Source of the DNA: Flammeovirga kamogawensis
GTDB taxonomy: Bacteria; Bacteroidota; Bacteroidia; Cytophagales; Flammeovirgaceae
Reading direction: 5' to 3'
NCBI RefSeq assembly: GCF_018736065.1
Contig: NZ_CP076128.1
Span: forward strand, 3,735,001-3,799,000
DNA length: 64,000 nucleotides
Part shown: positions 1 through 64,000 of the stretch, one piece after another
Layout: each line of letters starts with the position of its first letter
How positions within the stretch are numbered: position 1 is the stretch's first letter
Notes under the pieces: model-generated
The model's database searches: none
Told to the model about the DNA's origin: nothing
Seen by the model: the letters and a program-made list of their open reading frames with translations, nothing else
Made by a program: the position numbers and the translations under genes

Positions 1-2074
<2,074 letters not shown>

Positions 2075-2202
2075 CTTTTACGGTTAGCACTCTAGTAATA
2101 GAGTGCTAGCAAAGTTTTTCCTTTTCACTGTCAAATAACTGATTTTTATTAGTTATTTTGTATTAGTGATTAAATTCGATAATCAAAGATATTAAGATAT
2201 TG

Positions 2203-2312
2203 ATGGTGTCAATGACGTGGGTGTTCACCTCTTTCCATTCCGAACAGAGCAGTTAAGCCCCACAGTGCTGATGGTACTGGGTTAATCCCCGGGAGAGTAG
2301 GTCGACGCCACA
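2203..2312 (+). rRNA. 5S ribosomal RNA
   Basis: About 110 nt with the 5S hallmark CCGAACAGAGCAGTTAAGCC near 2241. Terminal helix I pairs TGGTGTC (2204-2210) with GACGCCA (2304-2310) through one G-U. It lies 128 nt after the 23S end, as in a standard rrn operon. No tRNA gene lies between 23S and 5S or after 5S. Ends are estimated from helix I. Confidence 0.96.
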
Positions 2313-2326
2313 TTCATTATATATAG

Positions 2327-2364
2327 AAGGTTAGTTAACACATGATGTTGACTAACCTTTTTTT
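2327..2364 (+). terminator. Terminator of the rRNA operon
   Basis: A 12-bp stem GGTTAGTTAACA (2329-2340) / TGTTGACTAACC (2346-2357) with one G-U pair and a 5-nt loop, followed by a run of seven T. It lies 15 nt after the 5S gene, so it ends the rrn transcript. Confidence 0.9.
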
Positions 2365-2414
2365 GTGGCTATACTTTTTTATGGAATAGTAGTAGTCAGA
2401 AGAATTTTATGACA

Positions 2415-2460
2415 AACTAAAAAGCCATAGGATAATTAAATATCTTATGACTTTTTAGTT
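2415..2460 (-). terminator. Terminator of the ACT-like protein gene
   Basis: A 20-bp nearly perfect inverted repeat (2415-2434 / 2441-2460) with a 6-nt loop. Read on the minus strand, it follows the stop codon at 2488 and has an A-rich 5' arm and a T-rich 3' arm, as expected of an intrinsic terminator. Confidence 0.6.
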
Positions 2461-2487
2461 ATTAAGATAATGTATGAAGGTAGTTAA

Positions 2488-3156
2488 CTAACTATTTTTC
2501 ATGTCATGTAATAACTTGAAAGTATGGTTTATCTCTTCTTTCTCGATAATTATAGAAAATTCATGCTTAGTAGATATAAATTCTACAACATTTATTTTAT
2601 TCCAAGCTAGTGTTTTTAAGATATGATAAAAAACACCCGGAGCATCTTTAGTATAAGATATTGGCATTCTCATAGTAACAGCAGCAAGATCTTGAATTTC
2701 TGAAAGTTTTTCTTCTTCCCAGAAGAGTTCTTTTACTTTATCTGCAAAAGTTCTACTCGTAATAATATTTGTCTCATGCATACCTTTTGATGAAGCATGA
2801 AATAAGTCACTACTACTATTTTGTACTAATTCTAATAAATCTTTCTGTGCACGAATAAGTGTAGGAGAGTTTTTATAGGCAAAATCGACAAGGTCTGATC
2901 TTACTAAAATATCTCCCATATGTCTTATGTAATCTTTTGCTTGATCTTCTAATTGAGAGGCGTCAACCTTGTGAGCCATTCGCTTAAGTGCCATTACAAT
3001 TGCTCCTTGTTGTACCTCTTTATTAAATCTTTGTTCAATTTCAGGATGTAACTTTCTAGCAAGAGCACTATAATTTATAATACCTTCTGCAATTCCCTCT
3101 TGTAGAAAAGGAGATTCATTTATCAGTTCAGCGATTACTTCAGCAAGTGTGAGCAT
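2488..3156 (-). CDS. ACT-like domain protein, function unknown
   Basis: 222 aa, soluble, no signal peptide. The first 100 residues are helical and start with MLTLAEVIAELINESPFLQE, resembling a small helical or winged-helix regulatory segment. The last 65 residues (motifs YTKDAPGVFYHILKTLAWNKIN and EFSIIIEKEEIN, quoted in part) have the alternation of an ACT-type fold, including a 'PGVFYHIL' segment like the 'PG-hydrophobic' turn of ACT domains in amino-acid sensing enzymes. I know of no enzyme with this architecture, so a ligand-sensing role is inference. It is a single gene, convergent with the rRNA operon and divergent from the glycosyltransferase, with a terminator at 2415-2460. Start chosen as the first ATG of the open frame. 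Confidence 0.7.
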   Translation of the reverse strand: MLTLAEVIAELINESPFLQEGIAEGIINYSALARKLHPEIEQRFNKEVQQGAIVMALKRMAHKVDASQLEDQAKDYIRHMGDILVRSDLVDFAYKNSPTLIRAQKDLLELVQNSSSDLFHASSKGMHETNIITSRTFADKVKELFWEEEKLSEIQDLAAVTMRMPISYTKDAPGVFYHILKTLAWNKINVVEFISTKHEFSIIIEKEEINHTFKLLHDMKNS

Positions 3157-3321
3157 ATGTACTTTAAATTTGAGACTAGATCAAAATTAATGTTTATAGT
3201 TAGACTTTTAAAGGCTTAGAAATAAATATCAAAAGATATATAGTTTTTTAAGTATACAGTACTCAATTTGTGTACCTTTATTTACAGATGTTACCTGTTA
3301 TTTTGAATAAATTAAACCCTT

Positions 3322-4629
3322 ATGAAAAAGGTACTTGTTATAACTTATTATTTCCCTCCATGTGGAGGTATACCTGTAATCAGACCTCTTAAGTTAATAA
3401 AATATATTAGAGATTTTGGTTGGGAACCTGTTTTAATTACCCCTAAAGATGCACACTATCCATCTTTTGACAATGAAATGTTAGAAGATTTCCCTCAAGA
3501 TATTGAAAGGATAAAAGTACCTATTTGGGAACCTTACAGTTTATATAAAAAGTTTACTTCAAGAAATAAGGATGAAAATGTCAATAATGTTTTAGTAGCA
3601 TCAGATGAGAAAAGTAAATCTTGGAAAGCAAAGCTAGCAGTTTTTGTAAGGAGTAATTTTTTTATACCTGATGCTAGAAAATTTTGGATTGAACCGGTTG
3701 TAAAAGAAGTATCAAGTTATTTAGAGAAGAATCAAGTAGATGCAATTATTACTACAGGACCTCCTCATTCAGTTAATTTAATAGGAGCTCATTTAAAAAA
3801 TCAATTTGATTTACCTTGGTTAGCAGATTTTCAAGATCCATGGACTCAAGTAGATTATTATAAAGAATTAATTTTAACGGATTGGGCGGATAATAAGCAT
3901 CATCAATTAGAACAACAAATATTCAAGAAGGCAGATGTAATAACAACAGTAAGTGATGCATGGAGAAATGATCTTTTAGATATTGGAGCCAAAAATGTTA
4001 CTGTAGTTCCATTAGGTTATGACCCTCAAGATTTTTCAATGTTATCTGATAAATCAGATGGTAAAAAAATGAGAATGACGCATCTTGGTTTAGTGGGTAA
4101 AGATCGTGTTCCTTATCAATTACTTGATATAATTTTAGAGCTATCAACAGAACTGGAAGGGTTTTCTACTCAATTTGAATTACAATTTATTGGTCAAATA
4201 GATTATTCAATATTAGAATTTATTGAAAAACACAAGGACGAAGGTTTAGTGTCTTTTATTTCTCAATTAACAAGAAAAGAAGCTTTAGAAAGAGGTAAAT
4301 CTTCAGACATACTTTTGATGCTATTAAATAAAGCAGATAATTCATCAGGTCGTATACCAGGTAAGTTGTTTGAATATCTTGCTCTTGAAAAAAATATCCT
4401 CAGTCTAGGAAATACATCTGGAGATTCTTCTAAAATAATTGCAGAAACAGGAATGGGAGAATGTTTTGAGTACAATCAAAAACAAGAAATAAAGCAATTA
4501 ATATCTTCAATGTTCTTGGAGTGGAAAAAAAATGGAAAACTAAAAACATTAAAAAGTAGCGCATACGCTAGATATAGATCACAAAATATAGCAGAAGCAT
4601 TTTCTATAGCCTTGAAAAGTATTCTTTGA
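3322..4629 (+). CDS. Glycosyltransferase, family 4-like (GT-B fold)
   Basis: 435 aa. The N-terminus, MKKVLVITYYFPPCGGIPVI, is the glycine-rich acceptor-domain loop typical of GT-B enzymes. An N-terminal GT4-like domain covers about residues 1-210. The C-terminal nucleotide-sugar domain (about 235-420) carries 'SGRIPGKLFEYLAL' near residue 345, the usual donor-binding segment. It most likely transfers a sugar to a surface polysaccharide or glycolipid on the cytoplasmic side of the membrane. Donor and acceptor cannot be told from sequence. It stands alone, with no other polysaccharide genes next to it, and rpiB follows 126 nt downstream with its own promoter. Confidence 0.85.
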   Translation: MKKVLVITYYFPPCGGIPVIRPLKLIKYIRDFGWEPVLITPKDAHYPSFDNEMLEDFPQDIERIKVPIWEPYSLYKKFTSRNKDENVNNVLVASDEKSKSWKAKLAVFVRSNFFIPDARKFWIEPVVKEVSSYLEKNQVDAIITTGPPHSVNLIGAHLKNQFDLPWLADFQDPWTQVDYYKELILTDWADNKHHQLEQQIFKKADVITTVSDAWRNDLLDIGAKNVTVVPLGYDPQDFSMLSDKSDGKKMRMTHLGLVGKDRVPYQLLDIILELSTELEGFSTQFELQFIGQIDYSILEFIEKHKDEGLVSFISQLTRKEALERGKSSDILLMLLNKADNSSGRIPGKLFEYLALEKNILSLGNTSGDSSKIIAETGMGECFEYNQKQEIKQLISSMFLEWKKNGKLKTLKSSAYARYRSQNIAEAFSIALKSIL

Positions 4630-4669
4630 GAAGAAAAAACACAAAAATATTGTATTAAATTAAAATAAC

Positions 4670-4701
4670 TTGTCGTCTACGCAAAACAATTGATAACTTT
4701 G
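4670..4701 (+). promoter_or_regulatory. Promoter of rpiB (Bacteroidota type)
   Basis: A -33 TTG at 4670-4672 and a -7 element TAACTTTG at 4694-4701, matching TAnnTTTG, with a 21-nt spacer. The predicted start is near 4708, which gives a leader of about 48 nt before rpiB. Confidence 0.7.
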
Positions 4702-4755
4702 CAGTTCTGATGAAATTTCATCTAGAATAATACTAAACATTAAATTAGTCAGATA

Positions 4756-5184
4756 ATGAAATTGGCAATTGGTGGCGATCACGCAGGTTACGAATACAAA
4801 GACGAAATCATTAAGCACTTAGAAGCAAATGGTCATGAGGTAAAGGATTTTGGTCCTTTTTCTACAGCATCTTGCGACTACCCTGATTATGTACATCCTT
4901 TAGCAACAGCTGTTGAAAATGGTGAGTATGAATTTGGTATCACTATTTGTGGTAGTGGAATTGGTGTTTCTATGGTAGCAAACAAGCATAAAGGTATTCG
5001 TGCAGGATTATGTTGGGAGCCAGTATTAGCAGCTTTAACTCGTCAGCACAATAATGCAAACGTATTATCAATGCCTGCTCGATTTATTTCACTTGCAAGA
5101 GCAATTGAGATTGTTGATACTTTTATATCAACAGATTTTGAAGGAGGACGTCATCAAAATAGAGTTGACAAGATACCTGTATAA
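4756..5184 (+). CDS. rpiB: Ribose-5-phosphate isomerase B
   Basis: 142 aa, the normal RpiB length. It interconverts ribose 5-phosphate and ribulose 5-phosphate in the non-oxidative pentose phosphate pathway. The LacA/RpiB signature is clear: N-terminal 'GGDHAGYEYK', the catalytic cysteine in 'ICGSGIG' (C65), and 'HNNANVLSMPAR'. The frame runs from ATG to TAA without defects. It is preceded by its own promoter, and a DUF4293 gene follows after 56 nt, probably in the same transcript up to the terminator at 5721. Confidence 0.97.
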   Translation: MKLAIGGDHAGYEYKDEIIKHLEANGHEVKDFGPFSTASCDYPDYVHPLATAVENGEYEFGITICGSGIGVSMVANKHKGIRAGLCWEPVLAALTRQHNNANVLSMPARFISLARAIEIVDTFISTDFEGGRHQNRVDKIPV

Positions 5185-5240
5185 ATAAATAGTTAATATA
5201 TTCTTGAAAAAGAGTATGTTATTAAAATATCAGATAGAAA

Positions 5241-5702
5241 ATGATTCAAAGAATTCAATCAATTTTCCTTTTTTTAATTACAGTAGCAATGGTAGCTGTA
5301 ATTTTTGCACCCATTTGGTCTGCAAATGTTGAAGGAAAACAAGCCACTTTAACGGCATTACAATTAGTAGTATCTGGTGGAGATACAGTAAATACTGTAG
5401 CAATAGCTATTGTGTCTGGATTATCTGCATTTGTAGCAGCAATTTCTTTATTCTCTTTTAAAAATAGAATGAATCAAATGAAATTGAACCTATTAAATAG
5501 TGTATTGATATTTGCAACAATAGGGTTGATCTTTTATTATGGATATTTTATGGGTACTGAATTAGTTGGCGGTGAAGGTAAATTTGCTGTTGGTTTCTTT
5601 TTACCTGTATTCTCTATAGTGTTTAATTCATTAGCGAATAGGTTTATACAGCGAGATGAGAAAAAAGTGAGAGATTCGATTAGTGGTCGTCTTAGAGACT
5701 AA
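5241..5702 (+). CDS. DUF4293 family membrane protein
   Basis: 153 aa with four hydrophobic helices (about residues 5-28, 50-72, 83-105 and 113-135) and a charged C-terminal tail. Start 'MIQRIQSIFLFLI' and the overall pattern match DUF4293, a family found mainly in Bacteroidota. Its function is unknown. It follows rpiB by 56 nt with no terminator between, so it is probably cotranscribed. A strong bidirectional terminator lies 19 nt after its stop. Confidence 0.85.
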   Translation: MIQRIQSIFLFLITVAMVAVIFAPIWSANVEGKQATLTALQLVVSGGDTVNTVAIAIVSGLSAFVAAISLFSFKNRMNQMKLNLLNSVLIFATIGLIFYYGYFMGTELVGGEGKFAVGFFLPVFSIVFNSLANRFIQRDEKKVRDSISGRLRD

Positions 5703-5720
5703 TTAGAGAATTTTTATAAA

Positions 5721-5756
5721 AAAAGAGGTTGATATGTTTTCATATCAACCTCTTTT
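5721..5756. terminator. Bidirectional terminator between convergent genes
   Basis: A perfect 16-bp stem (5721-5736 / 5741-5756) with a TTTT loop, A-rich on one side and T-rich on the other. It serves the rpiB-DUF4293 transcript on the plus strand and the acidic protein gene on the minus strand. Confidence 0.9.
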
Positions 5757-5770
5757 TGCTATTCGCTATT

Positions 5771-6277
5771 TTATTTCTCATTCCAGATATCGAATGAGTA
5801 AACTGTATCATCAAGTTTTAATGTATTATCATTGTATTCTTTAATGAACTTAGCAATTACTTCATCAGTAACCGAAGGGATATTTAAACAAATATCTAAT
5901 GGTACACCGCTACCATCTGCATCTTCAGGGCGCTCTTCAACAAATTCAGCAACATCATAATCGTCGTTCTTAGCAATTTCAGCAGAAATATCTTCTAAGG
6001 CTTCGATATGTGGACCGTCAATGACATCAAAGTCAGCATCTTTGAATTTAGGATTTTCTTCAATAACAAGCTGAGTTGCTTCTTCATGAATTTTTGCGAA
6101 GTATTCCATTTCAAGCGTATATAAAAACGCATCCATTACAACTTCTTCTCCACTTCTAGTTCCAATAAATTGGAATTGAACTTGACTTTCGTCGTTTTCA
6201 TCAGGTGCAGTGAAAACAAAAGATTTACCTGCAGCCTTGCAAGCATCTTTTACTTTGGCTAATAATTTTGTATTCAT
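5771..6277 (-). CDS. Acidic protein of unknown function
   Basis: 168 aa, very acidic, with no signal peptide or membrane segment. The C-terminal third holds 'GVPLDICLNIPSVTDEVIAKF'-like sequence (shortened here) and an aspartate/glutamate-rich middle (about residues 95-125). I do not recognise a family. A -7 like element lies 28 nt upstream, in the gap after the TRAP protein gene, so it is probably a separate cytoplasmic single-gene unit. It ends at the shared terminator 5721-5756. Confidence 0.75.
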   Translation of the reverse strand: MNTKLLAKVKDACKAAGKSFVFTAPDENDESQVQFQFIGTRSGEEVVMDAFLYTLEMEYFAKIHEEATQLVIEENPKFKDADFDVIDGPHIEALEDISAEIAKNDDYDVAEFVEERPEDADGSGVPLDICLNIPSVTDEVIAKFIKEYNDNTLKLDDTVYSFDIWNEK

Positions 6278-6304
6278 CTATGAGAATCAATGATTTATAA
6301 GCTG

Positions 6305-6312
6305 CAAAGATA
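6305..6312 (-). promoter_or_regulatory. Possible promoter -7 element of the acidic protein gene
   Basis: On the minus strand TATCTTTG (TAnnTTTG) followed by CAGC, 28 nt before the start codon at 6277. No clear -33 TTTG is visible, so this is a weak call. Confidence 0.4.
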
Positions 6313-6325
6313 CACCATTTTATGG

Positions 6326-7447
6326 TTATAAATAAGGTTGCATTGCATCTGTTGAGATTATTGACCATTGTTTAATATTTTTCTTGAATGCTTGGAAGCT
6401 TTCATTTACTTTTTTAGCAAATGGGTCATTAGCAATTAGTTCATTTAAAGTGTCTTCTGAATAACCTTTTAGAGCTTCCATTACATCTTCAGGGAAGGGA
6501 AGTATTTCATTCTTGCCTTCTTGTACAATTTTTTGTAAATATTCTGTATTGAATTTTTCAAACTCAGACATCATAATGCCATTGTATTTTAAAGAAACTG
6601 CTTTAATCAATACTTGAAGATCTTCAGGTAAACTATCATAAGCTTTTTTATTACAAACTAACTCTAATGTCGCAGAAGGTTCATGCCACCCTGGGTAATA
6701 GTAATATTTGGCAATTTTGTGAAAACCCATTAGATAATCATGATAAGGACCAATCCATTCTGTTGCATCAATCACACCTCGTTCTAGGTTGGTGTAAATT
6801 TCACCGCCAGGAACAGTAACAGAAGTTCCCCCAGCCTTGGTGAAAACTTTTCCACCTAAACCTGGAATTCTCATTTTTATACCTTTTAAGTCTTTAGTAG
6901 AGTTAATTTTTGTATTAAACCATCCACCCATTTGTGTTCCAGTATTTCCGCATGGAAATGGCTCTAAACCAATCTTATTATATAATTCTTTCCAAAGTTC
7001 GTTACCACCTCCATATAATAACCAAGCATTTTGCTCTCTAGTATTCATTCCGAAAGGAGTGGCTGTAAAAAATACAGATGCAGGAATTTTACCAGCCCAA
7101 TAATATGCAGCACCATGCATCATTTGAACACCACCCAATTGGACAGCATCAAAAGACTCTAATGCAGGTACTAGTTCACCTCCGCCATATACTTTTATGT
7201 TTAAACGCCCATCAGATAAATCAAACAGTTCTTTCGCTAAGTTATTCACACTTTCACCAAGAATAGGGAAGTTAGGAGGCCAAACTGTGACGCATTTCCA
7301 ATTAAATATTTGATCCTTATTGTTATTTGTTTTTTTCTTTTTTGAAGTAGAATTATCACATGCTGCTATTAAGCCACTTGCAATTGTAGCTGTACTTACT
7401 TTAGAAAGCTTTTTAATGAATGATCGTCTAGTATTTTTTTTAGTCAT
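6326..7447 (-). CDS. TRAP-type solute-binding lipoprotein (DctP/TakP family), orphan
   Basis: 373 aa from this ATG; the frame could start five codons earlier at 7462. The N-terminus 'TRRSFIKKLS' is a twin-arginine-like motif, followed by a hydrophobic stretch ending in 'LIAAC', a lipobox, so the protein may be a Tat-exported lipoprotein. The body resembles the TakP branch of TRAP receptors: 'KMRIPGLGGKVFTKAGG' and 'ERGVIDATEWIGPYHD' form the carboxylate-binding core. Such proteins bind 2-oxoacids or related carboxylates and hand them to a DctQ/DctM permease. No permease gene is adjacent, so partner and ligand are unknown. Confidence 0.85.
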   Translation of the reverse strand: MTKKNTRRSFIKKLSKVSTATIASGLIAACDNSTSKKKKTNNNKDQIFNWKCVTVWPPNFPILGESVNNLAKELFDLSDGRLNIKVYGGGELVPALESFDAVQLGGVQMMHGAAYYWAGKIPASVFFTATPFGMNTREQNAWLLYGGGNELWKELYNKIGLEPFPCGNTGTQMGGWFNTKINSTKDLKGIKMRIPGLGGKVFTKAGGTSVTVPGGEIYTNLERGVIDATEWIGPYHDYLMGFHKIAKYYYYPGWHEPSATLELVCNKKAYDSLPEDLQVLIKAVSLKYNGIMMSEFEKFNTEYLQKIVQEGKNEILPFPEDVMEALKGYSEDTLNELIANDPFAKKVNESFQAFKKNIKQWSIISTDAMQPYL

Positions 7448-7574
7448 ATTATACATGTTCAAAGAACAAAAAAATGAGATTGAAGTCTGAAAATTTCAAA
7501 AATTATGGGAATATAATGTTTATGTTAATAAAAGCTACCTATGTTCCTGTTTTTTAGTGATATAAGAATAAATA

Positions 7575-7605
7575 TTTGGTATGTTATTTAAAATGCTTAC
7601 CTTTG
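7575..7605 (+). promoter_or_regulatory. Promoter of the S10-type ribosomal operon
   Basis: TTTG at 7575-7578, a 19-nt spacer, and TACCTTTG at 7598-7605: a full match to the Bacteroidota housekeeping consensus. The predicted start near 7612 leaves a leader of about 150 nt before rplC. Confidence 0.85.
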
Positions 7606-7611
7606 CAAGCC

Positions 7612-7763
7612 GTTTGAAAGCTGTACTATATCAAATCAGCTCGAACGAGAGATACAAAATGAAGGACCAGACGGGGAGCTCGATGCGTATTTTTTGTTCA
7701 GTGAGCTGGATGTTTATGAGCTGACATTCAGGTATTTTATAAAATTTAATTAAGTATAGAACA
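7612..7763 (+). promoter_or_regulatory. Structured leader before rplC, possible ribosomal-protein autoregulation site
   Basis: About 150 nt of untranslated leader, GC-richer than the other intergenic DNA here. TCAGCTC at 7637-7643 can pair with GAGCTGA at 7729-7735, or partly with a GAGCTG at 7704-7709. These are mutually exclusive pairings, as seen in autoregulatory leaders. A 21-codon frame from 7660 is not convincing. Regulation by L4 or another encoded protein is inference by analogy with other S10 operons. Confidence 0.4.
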
Positions 7764-8384
7764 ATGCCAGGACTTATTGCAAAAAAAGTCGGTATGACTA
7801 GTATTTATGATGAAAACGGCAAGAATATCGCTTGTACGTTGATTCAAACTGGTCCTAACGTTGTGACTCAAGTTAAGACGCAAGAAACGGATGGCTACAC
7901 TGCTATCCAAGTAGGCTTCGACGAGAAAAAGGAGAAGCGCACGTCCGCTGCTATGAAAGGTCACTTCTCAAAAGCAAGTACTACGCCTAAGCGCAAAGTA
8001 ATTGAATTCCGTAACCCAGTAATGGAGCGTGGATTAGGAGACGTTTTAAAGATGGATGAAATTTTCTCTGAGGGAGAATTTGTTGATATCGTAGGAACAT
8101 CAAAAGGTAAAGGTTTCCAAGGTGTAGTTAAGAGACACAACTTCGGTGGTGTTGGACAAGCTACTCACGGTCAGCATAACCGTTTGAGAGCTCCAGGTGC
8201 TATTGGTGCTTGTGCTACTCCATCACGTGTTTTCAAAGGTCTTCGTATGGCTGGACGTACTGGTGGAAAACGTGTTAAAGTGATGAACTTACGCGTTATG
8301 AAGATGTACCCAGAGGACGGTTTAATCCTTGTTTCTGGTGCAATCCCAGGTGCTAAAAATTCTTACGTAATCCTTGAAAAGTAG
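7764..8384 (+). CDS. rplC: Large ribosomal subunit protein uL3
   Basis: 206 aa. L3 binds 23S rRNA early in 50S assembly, and its loop reaches the peptidyl-transferase centre. '[17 protein letters not shown]' at the start and '[19 protein letters not shown]' in the middle are diagnostic. It is first in a seven-gene ribosomal cluster. Usually rpsJ precedes it, but here the promoter and leader lie directly upstream. Seven nt separate it from rplD. Confidence 0.98.
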
Positions 8385-8391
8385 TCGGAAG

Positions 8392-9009
8392 ATGGAAATC
8401 GCAGTATTGAATTCTAAAGGCGTTGAGACAGGTAAAGTAACTTTACCAGAAGCGGTATTTGGCATCGAGCCAAATGATCACGCTATCTATCTTGACGTGA
8501 AAGCGTACTTGGCAGCACAACGTCAAGGAACGCATAAAGCTAAAGAGCGTGCTGAGATCGCAGGATCTACTCGCAAGCTTAAAAAACAAAAAGGTACAGG
8601 TACGGCTCGTTCGGGCTCAATCAAATCTCCAGTATTCCGTGGAGGTGGACGTATTTTTGGACCTCGTCCGAGAGATTACCGTCAATCACTTAACAAAAAA
8701 GTTAAGCAATTGGCTCGTCGTTCGGCACTTGCTTACAAAGCACAAGAAAGTAATGTTATAGCTGTTGAAGGTTTATCATTTGATGCTCCTCAAACTAAAG
8801 CATTTAAAGAAGTGCTTGCAAACTTGAACTTAACTGGTGTTAAAACATTAGTAGTTCTTGGTGAGCAAAACGAAAATGTTTATAAGTCTTCAAGAAACTT
8901 ATCTAAGGCAAATGTTGTAGTGGTTAATTCGTTAAACACTTATGATATCTTGCACGCAGACAAGTTAGTTCTTGCTCAAGACGCAGTTGAAAAATTGTCT
9001 AACCTCTAA
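8392..9009 (+). CDS. rplD: Large ribosomal subunit protein uL4
   Basis: 205 aa. L4 binds domain I of 23S rRNA and lines the exit tunnel. The central basic segment 'KKQKGTGTARSGSIKSPVFR' and 'FGPRPRDYRQSLNKKVKQLA' are typical. The frame opens earlier, at 8374 inside rplC, but ATG 8392 gives the normal N-terminus MEIAVLNSKG and a 7-nt gap after rplC. In several bacteria L4 represses its own operon, and the leader upstream of rplC would be the place for that here. Confidence 0.97.
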   Translation: MEIAVLNSKGVETGKVTLPEAVFGIEPNDHAIYLDVKAYLAAQRQGTHKAKERAEIAGSTRKLKKQKGTGTARSGSIKSPVFRGGGRIFGPRPRDYRQSLNKKVKQLARRSALAYKAQESNVIAVEGLSFDAPQTKAFKEVLANLNLTGVKTLVVLGEQNENVYKSSRNLSKANVVVVNSLNTYDILHADKLVLAQDAVEKLSNL

Positions 9010-9021
9010 GCCCTTAATATA

Positions 9022-9309
9022 ATGCAAGTATTGGTAAAACCTATCTTGACAGAAAAGGCTGCAATTGCTCACGAAAAAGGTGTTTACACTTTCGTAGTAG
9101 CTAAAGGAGCTAACAAGGTACAGATCAAACAAGCTGTTGAAGCAAAGTATGGTGTTTCTGTAGATGCAGTTCGTACTGCAATTCTACCAGGTAAATCAAA
9201 AACTCGTTACACAAAAGCTGCTGTAATTAGCGGTCATACTTCATCATACAAAAAAGCGATGGTGAAAGTTGTAGAGGGTGAGATTATCGACATCTACGAA
9301 GGTCTTTAA
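9022..9309 (+). CDS. rplW: Large ribosomal subunit protein uL23
   Basis: 95 aa, normal length. It sits at the tunnel exit and docks trigger factor and SRP. 'VLVKPILTEKAAIAHEKGVY' at the N-terminus is the L23 signature, and the C-terminal 'YKKAMVKVVEGEIIDIYEGL' is typical. It starts 12 nt after rplD. A 144-nt non-coding gap with a hairpin follows before rplB, unusually long for this cluster. Confidence 0.97.
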   Translation: MQVLVKPILTEKAAIAHEKGVYTFVVAKGANKVQIKQAVEAKYGVSVDAVRTAILPGKSKTRYTKAAVISGHTSSYKKAMVKVVEGEIIDIYEGL

Positions 9310-9453
9310 GATCTGATCTAAAGAAAAAAGAAAAGTATCGGGTTCGGAACTTTTGGGTTCCGAGCACTGGTATAAGTTTAACCAATTTGTTGTCTATGGT
9401 AGTCAGGAAAACCTATCTGATTACTGTAAAAGCAAATTACGAAAGTTTGAAAA
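9310..9453 (+). other. Intercistronic spacer with hairpin inside the ribosomal operon
   Basis: 144 nt without a gene, between rplW and rplB, where gaps are otherwise 0-12 nt. A 9-bp hairpin pairs 9342-9350 with 9357-9365 around a TTTTGG loop. No T-run follows, so it is not a simple terminator. No full promoter match is visible. It may be a processing, translation-control or protein-binding site. Confidence 0.4.
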
Positions 9454-10278
9454 ATGGCTGTTAAAAAGTTAAAGCCCATAACTCCGGGACAGCGATTCAG
9501 AGTCGCTCCTACTTTCGAGGAAATCACGAAAAGTACACCAGAAAAGTCACTGACTGTTGGTAAGCACCGTTCAGGTGGTCGTAACAACTCAGGTAAAATG
9601 ACTGTACGTAACATTGGTGGCGGTCATAAGCGTAAATTACGTGCGATCGACTTCAAACGTAACAAGCATGGCATTCCTGGTATCGTGAAATCTATCGAGT
9701 ACGATCCAAACCGTACTGCACGTATTGCATTGATCTATTATGTAGATGGTGCTAAAACGTATATCGTTGCTCCAGAAGGATTACAAGTTGGACAGACTAT
9801 CTTGTCTGGTTCAGGTGTAGCTCCTGATCTTGGAAATGCGCTTCCATTGTCTGAAATCCCTGTTGGTTCAATTATCCACAATGTGGAGTTGAAGCCAGGT
9901 AAAGGTGCTGCTATGGTACGTTCTGCTGGTGCTTATGCACAGTTGTTAGGTCGTACAGGTAGATATGCTACACTTAAATTACCTTCAGGTGAAACTAGAC
10001 TAGTATTAATCGAATGCTTAGCAACTATCGGTACTGTTTCTAACGGCGATCATATGAACGTTCGTTTAGGTAAGGCTGGTAGAAAGCGTTGGTTAGGTCG
10101 TAGACCACGTGTAAGAGGTGTTGCAATGAACCCAGTTGATCACCCTATGGGTGGTGGTGAAGGTAAATCTTCAGGAGGTCACCCTCGTTCACGTACAGGT
10201 GTTTACGCTAAAGGTCAGAAAACGCGTAACACTAAGAAGTACTCTAGTAAGCTGATCGTTTCAAGAAGGAAAAAGTAA
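9454..10278 (+). CDS. rplB: Large ribosomal subunit protein uL2
   Basis: 274 aa, the expected length. L2 is needed for subunit association and peptidyl transfer. It has the N-terminal OB-like RNA-binding domain, '[20 protein letters not shown]' in the middle, and near the C-terminus '[20 protein letters not shown]' with the conserved histidine. Eight nt separate it from rpsS. Confidence 0.98.
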
Positions 10279-10286
10279 TTTAAGTC

Positions 10287-10565
10287 ATGGCAAGATCGCT
10301 AAAAAAAGGACCTTACATTGATTTTCGTTTGGTAAAGAAAATCGATGCGACTAATGAGTCTGGCAAGAAGCAAGTCATCAAGACTTGGTCTCGTAGATCT
10401 ATGATCTCTCCAGATTTCATCGGTCATACATTTGCTGTACATAATGGCAACAAATTTATTCCTGTTTATGTTACCGAAAATATGGTAGGTCATAAGCTAG
10501 GAGAATTTGCTCCAACACGTACTTACAAAGGTCATATCAACAAAAAAGATAAAGGCAAGAAATAA
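10287..10565 (+). CDS. rpsS: Small ribosomal subunit protein uS19
   Basis: 92 aa. S19 contacts the head of the 30S subunit and A-site tRNA. '[19 protein letters not shown]' and '[20 protein letters not shown]' are diagnostic. Its stop overlaps the start of rplV by one base (TAATG), which suggests translational coupling. Confidence 0.98.
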
Positions 10566-10966
10566 TGGAAGCAGTAGCAAAACTTAACAATTGCCCTATC
10601 GCTCCACGCAAGATGATGCTTGTAGCGGACGCAGTAAGAGGTGTGCAGGTTATTGATGCACTGAATACTCTCCGTTATGCTCAAAAAGCTGGTGCTCCTC
10701 TAGTAGAAAAGTTAATTCTTTCTGCAGTGGCAAACTGGGAAAATAAAAACCCTGACGAGTCTGTTGAAGATGCAGATTTATATGTGAAATCAATCTTTGT
10801 AACTGGTGGTCGCCAATTAAAGCGTTTCCGTCCAGCACCTCAAGGTCGTGCTCACAGAATCCGCAAGCGTTCTAACCACGTAACTGTGGTTGTAGATGCT
10901 CGCAGCACAAGCCTTATTGACGTAGTGTCAGAAGGTTCTTCAGAATCAAACGAGTCAGATAATTAA
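10565..10966 (+). CDS. rplV: Large ribosomal subunit protein uL22
   Basis: 133 aa. L22 lines the exit tunnel with a beta hairpin. '[20 protein letters not shown]' and '[20 protein letters not shown]' identify it; the latter is the tunnel hairpin associated with macrolide resistance in other bacteria. The C-terminal tail ending in [12 protein letters not shown] is acidic and serine-rich. Translation is coupled to rpsS by a one-base overlap; rpsC follows 11 nt later. Confidence 0.97.
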
Positions 10967-10977
10967 TAAAATTTTCC

Positions 10978-11757
10978 ATGGGACAAAAGATAAATCCAAT
11001 TGGTCTTCGTTTAGGCTATATCAGAGGATGGGAATCTAGCTGGTATGGTGGAAAAGATTTCTCTGACAAGCTTGTAGAGGATAACAAGATCAGAAAATAT
11101 ATCGCAGTTCGTTTACCGAACCCTCGTGCAGGTATTTCACGTGTAGTTATTGAGCGTACTATTAAGCGCGTTACTTTAACTATTCATACTGCTCGCCCGG
11201 GTGTTGTTATCGGTAAAGCAGGTGCTGAGGTAGATAAAATTAAAGAAGAGTTAAAGCGTTTAACTGGAAAAGATGTTCAAATCAACATCTCTGAGGTTAA
11301 ACGTCCTGAAACTGACGCTAAATTAATTGGTGAGTCTATCGCTCAACAATTAAAAAGCCGTGTTTCTTACCGTCGTGCTATGAAACAAGCTATCGCTAAC
11401 GCGGTACGTCATGGTGCTCAAGGTATCAAGGTAAAACTTTCTGGTCGTTTAGGTGGTGCTGAAATGGCACGTACTGAACTATACAAAGAAGGTCGTATTC
11501 CTTTGCATACTTTACGTGCGGATATCGACTATGCTTTATCTGAAGCTTTAACTGTTTATGGTATCATTGGTATCAAAGTTTGGGTATTCAAAGGTGAAGT
11601 TTTAGGTCGTCGTGATCTTTCTCCATCAGCTGAAACTGGACGTCGTGACAACCGTAGAGGTGGTAACGATCGTGGTGGTAAGCGTAACAACGATCGTCGT
11701 AGAGGCGGCCGTGGTGGCAGAAAAGGCGGTAACAAAGGTGGTGCACCTGCTAAATAA
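10978..11757 (+). CDS. rpsC: Small ribosomal subunit protein uS3 with long Arg/Gly-rich tail
   Basis: 259 aa. S3 forms part of the mRNA entry site. It has an N-terminal KH domain ('[20 protein letters not shown]') and the C-terminal S3 domain ('[20 protein letters not shown]'). After about residue 215 comes a tail of about 45 residues made almost only of R, G, N, D and K. Such tails vary between lineages; this one resembles RGG-type RNA-binding segments. It is the last gene of the operon: a strong terminator follows 36 nt on, and rplP, rpmC and rpsQ, which usually continue the cluster, are missing. Confidence 0.97.
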
Positions 11758-11793
11758 GCAGAAGCACTAACAAAAAAAACTTGCATTCAGGTG

Positions 11794-11828
11794 GACCCAA
11801 GTAGTTGTAGCTACTTGGGTCTTTTTTT
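11794..11828 (+). terminator. Terminator of the ribosomal protein operon
   Basis: A perfect 11-bp stem GACCCAAGTAG (11794-11804) / CTACTTGGGTC (11811-11821), loop TTGTAG, followed by seven T. It ends the cluster after rpsC. Confidence 0.93.
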
Positions 11829-12044
11829 ATTTTTTATTTTCGAGAGGGAAATAATATATTGAGTATTTATCATTTACTTTATTTTAATTCTGATAAAATA
11901 GCTATTAGTGTTAGTGGTTTTGATAAATAGTAAATATATCCATATAAAATTGACAAACTTATTGATAACTATTTTATTGCGTGTCGGTTAGTTAAATCCC
12001 TAACAAGTTAGAATCTCATTGACAAACAATTCAATTATAAAAAA

Positions 12045-13451
12045 ATGGCAGGTATAAAGAATTCTGAGAGTAGTCGCGGTGGCTTCTCGAATAAATTCGG
12101 TTTTATTATGGCAGCTGCAGGTTCTGCAGTAGGCCTCGGAAATATTTGGAAATTTCCATTTGAAGTAAGCGATGGAGGAGGTGGTGCATTTGTAGTAATG
12201 TACTTACTATTTTGTTTCATGCTTTGCTTCCCTGTTATGATGGCAGAAATTGCTTTAGGTAGAAAAACTAATAAAAATGCAGTAGGTGCTTTTGCAGCTA
12301 ATGGACATAAAAAATGGGCAGGTGTAGGGATACTAGCCGTATTAAGTGGATCACTAATACTTTCTTTTTATAATGTTGTTGCTGGGTGGGCCTTAGGTTT
12401 TGCCGTTGAAATGTTTTCTGGAAATTTTTCTGTGGGTAGTAACTTTGGAGAATTTGTAGGTAATTGGCACATTAACTTAATGGTTTCTACAGTCTTTATG
12501 TTTATTACAATTTATATTGTAGCAAAAGGAGTATCTGGAGGAATTGAAAAAGCTTCTAAAATTTTAATGCCTACACTGTTATTTTTAATTTTTGGGTTAA
12601 TGGCTTATTCATTAACACAGCCAGGTGCAATTGACGGCGTGAAGTTTTATCTAATACCTGATTTTAGTGAAATTACGTTTAAGACAGCTTATGGTGCAAT
12701 GGGACAAGCATTCTTCTCATTATCTCTTGGTATGGGTGCATTGATTACTTATGGTAGTTATGTAGGCAAAAAAGATAATATTGTAAGTGCAACATCAATG
12801 ATTTTATTAGCAGACGTTGGTATTGCATTTATTGCAGGCTTAATGATGTTTGCTTTTATTTTTTCTCAAGGTTTACAAGGGCAAGGAGGCGGAGCAGGAT
12901 TAATATTCACAGTTTTACCAGGAGCCTTTGAATCTATTGGTCCTGTATTAGGTAGATGTATTGGAGGTTTGTTCTTTGTATTATTATCATTTGCAGCTTT
13001 AACATCAACTGTTTCTTTATTAGAAGTGCCTGTAGCTTATGTAGTAGATGAATTTGAGATAAGAAGAAGTAGGGCTGTTTGGATTGTTGGAGCTGTAATC
13101 TTTTTATTAGGTATTCCATCTATGTTAGGAAATGGAACTGTAGACTTTTTTACAAATTTTGTACATTATCATGGTTCCAATATTACGGTAAATTTCATGG
13201 ATTTTATTGAAGATTTAGCTTCAGATACTTTCTTACCTTTAGGAGGTTTTTTAGTTTCTGTTTATACAGCATATATTTGGAGAGGAGATAAATTTAAAGA
13301 AGAAATAGAAAGTGGTAACCCAGGGTTTGCAACATCTTTTATGGGTAAGTACACAATCTTTGCTTTAAAATATTTAGCTCCATTTATTTTAGGATCAATT
13401 ACAATTATTACAATTCTTTCTAAATTCTTTGGTATTCATTTAATTGATTAG
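12045..13451 (+). CDS. Sodium-dependent transporter, NSS/SNF family (copy 1)
   Basis: 468 aa, about 11-12 membrane helices. It is a sodium-coupled symporter of the neurotransmitter:sodium symporter family, probably for an amino acid or similar compound. The family signature 'GSAVGLGNIWKFPFEVSDGG' lies in helix 1, where sodium and substrate bind; 'GMGALITYGSYVGKKDN' marks the helix 6 region. A very similar gene follows 281 nt downstream in the same direction, a clear tandem duplication. It has its own terminator at 13475, so the copies are separate transcripts. Substrate unknown. Confidence 0.92.
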   Translation: MAGIKNSESSRGGFSNKFGFIMAAAGSAVGLGNIWKFPFEVSDGGGGAFVVMYLLFCFMLCFPVMMAEIALGRKTNKNAVGAFAANGHKKWAGVGILAVLSGSLILSFYNVVAGWALGFAVEMFSGNFSVGSNFGEFVGNWHINLMVSTVFMFITIYIVAKGVSGGIEKASKILMPTLLFLIFGLMAYSLTQPGAIDGVKFYLIPDFSEITFKTAYGAMGQAFFSLSLGMGALITYGSYVGKKDNIVSATSMILLADVGIAFIAGLMMFAFIFSQGLQGQGGGAGLIFTVLPGAFESIGPVLGRCIGGLFFVLLSFAALTSTVSLLEVPVAYVVDEFEIRRSRAVWIVGAVIFLLGIPSMLGNGTVDFFTNFVHYHGSNITVNFMDFIEDLASDTFLPLGGFLVSVYTAYIWRGDKFKEEIESGNPGFATSFMGKYTIFALKYLAPFILGSITIITILSKFFGIHLID

Positions 13452-13474
13452 GAGATTTAGAATATCATATATTT

Positions 13475-13508
13475 AAGGAATTATATCATGAGGTATAATT
13501 CCTTTTTT
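13475..13508 (+). terminator. Terminator after NSS transporter copy 1
   Basis: An 11-bp perfect stem AAGGAATTATA (13475-13485) / TATAATTCCTT (13494-13504), followed by T's. Confidence 0.88.
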
Positions 13509-13732
13509 ATTAATGGGTAATTTAAGATAGTTATTATCTTTATTTAGTATTGAAAGTACTCTTGATATGATTGTTTCTTTAAGGTATTTCAAGATAATAA
13601 GTGATAATATTTAATTTGTATAAAAACTTAATGTTGTAGCATTAAGAGATAAGTATTTTCTTGCACTTTAATTTATACATCTATACAAATTCTCATTGAA
13701 ATAAACTTTACTTTATCGAATTATTATAATTT

Positions 13733-15133
13733 ATGGCGGGGGTAACAGAAACTAGTCGAGGAGGCTTTTCAAACAAATTAGGTTTTATACTTGCAGCAGC
13801 TGGTTCTGCAGTAGGATTAGGTAATATATGGAAATTTCCATTCGAAGTAAGTGATGGAGGAGGAGGTGCTTTTGTTGTAATGTACCTTGCTTTTTGCTTT
13901 ATGTTATGTTTCCCTGTAATGATGGCAGAAATAGCTATAGGTAGAAATACTAATAAAAATGCAGTAGGTGCTTTTACGGCTCAAGGAAATAAACCTTGGT
14001 CTGCAGTAGGTAAATTAGGTGTTGTAACAGGAATCTTTATTTTATCATTTTACAATATTGTAGCAGGTTGGGCATTAGGTTTTGCAATTGAAATGTTTGC
14101 TGGTAATTTCTCTTTAGGTCAAAATTTTGGAGAATTTGTTGGTAATTGGCAACTTAATTTACTGTTCTCATCTATTTTTATGATAGTGACTGTAGTGATA
14201 GTATCACGAGGCATTTCTGGAGGCATAGAAAAGGCATCTAAAATATTAATGCCTTCTTTATTAGTATTGATTTTAGCATTAATGAGTTACTCTCTGACCC
14301 AAGACGGAGCTTTAGATGGAGTAAAATATTATCTGATTCCAGATTTTAGTGAAGTTACTTTCGAAACTGCTTATGGTGCAATGGGACAAGCATTCTTTTC
14401 ATTGTCGTTAGGTATGGGTGCATTAATTACTTATGGTAGTTATGTAGGCAAAAAAGATAATATGGTGCATGCTACTTTTATGATCTTACTAACGGATGTA
14501 GGGATTGCATTTATTGCAGGTCTAATGATGTTTGCTTTTATATTTTCTCAAGGTTTAGATCCAAGTAATGGAGGAGCAGGATTAATATTTACAGTTTTAC
14601 CTGGGGCATTTGAATCTATAGGCCCAGTAATGGGTAGAATTATTGGAGGCTCATTCTTTGTATTATTATCATTTGCAGCATTAACATCAACAGTAGCTTT
14701 ATTAGAAGTGCCAGTTGCTTATGTTGTAGATGAATTTGAAGTGAGAAGAAGCCGTACAGTTTGGATTGTTGGATTAGTTATATTCCTTTTCGGTATACCA
14801 TCTATGTTAGGAAATGGAACTGTCGCCTTTTTTACAGAATTTATAACATATAGTAGTGGTAAAACAGTATCATTTATGGATTTTGTAGAAAATCTAGCAT
14901 CTGATACTTTTATGCCATTAGGTGGTTTATTAATCTCTTTTTATACCGCATGGGTATGGAGAGGTGATAACTTCAAAAAAGAAATTGAAAATGGGAACCC
15001 AAATTTTGGGAATTCCCTTTTAGGAAAGTATACAATCTTTGCATTAAAGTATCTAGCACCTATAATTTTAGGCTCTATTACAGTAATAACTATTTTACTT
15101 AAGTTCTTTGGAATAGATGTAATAGGTTCTTAA
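13733..15133 (+). CDS. Sodium-dependent transporter, NSS/SNF family (copy 2)
   Basis: 466 aa, closely similar to its upstream neighbour over the whole length, with the same helix 1 signature 'VGLGNIWKFPFEVSDGG' and the same ordered loops. The greatest differences are in the loop near residues 375-390 and at the two ends, so the copies may differ in substrate or expression. The upstream regions share only a short TCTCATTGA element (13691-13699; 12013-12021 before copy 1). It ends before its own terminator at 15161. Confidence 0.92.
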   Translation: MAGVTETSRGGFSNKLGFILAAAGSAVGLGNIWKFPFEVSDGGGGAFVVMYLAFCFMLCFPVMMAEIAIGRNTNKNAVGAFTAQGNKPWSAVGKLGVVTGIFILSFYNIVAGWALGFAIEMFAGNFSLGQNFGEFVGNWQLNLLFSSIFMIVTVVIVSRGISGGIEKASKILMPSLLVLILALMSYSLTQDGALDGVKYYLIPDFSEVTFETAYGAMGQAFFSLSLGMGALITYGSYVGKKDNMVHATFMILLTDVGIAFIAGLMMFAFIFSQGLDPSNGGAGLIFTVLPGAFESIGPVMGRIIGGSFFVLLSFAALTSTVALLEVPVAYVVDEFEVRRSRTVWIVGLVIFLFGIPSMLGNGTVAFFTEFITYSSGKTVSFMDFVENLASDTFMPLGGLLISFYTAWVWRGDNFKKEIENGNPNFGNSLLGKYTIFALKYLAPIILGSITVITILLKFFGIDVIGS

Positions 15134-15160
15134 CTGTAGTTAGATTATTTGCAAAATAAC

Positions 15161-15194
15161 AACGCATGAAGGTTTAATCCTCATGCGTTTTTTT
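15161..15194 (+). terminator. Terminator after NSS transporter copy 2
   Basis: A stem AACGCATGA (15161-15169) / TCATGCGTT (15181-15189) with a long T-run to 15194. Confidence 0.9.
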
Positions 15195-15350
15195 ATTGAC
15201 TAGCTTATCAAAGTAATATGAATTGTCAGATAATAATTAAGTTTTTGTCTGATTTCAGAAAAATTAGTACGATATATTAAATATTGAGTGTTTTAATGCT
15301 TCTGATTTGCTAATTTTGAAGCTGAATTTTTGAAAAAAGATCATTGAGTA

Positions 15351-16895
15351 ATGGCAAAACAAGATAAAGAAAATATGTTCCAAAAAGTTGTATCTCATGC
15401 AAAAGAGTATGGCTTTGTATTTCCATCATCGGAAATTTATGGAGGACTTCAAGCAGTATATGATTATGGATCAAATGGTGTTGAATTAAAAAACAACCTT
15501 AAAAAATATTGGTGGGCATCTATGGTGCAAATGCACGAAAATATTGTAGGTGTTGATGCATCAATCTTTATGGATCCAAAAGTATGGAAAGCTTCAGGTC
15601 ACGTGGATGCATTCAATGATCCATTAGTAGATAATAAAGATTCTAAAAAACGTTATAGAGCAGACGTTCTTATCGAAGATTTGATGGCAAAATATCAGAT
15701 CAAAATCGAAAAAGAAGTACTTAAAGCGCAGAAACGTTTTGGAGATGATTTTGATAAAGATCAATTCTTAAAAACAAATCCAAATGTTTTAAGAAATCAA
15801 ACTAAAATTGACGCGATTGAAGCAGAATTTAAAACTGCTTTAGAAAACGAAGATATGGATGGTTTGAAAACGATTATTGAAAGTAACAATATCGTTTGTC
15901 CAATTAGTGGTACTTGTAACTGGACAGATGTACGTCAGTTTAACTTAATGTTCTCTACAGAATTAGGTGCTGTAGCTGGAGATTCATCAAAAATTTACCT
16001 TCGTCCAGAAACGGCTCAAGGTATTTTTGTGAACTTCTTGAATATTATGAATACATCTAGACAACGTCCTCCTTTTGGTATTGCTCAAATTGGTAAAGCA
16101 TTCCGTAATGAGATTGTTGCTCGTCAGTTTATCTTCCGTATGCGTGAGTTTGAACAAATGGAAATGCAATTCTTTGTTCAGCCAGGTACAGAAATGAAAT
16201 GGTATGAGCTATGGAAAGAACGTAGAATGAAGTTCCATCATGCAGTTGGTGCAGCCGAAAACTATGTATTCCATGATCATTTAAAAACAGCTCATTATGC
16301 AAATGCAGCTGTTGATATTGAATTCAAATTCCCATTTGGGCAGAAAGAATTAGAAGGTATCCACTCTCGTACAGATTTTGATTTGAATGCTCATCAAGAA
16401 CTTTCAACTAAAAAATTACAATACTTTGACCATGAATTAGGGAAAAATGTAGTTCCTTATGTTGTCGAAACTTCTGTAGGTTTAGATAGATTATTCTTAT
16501 CAATTCTTACTGGAGCATATACAGAAACAGAGGAAAATGGAAAATCTAGAACTTTCTTAAAATTCCATCCAGGTATTGCTCCAATTAAGGCTGCAGTATT
16601 CCCATTGACTAAGAAAGATGGGTTACCAGAAAAAGCATTGGAAGTAATGAATGAGATCAAATTTGATCATAATGTTGCTTACGAAGAAAAAGATGCAATT
16701 GGTAAACGTTATACACGTCAGGATTTAATTGGAACGCCTTATTGTATTACTGTAGATCACCAAACTTTGGAAGATAACACAGTAACTGTAAGAGAAAGAG
16801 ATACAATGGAACAATTCAGATTGCCAATTTCAGAATTAAAGGCATTCATGGATGAGAAAGTATCATTAACAAGTTTGTTGAAGCAGTTGGTATAA
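15351..16895 (+). CDS. glyS: Glycyl-tRNA synthetase, homodimeric type
   Basis: 514 aa, a class II aminoacyl-tRNA synthetase that charges tRNA-Gly. It is the single-chain alpha2 type found in Bacteroidota, not the alpha/beta tetramer. 'FVFPSSEIYGGLQAVYDYG' at the N-terminus, 'RPETAQGIFVNF' with 'PFGIAQIGKAFRNEI' (motif 2 region), and 'VVPYVVETSVGLDRLFL' (motif 3) are visible, followed by the C-terminal anticodon-binding domain. A TAATTTTG at 15311-15318 could be its -7 element. A terminator follows at 16919. Confidence 0.96.
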   Translation: MAKQDKENMFQKVVSHAKEYGFVFPSSEIYGGLQAVYDYGSNGVELKNNLKKYWWASMVQMHENIVGVDASIFMDPKVWKASGHVDAFNDPLVDNKDSKKRYRADVLIEDLMAKYQIKIEKEVLKAQKRFGDDFDKDQFLKTNPNVLRNQTKIDAIEAEFKTALENEDMDGLKTIIESNNIVCPISGTCNWTDVRQFNLMFSTELGAVAGDSSKIYLRPETAQGIFVNFLNIMNTSRQRPPFGIAQIGKAFRNEIVARQFIFRMREFEQMEMQFFVQPGTEMKWYELWKERRMKFHHAVGAAENYVFHDHLKTAHYANAAVDIEFKFPFGQKELEGIHSRTDFDLNAHQELSTKKLQYFDHELGKNVVPYVVETSVGLDRLFLSILTGAYTETEENGKSRTFLKFHPGIAPIKAAVFPLTKKDGLPEKALEVMNEIKFDHNVAYEEKDAIGKRYTRQDLIGTPYCITVDHQTLEDNTVTVRERDTMEQFRLPISELKAFMDEKVSLTSLLKQLV

Positions 16896-16918
16896 TCCAC
16901 TAATTTGATATAAATTTA

Positions 16919-16960
16919 GGCTCATGATTTGCAGTGATAACTGTAGTCATGAGCCTTTTT
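16919..16960 (+). terminator. Terminator of glyS
   Basis: A stem GGCTCATGA (16919-16927) / TCATGAGCC (16947-16955) with an inner GCAGT/ACTG helix, followed by five T. Its position shows that the next gene starts after it, at 16982. Confidence 0.88.
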
Positions 16961-16981
16961 AATTTTTTGATTCAATTTCAA

Positions 16982-17641
16982 ATGAAGAAGTATTTATTTT
17001 TAATTTCTATACTCCTTACTCTTATTTTTTCATCGTGTCAGTCTTTGAGTAAATACACGTACTCTAATCGTGTAGAAAGAAGAAATAGAGAACTTTTAGC
17101 AGAGAATGGAGGCGGAAACACCAATGGGCAGTCTACCACAAAAAACAATACAGCTAAACCTAAAAAAGGAGTTGAAGATAAAATACCAGCAGGGAAAAAG
17201 CTAACTCCTCAAGAGTACATTAGTATGTATAAGGATTATGCTATAGAATCCATGCATAAAAAGAAAGTACCTGCAAGTATTACACTGGCTCAAGGTTTAT
17301 TAGAATCAGGTAATGGGAATAGTAAATTATCGAGAGCATCAAATAATCATTTTGGTATTAAATGTGGCGGTAATTGGAATGGAGAATCTTATAAATATGA
17401 TGATGATAGACCTAATGAATGTTTTAGAGTGTATGATTCAGTTTTAGATTCTTACGAAGATCATGGAGATTTTTTAAGAACTAGATCATGGTATTCATCA
17501 TTGTTTGAATTAAAAATAACGGATTATAAAGGATGGGCTAAAGGATTAAAAAAAGCAGGTTATGCTACAGATCCTAAATATCCTTCTAAATTAATTACTA
17601 TTATTGAAACATACCGTTTAAATGAATTAGATAAGCGGTAA
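16982..17641 (+). CDS. Glucosaminidase-domain lipoprotein (GH73-like)
   Basis: 219 aa. ATG 16982 is preferred over an upstream GTG because it lies just after the glyS terminator and gives a clean lipoprotein signal, MKKYLFLISILLTLIFSSC, with the lipidated cysteine at C19. A low-complexity linker follows to about residue 80. The catalytic domain then carries 'TLAQGLLESGNGNSKLSRAS' with the catalytic glutamate, and 'FGIKC'. It is predicted to cleave N-acetylglucosaminyl bonds in peptidoglycan from the outer-membrane side. Such proteins serve in cell-wall turnover or division. Confidence 0.9.
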   Translation: MKKYLFLISILLTLIFSSCQSLSKYTYSNRVERRNRELLAENGGGNTNGQSTTKNNTAKPKKGVEDKIPAGKKLTPQEYISMYKDYAIESMHKKKVPASITLAQGLLESGNGNSKLSRASNNHFGIKCGGNWNGESYKYDDDRPNECFRVYDSVLDSYEDHGDFLRTRSWYSSLFELKITDYKGWAKGLKKAGYATDPKYPSKLITIIETYRLNELDKR

Positions 17642-17726
17642 AAATAATTTTTTGTATTAACGATTCTACAACTAACAAATTTTGAAATACTTTCTACTTT
17701 TAACTTATCTGCAAGAGAAGGTAAGT

Positions 17727-18773
17727 ATGCGTACTCGAGAATTTTTCAGTTTACTCTTACTTATCCCAATTGTACTCTTATGTCTATATACCCCTCAGGT
17801 TTATAAAAAAATACAATCTATCCTTAATACAGGTCAAAAAGATAATTTGACTTATTTAGTGTTAGAGTCTACACCTTTTATAAAAACTTTTGACCCTAAT
17901 TTTGCTACTCCGCAAGAATGGAAGAAGTATGGTATTCCTTTCTATTTAGGTGAACGAATTGTAAAGTTTAGATTGAAGGGAGGACAATTTTATGAAAAAT
18001 CTGATCTTAAAAAGATCAATGGGATGACAACAGAATTATTTTCTTTAGTAAGTCCTTATCTCATTATAAACAAGCAGTACCTTCCTAAACCTCAAAAAGG
18101 TAATTATAGAAAAAGTTATAAACCTGTTATAAAGAAGAAGAAACTTAAGCTTTTATCGTTTAATCCTAATGATGTACAAAAACAGGAACTTGAAGCAATG
18201 TTCTTCCCATCATCAATAATTAAATCTTTAATTGGTTATAGAAAGGCTGGAGGAGTTTTAAAAGTAAAAAGAGACTTCTTAAAATTATATGGAGTTGATT
18301 CTGTTTTCTATAAAAGTATCTCCGACTCTATTCTTTTACCAGAAGATCTACTAATTAAAAAGAAAATCATATATTCAGTCGATATTAATACTGGTACTTT
18401 AGAAGATTTTAAAAAGTTAAGTGGGATAGGAGAAGTTAGAGCAAACAAAATAATTAGTTATAGAAACAAGCTCGGAGGTAGTTTTTATAAAAAAGAACAA
18501 CTTTTAGAGATTTATGGAATAAAAGATGTTTATAATGATATAGTATCTCAATTAGTTTTTAAAGATGGATCTATTATTAAAATAGAGGTAAATACTGTTA
18601 GCTACGAGAAATTAGCTACTCATCCTTATATTTCTTACAAGCAGGCAAGGTGGATTATTAACTATAGGAAACAACACGGACCTTATACAAGTATTATTGA
18701 TTTACTTAAAATTAAGACCATCAATGAACAAGATTTAGAGAATATAATTCCATATTTATCGTTTCGTAAATAG
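17727..18773 (+). CDS. Helix-hairpin-helix protein with N-terminal membrane anchor
   Basis: 348 aa from ATG 17727; the frame is open from 17682, but the chosen start puts a short basic region before the single hydrophobic segment 'FFSLLLLIPIVLLCLYT'. Three or more HhH motifs follow, the clearest being 'DFKKLSGIGEVRANKIISYR' near residue 230, where 'GIGEVRA' is the non-specific DNA-binding turn seen in ComEA. The topology suggests an anchored periplasmic DNA-binding protein. A role in DNA uptake is plausible but unproven, since no other com genes are nearby. The peptidase gene starts 17 nt downstream, so the two may be cotranscribed. Confidence 0.8.
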   Translation: MRTREFFSLLLLIPIVLLCLYTPQVYKKIQSILNTGQKDNLTYLVLESTPFIKTFDPNFATPQEWKKYGIPFYLGERIVKFRLKGGQFYEKSDLKKINGMTTELFSLVSPYLIINKQYLPKPQKGNYRKSYKPVIKKKKLKLLSFNPNDVQKQELEAMFFPSSIIKSLIGYRKAGGVLKVKRDFLKLYGVDSVFYKSISDSILLPEDLLIKKKIIYSVDINTGTLEDFKKLSGIGEVRANKIISYRNKLGGSFYKKEQLLEIYGIKDVYNDIVSQLVFKDGSIIKIEVNTVSYEKLATHPYISYKQARWIINYRKQHGPYTSIIDLLKIKTINEQDLENIIPYLSFRK

Positions 18774-18790
18774 ATTTTTTTGAATAGAGA

Positions 18791-19735
18791 ATGTTATTGA
18801 GAGTATTTTTTTGTTTTGTATTAAGTAGTATTATTTCTACGAGCCTATTAGCCCAGGAACGTAGATTAGACCCTGTATCTTTACTTACGACAACTAGAAT
18901 ACTTTCTTCGGATTATTTTGAAGGTCGTAAAACAAATACCAAAGGAGGGTTATTAGCAAGAGATTATGTGGTAGACGAATTTAAAAAAATTGGTTTAAAA
19001 CATTTTGATAGCTCTTTTATCCAAACTTTTAATTTTTATAATAAGCTATACAATGTTCATGAAGTGGGCCATAATGTGATTGGTTACGTTGAGGGGAAGA
19101 AAGTAGTACATCCTAATGAAGGGTGTATAATTATTGGAGCACATTATGATCATTTAGGTGTTTTTGGAGGAGATATTTATAATGGAGCAGATGATAACGC
19201 TTCAGGCGTAGCTGCACTTTTAGAAATAGCGAAAGAGTTTGTTAAAAACCCAGCAGATTTACCAATTGTATTTATTTCTTTTGATGCTGAAGAAAGCAGA
19301 TGTGCGGGATCAGCCTATTTTTTAGAAAGTAACTTTTTGCAATTAGAATCAATTTTATTGTTTGTTAATATGGATATGATATCCAAAAGTGATATTAACG
19401 AGTTGTCTGTTACTGGTGTTCATTATCATAATGAATACCGTAAGGATATTCAAAATAGCGTTGAAGGTAATATGACTGTTAAATTTGGCCATGATCGTAG
19501 AAAAGATGAAGGTTTGAATAATTGGGTTTTTGCTTCAGATCACGGAGAGTTTCATAAAAAAGGAATACCATTTATCTATTTTGGGGTTGAAGAACATAAG
19601 GACTATCATAGGCCATCAGATACTTTTGATAGCATCAATATTGGTTTTTTTGTAGACTCTAGTAAAATGATTTTATCTTTTATGGAAAAGGTAGGACATA
19701 AAAAAAGCCTTCTAAGAAAAATTAGAAAGCTTTAG
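18791..19735 (+). CDS. M28-family zinc peptidase, secreted
   Basis: 314 aa with a signal peptide (MLLRVFFCFVLSSIISTSLL, then AQ). Zinc ligands of the M28 family are visible: His in 'GAHYDHLGV', Asp in 'NGADDNASGVAAL', Glu in 'FDAEESRCAGS', Asp in 'FVNMDMIS', and His in 'DYHRPSDT'. It is an aminopeptidase- or glutaminyl-cyclase-like hydrolase acting outside the cytoplasm. Its last 12 codons overlap, on the other strand, the terminator of the tRNA-like array that starts right after it. Both transcription units therefore end in the same stretch. Confidence 0.92.
   Translation: MLLRVFFCFVLSSIISTSLLAQERRLDPVSLLTTTRILSSDYFEGRKTNTKGGLLARDYVVDEFKKIGLKHFDSSFIQTFNFYNKLYNVHEVGHNVIGYVEGKKVVHPNEGCIIIGAHYDHLGVFGGDIYNGADDNASGVAALLEIAKEFVKNPADLPIVFISFDAEESRCAGSAYFLESNFLQLESILLFVNMDMISKSDINELSVTGVHYHNEYRKDIQNSVEGNMTVKFGHDRRKDEGLNNWVFASDHGEFHKKGIPFIYFGVEEHKDYHRPSDTFDSINIGFFVDSSKMILSFMEKVGHKKSLLRKIRKL
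19700..19731 (-). terminator. Terminator of the tRNA-like array, inside the 3' end of the peptidase gene
   Basis: On the minus strand: stem AGCTTTCTAA / TTAGAAGGCT (plus-strand arms 19722-19731 and 19706-19715), 6-nt loop, then seven T. It lies 8 nt beyond the last unit of the array. The T-run is on the minus-strand side, so it is oriented to end the array transcript. Confidence 0.8.
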
Positions 19736-19739
19736 TATG

Positions 19740-19895
19740 CTGTAAGGGAAGGAATCGAACCTTCACGGAGTACTTAGCAACTAGACAAATCGTGTGTGCA
19801 TCGCACGTTTAGTGGTCAACCCATTACCTAGTGTTTATCGCGAACCTCCACCCCCGAGACAGGAGGGCATGTCTGCCAGTTTCATCACCTTACAG
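19740..19895 (-). ncRNA. tRNA-like RNA unit 1 (last transcribed), variable-arm type A
   Basis: Cloverleaf read on the minus strand. Acceptor TGTAAGG/CCTTACA with G73; U8, G9; D-stem ATG/CAT with loop AAACTGGCAGA; anticodon stem CCCTC/GGGGG with loop CTGTCTC, so the anticodon reads GUC; T-arm GAAGG-TTCGATT-CCTTC. Between anticodon stem and T-arm lie 86 nt instead of the usual 4-24, closed by GGAG/CTCC. CCA is not encoded. It is identical to unit 6 except for one base in the T-loop (T instead of C). Confidence 0.8.
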
Positions 19896-19935
19896 TGTAT
19901 TTCAAAAGTCTACTTATTCGTATAATAAGTAGTAG

Positions 19936-20079
19936 CTGTAAGGGAAGGAGTCGAACCTTCACGAAGTGCTTAGCCTTCTAGTAATTGTGTATGCATCACA
20001 CTTTGTATTACTAAATGTTTATCGCGAACCTTCACCCTCGAGACAGGAGGGCATGTCTGCCAGTTTCATCACCTTACAG
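19936..20079 (-). ncRNA. tRNA-like RNA unit 2, variable-arm type C
   Basis: Same tRNA core as its neighbours, with a 74-nt variable region. The anticodon stem is CCCTC/GAGGG, fully Watson-Crick, where the other copies have a U-G pair. The base of the variable arm is GAAG/CTTC instead of GGAG/CTCC, a compensated double change. Inside the arm, TTTAGTAAT pairs with ATTACTAGA and GTGT with ACAC around the loop GATGCAT. Confidence 0.8.
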
Positions 20080-20119
20080 TGTATTTCAAAAGTCTACTTA
20101 TTCGTATAATAAGTAGTAG

Positions 20120-20263
20120 CTGTAAGGGAAGGAGTCGAACCTTCACGAAGTGCTTAGCCTTCTAGTAATTGTGTATGCATCACACTTTGTATTACTAAAT
20201 GTTTATCGCGAACCTCCACCCCCGAGACAGGAGGGCATGTCTGCCAGTTTCATCATCTTACAG
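20120..20263 (-). ncRNA. tRNA-like RNA unit 3, variable-arm type C
   Basis: 144 nt with the same arm type as unit 2. Acceptor position 7 is A while position 66 is still C, the only mismatch seen in any acceptor stem of the array. The variable-arm base is GGAG/CTTC, held by one G-U pair. It looks like a mosaic of neighbouring copies. It may be slightly less stable than the other five. Confidence 0.78.
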
Positions 20264-20303
20264 TATATTTCAAAAGCCTACTTATTCGTATAATAAGTAG
20301 TAG

Positions 20304-20458
20304 CTGTAAGGGAAGGAGTCGAACCTTCACGGAGTGCTTAGCCTTCTAGCAAATCGTGTATGCATCGCACGTTTAGTGGTCAACCCATTACTAGTGTTTA
20401 TCGCGAACCTCCACCCCCGAGACAGGAGGGCATGTCTGCCAGTTTCATCACCTTACAG
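20304..20458 (-). ncRNA. tRNA-like RNA unit 4, variable-arm type B
   Basis: 155 nt, 85-nt variable region. The core and GUC anticodon are as in unit 1. The inner arm has CTAG/CTAG and an AAA-CGTG / CACG-A-TTT hairpin with GATGCAT in the loop; the segment before it (TAATGG / CCACTA) can pair apart from one A-C. It differs from unit 5 at acceptor pair 7:66 (G-C here). Confidence 0.8.
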
Positions 20459-20498
20459 TGTATTTCAAAAGCCTACTTATTCGTATAATAAGTAGTAG

Positions 20499-20653
20499 CT
20501 GTAAGAGAAGGAGTCGAACCTTCACGGAGTGCTTAGCCTTCTAGCAAATCGTGTATGCATCGCACGTTTAGTGGTCAACCCATTACTAGTGTTTATCGCG
20601 AACCTCCACCCCCGAGACAGGAGGGCATGTCTGCCAGTTTCATCATCTTACAG
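20499..20653 (-). ncRNA. tRNA-like RNA unit 5, variable-arm type B, compensated acceptor pair
   Basis: 155 nt. The acceptor stem is TGTAAGA/TCTTACA, so pair 7:66 is A-U where units 1, 2, 4 and 6 have G-C. Both sides of the helix changed together, strong evidence that the acceptor stem forms in the RNA. The rest matches unit 4. Confidence 0.82.
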
Positions 20654-20693
20654 TGTATTTCAAAAGTCTACTTATTCGTATAATAAGTAGTAG

Positions 20694-20849
20694 CTGTAAG
20701 GGAAGGAGTCGAACCTTCACGGAGTACTTAGCAACTAGACAAATCGTGTGTGCATCGCACGTTTAGTGGTCAACCCATTACCTAGTGTTTATCGCGAACC
20801 TCCACCCCCGAGACAGGAGGGCATGTCTGCCAGTTTCATCACCTTACAG
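20694..20849 (-). ncRNA. tRNA-like RNA unit 6 (first transcribed), variable-arm type A
   Basis: 156 nt, 86-nt variable region, the copy nearest the promoter. Acceptor, D, anticodon (GUC) and T arms are complete, and G18G19 and the TTCGA T-loop sequence needed for tertiary contacts are present. The predicted leader upstream is about 55 nt, so 5' processing, for example by RNase P, would be needed. It is nearly identical to unit 1 at the far end of the array. Confidence 0.8.
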
Positions 20850-20911
20850 TATCATAATCTTTTTACAACTAATTCAGATAATCGTTTTACCTTTCCCTTT
20901 TGTTGTTGATA

Positions 20912-20943
20912 CAAAGTAAAGGAATTTTATTTTATACTGCAAA
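20912..20943 (-). promoter_or_regulatory. Predicted promoter of the tRNA-like array
   Basis: On the minus strand TTTG (complement of 20940-20943), a 20-nt spacer, then TTACTTTG (complement of 20912-20919). One base differs from TAnnTTTG. The predicted start near 20905 is 55 nt before unit 6. The rest of the gap up to 21072 is AT-rich with nothing else I can identify. Confidence 0.6.
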
Positions 20944-21072
20944 CTTTTTAATGAAATAGCTTAATATTTACATTTTTATTAAAAAATTATCAATTTTTTT
21001 ATCAAATTTATAATTACATCTTATTTATAGAAGTGTTGATTAGTGAATTAATAATGATGGTTCACTTAACAC

Positions 21073-21101
21073 AAAAAAAACCTTCACTTTTAGAGTGAAG
21101 G
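21073..21101 (-). terminator. Terminator of the RsmI-like methylase gene
   Basis: Minus-strand stem CCTTCACT / AGTGAAGG (plus-strand arms 21094-21101 and 21081-21088) with a short loop, then eight T. It lies 50 nt after the stop codon and insulates the array promoter from readthrough. Confidence 0.88.
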
Positions 21102-21150
21102 CTTAATTAAAAATCAATTTTTCAGTTAAATAATTGTTATTCCTATAACA

Positions 21151-21849
21151 TTATGACTGAAGAATGAAGATTGTTGGTTTTTTATGAATATCAACTTTTT
21201 CAAATTTCCACTCTTTAAGAGTAAGTGTTTTGATGTACTCATCTTCTGCTTGAATATTTGATGCTATACAAAGTTTAGTCATAGGACTTAGATTATTGCA
21301 TAAATCTTCTAGCATTGCTCCATTTCTAAAAGGAGTCTCCATAAATATTTGAGCTTGATATAACTTTGCAGAATCTTTCTCAAGAGTTTTCATGGCTTTT
21401 ATCTTTTCTGCTTTTTGAATTGGCAGATATCCATGGAAAGCAAATTTTTGCCCACTTAAGCCAGAAGCCATTAAGGCTAGTAATATAGAAGATGGACCAA
21501 CAAGGGGTTTTACTTTTATATTTTTCTTGTGAGCGTATTGAACAGCTAAAGCGCCTGGATCTGCTATACCTGGGCATCCTGCTTCAGATATAATACCTAT
21601 ATTTTCTCCTTTAGGAACAGCTTTGAATAAGTTTTGAACTTGTTCTGGTTTTGTTTTTTTATCTAAAATTTGAAAATTTAGATCTTGTACTGTAACTCCC
21701 TCTATCTTCCATCCTCCGATAAAACGACGAGCAGTTCTAAGATCTTCAACAAAAAAGTATTTTGTTGATTGCAATGCTTTTTTTGTTTCTTCGGGCAGCA
21801 CATCATAACGCTCTGCAGCAAGAAGACTTGGAATTAAGTATAAAAACAC
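21151..21849 (-). CDS. SAM-dependent methyltransferase, tetrapyrrole methylase / RsmI-like
   Basis: 232 aa. The fold is that of RsmI, which methylates the ribose of C1402 in 16S rRNA, and of tetrapyrrole methylases. 'GIISEAGCPGIADPGALAVQ' and 'KVKPLVGPSSILLALMASGL' form the SAM- and substrate-binding core. It is shorter than E. coli RsmI (286 aa) and belongs to the compact Bacteroidota branch. Whether it has the RsmI activity is inference. It is a single gene with its own terminator at 21073. Confidence 0.85.
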   Translation of the reverse strand: MFLYLIPSLLAAERYDVLPEETKKALQSTKYFFVEDLRTARRFIGGWKIEGVTVQDLNFQILDKKTKPEQVQNLFKAVPKGENIGIISEAGCPGIADPGALAVQYAHKKNIKVKPLVGPSSILLALMASGLSGQKFAFHGYLPIQKAEKIKAMKTLEKDSAKLYQAQIFMETPFRNGAMLEDLCNNLSPMTKLCIASNIQAEDEYIKTLTLKEWKFEKVDIHKKPTIFILQS

Positions 21850-22023
21850 GATAATTAATGTTTAAAAGATTATTTCATTAACAATGTTAAAATCACTTAA
21901 TTTATATTAATTCATTTTTTATTAATATACTCTGTGTAATTTGAACACTACTATTTACTAATTTTACAAACTTAATGAATTAGGTGCTGATAAGTAGCAA
22001 GAGCCACAATAAACAAGAAAAAA

Positions 22024-23130
22024 TTGGGAAATGTTGATTATGGTGAAATAATAAAGAAGTCATTTTTCATGATTTGTGCATTTTATTTAATGTTCATTTC
22101 ATTTGGAGTGATGAAGTACTCTTTCACTTTATTAGGAGGAGGGTTTGCAGAAGAGTTAGTGGCTGCGGCACATAATCCTTTTATATATTTTTTTATAGGT
22201 CTTCTAGGTGCGGCAATTTTCCAAAGTAGTTCTGCAGTTACTTCTATACTTGTTGGTGCAGTAGGTTTAGGGCAGGTATCTTTAGATGATGCTGTATTTG
22301 TAGTAATGGGTGCTAATATTGGTACTACAGTTACAAGTACAATTGTAGCATTAAGTTATATAGATAATAAGAGCGTCTTTATGCGTGCTTTATCTGGAGC
22401 AGCATTACATGACTTTTTTAATATTTTTGTGGCTATAATTCTTATGCCTTTAGAATTAACCACTGGCTTCTTATCTAATTTATCTCAAATTATAGCAAGT
22501 AGTTTTTTCTCTACTGATCTTCCAATAAAAAATGCACATTTTAGTGGTGTAGGAATTGGAGTTGACACAATAATTGACAGCCTATTTTCAGGAATGACGG
22601 ATCATCCATTCATTTTACTAGGTATTGCCATTGTAATGATGATTTTTTCTCTGAAGTTAATAGGAGGGATGACTAAAGAGGTCTTAATGACCAAAAGTAA
22701 ATTAAAGGCAGAAGATTTTGTATTCAAAAATGATTTTGTGAGTCTTATTTCAGGCTTGTCTTTAACTGCTGTTGTTCAATCTAGTTCAATAACATCTTCT
22801 TTAATTGTTCCTTTAACTGCAAGCAAGAAGATTGGTTTATCAAGAGCTTTCATGTTTATAATGGGAGCGAATGTAGGTACAACAATTACTGCATTATTGG
22901 CTGCTTTAGCTACAGGAACGGAATATGGGGTAGAAATTGCTTTAACCCATGTACTATTTAATGTTATTGGGGTGATAATTTTTACAACCATTCCAATACT
23001 CAAGAAGTTACCTGTTTGGTACTCTAAAAAATTAGGATATTTGGCAGCTAGAGAACGTATTTTTGGTTTTCTGTATTTATTTACGCTGTTCTTTGTCTTG
23101 CCTTTTATATTAGTATGGCTCAGTACTTAA
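22024..23130 (+). CDS. Na+/phosphate cotransporter family protein
   Basis: 368 aa, about nine membrane helices. It has the inverted repeat of two NptA/PNaS domains, each with a QSSS motif: 'AAIFQSSSAVTSILV' near residue 70 and 'AVVQSSSITSSLIVPL' near 255, each followed by 'GANIGTT' or 'GANVGTT'. It should carry sodium-driven phosphate uptake. The C-terminal PhoU-like part of longer relatives is absent. The frame opens with TTG at 22024; the next in-frame ATG is at 22069, so the true start is uncertain. Its stop overlaps the convergent repeat protein gene by 4 nt. Confidence 0.88.
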   Translation: MGNVDYGEIIKKSFFMICAFYLMFISFGVMKYSFTLLGGGFAEELVAAAHNPFIYFFIGLLGAAIFQSSSAVTSILVGAVGLGQVSLDDAVFVVMGANIGTTVTSTIVALSYIDNKSVFMRALSGAALHDFFNIFVAIILMPLELTTGFLSNLSQIIASSFFSTDLPIKNAHFSGVGIGVDTIIDSLFSGMTDHPFILLGIAIVMMIFSLKLIGGMTKEVLMTKSKLKAEDFVFKNDFVSLISGLSLTAVVQSSSITSSLIVPLTASKKIGLSRAFMFIMGANVGTTITALLAALATGTEYGVEIALTHVLFNVIGVIIFTTIPILKKLPVWYSKKLGYLAARERIFGFLYLFTLFFVLPFILVWLST

Positions 23131-24050
23131 TTCCAAATTTCTGTTTCGCCTTTATCATATGTATATTTTGAAGGTTTTTCTTTCATAGAATTTGATTTTC
23201 CTTTCATCTGAGCATTTTGAATTGTTTTAAAGTGCGGAGCAAATTTTTTCTTTTGCACATGCTTATATGAATTCTTTCCATGCCCTTTACCATAATACAT
23301 CTTAGTTAATGTAAGACGTTGCTTTATTCTTACATAGTTAGGTTCAAAATTAGCAGCTTGTTTAGCAATGCGTCTATTTCTAGATCGATCTACAATAACG
23401 TAACCTCTATATTGAGCAGCTTCCTTGCCTACCTTTCTACCTTTGTTCTTTTCTACTACAACATATCCTTTTTGGTTTGCAGCATCACGACCAACTCTTC
23501 TCCCTTTATTTTTTTCTACAATAACATACCCTTTTTGGTTAGCAGCCGCCTTATTTATTTTTTTTCCTTTGTTCTTTTCTACTGTAACTAATACAGGAGA
23601 ATTTTTATGAGCACTTACTGCTTTTTGTTTTTTCTTCGGATTGTTATTTACATAAGGCTTGAATTTTTTCATGTCTTTAGAAACATTTTTCCGAGCATTA
23701 TCAGATAGCTTGATATTAGGATTTACTTTTCCAGCATTTTTTGATTTTCTTCTCGATTTTTGCTCATCTAAAGGTTTGTTTCCAGTATTTTTTCCACTGT
23801 ATTCTTTAGATTGACTAGGAGTTAAAGGAGCAGTAGCACTATTTACTTGGTAAGATTTCTGTTTTTTAGCTTTTTCCTTTTTTTTCTGTTTCTGTGTTTT
23901 ATCAGTTTGTTTTTTCTTTGTAACGTTTTTAGCATTCTTGTCTCTATTTTCTTGAGCATAGGCAGCAGTAGAACTAAACGCACTAAAAAAGAGAATAGTA
24001 ACTATAAGTAGAATAGAAAAATTATTTATTGAAACAGATGTACGAGCCAT
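23127..24050 (-). CDS. Secreted lysine-rich repeat protein
   Basis: 307 aa from ATG 24050; the frame is open to 24107, but this start gives a clean signal peptide ending in 'STAAYAQ'. The mature protein is extremely basic. After a K/Q/N-rich region come four copies of a 21-23 residue repeat around 'VIVEKNKGRRVGRDAANQKG' (about residues 150-240), the last one degenerate. I recognise no family. It probably acts in the periplasm or at the surface, perhaps binding acidic polymers (inference). It overlaps the end of the upstream TauE/SafE gene by 25 nt, so the two are coupled. Confidence 0.8.
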   Translation of the reverse strand: MARTSVSINNFSILLIVTILFFSAFSSTAAYAQENRDKNAKNVTKKKQTDKTQKQKKKEKAKKQKSYQVNSATAPLTPSQSKEYSGKNTGNKPLDEQKSRRKSKNAGKVNPNIKLSDNARKNVSKDMKKFKPYVNNNPKKKQKAVSAHKNSPVLVTVEKNKGKKINKAAANQKGYVIVEKNKGRRVGRDAANQKGYVVVEKNKGRKVGKEAAQYRGYVIVDRSRNRRIAKQAANFEPNYVRIKQRLTLTKMYYGKGHGKNSYKHVQKKKFAPHFKTIQNAQMKGKSNSMKEKPSKYTYDKGETEIWN

Positions 24051-24829
24051 GTTAGTAATCCAAACATTTTTAAAATAGAAATTGCTACCATAGAAACGAG
24101 TAGCCACTTTATTATTTCGTTGGCTTTTTCAGATCCTGATGCAAATTTACCTGCAAACCATGTGCCTATAACTTGTCCGACAGCTAATAGAATAGCAGCG
24201 AGCCACATAACTTGTCCTTTATATAGAAAAACAAGGAAAACAGGTAAAGTATATACAGCAATAATAAGCATTTTTATAGCATTAGCTCTAATTAGTGTCA
24301 TTTTTCCTAAGTTGGATACACTTACTAATATCATAATACCAATACCTGCTTGAACAAAGCCACCATAAAAACCAATAGCAAAGAATATAATATTATCTCT
24401 CCAAACAGTGTATTTAGGTTTTTGCCCTACAGCAAATTGAACAGCAGGAGATTGTTCTTTCTTTTTAAGAATAGGATAAAGCATTCCAATCATTAATGTA
24501 CCAATAATGTACTGCAAAGTTTGTTCATCTATATCTGCTACTGTAAATGCACCAACTATAGCTCCAATTAAAGAGGGAATAACAAACCTGAGCGAAGAAG
24601 GGATATCAAGTAAATTACTTTTTTTGAATGTATAAGCTCCTGTGGCATTCTGAAATAAAATACCTAGGCGGTTAGTTCCATTTGCTACTCCAACAGGCAT
24701 ACCTAGAAACATTAGTAATGAAAGCGTAAATAAAGAACCTCCACCAGCTAATGTATTAACTATTCCAGCTATAATTCCAGTAATTATGTATGCAATGATA
24801 GATGTATATTCAAATAAATGAGAATCCAT
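24026..24829 (-). CDS. TauE/SafE-family sulfite exporter / permease
   Basis: 267 aa, about eight membrane helices. The N-terminal 'GIIAGIVNTLAGGGSLFTLS' and the mid-protein 'FFAIGFYGGFVQAGIGIMIL' are the two repeated TauE/SafE halves with the glycine-rich signature. These permeases export sulfite, sulfoacetate or similar small anions. The substrate is unknown. It is the first gene of a two-gene minus-strand unit with the lysine-rich repeat protein, and is divergent from serS. Confidence 0.88.
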   Translation of the reverse strand: MDSHLFEYTSIIAYIITGIIAGIVNTLAGGGSLFTLSLLMFLGMPVGVANGTNRLGILFQNATGAYTFKKSNLLDIPSSLRFVIPSLIGAIVGAFTVADIDEQTLQYIIGTLMIGMLYPILKKKEQSPAVQFAVGQKPKYTVWRDNIIFFAIGFYGGFVQAGIGIMILVSVSNLGKMTLIRANAIKMLIIAVYTLPVFLVFLYKGQVMWLAAILLAVGQVIGTWFAGKFASGSEKANEIIKWLLVSMVAISILKMFGLLTWLVHLFQ

Positions 24830-24894
24830 GGGTAGTTTTTACGGGTAATTTCTTTTTTAGCAATTTTAAGTGAGTTCTCGTTCTAAAAGTTAAC

Positions 24895-24902
24895 TATATT
24901 TG
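24895..24902 (+). promoter_or_regulatory. Possible -7 element of serS
   Basis: TATATTTG (24895-24902), a match to TAnnTTTG, 29 nt before the start codon. No TTTG is seen at the right distance upstream. Confidence 0.45.
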
Positions 24903-24931
24903 TACTTCAAATTCAAATAAAACAGACAAAA

Positions 24932-26206
24932 ATGTTATTAGTCTCATATATATCTGAAAATAAAGCTGAAGTAATCGAAGGGTTACAGAAAAGACATTTT
25001 GAAAATCCAGTAGAAACAATAGATAAAGTATTGTTATTGGATGAATCAAGACGTCGAGCTCAAAAAGACCGTGATGATGCTTTAGCAGAAGCAAATAAGA
25101 GTGCCAAAGAAATTGGTATGCTTATGAAATCAGGTCAAAAAGAAAAAGCTGAAGCTGCTAAAGCTTCTGCCGCAGAGAATAAACAAAAAGCAAAAGATTT
25201 AAGTTCAACAGTTGCTGAACTTGAAGAAGAGTTGCAAAATTTATTATATCAAATCCCTAATATTCCACATCCAAGTGTAATAGAAGGATATTCTGACGAG
25301 GATAATGAGGTAATGTATGAGAAAGGTGATAAACCTACTTTACATAGTGCTTCTAAACCTCATTGGGACCTTATTGAGAAATACGATATTATTGATTTCG
25401 AATTAGGTAATAAAGTAGCAGGAGCAGGCTTTCCTTTCTATAAAGGTAAAGGAGCACGTATGCAACGAGCATTAATTAGTTTCTTTTTAGACGAAGCAGT
25501 TGATGCTGGATATACAGAAGTTCAACCTCCAATATTAATTAATGAGGCATCTGGTTATGGTACAGGACAACTTCCAGACAAAGAAGGACAAATGTATTAT
25601 ATGCCTGCAGATGATTTATACTTGATTCCTACAGCAGAGGTACCAATCACAAATATTTTTAGAGGTGAATTATTACAAGAGAAAGATTTACCTAAAAAGA
25701 TGGCAGGACATACTCCTTGTTTCCGTAGAGAGGCAGGGTCTTGGGGTGCTCACGTTAGAGGTTTGAACAGATTACATCAATTTGATAAAGTTGAAATAGT
25801 AGAGGTTCAAAAAGCAGAAGACTCTGCAGAAGCTCACGAAAGAATGGTATTGCATGTAGAAATGCTTCTTCAAAAATTAAATCTACCTTATAGACGTTTA
25901 CGTTTGTGTAGTGGTGATTTGAGTTTCAATGCAAACCTTTGCTTTGATTTAGAAGTTTATTCTGCTGCACAAGAACGTTGGTTAGAGGTTAGTTCAATTA
26001 GTAATTTCGGAAATTTCCAAGCAAACCGTTTAAAATTAAGATTTAGAGATAATAACAAAAAAACTTCTCTACTTCATACATTGAATGGTTCTGCATTGGC
26101 TTTACCGCGTGTTTTAGCCGCAATTCTTGAAAATAATCAAACAGAAAAAGGTATTTTAGTACCTGAAGTACTGCAGAAATATACAGGATTTGATATAATT
26201 GACTGA
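24932..26206 (+). CDS. serS: Seryl-tRNA synthetase
   Basis: 424 aa, class II synthetase charging tRNA-Ser. The N-terminal coiled-coil arm (about residues 30-105), which grips the long variable arm of tRNA-Ser, is intact. The catalytic core shows 'LIPTAEVPITNIFRGELL', 'PCFRREAGSWGAHVRGLNRL' (motif 2) and 'LNGSALALPRVLAAILE' (motif 3). The presence of this type-II-tRNA recognising enzyme is not specifically linked to the tRNA-like array 4 kb away. Confidence 0.97.
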   Translation: MLLVSYISENKAEVIEGLQKRHFENPVETIDKVLLLDESRRRAQKDRDDALAEANKSAKEIGMLMKSGQKEKAEAAKASAAENKQKAKDLSSTVAELEEELQNLLYQIPNIPHPSVIEGYSDEDNEVMYEKGDKPTLHSASKPHWDLIEKYDIIDFELGNKVAGAGFPFYKGKGARMQRALISFFLDEAVDAGYTEVQPPILINEASGYGTGQLPDKEGQMYYMPADDLYLIPTAEVPITNIFRGELLQEKDLPKKMAGHTPCFRREAGSWGAHVRGLNRLHQFDKVEIVEVQKAEDSAEAHERMVLHVEMLLQKLNLPYRRLRLCSGDLSFNANLCFDLEVYSAAQERWLEVSSISNFGNFQANRLKLRFRDNNKKTSLLHTLNGSALALPRVLAAILENNQTEKGILVPEVLQKYTGFDIID

Positions 26207-26245
26207 TAGATAGTAGATATTTATCGTTGTTAACGTACAACCTAC

Positions 26246-26276
26246 TTGTTTATTAATAATAAATACAATATTTTTG
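26246..26276 (+). promoter_or_regulatory. Promoter of rpsT
   Basis: TTG at 26246-26248, a 20-nt spacer, TATTTTTG at 26269-26276. The predicted leader is about 65 nt. Confidence 0.75.
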
Positions 26277-26347
26277 CATTCCGTTTGAGAGATATTCGTG
26301 AGGATTGATACTCAAACTTTATCTAAGAATTTTAATACTTATATATA

Positions 26348-26605
26348 ATGGCAAATCATAAGTCAGCAAAGAAAAGAATTCGCTCTAACGAAGCGAAGCG
26401 CTTAAGAAATAGATATCAACTAAAATCTACGCGTACTTTTGTTAAACGTCTACGTGAAACAAAAGATCACGCTGAAGCTGTTGAGTTGTATACGAAAGTA
26501 GCATCTATGATTGATAAGTTAGCAAAACGTAACATCATTCATAACAAAAATGCTGCAAACAAAAAATCTAAATTAGCTAAGCACGTTAACCAACTTGCAG
26601 CTTAA
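26348..26605 (+). CDS. rpsT: Small ribosomal subunit protein bS20
   Basis: 85 aa, all-helical and basic. S20 binds the 5' domain and helix 44 of 16S rRNA. 'ANHKSAKKRIRSNEAKRLRN' is the family start. It is monocistronic, with its own promoter and a strong terminator 34 nt after the stop. Confidence 0.97.
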   Translation: MANHKSAKKRIRSNEAKRLRNRYQLKSTRTFVKRLRETKDHAEAVELYTKVASMIDKLAKRNIIHNKNAANKKSKLAKHVNQLAA

Positions 26606-26639
26606 TTTGATCTTTTTCAATTAATTTTGAAAAAATAAG

Positions 26640-26673
26640 AAGCCAAGATTATTTATTAATCTTGGCTTTTTTT
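26640..26673 (+). terminator. Terminator of rpsT
   Basis: A perfect 12-bp stem (26640-26651 / 26657-26668), 5-nt loop, followed by T's to 26673. Confidence 0.93.
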
Positions 26674-26734
26674 ATTTTTACACTATCAATCTTTTACTGT
26701 TCAGGTATTACTACAAGACTTCTAAGTTATTAAC

Positions 26735-27952
26735 ATGAACTACAACAAACTGTTATTAGGACTACTTTTTTTCTGTGTCCTTCATTTAAAATGTAATGCG
26801 CAATCTTTAGAGTTTCTAAAGGCTGATACTACAGATTCCAATAAAACATACCCCCGTCAAATTTTTGGTCAAACTAAAATTCATTTTGGTGGGCATTTCT
26901 CTACAGGAGTAGATGGATTAGAAGAAGTGGAGAATAATTACTTTAGTGCCTTAGAATTGAGAGTGGGTTGGAAAGGTTACGGTCGTAAAAAATGGCATCA
27001 ACTTTTTGGGTACCCTACTTATGGTTTTGGTTTATATCAAGCTACTTTTTTTCCAGAAGCTAATATATTAGGTAATCCAAGTGCATTGTATGGTTTCTTT
27101 AATGGTCCGTTTAAAACATATAATAAATGGAGTCTTAATTACGATTTAGGGGCAGGTTTAGCTTACGACTTTTTTGGTTATGATCCGAAAAACAACCCAG
27201 ATCAAACTGCAATAGGGAGTGATTTTAATTTCTACTTAACCGTTAGCGTTGAAGGTAATTTTAAAATTTCTAGAAGGTTAGATGGTTCTGCAGGTTTATT
27301 ATTTACACATTTTTCTAATGGTAGAACAAGAACACCTAATAAAGGAGTGAATTTATACGGAGCCAATATTGGCGTTAAATATTACTTTAATCCATATATC
27401 CCTAAAAAAGGTGGTGTATATATTCCAAAAGATAAAGACCCTAGAGAGAAAAATATACACTATGACCTTCCTGAATTTCATCCTTTTTGGGAGTACTATA
27501 CTTTTGTGTCTGGAGGTGTAAGTACATCACCTTATAATATTGAAGATCAAAATAAATATTATGGCACAGCTACTTGGGCAGTTGATGTAGCAAGAAATTA
27601 TAGTCGAAAAGGAAAGTATGGTATCGGTGTAGATTTATTCTACGATGGATCTCTTGTAGAAGAGTACCAATCACAATACCCGAATGGAGTACCAAATAGT
27701 AAATTATTTTATCCAGGTATACATGTATCTCATGAACTAATGATTCATCGTTTTACAGTAGTAACTCAGGTGGGTGTTCCATTAATGAATGTAGAAGGCC
27801 GAGGAGGTTGGTATGCAAGAGTGGGTGGAAGGTATGACGTTACCAAGAATATCTTTGCTCACTTAGCTTTAAAAACACCTGGAGGTTTTATTGCTGATTT
27901 TATTGAGTGGGGGGTTGGATTCCGAATGTACGGTAAGCGTAATGGAATCTAA
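26735..27952 (+). CDS. Outer-membrane acyloxyacyl hydrolase (lipid A deacylase, PagL-like)
   Basis: 405 aa with a signal peptide ending in 'KCNAQ'. An amphipathic beta-barrel pattern runs throughout. 'FTHFSNGRTRTPNKGVNLYG' near residue 190 carries the His-x-Ser-Asn pair of PagL-type catalytic sites (H192, S194), which remove the 3-O-acyl chain of lipid A. At twice the length of PagL (about 150 aa in the mature protein), it probably adds a second barrel-like or extracellular domain after residue 240. Its activity here is inferred. It overlaps the convergent radical SAM gene by 4 nt. Confidence 0.8.
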   Translation: MNYNKLLLGLLFFCVLHLKCNAQSLEFLKADTTDSNKTYPRQIFGQTKIHFGGHFSTGVDGLEEVENNYFSALELRVGWKGYGRKKWHQLFGYPTYGFGLYQATFFPEANILGNPSALYGFFNGPFKTYNKWSLNYDLGAGLAYDFFGYDPKNNPDQTAIGSDFNFYLTVSVEGNFKISRRLDGSAGLLFTHFSNGRTRTPNKGVNLYGANIGVKYYFNPYIPKKGGVYIPKDKDPREKNIHYDLPEFHPFWEYYTFVSGGVSTSPYNIEDQNKYYGTATWAVDVARNYSRKGKYGIGVDLFYDGSLVEEYQSQYPNGVPNSKLFYPGIHVSHELMIHRFTVVTQVGVPLMNVEGRGGWYARVGGRYDVTKNIFAHLALKTPGGFIADFIEWGVGFRMYGKRNGI

Positions 27953-28938
27953 AATGTGGATTTAGAATTGAAAAGATGTTTCCATGTACCTTTCCAATAA
28001 TTGTATTTTAAGGTGCTAGGTAGTGCTTTCCAAAAATATTTATTGATTTCTACAGAGAAAGAAGGTTGCATATAACAATTGATTGCACAGCCTTCACATT
28101 CAGGTAATTTTCCTTCTTGAGCGATAATTGCCTGAATTTTTTTTGATTGATAGAGTGAAGCAAGTTCTCCGTTGATATCAAATTCTTGATCCCCGAGATG
28201 GTAGCATGGTAGTATTAAAGAGTTTTTAGGTGAAATAACAATGCTTGTACTCGCAGCTTTACAAATAGGATTTTCAATATGATTACCTCCATCCTTTCTG
28301 AGTGTTAGAAAAGCATCATTTAAAAAAATATGTTTTTGATTTGACCACTTGCTTAGTTTCTCAATTGATGTTTTAGAGAGTCCACCACCAACTTCTCCAT
28401 ATTCGAAGATGGGGTTAAGTAGAAGAATCAAATGGTTTGGACGTGTAATGTGCTCGTATACTTCTGAAATATCATCAATATTAGTATTCATTACAGTAAA
28501 TAATATATCAGGTTTTTCGCCTAAAGATTTAGCCAATTCAATAGACTCAAGTACTTTATCATAGCAGGCAACACCTCTTCCTTTATCATGAGTAGCCTTA
28601 TCAAAAGCATCTAAAGAGAAATGTAACATATCAATTAATCCTTTTAACTGATGTGCCTTTTTGGGGTAAAGTAATCCGTTTGTAGTGATAGTAGTTATAA
28701 AACCATATTTTTTAGCAAGAGTAAGTAGTTCCGGTAATTGTTGGTGTAATAACGGTTCTCCTCCTGTAAAATCTATTACTTTAACACCTAATTTTTTTAA
28801 ATCGATAAAATTCTTTTCAGCATCCTTTAGCGTAATATATGGAGATGGTTTTTCCCAAATATCACAAAAGTGACATTTTGCATTACAGCGGTAGGTAACA
28901 TAGTAGTTACATAATACAGGGTGTGAAATGAGGCGCAT
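27949..28938 (-). CDS. Radical SAM protein with C-terminal cysteine cluster
   Basis: 329 aa. The [4Fe-4S] motif C-x3-C-x2-C is at C18, C22 and C25 ('YRCNAKCHFCDIW'), followed by 'VIDFTGGEPLL', the SAM-binding GGEP motif. A C-terminal set ('NPICKAA', 'LILPCYHLGD', 'CEGCAINCYM') resembles a SPASM or twitch auxiliary cluster. Such enzymes modify peptides, tRNA or lipids. No candidate precursor peptide is visible nearby. The gene follows a hairpin after the NeuD-like gene, so the two may not be cotranscribed. Confidence 0.88.
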   Translation of the reverse strand: MRLISHPVLCNYYVTYRCNAKCHFCDIWEKPSPYITLKDAEKNFIDLKKLGVKVIDFTGGEPLLHQQLPELLTLAKKYGFITTITTNGLLYPKKAHQLKGLIDMLHFSLDAFDKATHDKGRGVACYDKVLESIELAKSLGEKPDILFTVMNTNIDDISEVYEHITRPNHLILLLNPIFEYGEVGGGLSKTSIEKLSKWSNQKHIFLNDAFLTLRKDGGNHIENPICKAASTSIVISPKNSLILPCYHLGDQEFDINGELASLYQSKKIQAIIAQEGKLPECEGCAINCYMQPSFSVEINKYFWKALPSTLKYNYWKGTWKHLFNSKSTF

Positions 28939-28964
28939 TTTAAGTTTAGAATTTATAGAGATGA

Positions 28965-29017
28965 TTTAAGAATTAAGAAAGAAGAGATGAGAGTACCTAT
29001 TTTTCTTAATTCTTAAA
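28965..29017. repeat. Perfect 16-bp inverted repeat between two minus-strand genes
   Basis: TTTAAGAATTAAGAAA (28965-28980) is the exact inverse of 29002-29017, with a 21-nt loop. It lies 12 nt after the stop of the NeuD-like gene and 27 nt before the start of the radical SAM gene. It lacks a strong T-run, so it may be a weak terminator, a processing site, or an operator. Confidence 0.55.
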
Positions 29018-29028
29018 CCATACTTTAA

Positions 29029-29664
29029 TTAAATTTCTTGAGCAGGCATACCAAATACTGTTGCATTGGCTTTTACTTCAGTCATAACCAATGATCCAGG
29101 AGCAACTTGAGCACCTTCTCCAACAATAACGTTAGAAGATATAATTGCACCTGATCCAATTAATGCACCTTTACCAATTTTGGCTCCTGTACCTATAATT
29201 GCACCCGATCCAACAGTTACTAAATCTTCTAGTTCTGCATTATGTTCTAAAACAGCATTACTATGAATTACACAACTTTCAGGAACCTTAGCGTCATAAC
29301 CTATACGAGCACCAGCATTAATAAAGTTACCATAACCAAGATATGCAGAAGGAGAAATACTAGCATCTTTGTGAATAGCATTTACAGGCATCGATTTACG
29401 ACGTTCCTTAAGCATTTGTGTAACTTTTTGGCGTGTCTCTTGATCTTCAATAGCTACAAAAGCATCACACTTTTTACCAATATGTTTTAAGAATCCATCA
29501 TTAGAAGGAGCTCCCATAACGGTTACTTCTCCAATTTCTGCACCATGCAGTTCTTCGTTGGTATCAAGAAAGCAAAACACCAAAATATCTTGACTTTTAA
29601 AAATATCTAGAGCAGCTTTACCTAAGCCACTAGCACCAAAGATGATAACTGGATTGATTTCCAT
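29029..29664 (-). CDS. Sugar O-acyltransferase, NeuD/PglD-like left-handed beta-helix protein
   Basis: 211 aa. 'PVIIFGASGLGKAALDIF' at the N-terminus is the Rossmann-like nucleotide-sugar binding part of the NeuD/PglD family. From about residue 100, hexapeptide repeats ('IGTGAKIGKGALIGSGAI') form a left-handed beta-helix, the trimeric acyl-CoA transferase fold. It probably acetylates an amino sugar used in surface glycans. No other glycan genes are adjacent. The proS terminator separates it from proS upstream. Confidence 0.82.
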   Translation of the reverse strand: MEINPVIIFGASGLGKAALDIFKSQDILVFCFLDTNEELHGAEIGEVTVMGAPSNDGFLKHIGKKCDAFVAIEDQETRQKVTQMLKERRKSMPVNAIHKDASISPSAYLGYGNFINAGARIGYDAKVPESCVIHSNAVLEHNAELEDLVTVGSGAIIGTGAKIGKGALIGSGAIISSNVIVGEGAQVAPGSLVMTEVKANATVFGMPAQEI

Positions 29665-29695
29665 AAGATTTTCTATTATCTACGAAATTTTGAAT

Positions 29696-29735
29696 AAAAA
29701 ACGGATAGTACTTGTAAGATACAACTACTATCCGT
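29696..29735 (-). terminator. Terminator of proS
   Basis: Minus-strand stem: 10 bp (plus arms 29701-29710 / 29726-29735), extended by an inner TTGTA/TACAA, with five T at its 3' end. Confidence 0.85.
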
Positions 29736-29759
29736 TTGAAAGTTTTATTAAAGCAAATA

Positions 29760-31232
29760 TTAGTATGCTTTAGCAAAAAGTACACGTTGTGTAGATGGAT
29801 TACCTGTAAGAATACAAGTACCTTCTTCTTGCTTATTATTTAAAGGAATACAACGAATTGTGGCTTTCGTTAAGTCCTTAATTTTATCTTCTGTTTCAGA
29901 TGTTCCATCCCAGTGTGCTGCAATGAAACCACCTTTGTTTTCTAAGACATCTTTGAATTCCTCAAAGGTATCTACAGGAGTGATATGAGATTCACGGTAA
30001 TCAAGTGCTTTATTGAAAATGTTTTCTTGAACATCATCCAATAATTTTTGGATAGATTCGATAACACCATCCAATTGATACGTATTTTTCTCTTTAGTAT
30101 CTCGACGAGCAATTTCGACAGTACCATTCTCTAAATCACGTTGTCCCATAGCTAAACGAACAGGAACACCTTTTAATTCCCAATCGGCAAACTTGAAACC
30201 AGGACGTAAATCACGGTCATCAAATTTAACAGAGATATTTAGTGCTTGTAAAGCTTTTTGTATCTCTTTTGCTTTTTCAGAAATTGTATCTAATTGTTCT
30301 TGACTTTTGTAAATAGGAACAATAACAACTTGAATAGGAGCTAATTTAGGAGGGAGAACTAATCCTTCATCATCTGAATGAGCCATAATTAAAGCTCCCA
30401 TTAGACGTGTACTTACACCCCAAGATGTACCCCAAACATGCTCTAATTTATTGTCTTTGTCAGAGAATTTTACATCAAATGCTTTTGCAAAATTTTGCCC
30501 TAAGAAGTGAGATGTACCCGCTTGTAAAGCTTTTCCATCTTGCATCATAGCCTCAATACAGAAAGTATCTACAGCACCAGCAAAACGTTCATTTGCAGTT
30601 TTTACACCTTTTACAACAGGAACGCCCATAAAGTTTTCAGCAAAATCAGCATATACATCTAGCATTTGCTTAGTTTCTGCTACAGCTTCTCCTTTAGTTG
30701 CGTGAGCAGTATGACCTTCTTGCCATAAAAACTCTGAAGTACGTAAAAATAAACGAGTACGCATTTCCCAACGCATTACGTTAGCCCATTGGTTTACAAG
30801 TAATGGAAGATCTCTGTACGATTGAATCCAATTTTTGTAAGTACTCCAAATTACAGTTTCAGAAGTAGGACGAACGATAAGCTCTTCGTCTAATTTAGCT
30901 TCGGGGTCTACAACAACACCAGAACCATCTTCTGCATTTTTTAAGCGGTAATGTGTAACTACAGCACATTCTTTAGCAAAACCATCTACGTGGTCAGCTT
31001 CTTTACTTAAATAAGATTTTGGAATTAAAAGTGGAAAGTAAGCATTTGAATGCCCAGTATCTTTAAACATTTTGTCTAAAGTTTGTTGCATTTTTTCCCA
31101 AATTGCATAACCGTATGGTTTAATAACCATACATCCACGTACTGCTGAGTTTTCAGCTAGATCAGCCTTTTTTACCAACTCGTTGTACCAAGCTGAATAA
31201 TCATCGCCTCTCTTTGGTAAGCCTTTTGCCAT
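29760..31232 (-). CDS. proS: Prolyl-tRNA synthetase, archaeal/eukaryal type
   Basis: 490 aa. It charges tRNA-Pro. It lacks the editing insertion of the E. coli enzyme and matches the short (type 3) form used by Bacteroidota: '[20 protein letters not shown]' at the N-terminus, '[20 protein letters not shown]' (motif 2) and '[14 protein letters not shown]'. The C-terminus ends with the extra domain containing '[17 protein letters not shown]'. Editing of Ala-tRNA-Pro would need another protein. Confidence 0.96.
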
Positions 31233-31433
31233 TATGTATAAACTATCTGAAAGTGGTTACAATCAAGTATATAAAAACCTCTTGAAGTGTTAAAGTTAAT
31301 GATATATTGCTTAATATTCTTATATTTGTCTAGAAGCTATCACTAACAATATTTTTTGGTTTCCAAGAGGAACACAAATATAATAGTTTTTTAATCCCAT
31401 TGGAGACTTTAAAGGTATGTAACTACGTTTATT

Positions 31434-32453
31434 ATGAATAAATGGATATATACTGCCATAAGTACGCTATTCACTGTAACTTCTGTATTTGCACAGGAAT
31501 TTGATGATATGTACTTTACAAAGGCAGACAGAGAAGCATTAAGTGCAAAACCTGCAATGCAGCCGTTAAATATTGGTAATCATGATTTTCCTGATTCACC
31601 GGATCGCCAAGCACCTCAGAGTCGCTTTGCAAACCCGGATGGAGTAGGTACTGGTTATGGCTATCAATATTATAATGTAGAAGAAGGTGCTATTCCTTCA
31701 TCAATTCCATCTACTGGTTCTGCTTATATGGATGCTACACAAGGTATGAGTATTGCTGAACAGCAATCTGGAAAAAGTAGTAGCGGAGGATTTTTCTCTA
31801 ATCCTTCTGTATCTCTAGGAATGAGTGCAGGAACTTATGGTACAAGTACAAGTGTTGGTATCGGTTTTGGAAACAGTTCAGCGTTTAGCTTAGGTATTGG
31901 TTTCGGAATGGGTATGGGCATGGGTGGAATGTACCCAGGTTATGGAATGGGTTATCCTGGCTATGGCATGGGTTATCCTGGCTATGGCATGGGTTATCCA
32001 GGTTATGGTATGGGTGGAATGTACCCTGGTTATGGCTACGGAAGATATCCTGGCTATGGTTATGGAGGTATGTATGACCCAATGTATGGTGGCTACCCAG
32101 GTTACGGTTATAGAGGTTATCCAGGTTATGGTTATTACCCAATCCGTTCAACAACACCAAGTAAAGCACAAGTTGCAAGAGCACAAAGTGTTCGTTCTAG
32201 AGTAACAAATGCACCTGCTGCAGGTGTTAAATACCCTTCTAGATATAGAGAATCTTCTGTAGCAAGAACTGCAACAGCACCAAGAACGACAACAACTCGT
32301 CCTTCAAATAATAATTGGAATAATTCTAGAAACTCTTTTAATAATAATTCATTACAAAGACCTAGTTATAATTCGGGTTCATCATTTAGAGCTGCACCAT
32401 CTGGAGCAGGTAGAAGTAGTGGATCTGCTGGTCGTTCTGTAAGAAGACGTTAA
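31434..32453 (+). CDS. Secreted Gly/Tyr/Met-rich repeat protein
   Basis: 339 aa with a signal peptide ending in 'TSVFAQ'. The mature start 'EFDDMYFTKADREALS' resembles the conserved N-terminal segment of Bacteroidota surface proteins of this kind. Residues about 165-240 are a tandem run of PGYGMGY/PGYGYG repeats, followed by an Arg/Ser/Asn-rich basic C-terminus. I know no enzyme domain. It is probably an envelope or extracellular structural protein. A GC-poor promoter candidate, TATATTTG at 31321, lies upstream without a -33. Confidence 0.8.
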   Translation: MNKWIYTAISTLFTVTSVFAQEFDDMYFTKADREALSAKPAMQPLNIGNHDFPDSPDRQAPQSRFANPDGVGTGYGYQYYNVEEGAIPSSIPSTGSAYMDATQGMSIAEQQSGKSSSGGFFSNPSVSLGMSAGTYGTSTSVGIGFGNSSAFSLGIGFGMGMGMGGMYPGYGMGYPGYGMGYPGYGMGYPGYGMGGMYPGYGYGRYPGYGYGGMYDPMYGGYPGYGYRGYPGYGYYPIRSTTPSKAQVARAQSVRSRVTNAPAAGVKYPSRYRESSVARTATAPRTTTTRPSNNNWNNSRNSFNNNSLQRPSYNSGSSFRAAPSGAGRSSGSAGRSVRRR

Positions 32454-32482
32454 TATTGATACAGTTTTTTAAAAAATATTTT

Positions 32483-32515
32483 AAGGATGTTTCTATACGA
32501 GACATCCTTTTTTTT
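32483..32515 (+). terminator. Terminator after the Gly/Tyr-rich protein gene
   Basis: Stem of 8 perfect base pairs, AAGGATGT / ACATCCTT (32483-32490 / 32502-32509), extended inward by three more pairs, then a run of T. Confidence 0.88.
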
Positions 32516-32586
32516 GTAACTTGACATTTCTAACAATCAAATCAAGCTCCCCTCTTATATTTTTTAATAATTCATCAAATCAAGAT

Positions 32587-34341
32587 ATGTTTAAAAGAGA
32601 TTATAAGAAACCAATTTTATTAATAGCATTTATTGCATTCTTCAACTTAATTTCGAATGCACAAGATTCTTATCCAATAGGATATTATCGGGATGCAACT
32701 CGTTTTTCTCAGCAGAACATCATTGGGTCTGCAAGAATTAGAGCTTTAGGAGGTGCAGGAGTGTCTTTAGGAGGAGACATATCACATGGTATTTTAAACC
32801 CTGCTGGTTTGGGCTTTATGCGTAAGTCTGAATATCAATTATCTATGGGTTTAGGTTTTACAGGTACAACATCTTCTGGTGATGGAATTCAAGGTAGTGC
32901 AGACCAAACAAGGTTTTTTTTACCTCAATTGGGAGCAGTTTGGGCAAGTTCTAAATCTTCATCAAATGGTGGGAAATGGAGAGGAGGTGCCTTTTCAATT
33001 TCTTTTAATAGGATAGCAGATTATAACAGTGATGTCTATTACACTGAAAATGGTAGTAACCCTACATCTTTACTAAATTATTTTGAAGAAGCTGCTTATG
33101 GAACCTATAAATCAAATATGGATTTAGCATCACAAGATTATGCAAGAGGATATACCTTATTGTCATTAGGAGAAATGGCATATGCTTTAGACTTAATTAA
33201 ACCTATATATAGTGATGATGAAAATAGTTATAATTATTACTATAATGCGGGTAGAGATCAAAATGGTTTTACATCAACTCCTGTAAAAGAAAGAACACAA
33301 ATGATAAAAACAAGAGGAGGACAATATGAAACTACTCTTGCTTATGGTGGTAATTTTGATGATAAATTCTATTTTGGTGGTAAAATTGGTATTCAAAATA
33401 TCAACTATACAAAAACAAGTGAGTATGTTGAAATTAGAGATCAGGAATTAACCTATTTGGGATTGGCAGAAGAGTTTGAAACGACAGGTTGGGGGGTAAA
33501 TTTATCTGCAGGTGTTATTTGGAGACCAATTGATGCATTGCGTATTGGTGCGACTTATACTTCTCCTACCTGGTATGGTTTAAACGATTATTATACATCT
33601 AATTTAACACGAACGTATGATAATTATGCTTGGGACGATGCAGCCTATCAAAATCAGCATTTTAATCCTGCAAATGGAACACCTGATTATGTTTATAACC
33701 CAGAAGGGAAAGAGTTATATAATCCTAATGCATCAGAATCTGCAACGTATAATGGAAGAAAATCTGCAACACACGACAGAATTCGTACAAATTATAATTT
33801 AACTACCCCTTGGAAAACATCTGGAGGTATTTCTACTTTCTTTGGTAAAAAAGGCTTTTTAACTGTAGATGTTGAATATGTCGGAAACTCATCAATAAAA
33901 ATAAGTGATGGTACGACTCATTATTTAGAGGGTACATATTCTGAGTTTAGTCAACCATTAAATTTTGATGGAGATAATTATATTCTAAACGAAGAATTAA
34001 GAAATACTGTAAACATACGTGCAGGTGGAGAATTTAGAATGAATAAACGATTTATGCTTCGTGTTGGCTATGCTTATTATCAAGATGCACAGAAAGAAGA
34101 ATACAATTTAGGTGTTGATAAAAGTAAACAATTTTACACAGGTGGTTTAGGTTATAGAAATAATAAATTTTATGCAGATTTTACTGTTATATACAGTAAA
34201 TGGAAAGGTATAGAAAGCCCTTATCAGCTAGATGATAATGCATACGATTCAGGAAGTGGCTCAACAGTATTAATTTACCCAATTATAGATGTTGATTACA
34301 ATAGAACGGAATTACAATTAAGTATTGGTAAACGTTTTTAA
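32587..34341 (+). CDS. Outer-membrane transport protein, FadL/OMPP1-like
   Basis: 584 aa from ATG 32587; the frame is open from 32521, but this start gives a normal signal peptide ('ILLIAFIAFFNLISNAQ'). Typical OMPP1/FadL features follow: 'SARIRALGGAGVSLGGDISH' with the conserved 'NPAGLGFM' hatch, then a long beta-barrel ending in an aromatic (F). It imports hydrophobic compounds such as long-chain fatty acids across the outer membrane. Close Bacteroidota relatives are often named hemin receptor, without direct proof. An HD-domain gene follows 19 nt on. Confidence 0.85.
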   Translation: MFKRDYKKPILLIAFIAFFNLISNAQDSYPIGYYRDATRFSQQNIIGSARIRALGGAGVSLGGDISHGILNPAGLGFMRKSEYQLSMGLGFTGTTSSGDGIQGSADQTRFFLPQLGAVWASSKSSSNGGKWRGGAFSISFNRIADYNSDVYYTENGSNPTSLLNYFEEAAYGTYKSNMDLASQDYARGYTLLSLGEMAYALDLIKPIYSDDENSYNYYYNAGRDQNGFTSTPVKERTQMIKTRGGQYETTLAYGGNFDDKFYFGGKIGIQNINYTKTSEYVEIRDQELTYLGLAEEFETTGWGVNLSAGVIWRPIDALRIGATYTSPTWYGLNDYYTSNLTRTYDNYAWDDAAYQNQHFNPANGTPDYVYNPEGKELYNPNASESATYNGRKSATHDRIRTNYNLTTPWKTSGGISTFFGKKGFLTVDVEYVGNSSIKISDGTTHYLEGTYSEFSQPLNFDGDNYILNEELRNTVNIRAGGEFRMNKRFMLRVGYAYYQDAQKEEYNLGVDKSKQFYTGGLGYRNNKFYADFTVIYSKWKGIESPYQLDDNAYDSGSGSTVLIYPIIDVDYNRTELQLSIGKRF

Positions 34342-34360
34342 TGTTTAAAGTTCTCTACTC

Positions 34361-35578
34361 ATGACTTATAAAATGATTAATGACCCAATTTATGGGTTTG
34401 TGACTATTGATTCTCCTTTAATTTTAGAATTGGTGAATCACCCGATTTTTTTGAGACTATCACGTATTAAGCAAATGGGGTGCTCTAGTGTTGTATACCC
34501 TGGAGCAATGCATACTCGTTTTAGTCATGCATTAGGAGCGATGCACTTGATGAAGTCTGCAATAGAATCTATTGTAAGAAAAGGGACAGAGATTTCTAAA
34601 GAAGAAAAAGAGGCTGCAATGATTGCAATTCTTTTACATGATTTAGGACATGGACCTTTTTCTCATGCGTTAGAGCATGTTCTTATCAATGTACACCATG
34701 AAGAACTCTCCTTATTTTTAATGGAAAGAATGAATAAGGAATTTGATGGTCAACTTAACATGGCTATTCAAATGTTTACAGGTAAATACCATAGAAAGTT
34801 TTTCCATCAGATGGTATCTAGTCAATTAGATATGGATAGACTGGATTATTTACAACGAGATTGTTTTTTCTCTGGTGTTGTAGAGGGTAGTGTAGGAGCT
34901 GATAGGATAATCAGAATGCTTGATGTACATAATGACGAAATTGTAGTATTAGAAAAAGGAATTTACAGTATTGATAGATTTCTTAATGCTAGACGAATGA
35001 TGTATTGGCAAGTATATTTACATAGAACGGGACTAGCAGCAGAACTAATGCTTCAAAATATAGTGAAGAGAGCGAAGTACCTATATGCTCAAGGAGTGGA
35101 ACTACCTTGTGATGAAACACTCAAGTTTTTTCTTCAAAATACGTTTACTAAAGAAGATTTTGAACAGAATGACGAGCTAGTAGATAAATATTTAAAGATT
35201 GATGACTTTGATATTTGGCATATTATAAAGACATGGGAAAATAGTGGAGACAAGGTTTTAGAAGTTCTTACTAAAGGCATTTTAACAAGAAGGCTGTTTA
35301 ATTGTGAGATGTCTATTGAAGAAATAGATGTAAAAAAGTTAAAAACTGTTGAGAAAGAATTATTATCAATTGGCTTTTTACCCTCAGATTTACCCTTTTT
35401 ATGCCTTCAAGGAGATGTGAGTAATTCAGCTTATACTTCTGCTAAACAGGGGATTAAGGTTAAAATGAAGAGTGGTGAAGTAATAGACATTTCAGAGGCA
35501 TCAGATTTACCAAATATTGAAGTTTTGACGAAAATTGTGATAAAACATTACCTATGCCAACCCAAAGTTGTATCTTAG
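34361..35578 (+). CDS. HD-domain phosphohydrolase (dNTPase / SAMHD1-like)
   Basis: 405 aa. The metal-binding HD signature is complete: 'HTRFSHALGAMHLM' gives the first histidine, 'ILLHDLGHGPFSHALEH' the HD pair, and 'DMDRLDYLQRDCFFSG' the last aspartate. Family members are dNTP triphosphohydrolases or related nucleotide phosphatases. Substrate unproven. It is close behind the barrel gene and 78 nt before lpxD, so it may share a transcript with the lipid A genes, an arrangement also seen in other Bacteroidota. Confidence 0.88.
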   Translation: MTYKMINDPIYGFVTIDSPLILELVNHPIFLRLSRIKQMGCSSVVYPGAMHTRFSHALGAMHLMKSAIESIVRKGTEISKEEKEAAMIAILLHDLGHGPFSHALEHVLINVHHEELSLFLMERMNKEFDGQLNMAIQMFTGKYHRKFFHQMVSSQLDMDRLDYLQRDCFFSGVVEGSVGADRIIRMLDVHNDEIVVLEKGIYSIDRFLNARRMMYWQVYLHRTGLAAELMLQNIVKRAKYLYAQGVELPCDETLKFFLQNTFTKEDFEQNDELVDKYLKIDDFDIWHIIKTWENSGDKVLEVLTKGILTRRLFNCEMSIEEIDVKKLKTVEKELLSIGFLPSDLPFLCLQGDVSNSAYTSAKQGIKVKMKSGEVIDISEASDLPNIEVLTKIVIKHYLCQPKVVS

Positions 35579-35656
35579 CGTGATTTTTTGTTTGTTTCAG
35601 ACATTCAAAAGCGTTTATTGTTCAAAATCAACTTGTGGATATAGTCATATCTTACT

Positions 35657-36700
35657 ATGAAATTAGAAATTACCGTACAACAAATTGCAGGATTACTTCA
35701 AGGCGAAGTAGTTGGAGGAGATCCAAATGCTAAGATTTCATCTATCGCAAAAATTCAAGAAGGAGATGCATCTGCTATTTCTTTCCTTGCGAATATGAAA
35801 TATGAAGAGTTTATCTATAAAACTAATGTTAGTGCGGTAATTGTAAGTAAGGGCTTTGAACCAAAAGAAGAAGTACCTTGTGCAATGATAGTTGTAGAAG
35901 ATGCTTATGCAGGTTTTACAGATCTTCTTACAGAATACCAACGTATGCTAAGCTTAGCAAAAGTAGGTATAGAGCAACCAGCTTTTATACACGAATCTGT
36001 AGAGATGGATAAAGCAACTGCTTATGTAGGTGCATTTACTTATATTTCTCAAGGAGTGAAAATTGGTAAAAATGCTAAGATTCATCCACAGGTTTTTATT
36101 GGAGAAGGAGTTGAGATTGGAGATAATTGTGTAATCTATGCAGGTGTAAAAATTTGCCATGGTTCTAAATTAGGAAATAACTGTACACTTCAAGCAGGTG
36201 CTGTAATTGGGTCAGATGGCTTTGGTTTTGCACCTCAAAAAGATGGTACATATAAAACTATTCCTCAAATAGGGAATGTTATACTTGAAAATAATGTTGA
36301 TATAGGAGCAAATACTGTTGTAGATAGAGCTACAATGGGATCGACTATATTAAAACAAGGTGTGAAATTAGATAATCTTATTCAGATTGCACACAATGTA
36401 ATTATTGGAGAGAATACAGTGATTGCCTCTCAGACAGGTGTTTCTGGTTCTTCGGAGATTGGAGCACAATGTATGGTTGGCGGTCAAGTAGGTGTTTCAG
36501 GACATATAAAAGTAGCAGATAAGACAATGATTGCAGCACAATCTGGTCTTGCTCAAGGAGTTGAAAAAGCAGGTACTCGTATAATGGGATCACCTGCAAT
36601 TCCATCTATGGAACATCTAAAATCTTTTGCAGTTTACAGGAAGCTACCTGAGTTACAAAGAATTGTAAGAGATTTGGAGAAAAAAGTATTAAGTTTGTAG
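35657..36700 (+). CDS. lpxD: UDP-3-O-acylglucosamine N-acyltransferase
   Basis: 347 aa, third enzyme of lipid A synthesis: adds the 3-hydroxyacyl chain from acyl-ACP to the 2-amine of UDP-3-O-acyl-glucosamine. The N-terminal uridine-binding domain (1-100) includes 'KISSIAKIQEGDASAISFLAN' (shortened), followed by the hexapeptide beta-helix. 'LIQIAHNVIIGENTVIASQT' carries the catalytic histidine. It lies in the lpxD - lpxC/fabZ - lpxA order typical of Bacteroidota. Confidence 0.97.
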   Translation: MKLEITVQQIAGLLQGEVVGGDPNAKISSIAKIQEGDASAISFLANMKYEEFIYKTNVSAVIVSKGFEPKEEVPCAMIVVEDAYAGFTDLLTEYQRMLSLAKVGIEQPAFIHESVEMDKATAYVGAFTYISQGVKIGKNAKIHPQVFIGEGVEIGDNCVIYAGVKICHGSKLGNNCTLQAGAVIGSDGFGFAPQKDGTYKTIPQIGNVILENNVDIGANTVVDRATMGSTILKQGVKLDNLIQIAHNVIIGENTVIASQTGVSGSSEIGAQCMVGGQVGVSGHIKVADKTMIAAQSGLAQGVEKAGTRIMGSPAIPSMEHLKSFAVYRKLPELQRIVRDLEKKVLSL

Positions 36701-36778
36701 CCAAGTTGAGTTTTCAACTGTTATAATAAGTAAAATAACCAAGTAGTACGGCAACTTTAGAATTGCCAAATCTATCTT

Positions 36779-38176
36779 ATGATGTATACAAAACAGCATA
36801 CTATCAAAGCACCAGTGACCGTAGAAGGCGTTGGTATTCATACAGGGGCAAAAAGTAAAATGGTCTTCTTGCCTGCAGATGTAAATCACGGATTCAAATT
36901 CCAGAGAGTTGACATTGAAGGTCAGCCAATTGTGGATTGTGATGTGGACAATGTAGTAGATGTATCAAGAGGTACAACTATTGAGCAGGATGGTGCAAGA
37001 GTAAATACTGTAGAGCACGTTTTAGCTGCTTTGGTAGGTTTACAAATTGATAACGTATTAATTCAGATTGACGGACCTGAACCTCCAATTATGGAAGGTA
37101 GTTCTATTAAGTTTGTAGAAGCTTTAATGGAAGTAGGTGTTGAAGAACAATCTATGTTACGTAACTTCTTTGAAGTACCAGAAGGGGTATTTTATAAAGA
37201 AGATGACAGAAAAGTAGAAATAGCAGCATTACCATTAAACGATTACCGTTTAACTGTAATGGTTGATTATAATTCGCCTGTATTAGGTAGTCAGCATGCC
37301 GCTTTAAATGATATTGCTGATTTTGCCAGTGAAGTAGCATCTTCTAGAACATTCTGTTTCTTACATGAAGTTGAGGCTTTACGTAAAGCAAACCTAATTA
37401 AAGGTGGTAACTTTAACAACGCAATTGTTGTTGTTGATCAAGTAGTATCAAAAGAGACTTTAGACGAATTGGCTGATTTATTTGAATTGCCAAGCGTTGA
37501 AGTAGCAGAGGAAGGAATTTTGAATAACGTAAAATTACGTCACCCAAATGAACCTGCTCGCCATAAATTACTTGATATGGTAGGTGATTTAGCATTAGTT
37601 GGTCGTCCAATTAAAGGACAAATTCTAGCAGCTAGACCTGGTCATGCAGCAAACGTTGCCTTTGCTCGTAAACTTAAAAGTTTGATGCTTAAGTCGGCAC
37701 GTAAAAATGTACCTACTTATGATATTCATCAACCACCAGTTTATGATGTGAATCAAATAGAAGAAATGCTTCCTCACAGATATCCATTTAGATTAGTGGA
37801 TAAGATTACAGAAATTACAGATAAATATGTAATTGGTGTAAAAAATGTGACTATTAATGAAGAATTTTTTGTAGGTCACTTTCCTAGTAATCCAGTTATG
37901 CCAGGTGTTCTTCAAATTGAAGCAATGGGGCAAACAGGTGGTATCTTAGTTTTAAATAGTGTAGATAACCCTGAAAATTATTGGACTTACTTTGTAGGTG
38001 TTGAGGAGTGTAAATTCCGTAAAATGGTAGTTCCTGGAGATACTCTTGTTATAAAATGTGAGTTGATTCAGCCAATCCGTAGAGGTATCGCTAAAATGAA
38101 AGGTCAAGCTTACGTTGGTGATAAACTTGTTACAGAAGCTATTATGACAGCTAGTCTTGTAAAAAAAGATAACTAG
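36779..38176 (+). CDS. lpxC-fabZ: LpxC-FabZ fusion: UDP-3-O-acyl-GlcNAc deacetylase / 3-hydroxyacyl-ACP dehydratase
   Basis: 465 aa. Residues 1-310 are LpxC, the committed zinc deacetylase of lipid A synthesis: 'GVGIHTGAKSKM', 'NTVEHVLAALVGLQID' with a zinc-binding His, and 'HKLLDMVGDLALVGRPIKGQ' with the second zinc site. Residues about 320-465 are FabZ: 'MLPHRYPFRLVDKI' and 'GHFPSNPVMPGVLQIEAMGQ' with the catalytic His and Glu. FabZ competes for the 3-hydroxyacyl-ACP used by LpxA and LpxD, so the fusion couples both branches. The fusion is known in Bacteroidota. The start could be either of two adjacent ATGs (36779 or 36782). Confidence 0.97.
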   Translation: MMYTKQHTIKAPVTVEGVGIHTGAKSKMVFLPADVNHGFKFQRVDIEGQPIVDCDVDNVVDVSRGTTIEQDGARVNTVEHVLAALVGLQIDNVLIQIDGPEPPIMEGSSIKFVEALMEVGVEEQSMLRNFFEVPEGVFYKEDDRKVEIAALPLNDYRLTVMVDYNSPVLGSQHAALNDIADFASEVASSRTFCFLHEVEALRKANLIKGGNFNNAIVVVDQVVSKETLDELADLFELPSVEVAEEGILNNVKLRHPNEPARHKLLDMVGDLALVGRPIKGQILAARPGHAANVAFARKLKSLMLKSARKNVPTYDIHQPPVYDVNQIEEMLPHRYPFRLVDKITEITDKYVIGVKNVTINEEFFVGHFPSNPVMPGVLQIEAMGQTGGILVLNSVDNPENYWTYFVGVEECKFRKMVVPGDTLVIKCELIQPIRRGIAKMKGQAYVGDKLVTEAIMTASLVKKDN

Positions 38177-38187
38177 AAAATAGATAC

Positions 38188-38228
38188 GAATAAGTTGATG
38201 GAGTTTATTCCATCAACTTATTCTTTTA
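38188..38228 (+). terminator. Terminator after lpxC-fabZ
   Basis: A perfect 15-bp stem (38188-38202 / 38209-38223) with a 6-nt loop and a T-rich tail. It separates lpxC-fabZ from lpxA, or attenuates readthrough. Confidence 0.85.
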
Positions 38229-38316
38229 TTCAGTATATTCGTAGTTAAAATCAGAATTAAGTTGATTAATTTTATTCTGGTGTACACTGATTGATATTAT
38301 TATCAAAATTCAAACG

Positions 38317-39111
38317 ATGTCAAAAAACCCTTACACTGAAAAATATCCAATGACAAATATCCACCCGGATGCAAAAATTGCAGAGTCTGTGGTGGTAGAA
38401 CCTTTTGCTACAATTCAAGGGGATGTAGAAATTGGAGAAGGAACTTGGATTGGGCCCAATGCAGTTATTATGGATGGTGCTCGCATAGGGAAGAATGTAA
38501 AAGTTTTTCCTGGTGCTGTAATTTCAGGTATTCCCCAAGATTTGAAATTTCAAGGTGAGAATACACTTACCTTTATTGGTGATAATACAACTTTAAGAGA
38601 ATGTGTTACTGTTAGTAGAGGTACTACAGATAAAATGAAAACAGTTGTTGGTAAGAACTGTATGCTTATGGCGTATGTTCATATTGCTCATGATGTGATT
38701 ATGGGTGATAACTGTATTTTATCAAATTCAACACAAATTGCTGGACATGTAGAAATTGCAGACCATGTAATTATTGCAGGAACAGCAGCAGTACATCAGT
38801 TTGTGAAAATTGGTGAGCATGCATTTATTGCAGGTGGATCTTTAGTTCGTAAAGATGTGCCACCTTATGTAAAGGCAGCAAGAGAACCTTTAAGTTATTG
38901 TGGTATCAACTCTGTTGGGCTTCGTAGAAGAGGTTTTGACAGTGATGCTCTACAAGAAGTACATGAAATGTACCGCTTAATTTATACAAGAGGGTTTACA
39001 ATGGCAGAGGCAACTCGTCAGCTAGAAGAAGAATTAGAGCAAACAGATGAAAGAGATGTTATTCTTAAATTCTTAAAGAATTCCGAAAGAGGCATTATTA
39101 AAGGATATTAA
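38317..39111 (+). CDS. lpxA: Acyl-ACP--UDP-N-acetylglucosamine O-acyltransferase
   Basis: 264 aa, first enzyme of lipid A synthesis. Hexapeptide beta-helix; 'GVISGIPQDLKFQGE'-like region and 'AYVHIAHDVIMGDN' with the catalytic histidine H125; 'GSLVRKDVPPYVKAAREPLS' and 'GINSVGLRRRGF' match the LpxA C-terminus. ATG 38350 (MTNIHPDAKI) is another possible start, giving a length nearer to other LpxA proteins. A terminator follows at 39138. Confidence 0.95.
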   Translation: MSKNPYTEKYPMTNIHPDAKIAESVVVEPFATIQGDVEIGEGTWIGPNAVIMDGARIGKNVKVFPGAVISGIPQDLKFQGENTLTFIGDNTTLRECVTVSRGTTDKMKTVVGKNCMLMAYVHIAHDVIMGDNCILSNSTQIAGHVEIADHVIIAGTAAVHQFVKIGEHAFIAGGSLVRKDVPPYVKAAREPLSYCGINSVGLRRRGFDSDALQEVHEMYRLIYTRGFTMAEATRQLEEELEQTDERDVILKFLKNSERGIIKGY

Positions 39112-39137
39112 TCTATTCTTTTAAAAATATACAAGTT

Positions 39138-39176
39138 ACCATCTTTTCTTTTTGCTAAAGGGAAGATGGTTTTTTT
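39138..39176 (+). terminator. Terminator of lpxA
   Basis: 14-bp stem (39138-39151 / 39157-39170, two G-U pairs) with seven T after it. It shows the next gene begins at 39187, not 39166. Confidence 0.9.
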
Positions 39177-39186
39177 GCTTTTTATC

Positions 39187-39801
39187 ATGATAATTGAATT
39201 AAAAGATTTAGGAAAGAAATATGCTAGAGAATGGATATTTAAGGGAGTTAATCTTACTTTAGAATCAGGAAAAGCATATGCTGTAATTGGTGGTAATGGA
39301 AGTGGTAAATCTACTTTTTTGAAATTATTGGCAGGGATTTCTCACCCGTCAAAAGGGGAGATTAAATACATTGTTGATACTAATAAAGTAGAAGCTGATG
39401 AAATATGGAAACATTTAGTATTAGCAGGCCCATATACTGAGTTAATAGAAGAGTTTACTCTTGTTGAACACCTGAAATTTCATGCATCATTAAAAAAAAT
39501 GACAAAACCTGTTGATGAAATTATAGAAATTTTAGGCTTGGAAAAATCAAAGAACAAGCAAATACAAGATTTTTCTTCAGGGATGAAACAAAAACTGAAA
39601 TTAGCTTTAGCGTTTTTTACAGAAGCATCAATTTTGTTTTTAGATGAGCCAACTTCTAATCTAGATCAAAGAAATATTGAGTGGTATCAGGATTGGTTAC
39701 CCTTAGTGAGTAATAATAAAATTGTTGTGATTTGCAGTAATCAAGTATATGAATATGAATACTGTAATGAAAGAATTTCTATAGAAAGTTATAAAAAATG
39801 A
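39187..39801 (+). CDS. ABC transporter ATP-binding protein without adjacent permease
   Basis: 204 aa from ATG 39187. Walker A 'GGNGSGKSTFLKLLAG', signature 'FSSGMKQKLKLALAF', Walker B 'ASILFLDEPTSNLD' are all intact. It is short, like the ATPases of heme-exporter (CcmA) or simple ABC-2 systems, and resembles CcmA in size, but no ccmB lies nearby. The partner membrane protein must be encoded elsewhere. Start chosen because it lies after the lpxA terminator. Confidence 0.85.
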   Translation: MIIELKDLGKKYAREWIFKGVNLTLESGKAYAVIGGNGSGKSTFLKLLAGISHPSKGEIKYIVDTNKVEADEIWKHLVLAGPYTELIEEFTLVEHLKFHASLKKMTKPVDEIIEILGLEKSKNKQIQDFSSGMKQKLKLALAFFTEASILFLDEPTSNLDQRNIEWYQDWLPLVSNNKIVVICSNQVYEYEYCNERISIESYKK

Positions 39802-39811
39802 TAAGTTATAT

Positions 39812-39819
39812 TATATTTG
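39812..39819 (+). promoter_or_regulatory. Possible -7 element of the small lipoprotein gene
   Basis: TATATTTG (39812-39819), matching TAnnTTTG, 64 nt before the start codon. The -33 is weak. It lies just after the ABC gene stop. Confidence 0.4.
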
Positions 39820-39882
39820 CTAAGTCGGTCTCCTTATTTCAATTGTCTCTATTACATTCTAAAACTTAAAAATTCTATTGTA

Positions 39883-40305
39883 ATGAAAAACATTTGGAAA
39901 AACGCAATCTTATTTATGTCGTTAATCGGCTTAATGTCTTTAGCTACTAGTTGTGGTAGTAGTGATGATCCTGATCCAGGAGCTACAACTGCAGTATATG
40001 CTGCAAATACCACTTCTACAACTCCAGCACAAGTAACTGCTGATTTTAAATTATCGATTAACCTTACTAGTGGAGCTGTAACTGTTTCAGGTTATGATAC
40101 TTCTTGGCCTATGCCAACTGGTTTCTCGAATAAATCTTATTCGGCTGCTGAGTTTTTAGCATTAGATTGGGATACTCCTCCAGCTATTACTGGAACGGGT
40201 AGTTCAGTTTCTTTAGTTTACAAAGCTGTAGAAACTTTACCATCTTCAGCTGCTAGAGCTCTAGAAACAGAAACAACTTATACTTACGTATTTGATAAGC
40301 AATAA
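39883..40305 (+). CDS. Small lipoprotein, function unknown
   Basis: 140 aa from ATG 39883 (the frame is open from 39817). Signal peptide with lipobox 'LATSC' (C24), then 'GSSDDPDPGA', a flexible linker often seen in exported Bacteroidota lipoproteins. The rest is Thr/Ser-rich, probably a beta-sandwich, 'TYTYVFDKQ' at the end. I recognise no family. It stands alone, with its own terminator at 40341. Confidence 0.75.
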   Translation: MKNIWKNAILFMSLIGLMSLATSCGSSDDPDPGATTAVYAANTTSTTPAQVTADFKLSINLTSGAVTVSGYDTSWPMPTGFSNKSYSAAEFLALDWDTPPAITGTGSSVSLVYKAVETLPSSAARALETETTYTYVFDKQ

Positions 40306-40340
40306 GTAGTTTAGATTGTAAAGATCTTTTGAAATACAGA

Positions 40341-40373
40341 CCCTATTACGTTAACGTGATGGGGTTTTTTTTT
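40341..40373 (+). terminator. Terminator of the small lipoprotein gene
   Basis: 10-bp stem (40341-40350 / 40355-40364, with G-U pairs), TTAA loop, nine T. Confidence 0.88.
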
Positions 40374-40483
40374 GCTTAACCTTATACTATTTAAAAGCAA
40401 TAACAATCTAAATATTAAATGTTTAGGCTGTAACTATTAACTTTATCAATTGACAATAAATTATTTAAACTATAACTAAAAGT

Positions 40484-41695
40484 ATGAAATTCTTTAAGGT
40501 TGACTTAGGTATCGCTATCCTCATTGCAATGATCCTAGGCATTATTCTTGGAATTATTTTCGGTGAAGATGTTACCATTATAGCTCCAATAGGAGATGTT
40601 TTTATTAAACTACTTTCTATGCTTGTAATACCTTTGGTGTTTTTCTCAATTATAATGGGAGCACAAGCATTAGGACAATCAAAGAATGCAAGTAAAATAG
40701 GTGGTATGACGTTCCTTTATTTTGGAGCAACATCATTTGTAGCAGTTTTTGTAGGGATTTTATTTACAGTACTTTTTAAACCTGGTATAGGGCTAAATAT
40801 TCAAGAACTTGCAGGAGGAATAACAGATACTTCTCTAACTTCAAGAGGTGAAATAGCTGGTTTTTGGGATACAATAAAAGGAGCAATACCTTCAAATCCT
40901 TTTAAAGCACTTTCTCAAGGTAGTATATTACAAATTATTTTATTTTCAATGTTTTTTGGAATTGGAATTGGAAAATTACCAGACGAAAAACAAAAAGTGG
41001 TTTCTACTTTTATTGAAGGAGTAAACGATGTACTTGTTTGGATGATTATTAAAGTGATGTGGCTTGCTCCATTTGGTGTAATGTGCTTAATGGCATCTTC
41101 TGTAGGTACATTTGGTTATGATATATTGTTTAGTATTGGTAAACTCTTTATTGTATACATATTAGCATTAATAGTAGTGACATTTCCATTATTTGGAGGA
41201 ATGGTTCAATTTTTTAGTAAGGTTCCTGCTATTAAATTTTTTAAAGAAATGGTTACACCGCAAATATTTGCACTATCAACCGCATCCTCTTTGGCTACAT
41301 TGCCTTTAAATTATGAAGCAGTAGATAAAATGGGAGTTAAGAAAAGTGTAGCATCATTTGTGCTACCATTAGGAGCTACAGTAAATATGGCTGGTAATGC
41401 AGTATTTAATCCTTTAGTAACTATCTTTTTTGCTCAAATGTATGGTATTGAGTTAGGGATGTCCCAGTATATTGCTATTGCGATAACATCGGTACTTGGA
41501 GCTGTAGGAACAGCAGGTGTTCCAGGCCCATCTTTATTAGCTGTTGCAGTATTTATGGTTGCAGGTGTTCCTGTAGAGGCTTTACCATTAATATTTGGTG
41601 TAGATAGAATTTTTGATATGCTACGAACAGCAGTTAATATTACAGGAGATGCCTCTTGTGCTGTTGTTATGGAAAGATTTGAAGAAGAAGACTAG
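40484..41695 (+). CDS. Dicarboxylate/amino acid:cation symporter (DAACS family)
   Basis: 403 aa, eight membrane helices and two re-entrant loops, the GltP/GltPh fold. 'TASSLATLPLN' is the HP1 serine-rich loop, 'ATVNMAGNAVFNPL' the NMxG sodium/substrate site in helix 7, 'GTAGVPGPSLLA' the HP2 loop, and 'RTAVNITGDASCAV' the helix 8 site with the conserved Arg/Asp/Asn residues. It imports glutamate, aspartate or C4-dicarboxylates with Na+ or H+. A second, longer member follows 124 nt downstream. Confidence 0.93.
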   Translation: MKFFKVDLGIAILIAMILGIILGIIFGEDVTIIAPIGDVFIKLLSMLVIPLVFFSIIMGAQALGQSKNASKIGGMTFLYFGATSFVAVFVGILFTVLFKPGIGLNIQELAGGITDTSLTSRGEIAGFWDTIKGAIPSNPFKALSQGSILQIILFSMFFGIGIGKLPDEKQKVVSTFIEGVNDVLVWMIIKVMWLAPFGVMCLMASSVGTFGYDILFSIGKLFIVYILALIVVTFPLFGGMVQFFSKVPAIKFFKEMVTPQIFALSTASSLATLPLNYEAVDKMGVKKSVASFVLPLGATVNMAGNAVFNPLVTIFFAQMYGIELGMSQYIAIAITSVLGAVGTAGVPGPSLLAVAVFMVAGVPVEALPLIFGVDRIFDMLRTAVNITGDASCAVVMERFEEED

Positions 41696-41721
41696 ATTCT
41701 TTTTAAATTATATTTTAAATA

Positions 41722-41755
41722 AAAGGTTACTCTTATAGCAATAGGGGTAACCTTT
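41722..41755 (+). terminator. Possible terminator after the first DAACS gene
   Basis: A 9-bp stem AAAGGTTAC (41722-41730) / GTAACCTTT (41747-41755), extended inward by six weaker pairs. The T-tail is short, so termination may be partial. Confidence 0.6.
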
Positions 41756-41819
41756 ATTTATATTTGAAGAGGTACATTCTTATAATAATGTACAAGTATT
41801 AAAATTCGCTCAATTTTTT

Positions 41820-44012
41820 ATGACAAATCAGACATCAACTACAAAGGAGAAGAAGCCAATGACTCTTTCTACAAAAATCTTAATAGGCTTATTTTCTGGA
41901 ATATTATTAGGATTGTTTTTAGGTGAGTATGCAGGACATTTAGAAATTGTTGGAGATGCATTTATTGGTTTATTACAGATGACTGTATTGCCTTATATTG
42001 TATTTTCATTAATTGTGAATATTGGTCGTTTATCACTAGAAGAAGGACGTAAATTAATAGTACAAGGTATAAAGTTCCTATCATTATTATTAGCAATAGG
42101 TATTGCTGTTGTTTTGATTTTACCCTTTGCGTTTCCAGAATGGAAATCTGCCAATTTCTTCAGTACAAGTTTTGTCACTCCTCCTCCCGAAGTTGATTTT
42201 CTAAAATTATATATTCCTTCTAATCCTTTCTTTTCTTTAGCAGAAAGTAAAGTTCCTGCTGTTGTACTATTTAGTATTCTTGTAGGGATTGGTGTAATGC
42301 AGATAAACGGAAAGGATAAAGAAGTTTTACTAAATAGTTTAGATGCTTTTAATAAAGCATTAAATCAAGTAAATAAAATTGTAGTTAAATTAACACCTGC
42401 AGGTGTTTTTGCTATTGCCGCAAGTACAGCAGGAACCATGACTTTAGACGAGTTAGGAAAAATGCAAGCTTATTTACTTACTTATTTAGTAGCAGTTTTA
42501 ATACTGACTTTTTGGGTATTACCCATGTTAATTACAGCATGTACCCCTTTTAAATACAAAGATGTTTTTAAGTTTACTAAGGCTACATTAATAACAATTT
42601 TTGCTACAGGTAAAATTATAGTTGTATTACCTCAGTTAATTGAAGATCTAAAATCGCTCTATGCAGAGTACAATCTAGATACAGATGAAAATAATGCTGG
42701 GACAGATATTTTGATGCCATTGGCTTATCCTTTTCCAAATTTAGGTACGTTAGCCATATTTGTTTTTGTGCCTTTTGCGGCTTGGTTTGTTGGTAATCCA
42801 ATAACACTATCAAATACCCCAATGTTTGTTGGGGCAACATTACTTAGCAGTTTTGTAGCACCTGTAACGGGTATTCCATTTATGTTGGATCTTTTAGAGA
42901 TACCAAAAGATATGTTTCAATTGTTCGTAGTATCAACAGTTTTTACGGATAGAGTAAGAGTGGTACTTGGGGCAATGCATCTTATTACTTTAACATTACT
43001 TACATTAAGTTCTACTAATGGCTTTTTTAAATTAAGAAAAAGAAAAATTACAATGGGGTTAGCTGTTACAGTTGTACTATTTATTGTAACACTTGTTCCG
43101 CTGCGTTTATTTTTATCTTATTCTTTAAAGGATGTCTATCAGAATGATAAAGTAATTGCAAATATGCAGCTAATCCATAAATTAGTTCCTTTTAAAGTTT
43201 TACCTTCTGCATCTCCTAACCCTACTAAATTATTGGAGTATGAAAGCATTTTAGATAGAATAAAGCGAAGAGGTATTGTAAGAGTTGGTTTTTATGAAGA
43301 TGAGATACCATTTAGTTATTTTAATGCTAGAGGTGAATTAGTTGGTTTTGGAATTGATATGGCTCATGAATTAGGATCTGCATTGGATGTGGAAATTGAG
43401 TTTGTACCTATCACTGTAGGGCATATGCCTGAAGAATTACAAAATGATAATTTTGATATTGTAATGTCTGATATTTTTATGTCTAGCCAATATTCTGCAG
43501 AACTATCCTTCTCTAAACCATATTTAGATGTAACAATGGCTTTAGTAGTTCGAGACCAAGCAGATCAATTTAAAACATTTGATAAAGCATCTGAGGTTAG
43601 TTCATTTAAAATTGGGTATTTCGAGCGAAAAGATGTAGCACAAAAGTTTTTAAATTATTTTCCTCAAGCAGAAGCTGTACGATTAGATTCTGTTAATCAG
43701 TTTTTTAATCAAACAGATAGTTTGAGGTTAGATGGTCTTCTTACTAGTGCAGAAAGGGGAGCAGCATTAACACTACTTCACCCTGAATATCAGATAGCAA
43801 ATCCATTGCCGTATAAAATTACTCTTCCTTTGGCTTATCCCGTAGGGAACAAAGATGAGAATATGGCTAATTTTGTTACTAACTGGATTGAGGTAAATAA
43901 AAAAGATGGAACTATTTCTCGCTTCTATGATTATTGGATTTTAGGTGATGATCACCTTAGAAAAGAAGAGCATTGGAGTGTAATTAAAGATGTATTACAT
44001 TGGGTAGATTAA
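41820..44012 (+). CDS. DAACS symporter fused to a periplasmic solute-binding domain
   Basis: 730 aa. Residues about 15-430 are a DAACS-type membrane domain, divergent from the usual motifs: the HP2 and helix 7/8 segments are altered ('MPLAYPFPNLGTLA', 'APVTGIPFMLDLLEI'), so sodium coupling may differ. After a final hydrophobic segment comes a family 3 extracellular solute-binding domain (about 470-715): 'RGIVRVGFYEDEIPFSYFNA', 'GELVGFGIDMAHELG' and 'DIVMSDIFMSSQ'. This is normally a separate protein of ABC importers. Placed at the C-terminus outside the membrane, it could deliver ligand to the transporter or sense it. It is downstream of a plain DAACS gene and ends at a terminator. Confidence 0.88.
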   Translation: MTNQTSTTKEKKPMTLSTKILIGLFSGILLGLFLGEYAGHLEIVGDAFIGLLQMTVLPYIVFSLIVNIGRLSLEEGRKLIVQGIKFLSLLLAIGIAVVLILPFAFPEWKSANFFSTSFVTPPPEVDFLKLYIPSNPFFSLAESKVPAVVLFSILVGIGVMQINGKDKEVLLNSLDAFNKALNQVNKIVVKLTPAGVFAIAASTAGTMTLDELGKMQAYLLTYLVAVLILTFWVLPMLITACTPFKYKDVFKFTKATLITIFATGKIIVVLPQLIEDLKSLYAEYNLDTDENNAGTDILMPLAYPFPNLGTLAIFVFVPFAAWFVGNPITLSNTPMFVGATLLSSFVAPVTGIPFMLDLLEIPKDMFQLFVVSTVFTDRVRVVLGAMHLITLTLLTLSSTNGFFKLRKRKITMGLAVTVVLFIVTLVPLRLFLSYSLKDVYQNDKVIANMQLIHKLVPFKVLPSASPNPTKLLEYESILDRIKRRGIVRVGFYEDEIPFSYFNARGELVGFGIDMAHELGSALDVEIEFVPITVGHMPEELQNDNFDIVMSDIFMSSQYSAELSFSKPYLDVTMALVVRDQADQFKTFDKASEVSSFKIGYFERKDVAQKFLNYFPQAEAVRLDSVNQFFNQTDSLRLDGLLTSAERGAALTLLHPEYQIANPLPYKITLPLAYPVGNKDENMANFVTNWIEVNKKDGTISRFYDYWILGDDHLRKEEHWSVIKDVLHWVD

Positions 44013-44016
44013 AGAT

Positions 44017-44055
44017 AAGCCTAGATATAAGTAAAACTTACATCTAGGCTTTTTT
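44017..44055 (+). terminator. Terminator after the fused symporter
   Basis: AAGCCTAGAT (44017-44026) / ATCTAGGCTT (44042-44051) with an inner TAAGT/ACTTA helix, then T's. Confidence 0.9.
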
Positions 44056-44142
44056 ATTATTCACTGATTTTTCGTTTTTTACAACTATAAACTATATTCT
44101 GACAGTAAACTATCAATATCAACACTCTAAACCAATCTGATT

Positions 44143-46314
44143 ATGAATTACTATAAAAGGTATATATATATACTTTCAATTTTTATAATAGTATGCTCTT
44201 GTTCTCAACCTACTAAGAATACAAGTGTATCATCTGCTGATTTATTTACAACAGATGATTTTAATTGGAAAGAATTGACAGGTAAGGCAATATATGTAAC
44301 GTCTAGAGCAAGGACATCTGCAAAAATACAAGAAGAAGTTTTTCAATCTGTTGCAATGCAAGAGTTAGAAGAAGCTAAACTATTGATGCCAGAAAGTTTA
44401 AAAGAACTGACAGATAAGTTTATCAATTCTTTGTATGAAAAATATCCCGAAATGACAGAACATCAAAAGATGATGTTAAAAGAGAATGCGAAATGTGGGA
44501 TGCAGGTTTTATCTAAAAAGAGTAATCCTAAAAGATATTCTTTAATACATAGCAAACTGACAAAAGCATTTACTTATTTAAGAAAGAATAAAGAAATTCA
44601 ATCTGGGTATGCATTTGTGGGAAATTTAGCACATAAAAATGTAGGTGGACAAAAAGGGTATATTATAAATATGGCTACTGGTGAGTTGGTAGAAATAGAT
44701 ATATCTTCTGCATGGAAAGGAATTGGTTTTGAAGATGATTCTGGAAAAACACCAATAGGTTTCTTTTTGGTGTATCAAAAATATACTCAACCTGGTTGGC
44801 AATCTCGTACAAAAACAGGAACACCTAAAAAAATGTTTTACAAGTTACATAGACAGACTTATGATGGTGAAGCAAAATATATTTATAGGAAGAGTACAAA
44901 AGAAGAAAAAGCATATATATGTACTAATCAATTTGGTTTAATTGGTCAAAATTTTGGGTCTGAGTTTGTTGATGTTGCTGCGACAAAGTATTTAAGAAAG
45001 TCTCCAGATGACCTTTCTTATATTGATAACAGTAATTCTGGAACAAGACAATTGTACATTCATGGTACAAACAGAGAAGATCAATTGGGTTTTGCTTTAT
45101 CTGGTGGATGTGTGAGAGTTTCTAATATTAATTCTTATATCATTAAAGAAATCGTGATGAAACAGGAAACTATGCCTGTTTTTCTTGATGCTGTAGCTCT
45201 TCATGCTCCTAAGCCTGTTAAAGTTCCAGGCTTTGACGACACAGATTTAGAATCTATTTATAATGAACAATCAATCGTTATTCGTAGACAGAACATGCTA
45301 GATTCTGTTTCTTTAGCAAAACATTTGCAAGGAGTTGTAATTCCTAAGTTAGCAAATTCTATTGCATATAGGATGTCTAAAGTAGAAAATCAAAAAGCAA
45401 ATGTAACCATAAGTGTGTCTGTTCCTTTCCCAGAATCCGCAATGAAATATTGGATGACATTTATTCATTCAGGAGGGGTTAATAATATCAACTTCCAGCA
45501 ACGTTTTGGTTTTAAAGGAGAATATTTTGAAACAGAAATGCGCCATAATCAAAACCCATTTTATAAAGCGTATTATTCAGCAGATATCAATTCATATTTT
45601 AAAAATAGAATAACAGAAGCAAGAATAGCTTTAAATAATAATCTTACAGAAGCACTACAGAAACATGAAATTGATAAAGAGTTGATTCAAAATATCAATA
45701 TTCAAGAGCAAACGATGATTAATGAGTATTTTAATAAGGAGCTAGAGGTTATTGATCCATTAGAATATTTTGCCATCTCTGAAGAACGAAAAAGAGTGCT
45801 TCATTATATGGGTATGATAGATACTTTGGCTGTAGAATTTCCTGGGAAATTTGAAGAATGGGAACACTTAACATGGATAAATAGCTACCTTTCTCTAAGA
45901 GAAAGTGGTCCTGATTCTCAACCTAAAGGAGATTTAGATTATTATGATGCTTTACTTATGCAGTCTTATATTTATGCTTTAGGTGAACAAGAACTTTATG
46001 AGAGGGAAGTGAAATCTGGTAGACTGCTACCTATAAAAGGGCAAGAGTTTCAGAATAAGTTATTGAATCAATATGGTATTGATGGTGCTTTGACATTATT
46101 AGATGAAGCAGGGATGTGGAGACTTTTTCAATATTCCCATAGTTCTGAGAACAAGACCTTAATTAAAATGGTATCTGTCGCTTATCCAAAACAGGAAATG
46201 TTAAAAGGAATGCAATTACTTGCAGAGTCTTATTTTAGTAAATTTAAATGGATTTCAAATCAGTACGTTATTACTTCTGAAGTAAACGGAGAAGCTATTA
46301 CCTTGGCTGATTAA
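44143..46314 (+). CDS. Large L,D-transpeptidase-type lipoprotein
   Basis: 723 aa. A lipoprotein signal ends in 'IFIIVCSC' (cysteine 18 or 20). The YkuD-like L,D-transpeptidase core carries 'YIHGTNREDQLGFALSGGCV' with H306 and the catalytic cysteine C323 in 'SGGCVRVSN'. It should form or cleave 3-3 crosslinks in peptidoglycan, or anchor proteins to it. The domain spans about residues 170-360. The remaining 360 residues are largely helical, with no domain I recognise. It has its own terminator at 46338. Confidence 0.85.
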   Translation: MNYYKRYIYILSIFIIVCSCSQPTKNTSVSSADLFTTDDFNWKELTGKAIYVTSRARTSAKIQEEVFQSVAMQELEEAKLLMPESLKELTDKFINSLYEKYPEMTEHQKMMLKENAKCGMQVLSKKSNPKRYSLIHSKLTKAFTYLRKNKEIQSGYAFVGNLAHKNVGGQKGYIINMATGELVEIDISSAWKGIGFEDDSGKTPIGFFLVYQKYTQPGWQSRTKTGTPKKMFYKLHRQTYDGEAKYIYRKSTKEEKAYICTNQFGLIGQNFGSEFVDVAATKYLRKSPDDLSYIDNSNSGTRQLYIHGTNREDQLGFALSGGCVRVSNINSYIIKEIVMKQETMPVFLDAVALHAPKPVKVPGFDDTDLESIYNEQSIVIRRQNMLDSVSLAKHLQGVVIPKLANSIAYRMSKVENQKANVTISVSVPFPESAMKYWMTFIHSGGVNNINFQQRFGFKGEYFETEMRHNQNPFYKAYYSADINSYFKNRITEARIALNNNLTEALQKHEIDKELIQNINIQEQTMINEYFNKELEVIDPLEYFAISEERKRVLHYMGMIDTLAVEFPGKFEEWEHLTWINSYLSLRESGPDSQPKGDLDYYDALLMQSYIYALGEQELYEREVKSGRLLPIKGQEFQNKLLNQYGIDGALTLLDEAGMWRLFQYSHSSENKTLIKMVSVAYPKQEMLKGMQLLAESYFSKFKWISNQYVITSEVNGEAITLAD

Positions 46315-46337
46315 ACCAAAAAACGATCTTAAAAAGA

Positions 46338-46367
46338 AATCCCATCAACTTTAAAATTGATGGGATT
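46338..46367. terminator. Bidirectional terminator between convergent genes
   Basis: A perfect 11-bp stem AATCCCATCAA (46338-46348) / TTGATGGGATT (46357-46367). It ends the L,D-transpeptidase gene and the small gene on the other strand. Confidence 0.8.
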
Positions 46368-46375
46368 ATTAATGT

Positions 46376-46603
46376 TTAAGCGATTACTCCTTTCATTTCG
46401 ATGTAATAATCAATTACACCTTCTTGAGTAAGTAATTCTTGTTTAAAATTTTCGTCTTCGGATAAATCAATTGATGAAGGTTCAAAGTATGTTTCTGAAG
46501 TGTTGTCTTCATAATACAATGTAACTTTAAAGCTTAATTCATGGTTGTCAGTGTCTTCAAACCCACCTTCCCACAAATACTGTTGTTGGTTTGCTATACT
46601 CAT
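46376..46603 (-). CDS. Small acidic protein, function unknown
   Basis: 75 aa, no signal peptide, acidic, with a beta-rich pattern ('ELSFKVTLYYEDNTSETYFE'). I recognise no family. The frame is clean, sits 146 nt before the barrel gene on the same strand, and ends directly at the shared terminator. These points favour a real gene, but support is limited. Confidence 0.6.
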   Translation of the reverse strand: MSIANQQQYLWEGGFEDTDNHELSFKVTLYYEDNTSETYFEPSSIDLSEDENFKQELLTQEGVIDYYIEMKGVIA

Positions 46604-46748
46604 GATATGACCGTTTAATTATATAGTATAATTTACGATAATTTTATATAATATCCATTCCAAATAGAGTATTAATTATCGGCTATTAACGGAATTCATT
46701 CACTTGCAATAACAAGTTAATATAGGTGGTATGAAATGAACAAACTGT

Positions 46749-47684
46749 TTAAAATTTCCAACCACCATAAACAGATAAAACAAAAGATCTTGTTAATCCA
46801 TCTGGTCGAGCTGATCTAGCAACTACAGGAAATCCTAAATCTGATCCAAGAGAATAACGACCCCAAGATTTAGAAACTCCTCCAGTAATATTTAATGTAA
46901 GACCGCTTGACCCCTCAATATTTTTTCGTTGGTTATCAGTAGGGTCTAAATAAGAATCTTCTCCTACGTGGATAATTCCTAAAAGTCCAGCTTTCCAATT
47001 TATCTTTTCTGTGTTTTTTCCATACTCAGCACGAATAGCAACATCAGGTTGGCGCTCAAATTCATTAGTAGACCAGTATTCATTGTCAGGGTCATTTCCT
47101 GTTTCAATATACGTATTGCTATTTTGAGTAAGTGGTTGTTGGTAGCCAACAGAAAACAATAACTTATCAACATTTACAGCAATTCCTGCGAGTAAATCAT
47201 AAGTACCTAAACTGGTTTGATAAACCATAGGTAATGCTTGTCCATTTTCTGTTAAGTTACCATCATTAGAAGGTATTTTTGTTCCTGCAAATACAGTAGT
47301 TGTTACTTTATCATTTGAAAAAACTGGGGCAGAAAGGGATAATGTTAAATCGCCAAGTCCACTTGTACTTCCTAAATTACCTGTTGTAAATGTATAAGGA
47401 AGTTGAAATTGGAAATAGACTACATCTGCTATATTATAATCGCCTTCTAATTGTAAGTTGATTACACTAACAGCTTTTTCACCCAATCCATAAGAAGGTT
47501 TAAAACGTAACTCTCCATTTGTTGGTACATCGTCAAAAAGATCTGTGTGTTTCATTGGACCAATGCTACAAACACCCGCATCAGAACATCCTTGAGCAAA
47601 TGAATCTAAATGGATACATAATGTAGAAAAGAGAAGAATGAATACTGATAAAATACTTTTAGGTTTCTGATAATAGATTTTCAT
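46749..47684 (-). CDS. Outer-membrane beta-barrel protein
   Basis: 311 aa with a signal peptide ending 'HLDSFAQ'. A cysteine-containing segment follows (GCSDAGVCSIGPM), then alternating beta-strands and a C-terminal aromatic (YGGWKF), the mark of an outer-membrane barrel. Motifs such as 'FQFQLPYTFTTGNLGSTSGL' and 'FSVGYQQPLTQ' fit porin-like transporters for small organic molecules. No specific substrate can be assigned. Confidence 0.75.
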   Translation of the reverse strand: MKIYYQKPKSILSVFILLFSTLCIHLDSFAQGCSDAGVCSIGPMKHTDLFDDVPTNGELRFKPSYGLGEKAVSVINLQLEGDYNIADVVYFQFQLPYTFTTGNLGSTSGLGDLTLSLSAPVFSNDKVTTTVFAGTKIPSNDGNLTENGQALPMVYQTSLGTYDLLAGIAVNVDKLLFSVGYQQPLTQNSNTYIETGNDPDNEYWSTNEFERQPDVAIRAEYGKNTEKINWKAGLLGIIHVGEDSYLDPTDNQRKNIEGSSGLTLNITGGVSKSWGRYSLGSDLGFPVVARSARPDGLTRSFVLSVYGGWKF

Positions 47685-47773
47685 AGTGGTAGTTTAAGAG
47701 ATTAGAATAATTTTTTTGAGTATACTACAAATAATATTCCAAAACTTGTTTAAACAATTTTTGTGATAGATAA

Positions 47774-48214
47774 TTAGTTGGAAATGATTTTCTCAAAGAA
47801 AGGACATGCTTCACAATTCTCTTCTTTAGTGAATGAAAATAGCTTTTCAGAACTTTTATATTTGATTTTAAGGAGGATATCTTTTTCTCGCTTGAAAGTT
47901 GATAATTTTATTCTTCCAAGGTAATCTGAATAGGTATTATTTTTATTACCTATTAATTCAGTATAAGGTAGATCAAGGTAAATACATTCATAAGCAATAA
48001 TTTCTTCTTCTTCAAAAAAGAAATGCCAGTGTTCTAAAGAACTATCAGAAGAGATCTTTACAATTTTCCTTTCGGGTATATCTTGCTTATCCAGTAAACC
48101 ATCATCACCTACTTTATATATTGTATATACAGACACATTACTTTGCTGACCTATACATATAGTATAGCATCCCGTAGAGAGGAAGAGCAGTAGTAGTAAT
48201 GTGATTTTGTGCAT
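47774..48214 (-). CDS. Secreted small protein, function unknown
   Basis: 146 aa. Hydrophobic signal-like start 'MHKITLLLLLFLSTGCYTI', with a possible but atypical lipobox 'LSTGC'. A C-terminal 'ENCEACPFFEKI' holds a Cys-x2-Cys pair that could bind metal or form a disulfide. No family recognised. It is 89 nt upstream of the barrel gene on the same strand, so cotranscription is possible. Confidence 0.6.
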   Translation of the reverse strand: MHKITLLLLLFLSTGCYTICIGQQSNVSVYTIYKVGDDGLLDKQDIPERKIVKISSDSSLEHWHFFFEEEEIIAYECIYLDLPYTELIGNKNNTYSDYLGRIKLSTFKREKDILLKIKYKSSEKLFSFTKEENCEACPFFEKIISN

Positions 48215-48281
48215 TTGAATGATTGATTATAACCTATACAAAAATAACGAACTTTAATCAGTTATTTTGATAATGGGAAAT

Positions 48282-48313
48282 AAAAAAGGGAAAGACCAAT
48301 TGATCTTTCCCTT
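48282..48313 (-). terminator. Terminator of the propeller/PP2C gene
   Basis: Minus-strand stem AAGGGAAAGA / TCTTTCCCTT (plus arms 48304-48313 and 48286-48295), 8-nt loop, followed by six T. It lies directly after the stop codon. Confidence 0.9.
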
Positions 48314-48317
48314 ATTT

Positions 48318-51300
48318 TTAAAATATTGTATGTCTTTGTTCACTTGCTTCATCTAAAAGTAGAAGTTCTTTTTCTTCTTCTTCATTGATAATTACGTGAG
48401 GTCTTATTCCAATAATTAACATATCATCAATTTGCCTTTGATTTCCTTGGCTCATCCATTGATCCATAAACTGACTTAGGGCTTTTCTTTGTAAGTCTAA
48501 ATCTTTTTTATGAATATTGAAAAGTAGCTCTTTAAATGGTCTTTGCATTAACTTTCTACCATCAGGGCCTCCAAATTGATCTTGGTAACCATCAGAACAG
48601 ATGTACATTACATGAATATCTTCTAATGGTAATGAATGAGATTCAAATATTTTCTTTTTAGACTTCTTACCACCAATACCAGATTTACCACCTCTTAATC
48701 GTTGTAGTTCATCAGGGTTAGAGTTTGATATATAATAAAGAGGTCTACCTGCTCCAGCAAAAGTTAATGTTTTACGTTTAGGTGATACCACACAAATAGC
48801 GATATCCATACCATCACGACTATCTTCATTTTCTTGTTGGTTTAAGGCTTGACGAATCATATCATTCATCAATTTTAAGATACGTCCTGGGTCAAGAATA
48901 CCTCTTTCGTACACAATTTGGTTTAAAAGGTCATTACCAATAAGTGACATGAAGGCACCCGGAACACCATGACCCGTACAATCGGCAGCTACAATAATAT
49001 AGTTTTCATTTTTCTCACCAAACCAGTGGAAATCACCAGATACAATATCTCTTGGTTTTAAGTATACAAAACCATCCCAGTGTTGACCAATACCTTGCAT
49101 TTTTTCTTCCATATCCTGCGGTTTACCAAATACGGCAGTTTGCATTCTACGGGCATAGTTTACTGAGCTTTTTACTTTTTCATTGTGTTGAGAAAGTAAT
49201 AATGCTTGCTCTTTTACAAGTTCATTCTGACGAAGAATTTGTTCTCTATGACTTTTCATTTCGTGGTGTTGTTCACGAATTGTTCTAGAAGTTTCTTCTA
49301 GTTCACTGTTTTTATCAAGAAGTTTAGAAGCTGCTTTTTCAGCATCTTTTTTCGCTCTTTCTAGTTCTTTTGTGTTATGATTTAGAATAGCTTCAGATCT
49401 TTTTAATCTATTAAAGGCTTTTTCTAATTCATTATTTTTATCTGTAAGTTCAGAAGATTGTTTCTCAACCTCTTTAGTTCTAATATTTACTTGTTCTTCC
49501 AGTTTTCTTTGCTCTCTTCTACTTCTATACATGTTAAATTGAACAATGATAATGGCAATAGTAACTGTACCAACAATGTACAATACATAACTCCACCATT
49601 GCTTGTAGAAAGGAGTATATACTGAGAACCTGTAAGAAAGTGGTCTACTCCATGAGAAGTTACCTGTTTTTCTTCCTCTAACTTCTAATGTATATGCAGA
49701 ACCGGCTTCTAATTGATCTATAAGTAAACCTTCTTTTTCTTTTTCAAAGTTCATCCATTCATCTAATCCAGGATAGCCAAGAATACGCTTTTGGAAAGCA
49801 ACATTTTCAGTTGGATAAACAGGAATATGGAAATCAACTCTTAAATAACTATCAGAAGGAATATCGGCTTTAGCTTGTAATGATAATTTATCACCACCAA
49901 CGTTTACTGTTTCAATAAATGGTTTCGGAGTTTCTATAAGAACTTGTAAGTTGGCAGCAAAACCAATACCTCTTGATGTTGAAATAAATAATTTACCGAA
50001 CTCATCAATATAAAGTCCTCTAATATTTAAATCGGCATCTGGTAATCCATCTTTTTTAGTATAAAGTAGGTACTCATCGTGTCCAAAGTTGTATCTAATT
50101 AAACCTGATGTAGAAGAAATCCATAATTGTTTCTCGTTAGGGTCAAGAGCTAAGGCATTATTTGTTATAGAAGTGAAATCACCTAAGTTTAAACGCTTCA
50201 TTTTTTCGTTAGAAAGTAATATAGTACCATAAGAAGTACCTAAAACGATATCTTTATTTTTAAGAATAGCGATATCATTTGTTTGTATATTTCCTTGGAA
50301 ATCAAAATTTAAATCTTCTGATAAGTTATCAAAAGCATTTATAACGTCATTATATTTAAATATTAAGCCTTCTTTATTTGTACCACCTACATAGATGTCA
50401 CCTTCGTCTGTAGTTTTAATAACAATAGCTCTACTTGTAATACCTTGCTCTACACTATATATTTTAGGCTTATTATCTTTTCCAATTTTGATAGCTCCTT
50501 GAATACCATCTTGGCAAATCCAGAGGTTACCATCTTTGTCTTGTTCTAAAATAAAAATAGCACCACCTATATGCGATAAATCAATTTTTCTAATTGGTTG
50601 GGCATTTCTCCATAATTGAAGAACCCCTTCAGCATCTGAAGTCCAAACACCTTGGTCTGTAGGTAAAATTCTTAGGAATGAATTACCTGTAGACCCCACT
50701 TTTTCTTTATTCTTTAAAGTAAATTGATCTAGAGAATTTAGACCTCCAAAGTATAAGTTATCACCATCTGTAAAATAAAGGTCATCTCCTTTACCATTAA
50801 TGTGCTGTATATATGAGCTTGTAATACTTGTAGCGAAAGAACTAAACGGGAGCTTTTGAAAAAGTGATATTCCATTATCTCTTGCAACCCATAAATCTAA
50901 ATCATCATAAAGCATTGAACTACCGTTGTAAACACCAATTTCGGGAGCTCTTTGAATACTAAAACCTTCATATGTTGATTCTAAACGGTACATGCCTGAA
51001 ACCCATCCTGTAACAAAGTAAGAATCTGTACCTACTTCTTGAATGAATGAAGCATCGAATCTTCTACCAATTTGTTTTCTTGTGACTTTATTACCATTAA
51101 TAGATACATAAGAAACTCCTTTTTTAGAATCTGCGACTAAAAATGAAGATTTATTATACCAAACGGCATGCTGAATTTCTGATAAACCAAATTTTTTCGA
51201 AACTAACTCAAATGAATTGAGTGCTTCTTCATAACGATAAACAGCTCCTGAATGATGGAATGCATAAATTACTCCATCGGCATCTTCAACCATTGTAAAA

Positions 51301-51848
51301 GATCTACTTTCACTTTCGGCATTAAGCGTAAAATCATTAAAAATAGTTTCGAACTTACCATTTTTCTGAAGTTGGAAAATTTGGTAATTATCTGCAGCCC
51401 AAAGTCTGCTTTTACGGTCTTCAAAAAGTAATTTACCGTAATTAAGTTTTCCTACTGTATTTTCTGTAGTACTAGATGTAAGTATCGTTTTAAACGATAC
51501 CTGATCTGGCTTACTAAAAATTCTTACAACTTCTTTGTCAGTAATGGCATATAGAGAACCATCCTTTCTTCTAAGAATTTGCTTTATGTAATTACTAGTT
51601 ATTTTTTTATCAGTATAGTCAATAAAATTACTTCCATTGTAACGAATTAGGCCATCATCGCTACCGAGCCATAAATAACCAATCGAATCTTTGGCAATAC
51701 TTTTTACATATCCTGCTTTAAGCCCATTATCTTTAGAATAATGAGTACCTAAAATACTTTGTGAATAACTCTGAGAGCCAATAAGTAGAAATAGAGATGT
51801 AATTAATAATCTAGTATAAAAAAAATTAGCTTGTACGTTCTTTATCAT
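48318..51848 (-). CDS. Two-component-type beta-propeller sensor with SpoIIE/PP2C phosphatase output
   Basis: 1176 aa. After a signal peptide come repeated propeller blades (to about 640), a Y_Y_Y domain (about 660-760), one membrane helix ('WWSYVLYIVGTVTIAIIIVQ'), a long coiled coil (about 790-920), and a SpoIIE-type serine phosphatase (925-1150). The phosphatase metal sites are visible: 'SGDFHWF', 'VAADCTGHGVPGAFMS' and 'MYICSDGYQDQFGG'. It reads an extracellular signal and probably dephosphorylates an anti-sigma-factor antagonist or another partner inside. This is the architecture of hybrid sensors but with phosphatase output in place of a kinase. No such partner genes lie nearby. Confidence 0.9.
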   Translation of the reverse strand: MIKNVQANFFYTRLLITSLFLLIGSQSYSQSILGTHYSKDNGLKAGYVKSIAKDSIGYLWLGSDDGLIRYNGSNFIDYTDKKITSNYIKQILRRKDGSLYAITDKEVVRIFSKPDQVSFKTILTSSTTENTVGKLNYGKLLFEDRKSRLWAADNYQIFQLQKNGKFETIFNDFTLNAESESRSFTMVEDADGVIYAFHHSGAVYRYEEALNSFELVSKKFGLSEIQHAVWYNKSSFLVADSKKGVSYVSINGNKVTRKQIGRRFDASFIQEVGTDSYFVTGWVSGMYRLESTYEGFSIQRAPEIGVYNGSSMLYDDLDLWVARDNGISLFQKLPFSSFATSITSSYIQHINGKGDDLYFTDGDNLYFGGLNSLDQFTLKNKEKVGSTGNSFLRILPTDQGVWTSDAEGVLQLWRNAQPIRKIDLSHIGGAIFILEQDKDGNLWICQDGIQGAIKIGKDNKPKIYSVEQGITSRAIVIKTTDEGDIYVGGTNKEGLIFKYNDVINAFDNLSEDLNFDFQGNIQTNDIAILKNKDIVLGTSYGTILLSNEKMKRLNLGDFTSITNNALALDPNEKQLWISSTSGLIRYNFGHDEYLLYTKKDGLPDADLNIRGLYIDEFGKLFISTSRGIGFAANLQVLIETPKPFIETVNVGGDKLSLQAKADIPSDSYLRVDFHIPVYPTENVAFQKRILGYPGLDEWMNFEKEKEGLLIDQLEAGSAYTLEVRGRKTGNFSWSRPLSYRFSVYTPFYKQWWSYVLYIVGTVTIAIIIVQFNMYRSRREQRKLEEQVNIRTKEVEKQSSELTDKNNELEKAFNRLKRSEAILNHNTKELERAKKDAEKAASKLLDKNSELEETSRTIREQHHEMKSHREQILRQNELVKEQALLLSQHNEKVKSSVNYARRMQTAVFGKPQDMEEKMQGIGQHWDGFVYLKPRDIVSGDFHWFGEKNENYIIVAADCTGHGVPGAFMSLIGNDLLNQIVYERGILDPGRILKLMNDMIRQALNQQENEDSRDGMDIAICVVSPKRKTLTFAGAGRPLYYISNSNPDELQRLRGGKSGIGGKKSKKKIFESHSLPLEDIHVMYICSDGYQDQFGGPDGRKLMQRPFKELLFNIHKKDLDLQRKALSQFMDQWMSQGNQRQIDDMLIIGIRPHVIINEEEEKELLLLDEASEQRHTIF

Positions 51849-52111
51849 AACATGCAGTAAATAATACCTTTACCTTAGTAAGAGTCTTAGAATAGTAATT
51901 AAAAAATAAGACCATGTAATTAGTTGTATATTACTGTTTTTTATTAAAATAATCAAACTATTAACACTTTACTTAAGGTGATTTGTAGTAAAATACAATT
52001 ATCAAAATACCTCAGTCTACTAATAATACAATTACGAAATTATTAGTAGTTAATGTTATTCGACTAAACATAAAATCCAGAAATTAAAAGTCTTCAAAAG
52101 TTATAACGTTG

Positions 52112-52726
52112 TTATTGTCTAATATAGTGTAAGTTGACGCTATCTTTAAAGTTAATTTTTACATGGCGGTTACCACTAATTTTAGAAAGTATAGGAGCAA
52201 GGTATAGTTTTGCATTCTCTTTTGCTTTTGCTTCAAGTTGCATTTCTTGCCCTGTTTTACGTAGTTTTTTTTCTGCTTCTATATACAGTTTGTTCATTGC
52301 GTCAGGGCTTGCATAATCAGAAGAATAAATTTTTACTTCTTTAGGGTTTACACGTCCATCTATATGCAAGTTTGGTAAATCTATTATTACTGTTGAATCA
52401 GCAATACGGATATCACTTTGTTTGATCTCGTTTAAGTTGATATAAGCAACGATTTCCCCACCAATTACAGCAAGAATTTTAGATTTAAAGTATTCACTAG
52501 CAATAGGAATATCTTCTAAATATTCATTTTCTTCAGAGTATTCAGCAACATCTCTTACCCTAGCTTTATATAGTTCTAAACGACCCAATCCTTCTAATTC
52601 CTCAACAATTAACTGTTGGTCATTAGTAGAGTCGCTATAATTTTCTTCAAACAAATCCCACATTATATAAGATGCCATAAGTATGGCTAAAAATGTCAGA
52701 ATTGATGTATGCAGTTTCGAGGACAT
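52112..52726 (-). CDS. DUF4230 family protein, membrane-anchored
   Basis: 204 aa. A hydrophobic anchor at residues 8-24 (signal-anchor type), then a domain with 'GRLELYKARVRDVAEYSE' near residue 50 and 'KAKENAKLYLAPILSKI' near 170 that match DUF4230 proteins of Bacteroidota and Firmicutes. Its function is unknown. It is exposed on the outer side of the cytoplasmic membrane. It is divergent from the SNF2 helicase gene. Confidence 0.75.
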   Translation of the reverse strand: MSSKLHTSILTFLAILMASYIMWDLFEENYSDSTNDQQLIVEELEGLGRLELYKARVRDVAEYSEENEYLEDIPIASEYFKSKILAVIGGEIVAYINLNEIKQSDIRIADSTVIIDLPNLHIDGRVNPKEVKIYSSDYASPDAMNKLYIEAEKKLRKTGQEMQLEAKAKENAKLYLAPILSKISGNRHVKINFKDSVNLHYIRQ

Positions 52727-52927
52727 ATTGTTTCCTTTAGCGAGTTAGTATTACTTATCAAAAATAGGTTTGATAATCCGAATTCACCAATAACCAATTG
52801 ATTGACTTACAATTATTTGAATAATTTGTTTTAGTTAACTAAGAATACAATGATTTTTAAGTCAAATTAACATAAATGCTAAAACTTTTAATTTCATCGT
52901 TTATTTCACTTCTTTTTAAAAGATCAA

Positions 52928-52958
52928 TTTGTAGGTATGTAGAAATATGCTACTTTTG
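52928..52958 (+). promoter_or_regulatory. Promoter of the SNF2 helicase gene
   Basis: TTTG at 52928-52931, a 19-nt spacer, TACTTTTG at 52951-52958: a full match to the Bacteroidota consensus, 50 nt before the ATG. Confidence 0.8.
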
Positions 52959-53007
52959 ATAATTTCATATTAACCAAATTGTAGGTTTAAAAAGTAATTG
53001 TGATCCG

Positions 53008-55929
53008 ATGAAAGTATCAACTTCTGAACCATTTAAGTTAGTCTATTCTCTATTTGAGCATCAATTTCTTGGGTATTTATTCGAGTCTTTTGTTGTGCAG
53101 TTAAATAGTGAAAATAAACTTACACTTTTACATCAGAATATTTCGTCAAGAAATGCACATGAGTTTAGCAGTAAGCTAGATGATGTTGATTATGAATTAA
53201 TTCATTTAATGGATGATATTCAGCCGGAGTCTATTGCTCATAGATTTGGAAATAAGAAACGTCAGAAACCAAACATGTTCTTTCTTACCGTTTTTGATGA
53301 AAAGAAAGGTGATAAATTACTACAAGAACGCATTATTGATTTTGTAGAGGAACACCGCGTTAAGATCTTGAATAAGCTGCAAAATAAGATGGTGTTTGAG
53401 ATGGGTAAAGATGGTAACCCAACTTATAAAACAATACGAGTGCAGAAAAATAAAGCAGATATAGTTTTTAGATTTTGGAGAAACGAAGATCATACAAACT
53501 ATCGTCCTTTTATGTATTATGATAGTGAAAAGGTAGAGTTTCAATATAAAAATGCTGTAATTCTTTCTAACAAACCTGCATGGTTACTCTTAGAAGGTAA
53601 ACTATATACATTTAAAGGAGAGGTTGATGGAAAAAAAATAAAACCATTCTTGTTTAAAAATTTTATTGCCGTTCCTAAAAAAATGGAGGCAAGTTATTAT
53701 GAAAAATTCATTTCTCATTTAATAGAAGATTATCAAGTAAAGGCTTCTGGCTTCGATATAATTACAAAAGAAGATAAACCTTCAGCGTCTATTTTATTAA
53801 AAGAAATAAAAGGACAAGAGGGACTATTTGATAAAGATGATGCCCCTTCTTTTGCTAGTGAAGTAGAATTAAGATTAATGTTTCATTATAATGGGGACAC
53901 TGTCGATGCTTCTACAATTGGGAAAAGAAGCCAGGTAACACTAGAACATATTGAAGAAAACGATGATTTTATTTTTACAAAAACAAGAAGAGATCAGAGA
54001 TTTGAAAAAGATATTCGTAATCAAGTAATTGATTTAGATCTTGATATTACTAAAAAAGGGTATGTTGTTTTACCTAAAAACGATGCCTTCTCATGGATAT
54101 CAACAAACTCGGATAAACTGAGTGAACTAAATGTTGAAATTACTCAAGGAGAAGATTTAGATAAGGTATACTTTATTGGTCAATCAACAATTAATTTAGA
54201 AGTTTCTGAAGATAGAGATTGGTTTGATATAAAAACAAAAGTTGTTTTTGGTGAGTTTGAAATTCCGTTTATAAAAATCAGAAAGTTAATTGTTTCTGGT
54301 AGACATGAATTTGAATTACCAAACGGAGAAATTGCTGTAATACCAAATGTTTGGTTTACCCAATATCAAGAATTATTTTATTTCTTAGACAATGATAGTG
54401 AAACACCTCGATTACATAAACATCACCTTGCATTAGTACAAGAATTACAAGAAGGTTCTTTAGCTAAAGTTAGCTTAAATAAGAAGTTAGAACGCCTCAA
54501 TGATTTTGAAACAATTGAAGATTATGATCTTCCAAAGTCATTTAAAGGAAAATTAAGACCTTACCAAAAGGCAGGGTATAATTGGATGCGTTTCTTGTCA
54601 GAATATAATTTTGGAGGTTGTTTAGCTGATGATATGGGACTGGGTAAAACAGTACAAACATTAGCTATTTTAGAAAATGAAAGAGTTGCAGAAAATGGGA
54701 CATCTCTTTTAATAATGCCAACATCATTGGTGTACAATTGGGAGATGGAAGCAAAGAAGTTTACTCCTAAAATGAAAATACTAAATTATACAGGAACAAA
54801 CCGTTCTAAAAACCCAGAAAATTTTGGGTGGTATGATATAGTAATTACCTCTTACGGAACTGCAAGAATAGATGCAGAAATATTATCAAGCTATTATTTT
54901 AATTATATAGTTCTTGATGAAGCGCAAACGATAAAGAACCCTACATCGATTATTACAAAGGCAGTAAACCAGTTAAAAAGTAGAAAAAGACTGCTATTAT
55001 CAGGTACTCCAATTGAGAATACGACAATGGATTTATGGTCGCAAATGAACTTTGCAAACGAAGGGCTATTAGGTGGACAGAATTTCTTTAAAAAAGAGTT
55101 TCTTACACCAATTGAACGTAAAAAAGATGAGGCTAAATATGCTAAACTTTATCGTTTAATTAAACCTTTTGTAATGCGTAGACATAAATCTCAAGTTGCA
55201 TCAGAATTACCTGAGAAAATTGAGAAGGTGATGTACATTGATATGACACCTGAACAAAAGGTGAAATATGAAGAGGTGAAGTCGTCTTATAGAAACGAGA
55301 TTCTAGAACATATAGAAACTACAGGTGTAAAAGGATCGCAATTTATGCTACTTAAAGGGTTAACAGAGCTACGTCAGTTGGCCAACCACCCTAAACTTAC
55401 AGAAGAGTCTTACAAACACTCTGCAGGTAAGTTTGAAGAGGTAATAAGAACTTTAGAAAATGCGACTCAAGAGGGACATAAGATTTTAGTTTTTAGCCAA
55501 TTTGTAAAGCACCTTACTATTTTTAGAAAAGAGCTAGATAGTAAAAAGATAAAATATTCTTATTTAGATGGAGGAACCAAAGATAGAAAAGCTGAAGTAG
55601 ATAAATTTCAGAACGATAAGGATGTTCAAGTTTTTCTTATCTCATTAAAAGCTGGAGGCTTAGGTTTAAACTTAACAGCTGCAGATTATGTATTTATCTT
55701 AGATCCGTGGTGGAACCCTGCTATAGAAGCACAGGCAATAGATAGAGCACATAGAATTGGTCAAGAGAATAAAGTACTTGTTTATAAATTTATTACTAGA
55801 GGAACTGTAGAAGAAAAAATATTGGCGTTACAACAAAGTAAGAAAGAACTTGCTGATAATTTAATTACAACTGAAGAGAGTTTCATGAAGAAATTAACGC
55901 AAGATGATATTAGTACTTTACTAACCTAA
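53008..55929 (+). CDS. SNF2-family DEAD/DEAH helicase-like ATPase
   Basis: 973 aa. The C-terminal half (from about residue 510) is an SNF2 ATPase: 'ADDMGLGKTVQTLAIL' (Walker A, near 545), 'YIVLDEAQTIKNP' (DEAQ, near 635), 'RLLLSGTPIENTTMDLWSQM', and the final motif 'DRAHRIGQENKVLVYKF'. The N-terminal 500 residues are a separate domain found in bacterial SNF2 proteins, without nuclease or SWIM motifs that I can see. It likely remodels DNA-protein or RNA polymerase complexes. It is a single gene; no phage-defence partners are next to it. Confidence 0.93.
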   Translation: MKVSTSEPFKLVYSLFEHQFLGYLFESFVVQLNSENKLTLLHQNISSRNAHEFSSKLDDVDYELIHLMDDIQPESIAHRFGNKKRQKPNMFFLTVFDEKKGDKLLQERIIDFVEEHRVKILNKLQNKMVFEMGKDGNPTYKTIRVQKNKADIVFRFWRNEDHTNYRPFMYYDSEKVEFQYKNAVILSNKPAWLLLEGKLYTFKGEVDGKKIKPFLFKNFIAVPKKMEASYYEKFISHLIEDYQVKASGFDIITKEDKPSASILLKEIKGQEGLFDKDDAPSFASEVELRLMFHYNGDTVDASTIGKRSQVTLEHIEENDDFIFTKTRRDQRFEKDIRNQVIDLDLDITKKGYVVLPKNDAFSWISTNSDKLSELNVEITQGEDLDKVYFIGQSTINLEVSEDRDWFDIKTKVVFGEFEIPFIKIRKLIVSGRHEFELPNGEIAVIPNVWFTQYQELFYFLDNDSETPRLHKHHLALVQELQEGSLAKVSLNKKLERLNDFETIEDYDLPKSFKGKLRPYQKAGYNWMRFLSEYNFGGCLADDMGLGKTVQTLAILENERVAENGTSLLIMPTSLVYNWEMEAKKFTPKMKILNYTGTNRSKNPENFGWYDIVITSYGTARIDAEILSSYYFNYIVLDEAQTIKNPTSIITKAVNQLKSRKRLLLSGTPIENTTMDLWSQMNFANEGLLGGQNFFKKEFLTPIERKKDEAKYAKLYRLIKPFVMRRHKSQVASELPEKIEKVMYIDMTPEQKVKYEEVKSSYRNEILEHIETTGVKGSQFMLLKGLTELRQLANHPKLTEESYKHSAGKFEEVIRTLENATQEGHKILVFSQFVKHLTIFRKELDSKKIKYSYLDGGTKDRKAEVDKFQNDKDVQVFLISLKAGGLGLNLTAADYVFILDPWWNPAIEAQAIDRAHRIGQENKVLVYKFITRGTVEEKILALQQSKKELADNLITTEESFMKKLTQDDISTLLT

Positions 55930-56012
55930 AATAAATTTTAAATTTAAAAGGTTGATACTATTGTATTTAGTACTATTTTTAGATATTTTGTATACTTTTT
56001 ATGTAAATAATG

Positions 56013-56042
56013 TTGTGGAATTAAAAAAAGTACCTACCTTTG
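56013..56042 (+). promoter_or_regulatory. Promoter of the SRP RNA gene
   Basis: TTG at 56013-56015, a 19-nt spacer, TACCTTTG at 56035-56042. The predicted start is about 7 nt downstream. Confidence 0.82.
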
Positions 56043-56047
56043 CATCG

Positions 56048-56137
56048 CAAGTCAGATCGATTTGCTCCCCCGAATCCCCCAGGTACGGAAGTAAGCAAGG
56101 GTAAGGGGTTGAGCGATGCGTTTCTGACTTGTTTTTT
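56048..56137 (+). ncRNA. ffs: Signal recognition particle RNA, small bacterial type
   Basis: About 90 nt forming one long hairpin. CAAGTCAGA (56048-56056) pairs with TCTGACTTG (56123-56131). The apical part holds 'CCCCCAGGTACGGAAGTAAG' near 56076, followed by CAAGGGTAAGGGG, which is the Ffh-binding internal loop and GGAA-type tetraloop region of SRP RNA. A T-run at 56132-56138 ends it. It scaffolds Ffh in co-translational membrane targeting. Confidence 0.9.
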
Positions 56138-56155
56138 TATGTCAAAAAATTGATA

Positions 56156-56193
56156 AAAAGGTCATCAAATAATTAAATTTGATGACCTTTTTT
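56156..56193. terminator. Bidirectional terminator after ffs
   Basis: 15-bp perfect stem (56156-56170 / 56177-56191) with a 6-nt loop and T's on both outward sides. It is a second stop for ffs and the terminator for the minus-strand gene at 56271. Confidence 0.85.
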
Positions 56194-56270
56194 GTATTTA
56201 ACAGGAAAGTGCGATTCTAAACATCGCTTTAATATTCTGGGTAGAGAAGCATATAGTCTATAAAAACCAA

Positions 56271-56729
56271 CTAGTAAGTATCTTTATGTATATCTTTTGA
56301 TTGGATAAAATGATTCCCCTCAAAAAGATTAGTAATTTTATCTACAAAAAAAGATTGCCCTATTACACAATATTGGAAATCTGTTAATTGAAATAATTCC
56401 GTCTGAATACTTAAAGGAGTTAGGCTATTAAGTCCATCACATAAAATCACATTTATAGTGTTAAAGTGAGTTCTTAATAATGTTTCCTGAAAAGTAGGTA
56501 GTGAATTTTTACTTTTCAGATAAAATAAATAAACAGGATTTTTAAACCTTTTATTTTTTAACTCTTGAAGTATAGGGAATGCTTTATTAATATGATCTTC
56601 ATCTATAAATAGAGCAAAACCTTTATTAGTATTATAGGTAGAACATTTAGACTGACTACTATTTTTTTTGTAATTATTTAGAACTTCATATCTTTCAATT
56701 AGATCAGGATTGTGTAAATCTGTAAACAT
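56271..56729 (-). CDS. Protein of unknown function
   Basis: 152 aa, soluble, no signal peptide. Segments 'KGFALFIDEDHINKAFPILQ' and 'NPVYLFYLKSKNSL' look like the Rossmann half of ferredoxin-reductase-like proteins, but the motif is incomplete and I would not name a function. The frame is clean, on the minus strand between the ffs terminator and the DUF2141 gene. Confidence 0.6.
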   Translation of the reverse strand: MFTDLHNPDLIERYEVLNNYKKNSSQSKCSTYNTNKGFALFIDEDHINKAFPILQELKNKRFKNPVYLFYLKSKNSLPTFQETLLRTHFNTINVILCDGLNSLTPLSIQTELFQLTDFQYCVIGQSFFVDKITNLFEGNHFIQSKDIHKDTY

Positions 56730-56795
56730 ATCTTTTACGGTTGAGAGAAAGTTAATTGATATTTAATTAGGGCATTTTAAGGTGATAAGTTTCTA

Positions 56796-57215
56796 TCACT
56801 TTAAATTAATCACAAGGTTAGTAACGTTAGTATTTAATGTGGAAAATGAGACTTCCGAATATTTTGGAGCAACTAATCTTCCAAATTTGTTATTAGAATA
56901 ACCATATTTCTCTAGAGGTACACCAATAATATTAGTAGTTATTTCTTCATTTTCATCCTCATCATGATATGCTGAAATTGCATAGGTCCCAATGGGTATT
57001 TCTTTAAATGAAACAATAAGTTTATTACTGGTAGGTTTTAAAGTTACTTTACGATAATAATTTAGGTTGTAAAAATAATCTTCTTCGTTATTATATAGAA
57101 CTACTACCACATTTCCTTTTGAATTACTTATCCCCTCTAGTGTTAAAGTAATTGTAGAAGTCTGGGAAGTAGGAACTAAAAAAGAACAAAAATATAGGAT
57201 AAACAGATAAATCAT
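56796..57215 (-). CDS. DUF2141 family secreted protein
   Basis: 139 aa. A short signal sequence ending in 'VPTSQT' precedes 'SNSKGNVVVVLYNNEEDYFY' and 'IPIGTYAISAYHDEDENEE', the pattern of DUF2141, an all-beta secreted family. The acidic 'DEDENEE' loop could bind calcium, but this is not shown. It sits 66 nt upstream of the gene at 56271-56729 on the same strand. Confidence 0.8.
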   Translation of the reverse strand: MIYLFILYFCSFLVPTSQTSTITLTLEGISNSKGNVVVVLYNNEEDYFYNLNYYRKVTLKPTSNKLIVSFKEIPIGTYAISAYHDEDENEEITTNIIGVPLEKYGYSNNKFGRLVAPKYSEVSFSTLNTNVTNLVINLK

Positions 57216-57371
57216 ATATATATATTTTCTTTAACTGATATTGCAATGTATATAATGATTCTGAGATTTTATACTGAATTGTTGCCAATGGGAGTATTGG
57301 GTTATGAAAACAGCTCTGGTGAACGCTATTTAAATGATTTGGGATGAATGGGACAGCTGTGAAAGCTGAAT

Positions 57372-58244
57372 TTACTTATATAAAGCTATTAATTCTTTAG
57401 AAAAGCTTCTTGAAACAGGTATTGTAAATGTGAGATTTCTAAGATGTAATTCATAATTTCTGGCATTACCAGTAACTTTTTCAATTTGATCAAAATTAGC
57501 AATGAAAGATTTATGACAATGATGAATATTGTTAAGTTGATTGACTTGCTCGAATGCTTTTTTTAGCGGGTACCGAATAACTACTTTATTAAGTTTATCA
57601 TCTAAGAAAAAAAATACTTCTAAGTAATTTCCTTCAGATTTAATACATATGAAGTTATTTTGATCGAGTAAAATGTTACTATTGTCTGCAGTGAAATCAA
57701 TTTGAGGAATACGGGCTTTGTCAGCTTTATTATCAACTTTGTCTTCTTCACTATATATATGTTTTGTTATATCTTCAGCTTTAGAAGCATTGACTTGTCT
57801 TAAAGTTTTTTCTGTGAAAATTAAGAATATAACAGTGGGAAAGATACCTACTGAAAAAGTGATACCTATAAATTTAAGAAAAGAATGATTTATTGAAATT
57901 ACTTCTTGACCAATGGTTGATGTATAATACCAATTTCCAATAGATATTATTAAAATAATGAAAGAAGTATAAAGGGCTGCTTTTTTTACAGTCCATTTAT
58001 CAGGATTGAAAGTGCTTTTTAAAATATAGGGGAGAGCAAAGAAAGAAAATGCAACACAACAAAATGTAATAAGTGCATACCCACCAATAAATAGAGGTTT
58101 ATAAAATTGGACTTCACTAATACCGAATGGTTGGAAAATATAGAGAAATCCAAAGACAAAAAGACCAAAAGATACTGAAGAGATTAGTTTGACTTTATTA
58201 CTCTGTAATAGAGGGAATGGAGCATTTAGGTTATTTATAAGCAT
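57372..58244 (-). CDS. Membrane protein with C-terminal LytTR DNA-binding domain
   Basis: 290 aa from ATG 58244; the frame opens at 58316, but that start falls inside a terminator. Four membrane helices (about residues 20-150) are followed by a LytTR domain near residues 190-290: 'ICIKSEGNYLEVFFF', 'RYPLKKAFEQVNQL', 'HHCHKSFIANFDQIEKV' and 'IPVSRSFSKELIALY'. It is a membrane-bound transcription regulator, a type common in Bacteroidota. Target genes are unknown; neighbours encode small exported proteins. Confidence 0.85.
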   Translation of the reverse strand: MLINNLNAPFPLLQSNKVKLISSVSFGLFVFGFLYIFQPFGISEVQFYKPLFIGGYALITFCCVAFSFFALPYILKSTFNPDKWTVKKAALYTSFIILIISIGNWYYTSTIGQEVISINHSFLKFIGITFSVGIFPTVIFLIFTEKTLRQVNASKAEDITKHIYSEEDKVDNKADKARIPQIDFTADNSNILLDQNNFICIKSEGNYLEVFFFLDDKLNKVVIRYPLKKAFEQVNQLNNIHHCHKSFIANFDQIEKVTGNARNYELHLRNLTFTIPVSRSFSKELIALYK

Positions 58245-58296
58245 TATTTTACCTACTAAATGAAGTCTTGCATATATATTTATAACCATAAATATA

Positions 58297-58340
58297 AAAA
58301 AAAGTTGCAATACCAATCATTAAGATTGGCATAACAACTT
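58297..58340 (-). terminator. Terminator of the 217-aa barrel gene
   Basis: Minus-strand stem of 17 bp (plus arms 58302-58318 / 58324-58340; one mismatch-like pair), 5-nt loop, then T's. It shows the LytTR gene starts after it. Confidence 0.85.
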
Positions 58341-58350
58341 TTTCTTTTTT

Positions 58351-59004
58351 TTAGAAAATGAAATTTGTTTTTACTGTTCCATATCTATTATAAATCTGAC
58401 TACCCGTATTATCCATATCTAGTAGTCCTAAGTTTCCTTCTCCAATAATTTCAACATATTTTCCAAATCGAAATCCAATACCACACCTCATAGCAATATC
58501 AGATCTCATAAAAGGGGCTGATTTATCTTTATTGGAATGAGCTATATTTTGCTCGTCGGTAGGTGTATAGATAATACTTTTTATTCGATGCGTATAAACA
58601 ACGCCAAGTTCTCCGGTTAATGCTAGCCATCTAAAAATAGGAAGCACAGGGTTAACCGTTAGAGGAATAGAAATATTAGATTCTTTTAATTGATATTTTG
58701 GTTCAGTTAAAGCTTCTGCGTGAAAAGCAGCCTGCAACTGGTTAAATTCAGCTCCCATGGTTAATGAGAAGTACTTAGCAAGGCTTGTTCTGTAGTGTAT
58801 ACCAAAGGAAACACCTGGTTTAGCAGAAATACTAGATACTCCGTTTGTAAGAATAGAGTAATCTGGAAGACTGGCTGTAACTCCAAAAGAAAAGACGGCT
58901 TTGTCCCAATACCTATCGAAGTCTTTTTCCCATTTATTCTTTTGTGCGTGAGATGTAATTGCTAATAGGCAAAGGTATACTGATAAAATGATGTTTTTGT
59001 TCAT
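58351..59004 (-). CDS. Outer-membrane beta-barrel protein
   Basis: 217 aa, signal peptide ending 'LAITSHAQ', then a barrel-like pattern with 'VSFGIHYRTSLAKYFSLTMG' and the C-terminal 'RYGTVKTNFIF' ending in phenylalanine. It matches general outer-membrane porin-family proteins of Bacteroidota (OMP_b-brl type). Substrate unknown. It is followed by its own terminator. Confidence 0.75.
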   Translation of the reverse strand: MNKNIILSVYLCLLAITSHAQKNKWEKDFDRYWDKAVFSFGVTASLPDYSILTNGVSSISAKPGVSFGIHYRTSLAKYFSLTMGAEFNQLQAAFHAEALTEPKYQLKESNISIPLTVNPVLPIFRWLALTGELGVVYTHRIKSIIYTPTDEQNIAHSNKDKSAPFMRSDIAMRCGIGFRFGKYVEIIGEGNLGLLDMDNTGSQIYNRYGTVKTNFIF

Positions 59005-59085
59005 TGTTGTTTTTAGATTCTTGATTAAGAGCTTGATAATTGGTGAATTCTGATTTCGTGAATTTAGATAAAAATGAGAGTATAC

Positions 59086-59119
59086 AAAAAGAGCAGCAAA
59101 ATATCTTGCTGCTCTTTTT
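59086..59119. terminator. Terminator of the 189-aa barrel gene
   Basis: A perfect 14-bp stem (59086-59099 / 59106-59119) with A's on one end and T's on the other, 22 nt after the stop codon of the minus-strand gene at 59141. Confidence 0.9.
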
Positions 59120-59140
59120 GTGAATAATTTCTAAGTTGAA

Positions 59141-59710
59141 TTATTTCATTTTATTCTTTTTACTGAAATCAAATGCCTTACTAAACATTATTCCCCAGAA
59201 CCATTGCCCAGAAGAAGTAACGCCTGTTTCAGCTCCAATTTGAGCTTTTAACTTAGGTAAATTATAATATACATCAAACCAATAGGATTGACTCCATGAA
59301 GAGAAAGTATCAGCAGGTACTTCGGAGGTACCCGTACCATCTCTAAGTGTTTCATGTTGGTTAAGTGTCCATCCAATTGCAAAATCCCATCTGCCTCCAG
59401 GAGCCCAATAATAACCATTTGTGAACGAGTAGTTATTAAGATCTGAGGTAACATCTTTGTTAAATACTAAATAGGGTAAGAACTCTCCAAATAGGTGACC
59501 ATAACCTAATGATAGAGAAACATTTTCTTCTGCAAAATCTTGATAACCCACACGTACATTTAATAAATTTGTATCATCAATATTTTGCCATATTGATAAT
59601 TGTTGAACACCACCCATTCCGTAGTAGTATTGTAAGCTTGTTTGTGCTTGAACGTTGTTTGAGTAGACTCCTAAAACAACAATGCAGAAAATAAGTAGTA
59701 GCTTTTTCAC
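59141..59710 (-). CDS. Small outer-membrane barrel protein
   Basis: 189 aa. Signal peptide ending 'YSNNVQAQ'. The mature part shows alternating beta-strands, 'VRVGYQDFAEENVSLSLGYG' and 'YWAPGGRWDFAIGWTLNQHE', and an aromatic-rich C-terminus 'MFSKAFDFSKKNKMK' with a basic tail. It may be a nucleoside-channel-like (Tsx) or other small barrel. I cannot name the substrate. It is one of three barrel-type genes in this 3-kb region. Confidence 0.65.
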   Translation of the reverse strand: MKKLLLIFCIVVLGVYSNNVQAQTSLQYYYGMGGVQQLSIWQNIDDTNLLNVRVGYQDFAEENVSLSLGYGHLFGEFLPYLVFNKDVTSDLNNYSFTNGYYWAPGGRWDFAIGWTLNQHETLRDGTGTSEVPADTFSSWSQSYWFDVYYNLPKLKAQIGAETGVTSSGQWFWGIMFSKAFDFSKKNKMK

Positions 59711-59869
59711 GTAAAGTAGTTTAAATATTGATAATGATTTTTACAAACAATAATATGATTGCGTTATTATCATGTTTGTATACGAACAAATGTAGTTGGA
59801 GGTCTACTAGAATTTATAATAAAAAACTTAATGACTTATAACATAAACAACTGTTATATTTGAAAATGT

Positions 59870-59916
59870 AAAAGAGCTCCTCTAAATATTTAAAAAATAT
59901 TAAAGGAGCTCTTTTT
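59870..59916. terminator. Bidirectional terminator after rimM
   Basis: 12-bp stem AAAAGAGCTCCT (59870-59881) / AGGAGCTCTTTT (59904-59915) plus an AT-rich inner helix; on the minus strand it ends the rimM-SPFH-pth transcript. Confidence 0.88.
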
Positions 59917-59944
59917 ATTGCGAATTTGATAATGATACAGATTG

Positions 59945-60469
59945 TTATTCCATGTAAATATCAAGTAATCCTTCTGGTAAATTTGTATTAAGTACTTTGT
60001 TATCAAGTTCTGCTGTTAAAATAATATCATCACTGATAGGTATTAATACTTCTTTACCTTTATACTCCATCTCTAAAATATCCTGAGCAGAATTTGTATA
60101 GATTTTACTAACAGTACCCAATTCACCAAGGTTTTGATCTACAACTTTAAAATCAACGATATCATGATAGTAAAATTGACCTTCTGGTAATTTAGGTAAA
60201 GCAGACATTGGAAGGAATAATTGAGCATCTTTCAATGCTTCAGCATCTTCAATTGTATCAATATCTTCAAACTTAGCAATGTATCTATTGTTATGTAGAG
60301 AAAGGTACTCTAAAAAGAAAGGAACTAGATTCCCTCTTCTTTCAATAAATACAGCATCAATACCTTCGTACTTAGAAGGATCATCAACATCTAAAAAGAA
60401 TAAAACTTCTCCTTTTAACCCGTGAGTTTTTGTAATCTTACCAAACTCAAAACAATCATCTTTATGCAT
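59945..60469 (-). CDS. rimM: 16S rRNA processing / ribosome maturation factor
   Basis: 174 aa, normal length. It binds S19 and helps assemble the 30S head. 'FEFGKITKTHGLKGEVLFFL' and the C-terminal PRC-barrel, 'GQFYYHDIVDFKVVDQNLGE' and 'GKEVLIPISDDIIL', are diagnostic. In many bacteria it sits with rpsP and trmD. Here it is instead the last gene after SPFH and pth. Confidence 0.95.
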   Translation of the reverse strand: MHKDDCFEFGKITKTHGLKGEVLFFLDVDDPSKYEGIDAVFIERRGNLVPFFLEYLSLHNNRYIAKFEDIDTIEDAEALKDAQLFLPMSALPKLPEGQFYYHDIVDFKVVDQNLGELGTVSKIYTNSAQDILEMEYKGKEVLIPISDDIILTAELDNKVLNTNLPEGLLDIYME

Positions 60470-60502
60470 AATTCTAGAATATAATCTTAATCAATAGGCA
60501 TG

Positions 60503-61252
60503 TTATTTCTCTGTCATTAACAATGTTAATAACTGGAGTTTCATATCTGCCTTTTCACTTTCAGATAGTTGATTTAATTCATCAACTTCTTGTACCATTT
60601 GTTGTGCTAGAGAAACAGCATCTTCTGTAGAACGCTTTTTACTTAATTGTCTAACACCATTAAAACGAGCACTTTCTAAATACAAGCCATTTTCTAATAG
60701 CTTCTTTTTTAATGCAGTAGCATACGCACTAGAGATGGTATTAGAATGTAAGCGCAAAGAAACACGTTCTTTTCCTAAATCTTCATACGGATACATTTCT
60801 ATTAACGTTTGTGCTGTTTCTTTTGCAATAGAACTTACAGATTCCTTAATATTAGATAGTCCAAATTGTGCTTTAGCTGCATCTTCAACTTTCCAGCGTA
60901 ATTCTATACTTACTTCTAACTGAACACCATCTTTTGCAAAAGTTTCCCAAGGGCCAACCATATTTACGTGGTCTTTTAAAGAAACTCTTTTTATAGATCT
61001 AAATGGATGAGACCAATAAAACCCAGCAACATCAATAGTGCCTTTATATTTACCCATTAAAGAAAGCAATACAGCTTCACCTTGGTGAGTAACAAAATAT
61101 CCTCTAATTAAAACTAGGTCGATAAAAAGGATAAGCATAGACACAGCTCCTAAATTAGGTAATGAGAGTACATAGCCAGCTAAACCAAATAGAGCAGCTT
61201 GGATTACAATCATAAAGTATCCAGAAAATCCTTTAATATATTTGTCAGTCAT
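60503..61252 (-). CDS. SPFH / band 7 domain membrane protein
   Basis: 249 aa. Two membrane segments at residues 10-55 ('MIVIQAALFGLAGYVLSLPN' and 'AVSMLILFIDLVLIRGYFV'), then an SPFH core: 'GEAVLLSLMGKYKGTIDVAG', 'FYWSHPFRSIKRVSLKDHVN' and 'DGVQLEVSIELRWKVEDAAK', followed by a helical C-terminus. Such proteins form membrane microdomain scaffolds and regulate proteases. It lies 3 nt downstream of pth and 33 nt upstream of rimM, a tight operon. Confidence 0.88.
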   Translation of the reverse strand: MTDKYIKGFSGYFMIVIQAALFGLAGYVLSLPNLGAVSMLILFIDLVLIRGYFVTHQGEAVLLSLMGKYKGTIDVAGFYWSHPFRSIKRVSLKDHVNMVGPWETFAKDGVQLEVSIELRWKVEDAAKAQFGLSNIKESVSSIAKETAQTLIEMYPYEDLGKERVSLRLHSNTISSAYATALKKKLLENGLYLESARFNGVRQLSKKRSTEDAVSLAQQMVQEVDELNQLSESEKADMKLQLLTLLMTEK

Positions 61253-61255
61253 TTT

Positions 61256-61816
61256 TTATTTGTTGTATTGATTCATGGTTCTTGCTAGGCCAATAGAACA
61301 GAAAGATAAACACATTTCAGAAGACTTTTCAATTAATGTACTTAGATCAATTTTTTCATCTTCAGAAAACTCACCCAATACAAAATCAATTTGTTTACCT
61401 TTTGAGTAATTGTCGCCAATACCAAAACGTAACCTAGGGTAAGCAGCTGTTTGTAACTGAGCTTCTATGTCTTTCAGACCATTATGGCCAGCAGCTCCGC
61501 CTTTACCCCTCATTCTTAAAGTTGTATAAGGAAGTGCAAGGTCATCTACAATAACCAGAATATTCTCTGTTTTTATTTTTAACTGATTTGCCCAGTATTT
61601 TAAAGCCTTTCCACTTAAATTCATAAAAGTAGTAGGTTTAATTACTGTAATGCTTCTGCCTTTATGTTTAAAATCAGTAACATAAGCCAATCGATCCATT
61701 GTAAAAGATGCACCATTTTCTTTTGCTAAATGATCAGCAACCATAAAGCCAATATTATGTCTGGTATTTGCATATTCAGGTCCAATGTTACCAAGGCCTA
61801 CAATCAAATATTTCAT
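61256..61816 (-). CDS. pth: Peptidyl-tRNA hydrolase
   Basis: 186 aa. It releases tRNA from stalled or dropped-off peptidyl-tRNA. 'VGLGNIGPEYANTRHNIGFM' holds the catalytic His20 and the substrate Asn, and 'IVDDLALPYTTLRMRGKGGA' with 'AGHNGLKDIE' the other active-site residues. It is first in the pth-SPFH-rimM operon. A -7 element TATCTTTG lies 30 nt upstream. Confidence 0.96.
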   Translation of the reverse strand: MKYLIVGLGNIGPEYANTRHNIGFMVADHLAKENGASFTMDRLAYVTDFKHKGRSITVIKPTTFMNLSGKALKYWANQLKIKTENILVIVDDLALPYTTLRMRGKGGAAGHNGLKDIEAQLQTAAYPRLRFGIGDNYSKGKQIDFVLGEFSEDEKIDLSTLIEKSSEMCLSFCSIGLARTMNQYNK

Positions 61817-61845
61817 ATTCTAAATCTGTCTAAATATAATTTTTG

Positions 61846-61853
61846 CAAAGATA
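61846..61853 (-). promoter_or_regulatory. Possible -7 element of pth
   Basis: Minus-strand TATCTTTG, followed by CAAA, 30 nt before the start codon at 61816. No clear -33 element is seen. Confidence 0.45.
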
Positions 61854-61935
61854 ACTTATTTCTTTAGTTGAGTATCTTTTACTTACCTCAACTTTTTTTA
61901 CAATTGAAGAGGAACTCAGAACTATTAACAACATT

Positions 61936-62433
61936 TTAATACAAAGCGAGCACTAAAGCTTTATGATTAAGCTCAATCTGCAGTATTCTTAATTTCCCTT
62001 CATTTAAGTAAGGGTAAGAATATAGATAAGCATCTTCTGTTTTGGTAAGGTGAATTTTCTGAATATTACTATTTAAAGCATATTCATTTTTAATATTATA
62101 GTGATATGCATCCCATAAACTTTTCTCAATTTTATTACTAGGAGTGTCACAAGCTACCCATGCTTTATTTAAGAATTGTGAGACACTATCTGGCATTGTA
62201 TCTAAATTAATTTTTCCACAAGGGCGCTTTTGATCAAAATTATTACTTATCGATGTGCCAATAGAAAAACCTTTCTCTACAATATTAGGCTCCTTAATAC
62301 GCTTAATCTTACGTTCTTTAATTTGTTTGTTCACGCTATTAGAATCAATTTTTTCTGAAGTTTTTAAGCCACAGCTAAAAAATAGACCTATAACCAAAAC
62401 AAATAGAGGAAATTGTTTAGAGATTTTTTTCAT
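61936..62433 (-). CDS. Lipoprotein of unknown function
   Basis: 165 aa. Lipoprotein signal 'LFVLVIGLFFSCG' (C21), then a basic linker 'KQIKERKIKRIKEP', then a globular part with 'DTMPDSVSQFLNKAWVACDT' and 'KTEDAYLYSYPYLNEGKLRI'. No family recognised. It is divergent from the alpha/beta hydrolase gene, with starts 82 nt apart, so a shared control region is likely. Confidence 0.7.
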   Translation of the reverse strand: MKKISKQFPLFVLVIGLFFSCGLKTSEKIDSNSVNKQIKERKIKRIKEPNIVEKGFSIGTSISNNFDQKRPCGKINLDTMPDSVSQFLNKAWVACDTPSNKIEKSLWDAYHYNIKNEYALNSNIQKIHLTKTEDAYLYSYPYLNEGKLRILQIELNHKALVLALY

Positions 62434-62514
62434 TTTTATAAAGACAGGATTTCATTTTATAAATTGCACATCAAAATTAAGTGTTTAGTAACTCTAATTA
62501 AAATTAAGAAGACA

Positions 62515-63282
62515 ATGAATTTGTTTTATAGAGAAATTGGTGAAAAAGGAAATACTCCTTTCTTGATATTTCATGGTTTATTTGGGCAATGTGATAATTG
62601 GATGACTTTAGGTAAAGTATTGTCAGAGAAATTTCATGTTTTTATGATCGATCAGCGTAACCATGGTCAGTCACCACATAGTGAAGATTTTTCATATCAA
62701 TTTTTAGCAGATGATATTAAAGATTTTATAGAGCAACATGAAATAGAAAAACCAATTGTTTTAGGCCATTCTATGGGAGGTAAGGCAGTAATGCAATTTG
62801 CCGCAAATTATCCTTTAATGTTAAGTAGAATGATTGTAGTTGATATTGCACCTCGTTTTTATCCTGTACATCATCAGGTTATTTTAGAAGGATTAAATGC
62901 ACTACCTATAACAACAATCAAAACTAGAGGTGAAGCAGATAAAGCCTTGGCTGAATATATACCAAATTTTGGCGAGCGTTCTTTCTTACTTAAAAATATA
63001 TATCGTAAAAAAGAAGGTGGGTTTGCTTGGCGACCAAACTTAAAAGTAATTACAGAGAAGATTGAAGAGGTAGGTAAGGCATTAGAATCAAATCATTTAA
63101 TTGAGGTGCCTACGTTGTTTATAGGTGGAGGTAATTCTAATTATATTCAAGCTGTTGATCAGAAAGAGATTAATGAAAAGTTCGCTTCAGTGCATATTGT
63201 TATGATAGAAGGAGCAGGGCATTGGGTACATGCAGAAAAGCCAAAAGAATTGTTGGATGCAATTAATCAGTTTGTTTTTTAA
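62515..63282 (+). CDS. Alpha/beta-fold hydrolase (YbfF-like esterase)
   Basis: 255 aa from ATG 62515; the frame opens earlier, at 62413, but overlaps the divergent lipoprotein gene and lacks a normal start there. 'FHGLFGQCDNWMTLGKVLSE' (oxyanion-hole loop), 'VLGHSMGGKAVMQFAANYP' with nucleophile Ser, 'DQRNHGQSPHS', and 'EGAGHWVHAEKP' with catalytic His match the esterase YbfF subgroup. Likely an acyl esterase; substrate unknown. Confidence 0.88.
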   Translation: MNLFYREIGEKGNTPFLIFHGLFGQCDNWMTLGKVLSEKFHVFMIDQRNHGQSPHSEDFSYQFLADDIKDFIEQHEIEKPIVLGHSMGGKAVMQFAANYPLMLSRMIVVDIAPRFYPVHHQVILEGLNALPITTIKTRGEADKALAEYIPNFGERSFLLKNIYRKKEGGFAWRPNLKVITEKIEEVGKALESNHLIEVPTLFIGGGNSNYIQAVDQKEINEKFASVHIVMIEGAGHWVHAEKPKELLDAINQFVF

Positions 63283-63347
63283 TTTTTTAAAGTTTTTATT
63301 GTACTTTTAAATGTAGAAACGACAGTAAACGAAATCAACCCATTAGT

Positions 63348-64000
63348 ATGAACTCTACAGAAGATTTTATACCATATATATCAGATAATATTTCTGATGA
63401 AGAAATGTTACTTTGCTCCGAGAAATATTACTCTAAAATTAACAAAAGGCGATCATTAAGAGAGTTTTCAAAAAAACAGGTTCCTAAGGAAATTATAGAG
63501 AATATTATTAAAGCCGCAAGTTGTGCACCTTCGGGAGCAAATAAGCAGCCATGGATGTTCTGTGCTGTTTCTTCTGCTGAGGTAAAGAAAAATATTAGAA
63601 AAGCTGCTGAAAAAGAAGAATATGAAGGTTATCACGGAAGAATGAGTGATGAGTGGATTGAAGATCTAAAGCAATTTGGAACAGATTGGCATAAAGAGTT
63701 TTTAGAAGAAGCTCCTTGGTTAATTGTTGTATTTAAGCAGGTTTATAATATAGATGATGAAGGAATTCGTCATAATAATTATTATGTAAACGAATCTGTA
63801 GGATTGGCTACTGGGTTTTTATTAAATGCAATTCATGAGGTAGGGTTAGTAGCATTAACGCATACACCTTCTCCAATGAACTTTTTAGTGAAAGAACTTA
63901 ATAGACCTGCAAATGAACGTCCTTTCTTGCTAATACCTGTTGGATATCCGAAAGAGAATTCAACAGTACCGAATATTGAAAGAAAACCTTTAGATGAAAT
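63348..64000 (+). CDS. Nitroreductase-family FMN protein, 3' end cut by window
   Basis: 217 codons are present; no stop before the window end. 'INKRRSLREFSKKQVPKEII' and 'KAASCAPSGANKQPWMFCAV' bind FMN in the nitroreductase family, and the 'VNESVGLATGFLLNAIHEVG' and 'ALTHTPSPMNFL' pattern fits the iodotyrosine-deiodinase-like branch. Reduces or dehalogenates an aromatic or similar compound with a flavin; the substrate is not clear. It follows the hydrolase by 65 nt on the same strand, so they may share a transcript. Confidence 0.85.
   Translation, partial: MNSTEDFIPYISDNISDEEMLLCSEKYYSKINKRRSLREFSKKQVPKEIIENIIKAASCAPSGANKQPWMFCAVSSAEVKKNIRKAAEKEEYEGYHGRMSDEWIEDLKQFGTDWHKEFLEEAPWLIVVFKQVYNIDDEGIRHNNYYVNESVGLATGFLLNAIHEVGLVALTHTPSPMNFLVKELNRPANERPFLLIPVGYPKENSTVPNIERKPLDE

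Follow-up and report, generated by a model that had tools for sequence, protein, structure and literature searches.

A tRNA-like RNA with a giant variable arm in Bacteroidota and their phages, with a possible link to AspRS and GatCAB

We describe a tRNA-like RNA with a very long, structured variable region, which is present in six tandem copies in Flammeovirga kamogawensis and recurs in Bacteroidota and their phages. The family is apparently undescribed: a literature search by title or abstract start, within one paper collection, returned no description of this RNA. As to function, the co-occurrence of the RNA with GatB and the identity bases that it carries point towards AspRS and GatCAB. We think it about equally probable that the following reading holds or fails, namely that the RNA would be a dedicated, non-decoding tRNA-like carrier, which AspRS charges and GatCAB amidates for the formation of asparagine.

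The array in Flammeovirga kamogawensis

The window, that is the whole stretch of 64,000 nucleotides that was analysed, carries an array of six minus-strand units at 19741-20848, transcribed from 20848 down to 19741 (Table 1). The first-pass annotation of this DNA had described six such units here, and six covariance-model matches fall within these limits; the variable regions, given there as 74, 85 or 86 nt, were measured at the same lengths. The unit length is 142-154 nt from acceptor to acceptor in the covariance-model matches, or 144-156 nt counting the encoded G73-C74. All parts of the tRNA core that had been outlined are present: a 7-bp acceptor TGTAAGG/CCTTACA (TGTAAGA in two copies), TG at positions 8-9, a 3-bp D-stem with the loop AAACTGGCAGA, G26, a 5-bp anticodon stem CCCTC/GGGGG (GAGGG in one copy) with the 7-nt loop CTGTCTC, and a normal T-arm, GAAGG-TTCGA(C/T)T-CCTTC, followed by G73 and C74, with CCA not encoded. 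The GGGTTGACCAC motif occurs in four of the six units (1, 2, 3 and 6) and is missing from units 4 and 5; both kinds of unit are also found together in another Flammeovirga species (G002).

Table 1. Features of the array and its surroundings, in window positions.
Feature	Positions	Strand	Description
Preceding gene, methylase-like	21151-21849		PF00590 match just under cut-off; split from the array by a terminator-like site
Intrinsic-terminator-like site upstream of the array	21078..21104	-	terminator scan
Leader, presumed promoter	20849..21077	-	TTTGCAG...TTACTTTG, imperfect TAnnTTTG match; read from sequence
Unit 1 (first transcribed)	20695..20848	-	154 nt; class A, GGGTTGACCAC domain; 86-nt variable region; 110.9 bits
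Unit 2	20500..20652	-	class A; 85-nt variable region; covariance model 107.8 bits
Unit 3	20305..20457	-	class A; 85-nt variable region; covariance model 109.1 bits
Unit 4	20121..20262	-	142 nt; without GGGTTGACCAC motif; 74-nt variable region; 103.7 bits
Unit 5	19937..20078	-	142 nt; without GGGTTGACCAC motif; 74-nt variable region; 110.2 bits
Spacer between units (example)	19895..19936	-	short hairpin CTACTTATT..AATAAGTAG, then CTTTTGAAATACAC (by eye)
Unit 6 (last)	19741..19894	-	class A; 86-nt variable region; 111.1 bits
Intrinsic-terminator-like site directly 3' of the last unit	19704..19733	-	terminator scan

Terminator-like sites (two in the region searched, against 0.7 expected) flank the array on its strand, which therefore looks like one transcription unit. 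Short hairpins were also seen by eye in the spacers of some ordinary tRNA arrays of the same genome (Asp, Glu). This genome holds at least 89 ordinary tRNA genes, among which tandem runs are found for Val (x8), Lys (x8), Asp (x7) and Glu (x7), so that tandem dosage is no peculiarity of the tRNA-like RNA. This qualifies the earlier suggestion that tandem, homogeneous copies point to the importance of a high RNA dose.

ARAGORN calls no tRNA in the window, and a comparison of the window units with Rfam 15 yields nothing at gathering score; at E<=10 there are matches far below threshold, some of which cover the T-arm. Both results agree with the initial placing of the RNA outside known families.

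Extent and variation of the family

The family comprises 243 units, 201 of them distinct, at 186 loci in Bacteroidota and their phages, a few contigs being represented twice, from two collections (L014 and L096, for example). Units were taken only where both halves matched, which 115 of 120 pattern-scan loci and 47 of 50 viral loci provided, and L001-L007, L200 and L205-L209 were left out of the extraction as window duplicates. A DNA search of 58 relatives found at least two copies in each of the eight genus-mates, and in many families of the order a 5' half with roughly 80-96% identity; homologous arrays in relatives, on which the first-pass annotation had staked its claim beforehand, do exist. 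A pattern scan of named genomes gave at least 120 matching stretches, with Hymenobacter, Dyadobacter, Cyclobacterium, Aquirufa, Emticicia, Saprospiraceae, Chitinophaga and others among the matches listed, and 50 viral contigs match the pattern. A search with an exact pattern, which matched 6 of 296 phylum genomes, was too strict and was superseded by the covariance-model search.

The variable region measures 39-127 nt in 242 of the 243 units, the remaining one being nominally 130 nt and containing a run of N; a decoding tRNA would have 4-24 nt here. Its layout consists of a 4-bp stem, a 3-bp stem and an internal loop AUAAA/CUAA, followed by a class-specific apical part. Class A (83 host and 46 viral units) has an apical domain with UAAUGGGUUGACCAC, and class B (113 host units and 1 viral unit) a simpler apical hairpin.

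One genome, G029, carries a short form of 75 nt with a 7-nt variable region, TGTGGGG/CTCTACA, the loop CTATCTC and G73-C74, which scores 67 bits and which ARAGORN calls tRNA-Asp(atc). Since this form keeps the acceptor start, G73 and the loop type, the giant arm appears not to be essential.

Support for the fold

The cloverleaf is supported by comparative evidence, not by single-sequence folding. In alignment A3 (53 class-B units, structure-blind), the hand-drawn fold pairs in 97.7% of cells against 88.9% in shuffles, and slid versions of the fold pair in at most 61.6%. Both-side changes occur in 16 of 29 pairs, against 10.3 in shuffles, and the covariation score is 0.370 against 0.184. Alignment A2 (43 class-A units) has both-side changes in 19 of 37 predicted pairs, with the D-arm drawn differently by RNAalifold. 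The units of A2 and A3 were picked by hand, 43 out of 50 class representatives for A2 and 53 out of 71 for A3. In the larger alignment A4 (95 units) the anticodon stem covaries too, this alignment being model-fitted and so leaning towards structure. The covariation is strong, and the initial proposal, which had been made to depend on covariation above chance in a larger alignment, is not refuted on this point.

No cloverleaf appears in the minimum-energy folds computed for three units of the window and for two relatives, whose z-scores range from -1.77 to +0.46; as these are not significant, energy was left out as evidence. A first covariance model, R1, rested on the structure that RNAalifold draws for the six nearly identical copies of the window; this structure lacked a cloverleaf, and R1 was superseded by R2. 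An eighth acceptor pair, -1:73, would be C-G or U-G in 214 of 243 units and A-G in 29. The idea of a spliced intron was rejected by eye: the 3' part has no complement to the anticodon stem, and the insert covaries within itself.

Anticodon loop and 3' end

Loop bases were counted in A4, whose 95 units from 49 loci were found by BLAST or covariance model and not by the loop pattern; pattern-found loci had positions 32, 35, 36 and 38 fixed by design and were therefore not used for these counts. The loops at 32-38 are CTGTCTC (58), TTGTCTC (15), CAGTCTC (8), CTATCCC (4), CTCTCTC (3), TCGTCTC (3) and four singletons. U35, C36, C38 and a pyrimidine at 37 are present in 95/95, G34 in 86/95 and U33 in 82/95, and a purine at 37 in 0/95; with one vote per distinct loop per locus, G34 amounts to 45/51 and U33 to 43/51. 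In the wider set, U33 is found in 221/243, G34 in 213/243 and A37 in 2/243 (L122, L170), and other loops may go under-reported, because R2 was trained partly on pattern-found sequences.

The genome's own tRNA-Asp loop, in seven tRNA-Asp(GTC) genes, reads CTGTCAC, against CTGTCTC in the array. As U33 is not kept and position 37 is nearly always a pyrimidine, decoding is unlikely, and the RNA seems unable to read codons. G73 is invariant (243/243), C74 is present in 242/243, and CCA is not encoded; the ordinary tRNA genes examined in the same genome follow the same pattern, with C74 in 29/29 and a full CCA in 5/29. A possible mimicry of the 16S anti-Shine-Dalgarno CCUCC by the anticodon arm was rejected, as the stem varies (CCGTC/GACGG, CCTCC/GGTGG) in the set found by BLAST or model.

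Co-occurrence with GatB

The covariance model R2 and the GatB profile TIGR00133 were run on the same 395 phylum genomes. True R2 matches have at least 75 bits and at least 107 nt; the 75-nt match of G029 follows at 67 bits, and then come matches of 80-86 nt at about 64 bits or less. Of the matches below 65 bits, 18 were checked, 14 of them coming from 13 RNA-negative members of the class and 4 from genomes beyond it; all 18 are ordinary tRNA-Leu.

Among the 98 genomes of the order and class, 38 have both RNA and GatB, none has the RNA only, 3 have GatB only and 57 have neither, where absence of the RNA means no match to the long-arm model and short forms like that of G029 might escape in unchecked RNA-negative genomes. 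Fisher's test gives p 4.9e-24 for this association, a value that ignores phylogeny. Within families the two vary together: in f23, 7 genomes have both and 3 neither, and in f24, 11 have both and 2 neither. In f66, which lies outside the class, RNA and GatB are present in 3/3 genomes.

The three genomes with GatB only have features of their own. G098 has no GlnRS over cut-off and therefore probably needs GatCAB for glutamine. G208 and G254 have a GatB-AspRS fusion of 1110-1116 aa, preceded by a GatA-like gene in G254 and by a frame of equal size in G208. Of the 297 genomes outside the class, 272 exceed the GatB cut-off and 3, all of f66, carry the RNA; GatB being near-universal there without the RNA, GatCAB does not generally need it.

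The usual tasks of GatCAB were considered in 65 genomes (within order and class all 41 GatB-positive and 21 of 57 GatB-negative ones, plus 3 from f66). AsnRS is over cut-off in 65/65 and GlnRS in 57/65 (34/41 of the RNA-positive genomes), so that these tasks leave the link unexplained in most RNA-positive genomes; in the 7 of 41 without GlnRS over cut-off, GatCAB serves another purpose. The same four class-IIb matches appear in nearly every one of the 65 genomes, and AspRS is of bacterial type in 8/8 genomes examined (5 RNA-positive, 3 RNA-negative).

Aminoacylation identity

Excerpts of the published identity sets (PMC9976931) list G73, G10, G34, U35, C36 and C38 for bacterial Asp and U1-A72 as the determinant for tRNA amidotransferase. 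The pair U1-A72 is present in 52/53 units of A3, 43/43 of A2 and 86/86 of A4, and in the set of 243 units U1 is found in 242 and A72 in 243. From the published Asp set, G73, U35, C36 and C38 are kept (loop bases 95/95, G73 243/243). G34 is replaced in 9/95 units, and in 30/243 of the wider set, and no copy with G34 was seen in the genomes G009, G011, G046, G438, G029 and G371; that all copies of some genomes lack it counts against AspRS. G10 is missing in 231/243 units (present in 12/243), and U1-A72 replaces G1-C72. G10 and G1-C72 are thus features of tRNA-Asp that the tRNA-like RNA has mostly or wholly lost.

Genomic neighbourhood in hosts and phages

Upstream of the RNA, 57 loci have a divergently encoded regulator of the Lrp/AsnC type at a distance of 81-224 bp (assigned to PF01037 from one member); among host loci with at least 700 nt upstream, it is present in 55 of 98. 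These loci include Hymenobacter, Dyadobacter, a Chitinophaga MAG and a Flavobacteriales MAG. On the RNA strand, 51 of the 57 intergenic regions between Lrp and RNA have the Bacteroidota -7 consensus TAnnTTTG, against an average of 5.2 in mononucleotide shuffles and 12/57 on the other strand. A regulator of Lrp/AsnC type probably controls the tRNA-like RNA at such loci. In the window genome, the Lrp orthologue (65% identity) lies away from the array. A peroxiredoxin gene is near that orthologue, and a similar protein, named by eye, is encoded 3' of the RNA in nine other loci.

In phages, a tRNA or tmRNA lies within 500 bp of 17 of 47 units, always on the same strand, and within 10 nt of 7; for 30 of 47 viral units there is no tRNA in the available stretch. 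A terminase cluster is near the unit in 24 viral loci and a ThyX cluster in 11 (names from one member each). Viral copies were also considered as att sites, which was rejected, as terminase and ThyX genes adjoin many of them.

Proposed role and alternatives

The route that we propose consists of the following steps. Transcription from a unit of its own would be followed by tRNA-type maturation of the RNA, through RNase P and the addition of CCA at G73-C74. AspRS would then charge it with aspartate, because it carries G73, U35, C36, C38 and usually G34. The charged RNA would stay out of decoding, with the giant arm perhaps helping to exclude it from the ribosome. GatCAB may read U1-A72 and turn Asp-RNA into Asn-RNA, a step for which the co-occurrence of RNA and GatB is observed. 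Speculatively, asparagine could be released for AsnRS or handed to an acceptor. Phage copies presumably serve the same asparagine supply.

A wider picture, which we put forward tentatively and would sooner bet against than for, makes the RNA a reusable carrier for amino-acid biosynthesis: GatCAB would be kept chiefly for it across much of the class, the RNA would be arrayed in some genera and often be controlled by Lrp/AsnC, RNA and enzyme would be lost together, and phage copies would raise the asparagine supply.

The RNA may also be a scaffold or regulator of an AspRS-GatCAB complex, either a component of the transamidosome or a brake, and not a substrate. Such a role, which we consider rather unlikely, would go with the same GatB co-occurrence and the same recognition marks for Asp and GatCAB, and a large structured arm could aid assembly; however, the giant arm is dispensable, judging by G029, and the conservation of G73 and C74 (243/243 and 242/243) is what would be expected of a chargeable 3' end.

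Charging by SerRS, in which case the RNA would carry serine or regulate the metabolism of serine or leucine, appears improbable. The long variable arm fits this idea, as do G73, G2-C71, which is kept, and R4-Y69 (51/53 units of A3), which agree with part of the bacterial Ser set; in the same excerpts, G73 is an antideterminant for LeuRS (PMC9976931), and the Leu feature A73 is missing in all units (G73 in 243/243). In addition, the D-loop resembles that of tRNA-Leu from the same genome, and some phage copies are placed 4 nt 3' of tRNA-Ser(TGA). On the other hand, A72 stands in place of C72, most units are without C11-G24 and G30-C40 (mostly U11 and U30-G40), the 75-nt form has no long arm, and the link to GatB would go unexplained. 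As serine identity is, in those excerpts, independent of the anticodon (PMC9976931), the invariant U35, C36 and C38 would be unexplained as well. A SerRS gene is located 4 kb from the array in the window; a connection drawn from this neighbourhood was rejected, since it was not seen at the loci of relatives (same-genus flanks of about 1.5 kb).

That the RNA acts as a tRNA decoy to counter anticodon nucleases or further anti-phage defences is less probable still. Carriage by phages, with 17 of 47 units near tRNA or tmRNA genes, would suit a decoy, but 46 of the 47 viral units belong to class A, which hosts also have, chromosomal copies are conserved across orders beside a regulator, and presence of the RNA tracks GatB. 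Finally, an ordinary decoding tRNA with the Asp-like anticodon GUC and an odd arm, to which U33 and G34-U35-C36 in most units and the ARAGORN call for the G029 short form would correspond, is the least probable by our estimate and very hard to maintain given the pyrimidine at 37 (95/95), the loss of U33 in 13/95, the drift at position 34, the seven ordinary tRNA-Asp(GTC) genes already in the genome, and the placing of Asn at Asp codons that would follow if the RNA were amidated.

Comparison with known systems and implications

The proposed carrier is closest in logic to tRNA-dependent formation of asparagine by AspRS and GatCAB on tRNA-Asn (Deinococcus, Thermus, Bdellovibrio). GatB and U1-A72 are shared, and that route likewise occurs in genomes having AsnRS and mostly GlnRS. 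However, the substrate of the known route is a decoding tRNA-Asn, charged by a non-discriminating AspRS, whereas here it would be a separate, seemingly non-decoding RNA with Asp identity bases.

In class II tRNAs (Leu, Ser), the 3-bp D-stem, the Leu-like D-loop, the long variable arm and the 7/5 acceptor/T-arm are found as well, but the tRNA-like RNA has a branched apical domain, a non-decoding loop and identity bases of Asp type. Its variable region measures 39-127 nt (7 nt in the G029 form), in contrast to roughly 10-24 nt in known class II tRNAs, 24 nt being the upper figure.

Non-decoding tRNAs serve other pathways, e.g. tRNA-Gly for peptidoglycan, and resemble the present RNA as tRNA-like molecules outside translation. 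They differ from the normal tRNA by few bases, and to our knowledge none of them has been tied to GatCAB.

Allo-tRNA and tRNA-Sec, with an acceptor of 8-9 bp and a T-stem of 3-5 bp, differ from the tRNA-like RNA, which is drawn with a 7/5 acceptor/T-arm; the earlier exclusion of a selenocysteine tRNA is borne out by this arrangement. Together with selC*-tRNA-Cys they are, likewise, unusual long-armed tRNAs, and longer acceptor stems are described for all three in an excerpt of one report (PMC7609411). With tmRNA there is a tRNA-like end in common, and some of the same phage contigs carry both; however, the tRNA-like RNA has a full D-arm and anticodon arm and lacks an mRNA-like domain. The genome also carries a separate, ordinary tmRNA of its own, and the first-pass annotation was right that tmRNA does not fit.

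According to an excerpt of one paper (PMC4206432), 18 genera, some of them Bacteroidetes, possess AsnRS, GlnRS and GatCAB yet lack an Asn synthetase, and possibly make asparagine on tRNA-Asn. The tRNA-like RNA would be an alternative substrate to tRNA-Asn. The same paper raises the question of why GatCAB is kept alongside AsnRS and GlnRS (PMC4206432).

A widespread, conserved, tRNA-shaped RNA thus escapes Rfam and ARAGORN in the Flammeovirga kamogawensis genome. If our reading is true, it would provide a case of a tRNA-like RNA that serves metabolism alone, and the link to GatCAB, if true, would address why some bacteria with both AsnRS and GlnRS keep this enzyme.

Variant and viral copies of the tRNA-like RNA

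One form of the RNA lacks the giant arm and is labelled tRNA-Asp(atc) by ARAGORN, and another unit carries an enlarged variable region (locus L122) and may represent a decaying or re-purposed copy. On three viral contigs (L152, L181, L188) the RNA lies in the same stretch as sets of 4 to 19 tRNAs and a tmRNA. A 636-kb phage record displays weak similarity to the 5′ half of the RNA (81%, E 0.04).

Features discussed in this section
Feature	Location	Details
RNA form without giant arm	L352:1340-1414 (genome G029)	75 nt
RNA unit	L122:484-678	127-nt variable region; loop CTGTCAC (A37)
Resemblance to RNA 5′ half	LR756504.1:133410-133455	phage
Seryl-tRNA synthetase gene	window 24932-26206	4 kb from RNA array
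Extra AsnRS-like frame	G046:C2:595933-596853	346 aa
Extra AsnRS-like frame	G438:C1:2542190-2542744	195 aa
GatA-like amidase and GatB-AspRS fusion	L355:4929-9676 (genome G254)	
GatB-AspRS fusion	L356:6296-9628 (genome G208)	

Genomic context and aminoacylation genes

The seryl-tRNA synthetase gene 4 kb from the array was not found in the compared flanks of relatives' RNA loci, which span only about 1.5 kb within the genus. tRNA-Ala and tRNA-Ile(GAT) are absent among the 89 tRNAs found in the F. kamogawensis genome (150 of 661 candidates scored), and from 12 kb around the window start; their genes probably reside in other rRNA operons.

Two genomes of family f13, in neither of which GlnRS exceeded the cut-off, encode extra AsnRS-like frames devoid of the N-terminal anticodon part, which may represent an AsnRS-derived asparagine synthetase.

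GatB-AspRS fusions of 1110-1116 aa occur in G254 and G208, and covariance-model search of both loci returned no match to the RNA near them. In G254, the fusion comprises GatB, an OB-fold, a class II core and a GAD domain, and is accompanied by a GatA-like amidase. This arrangement resembles a built-in Asp-to-Asn machine.
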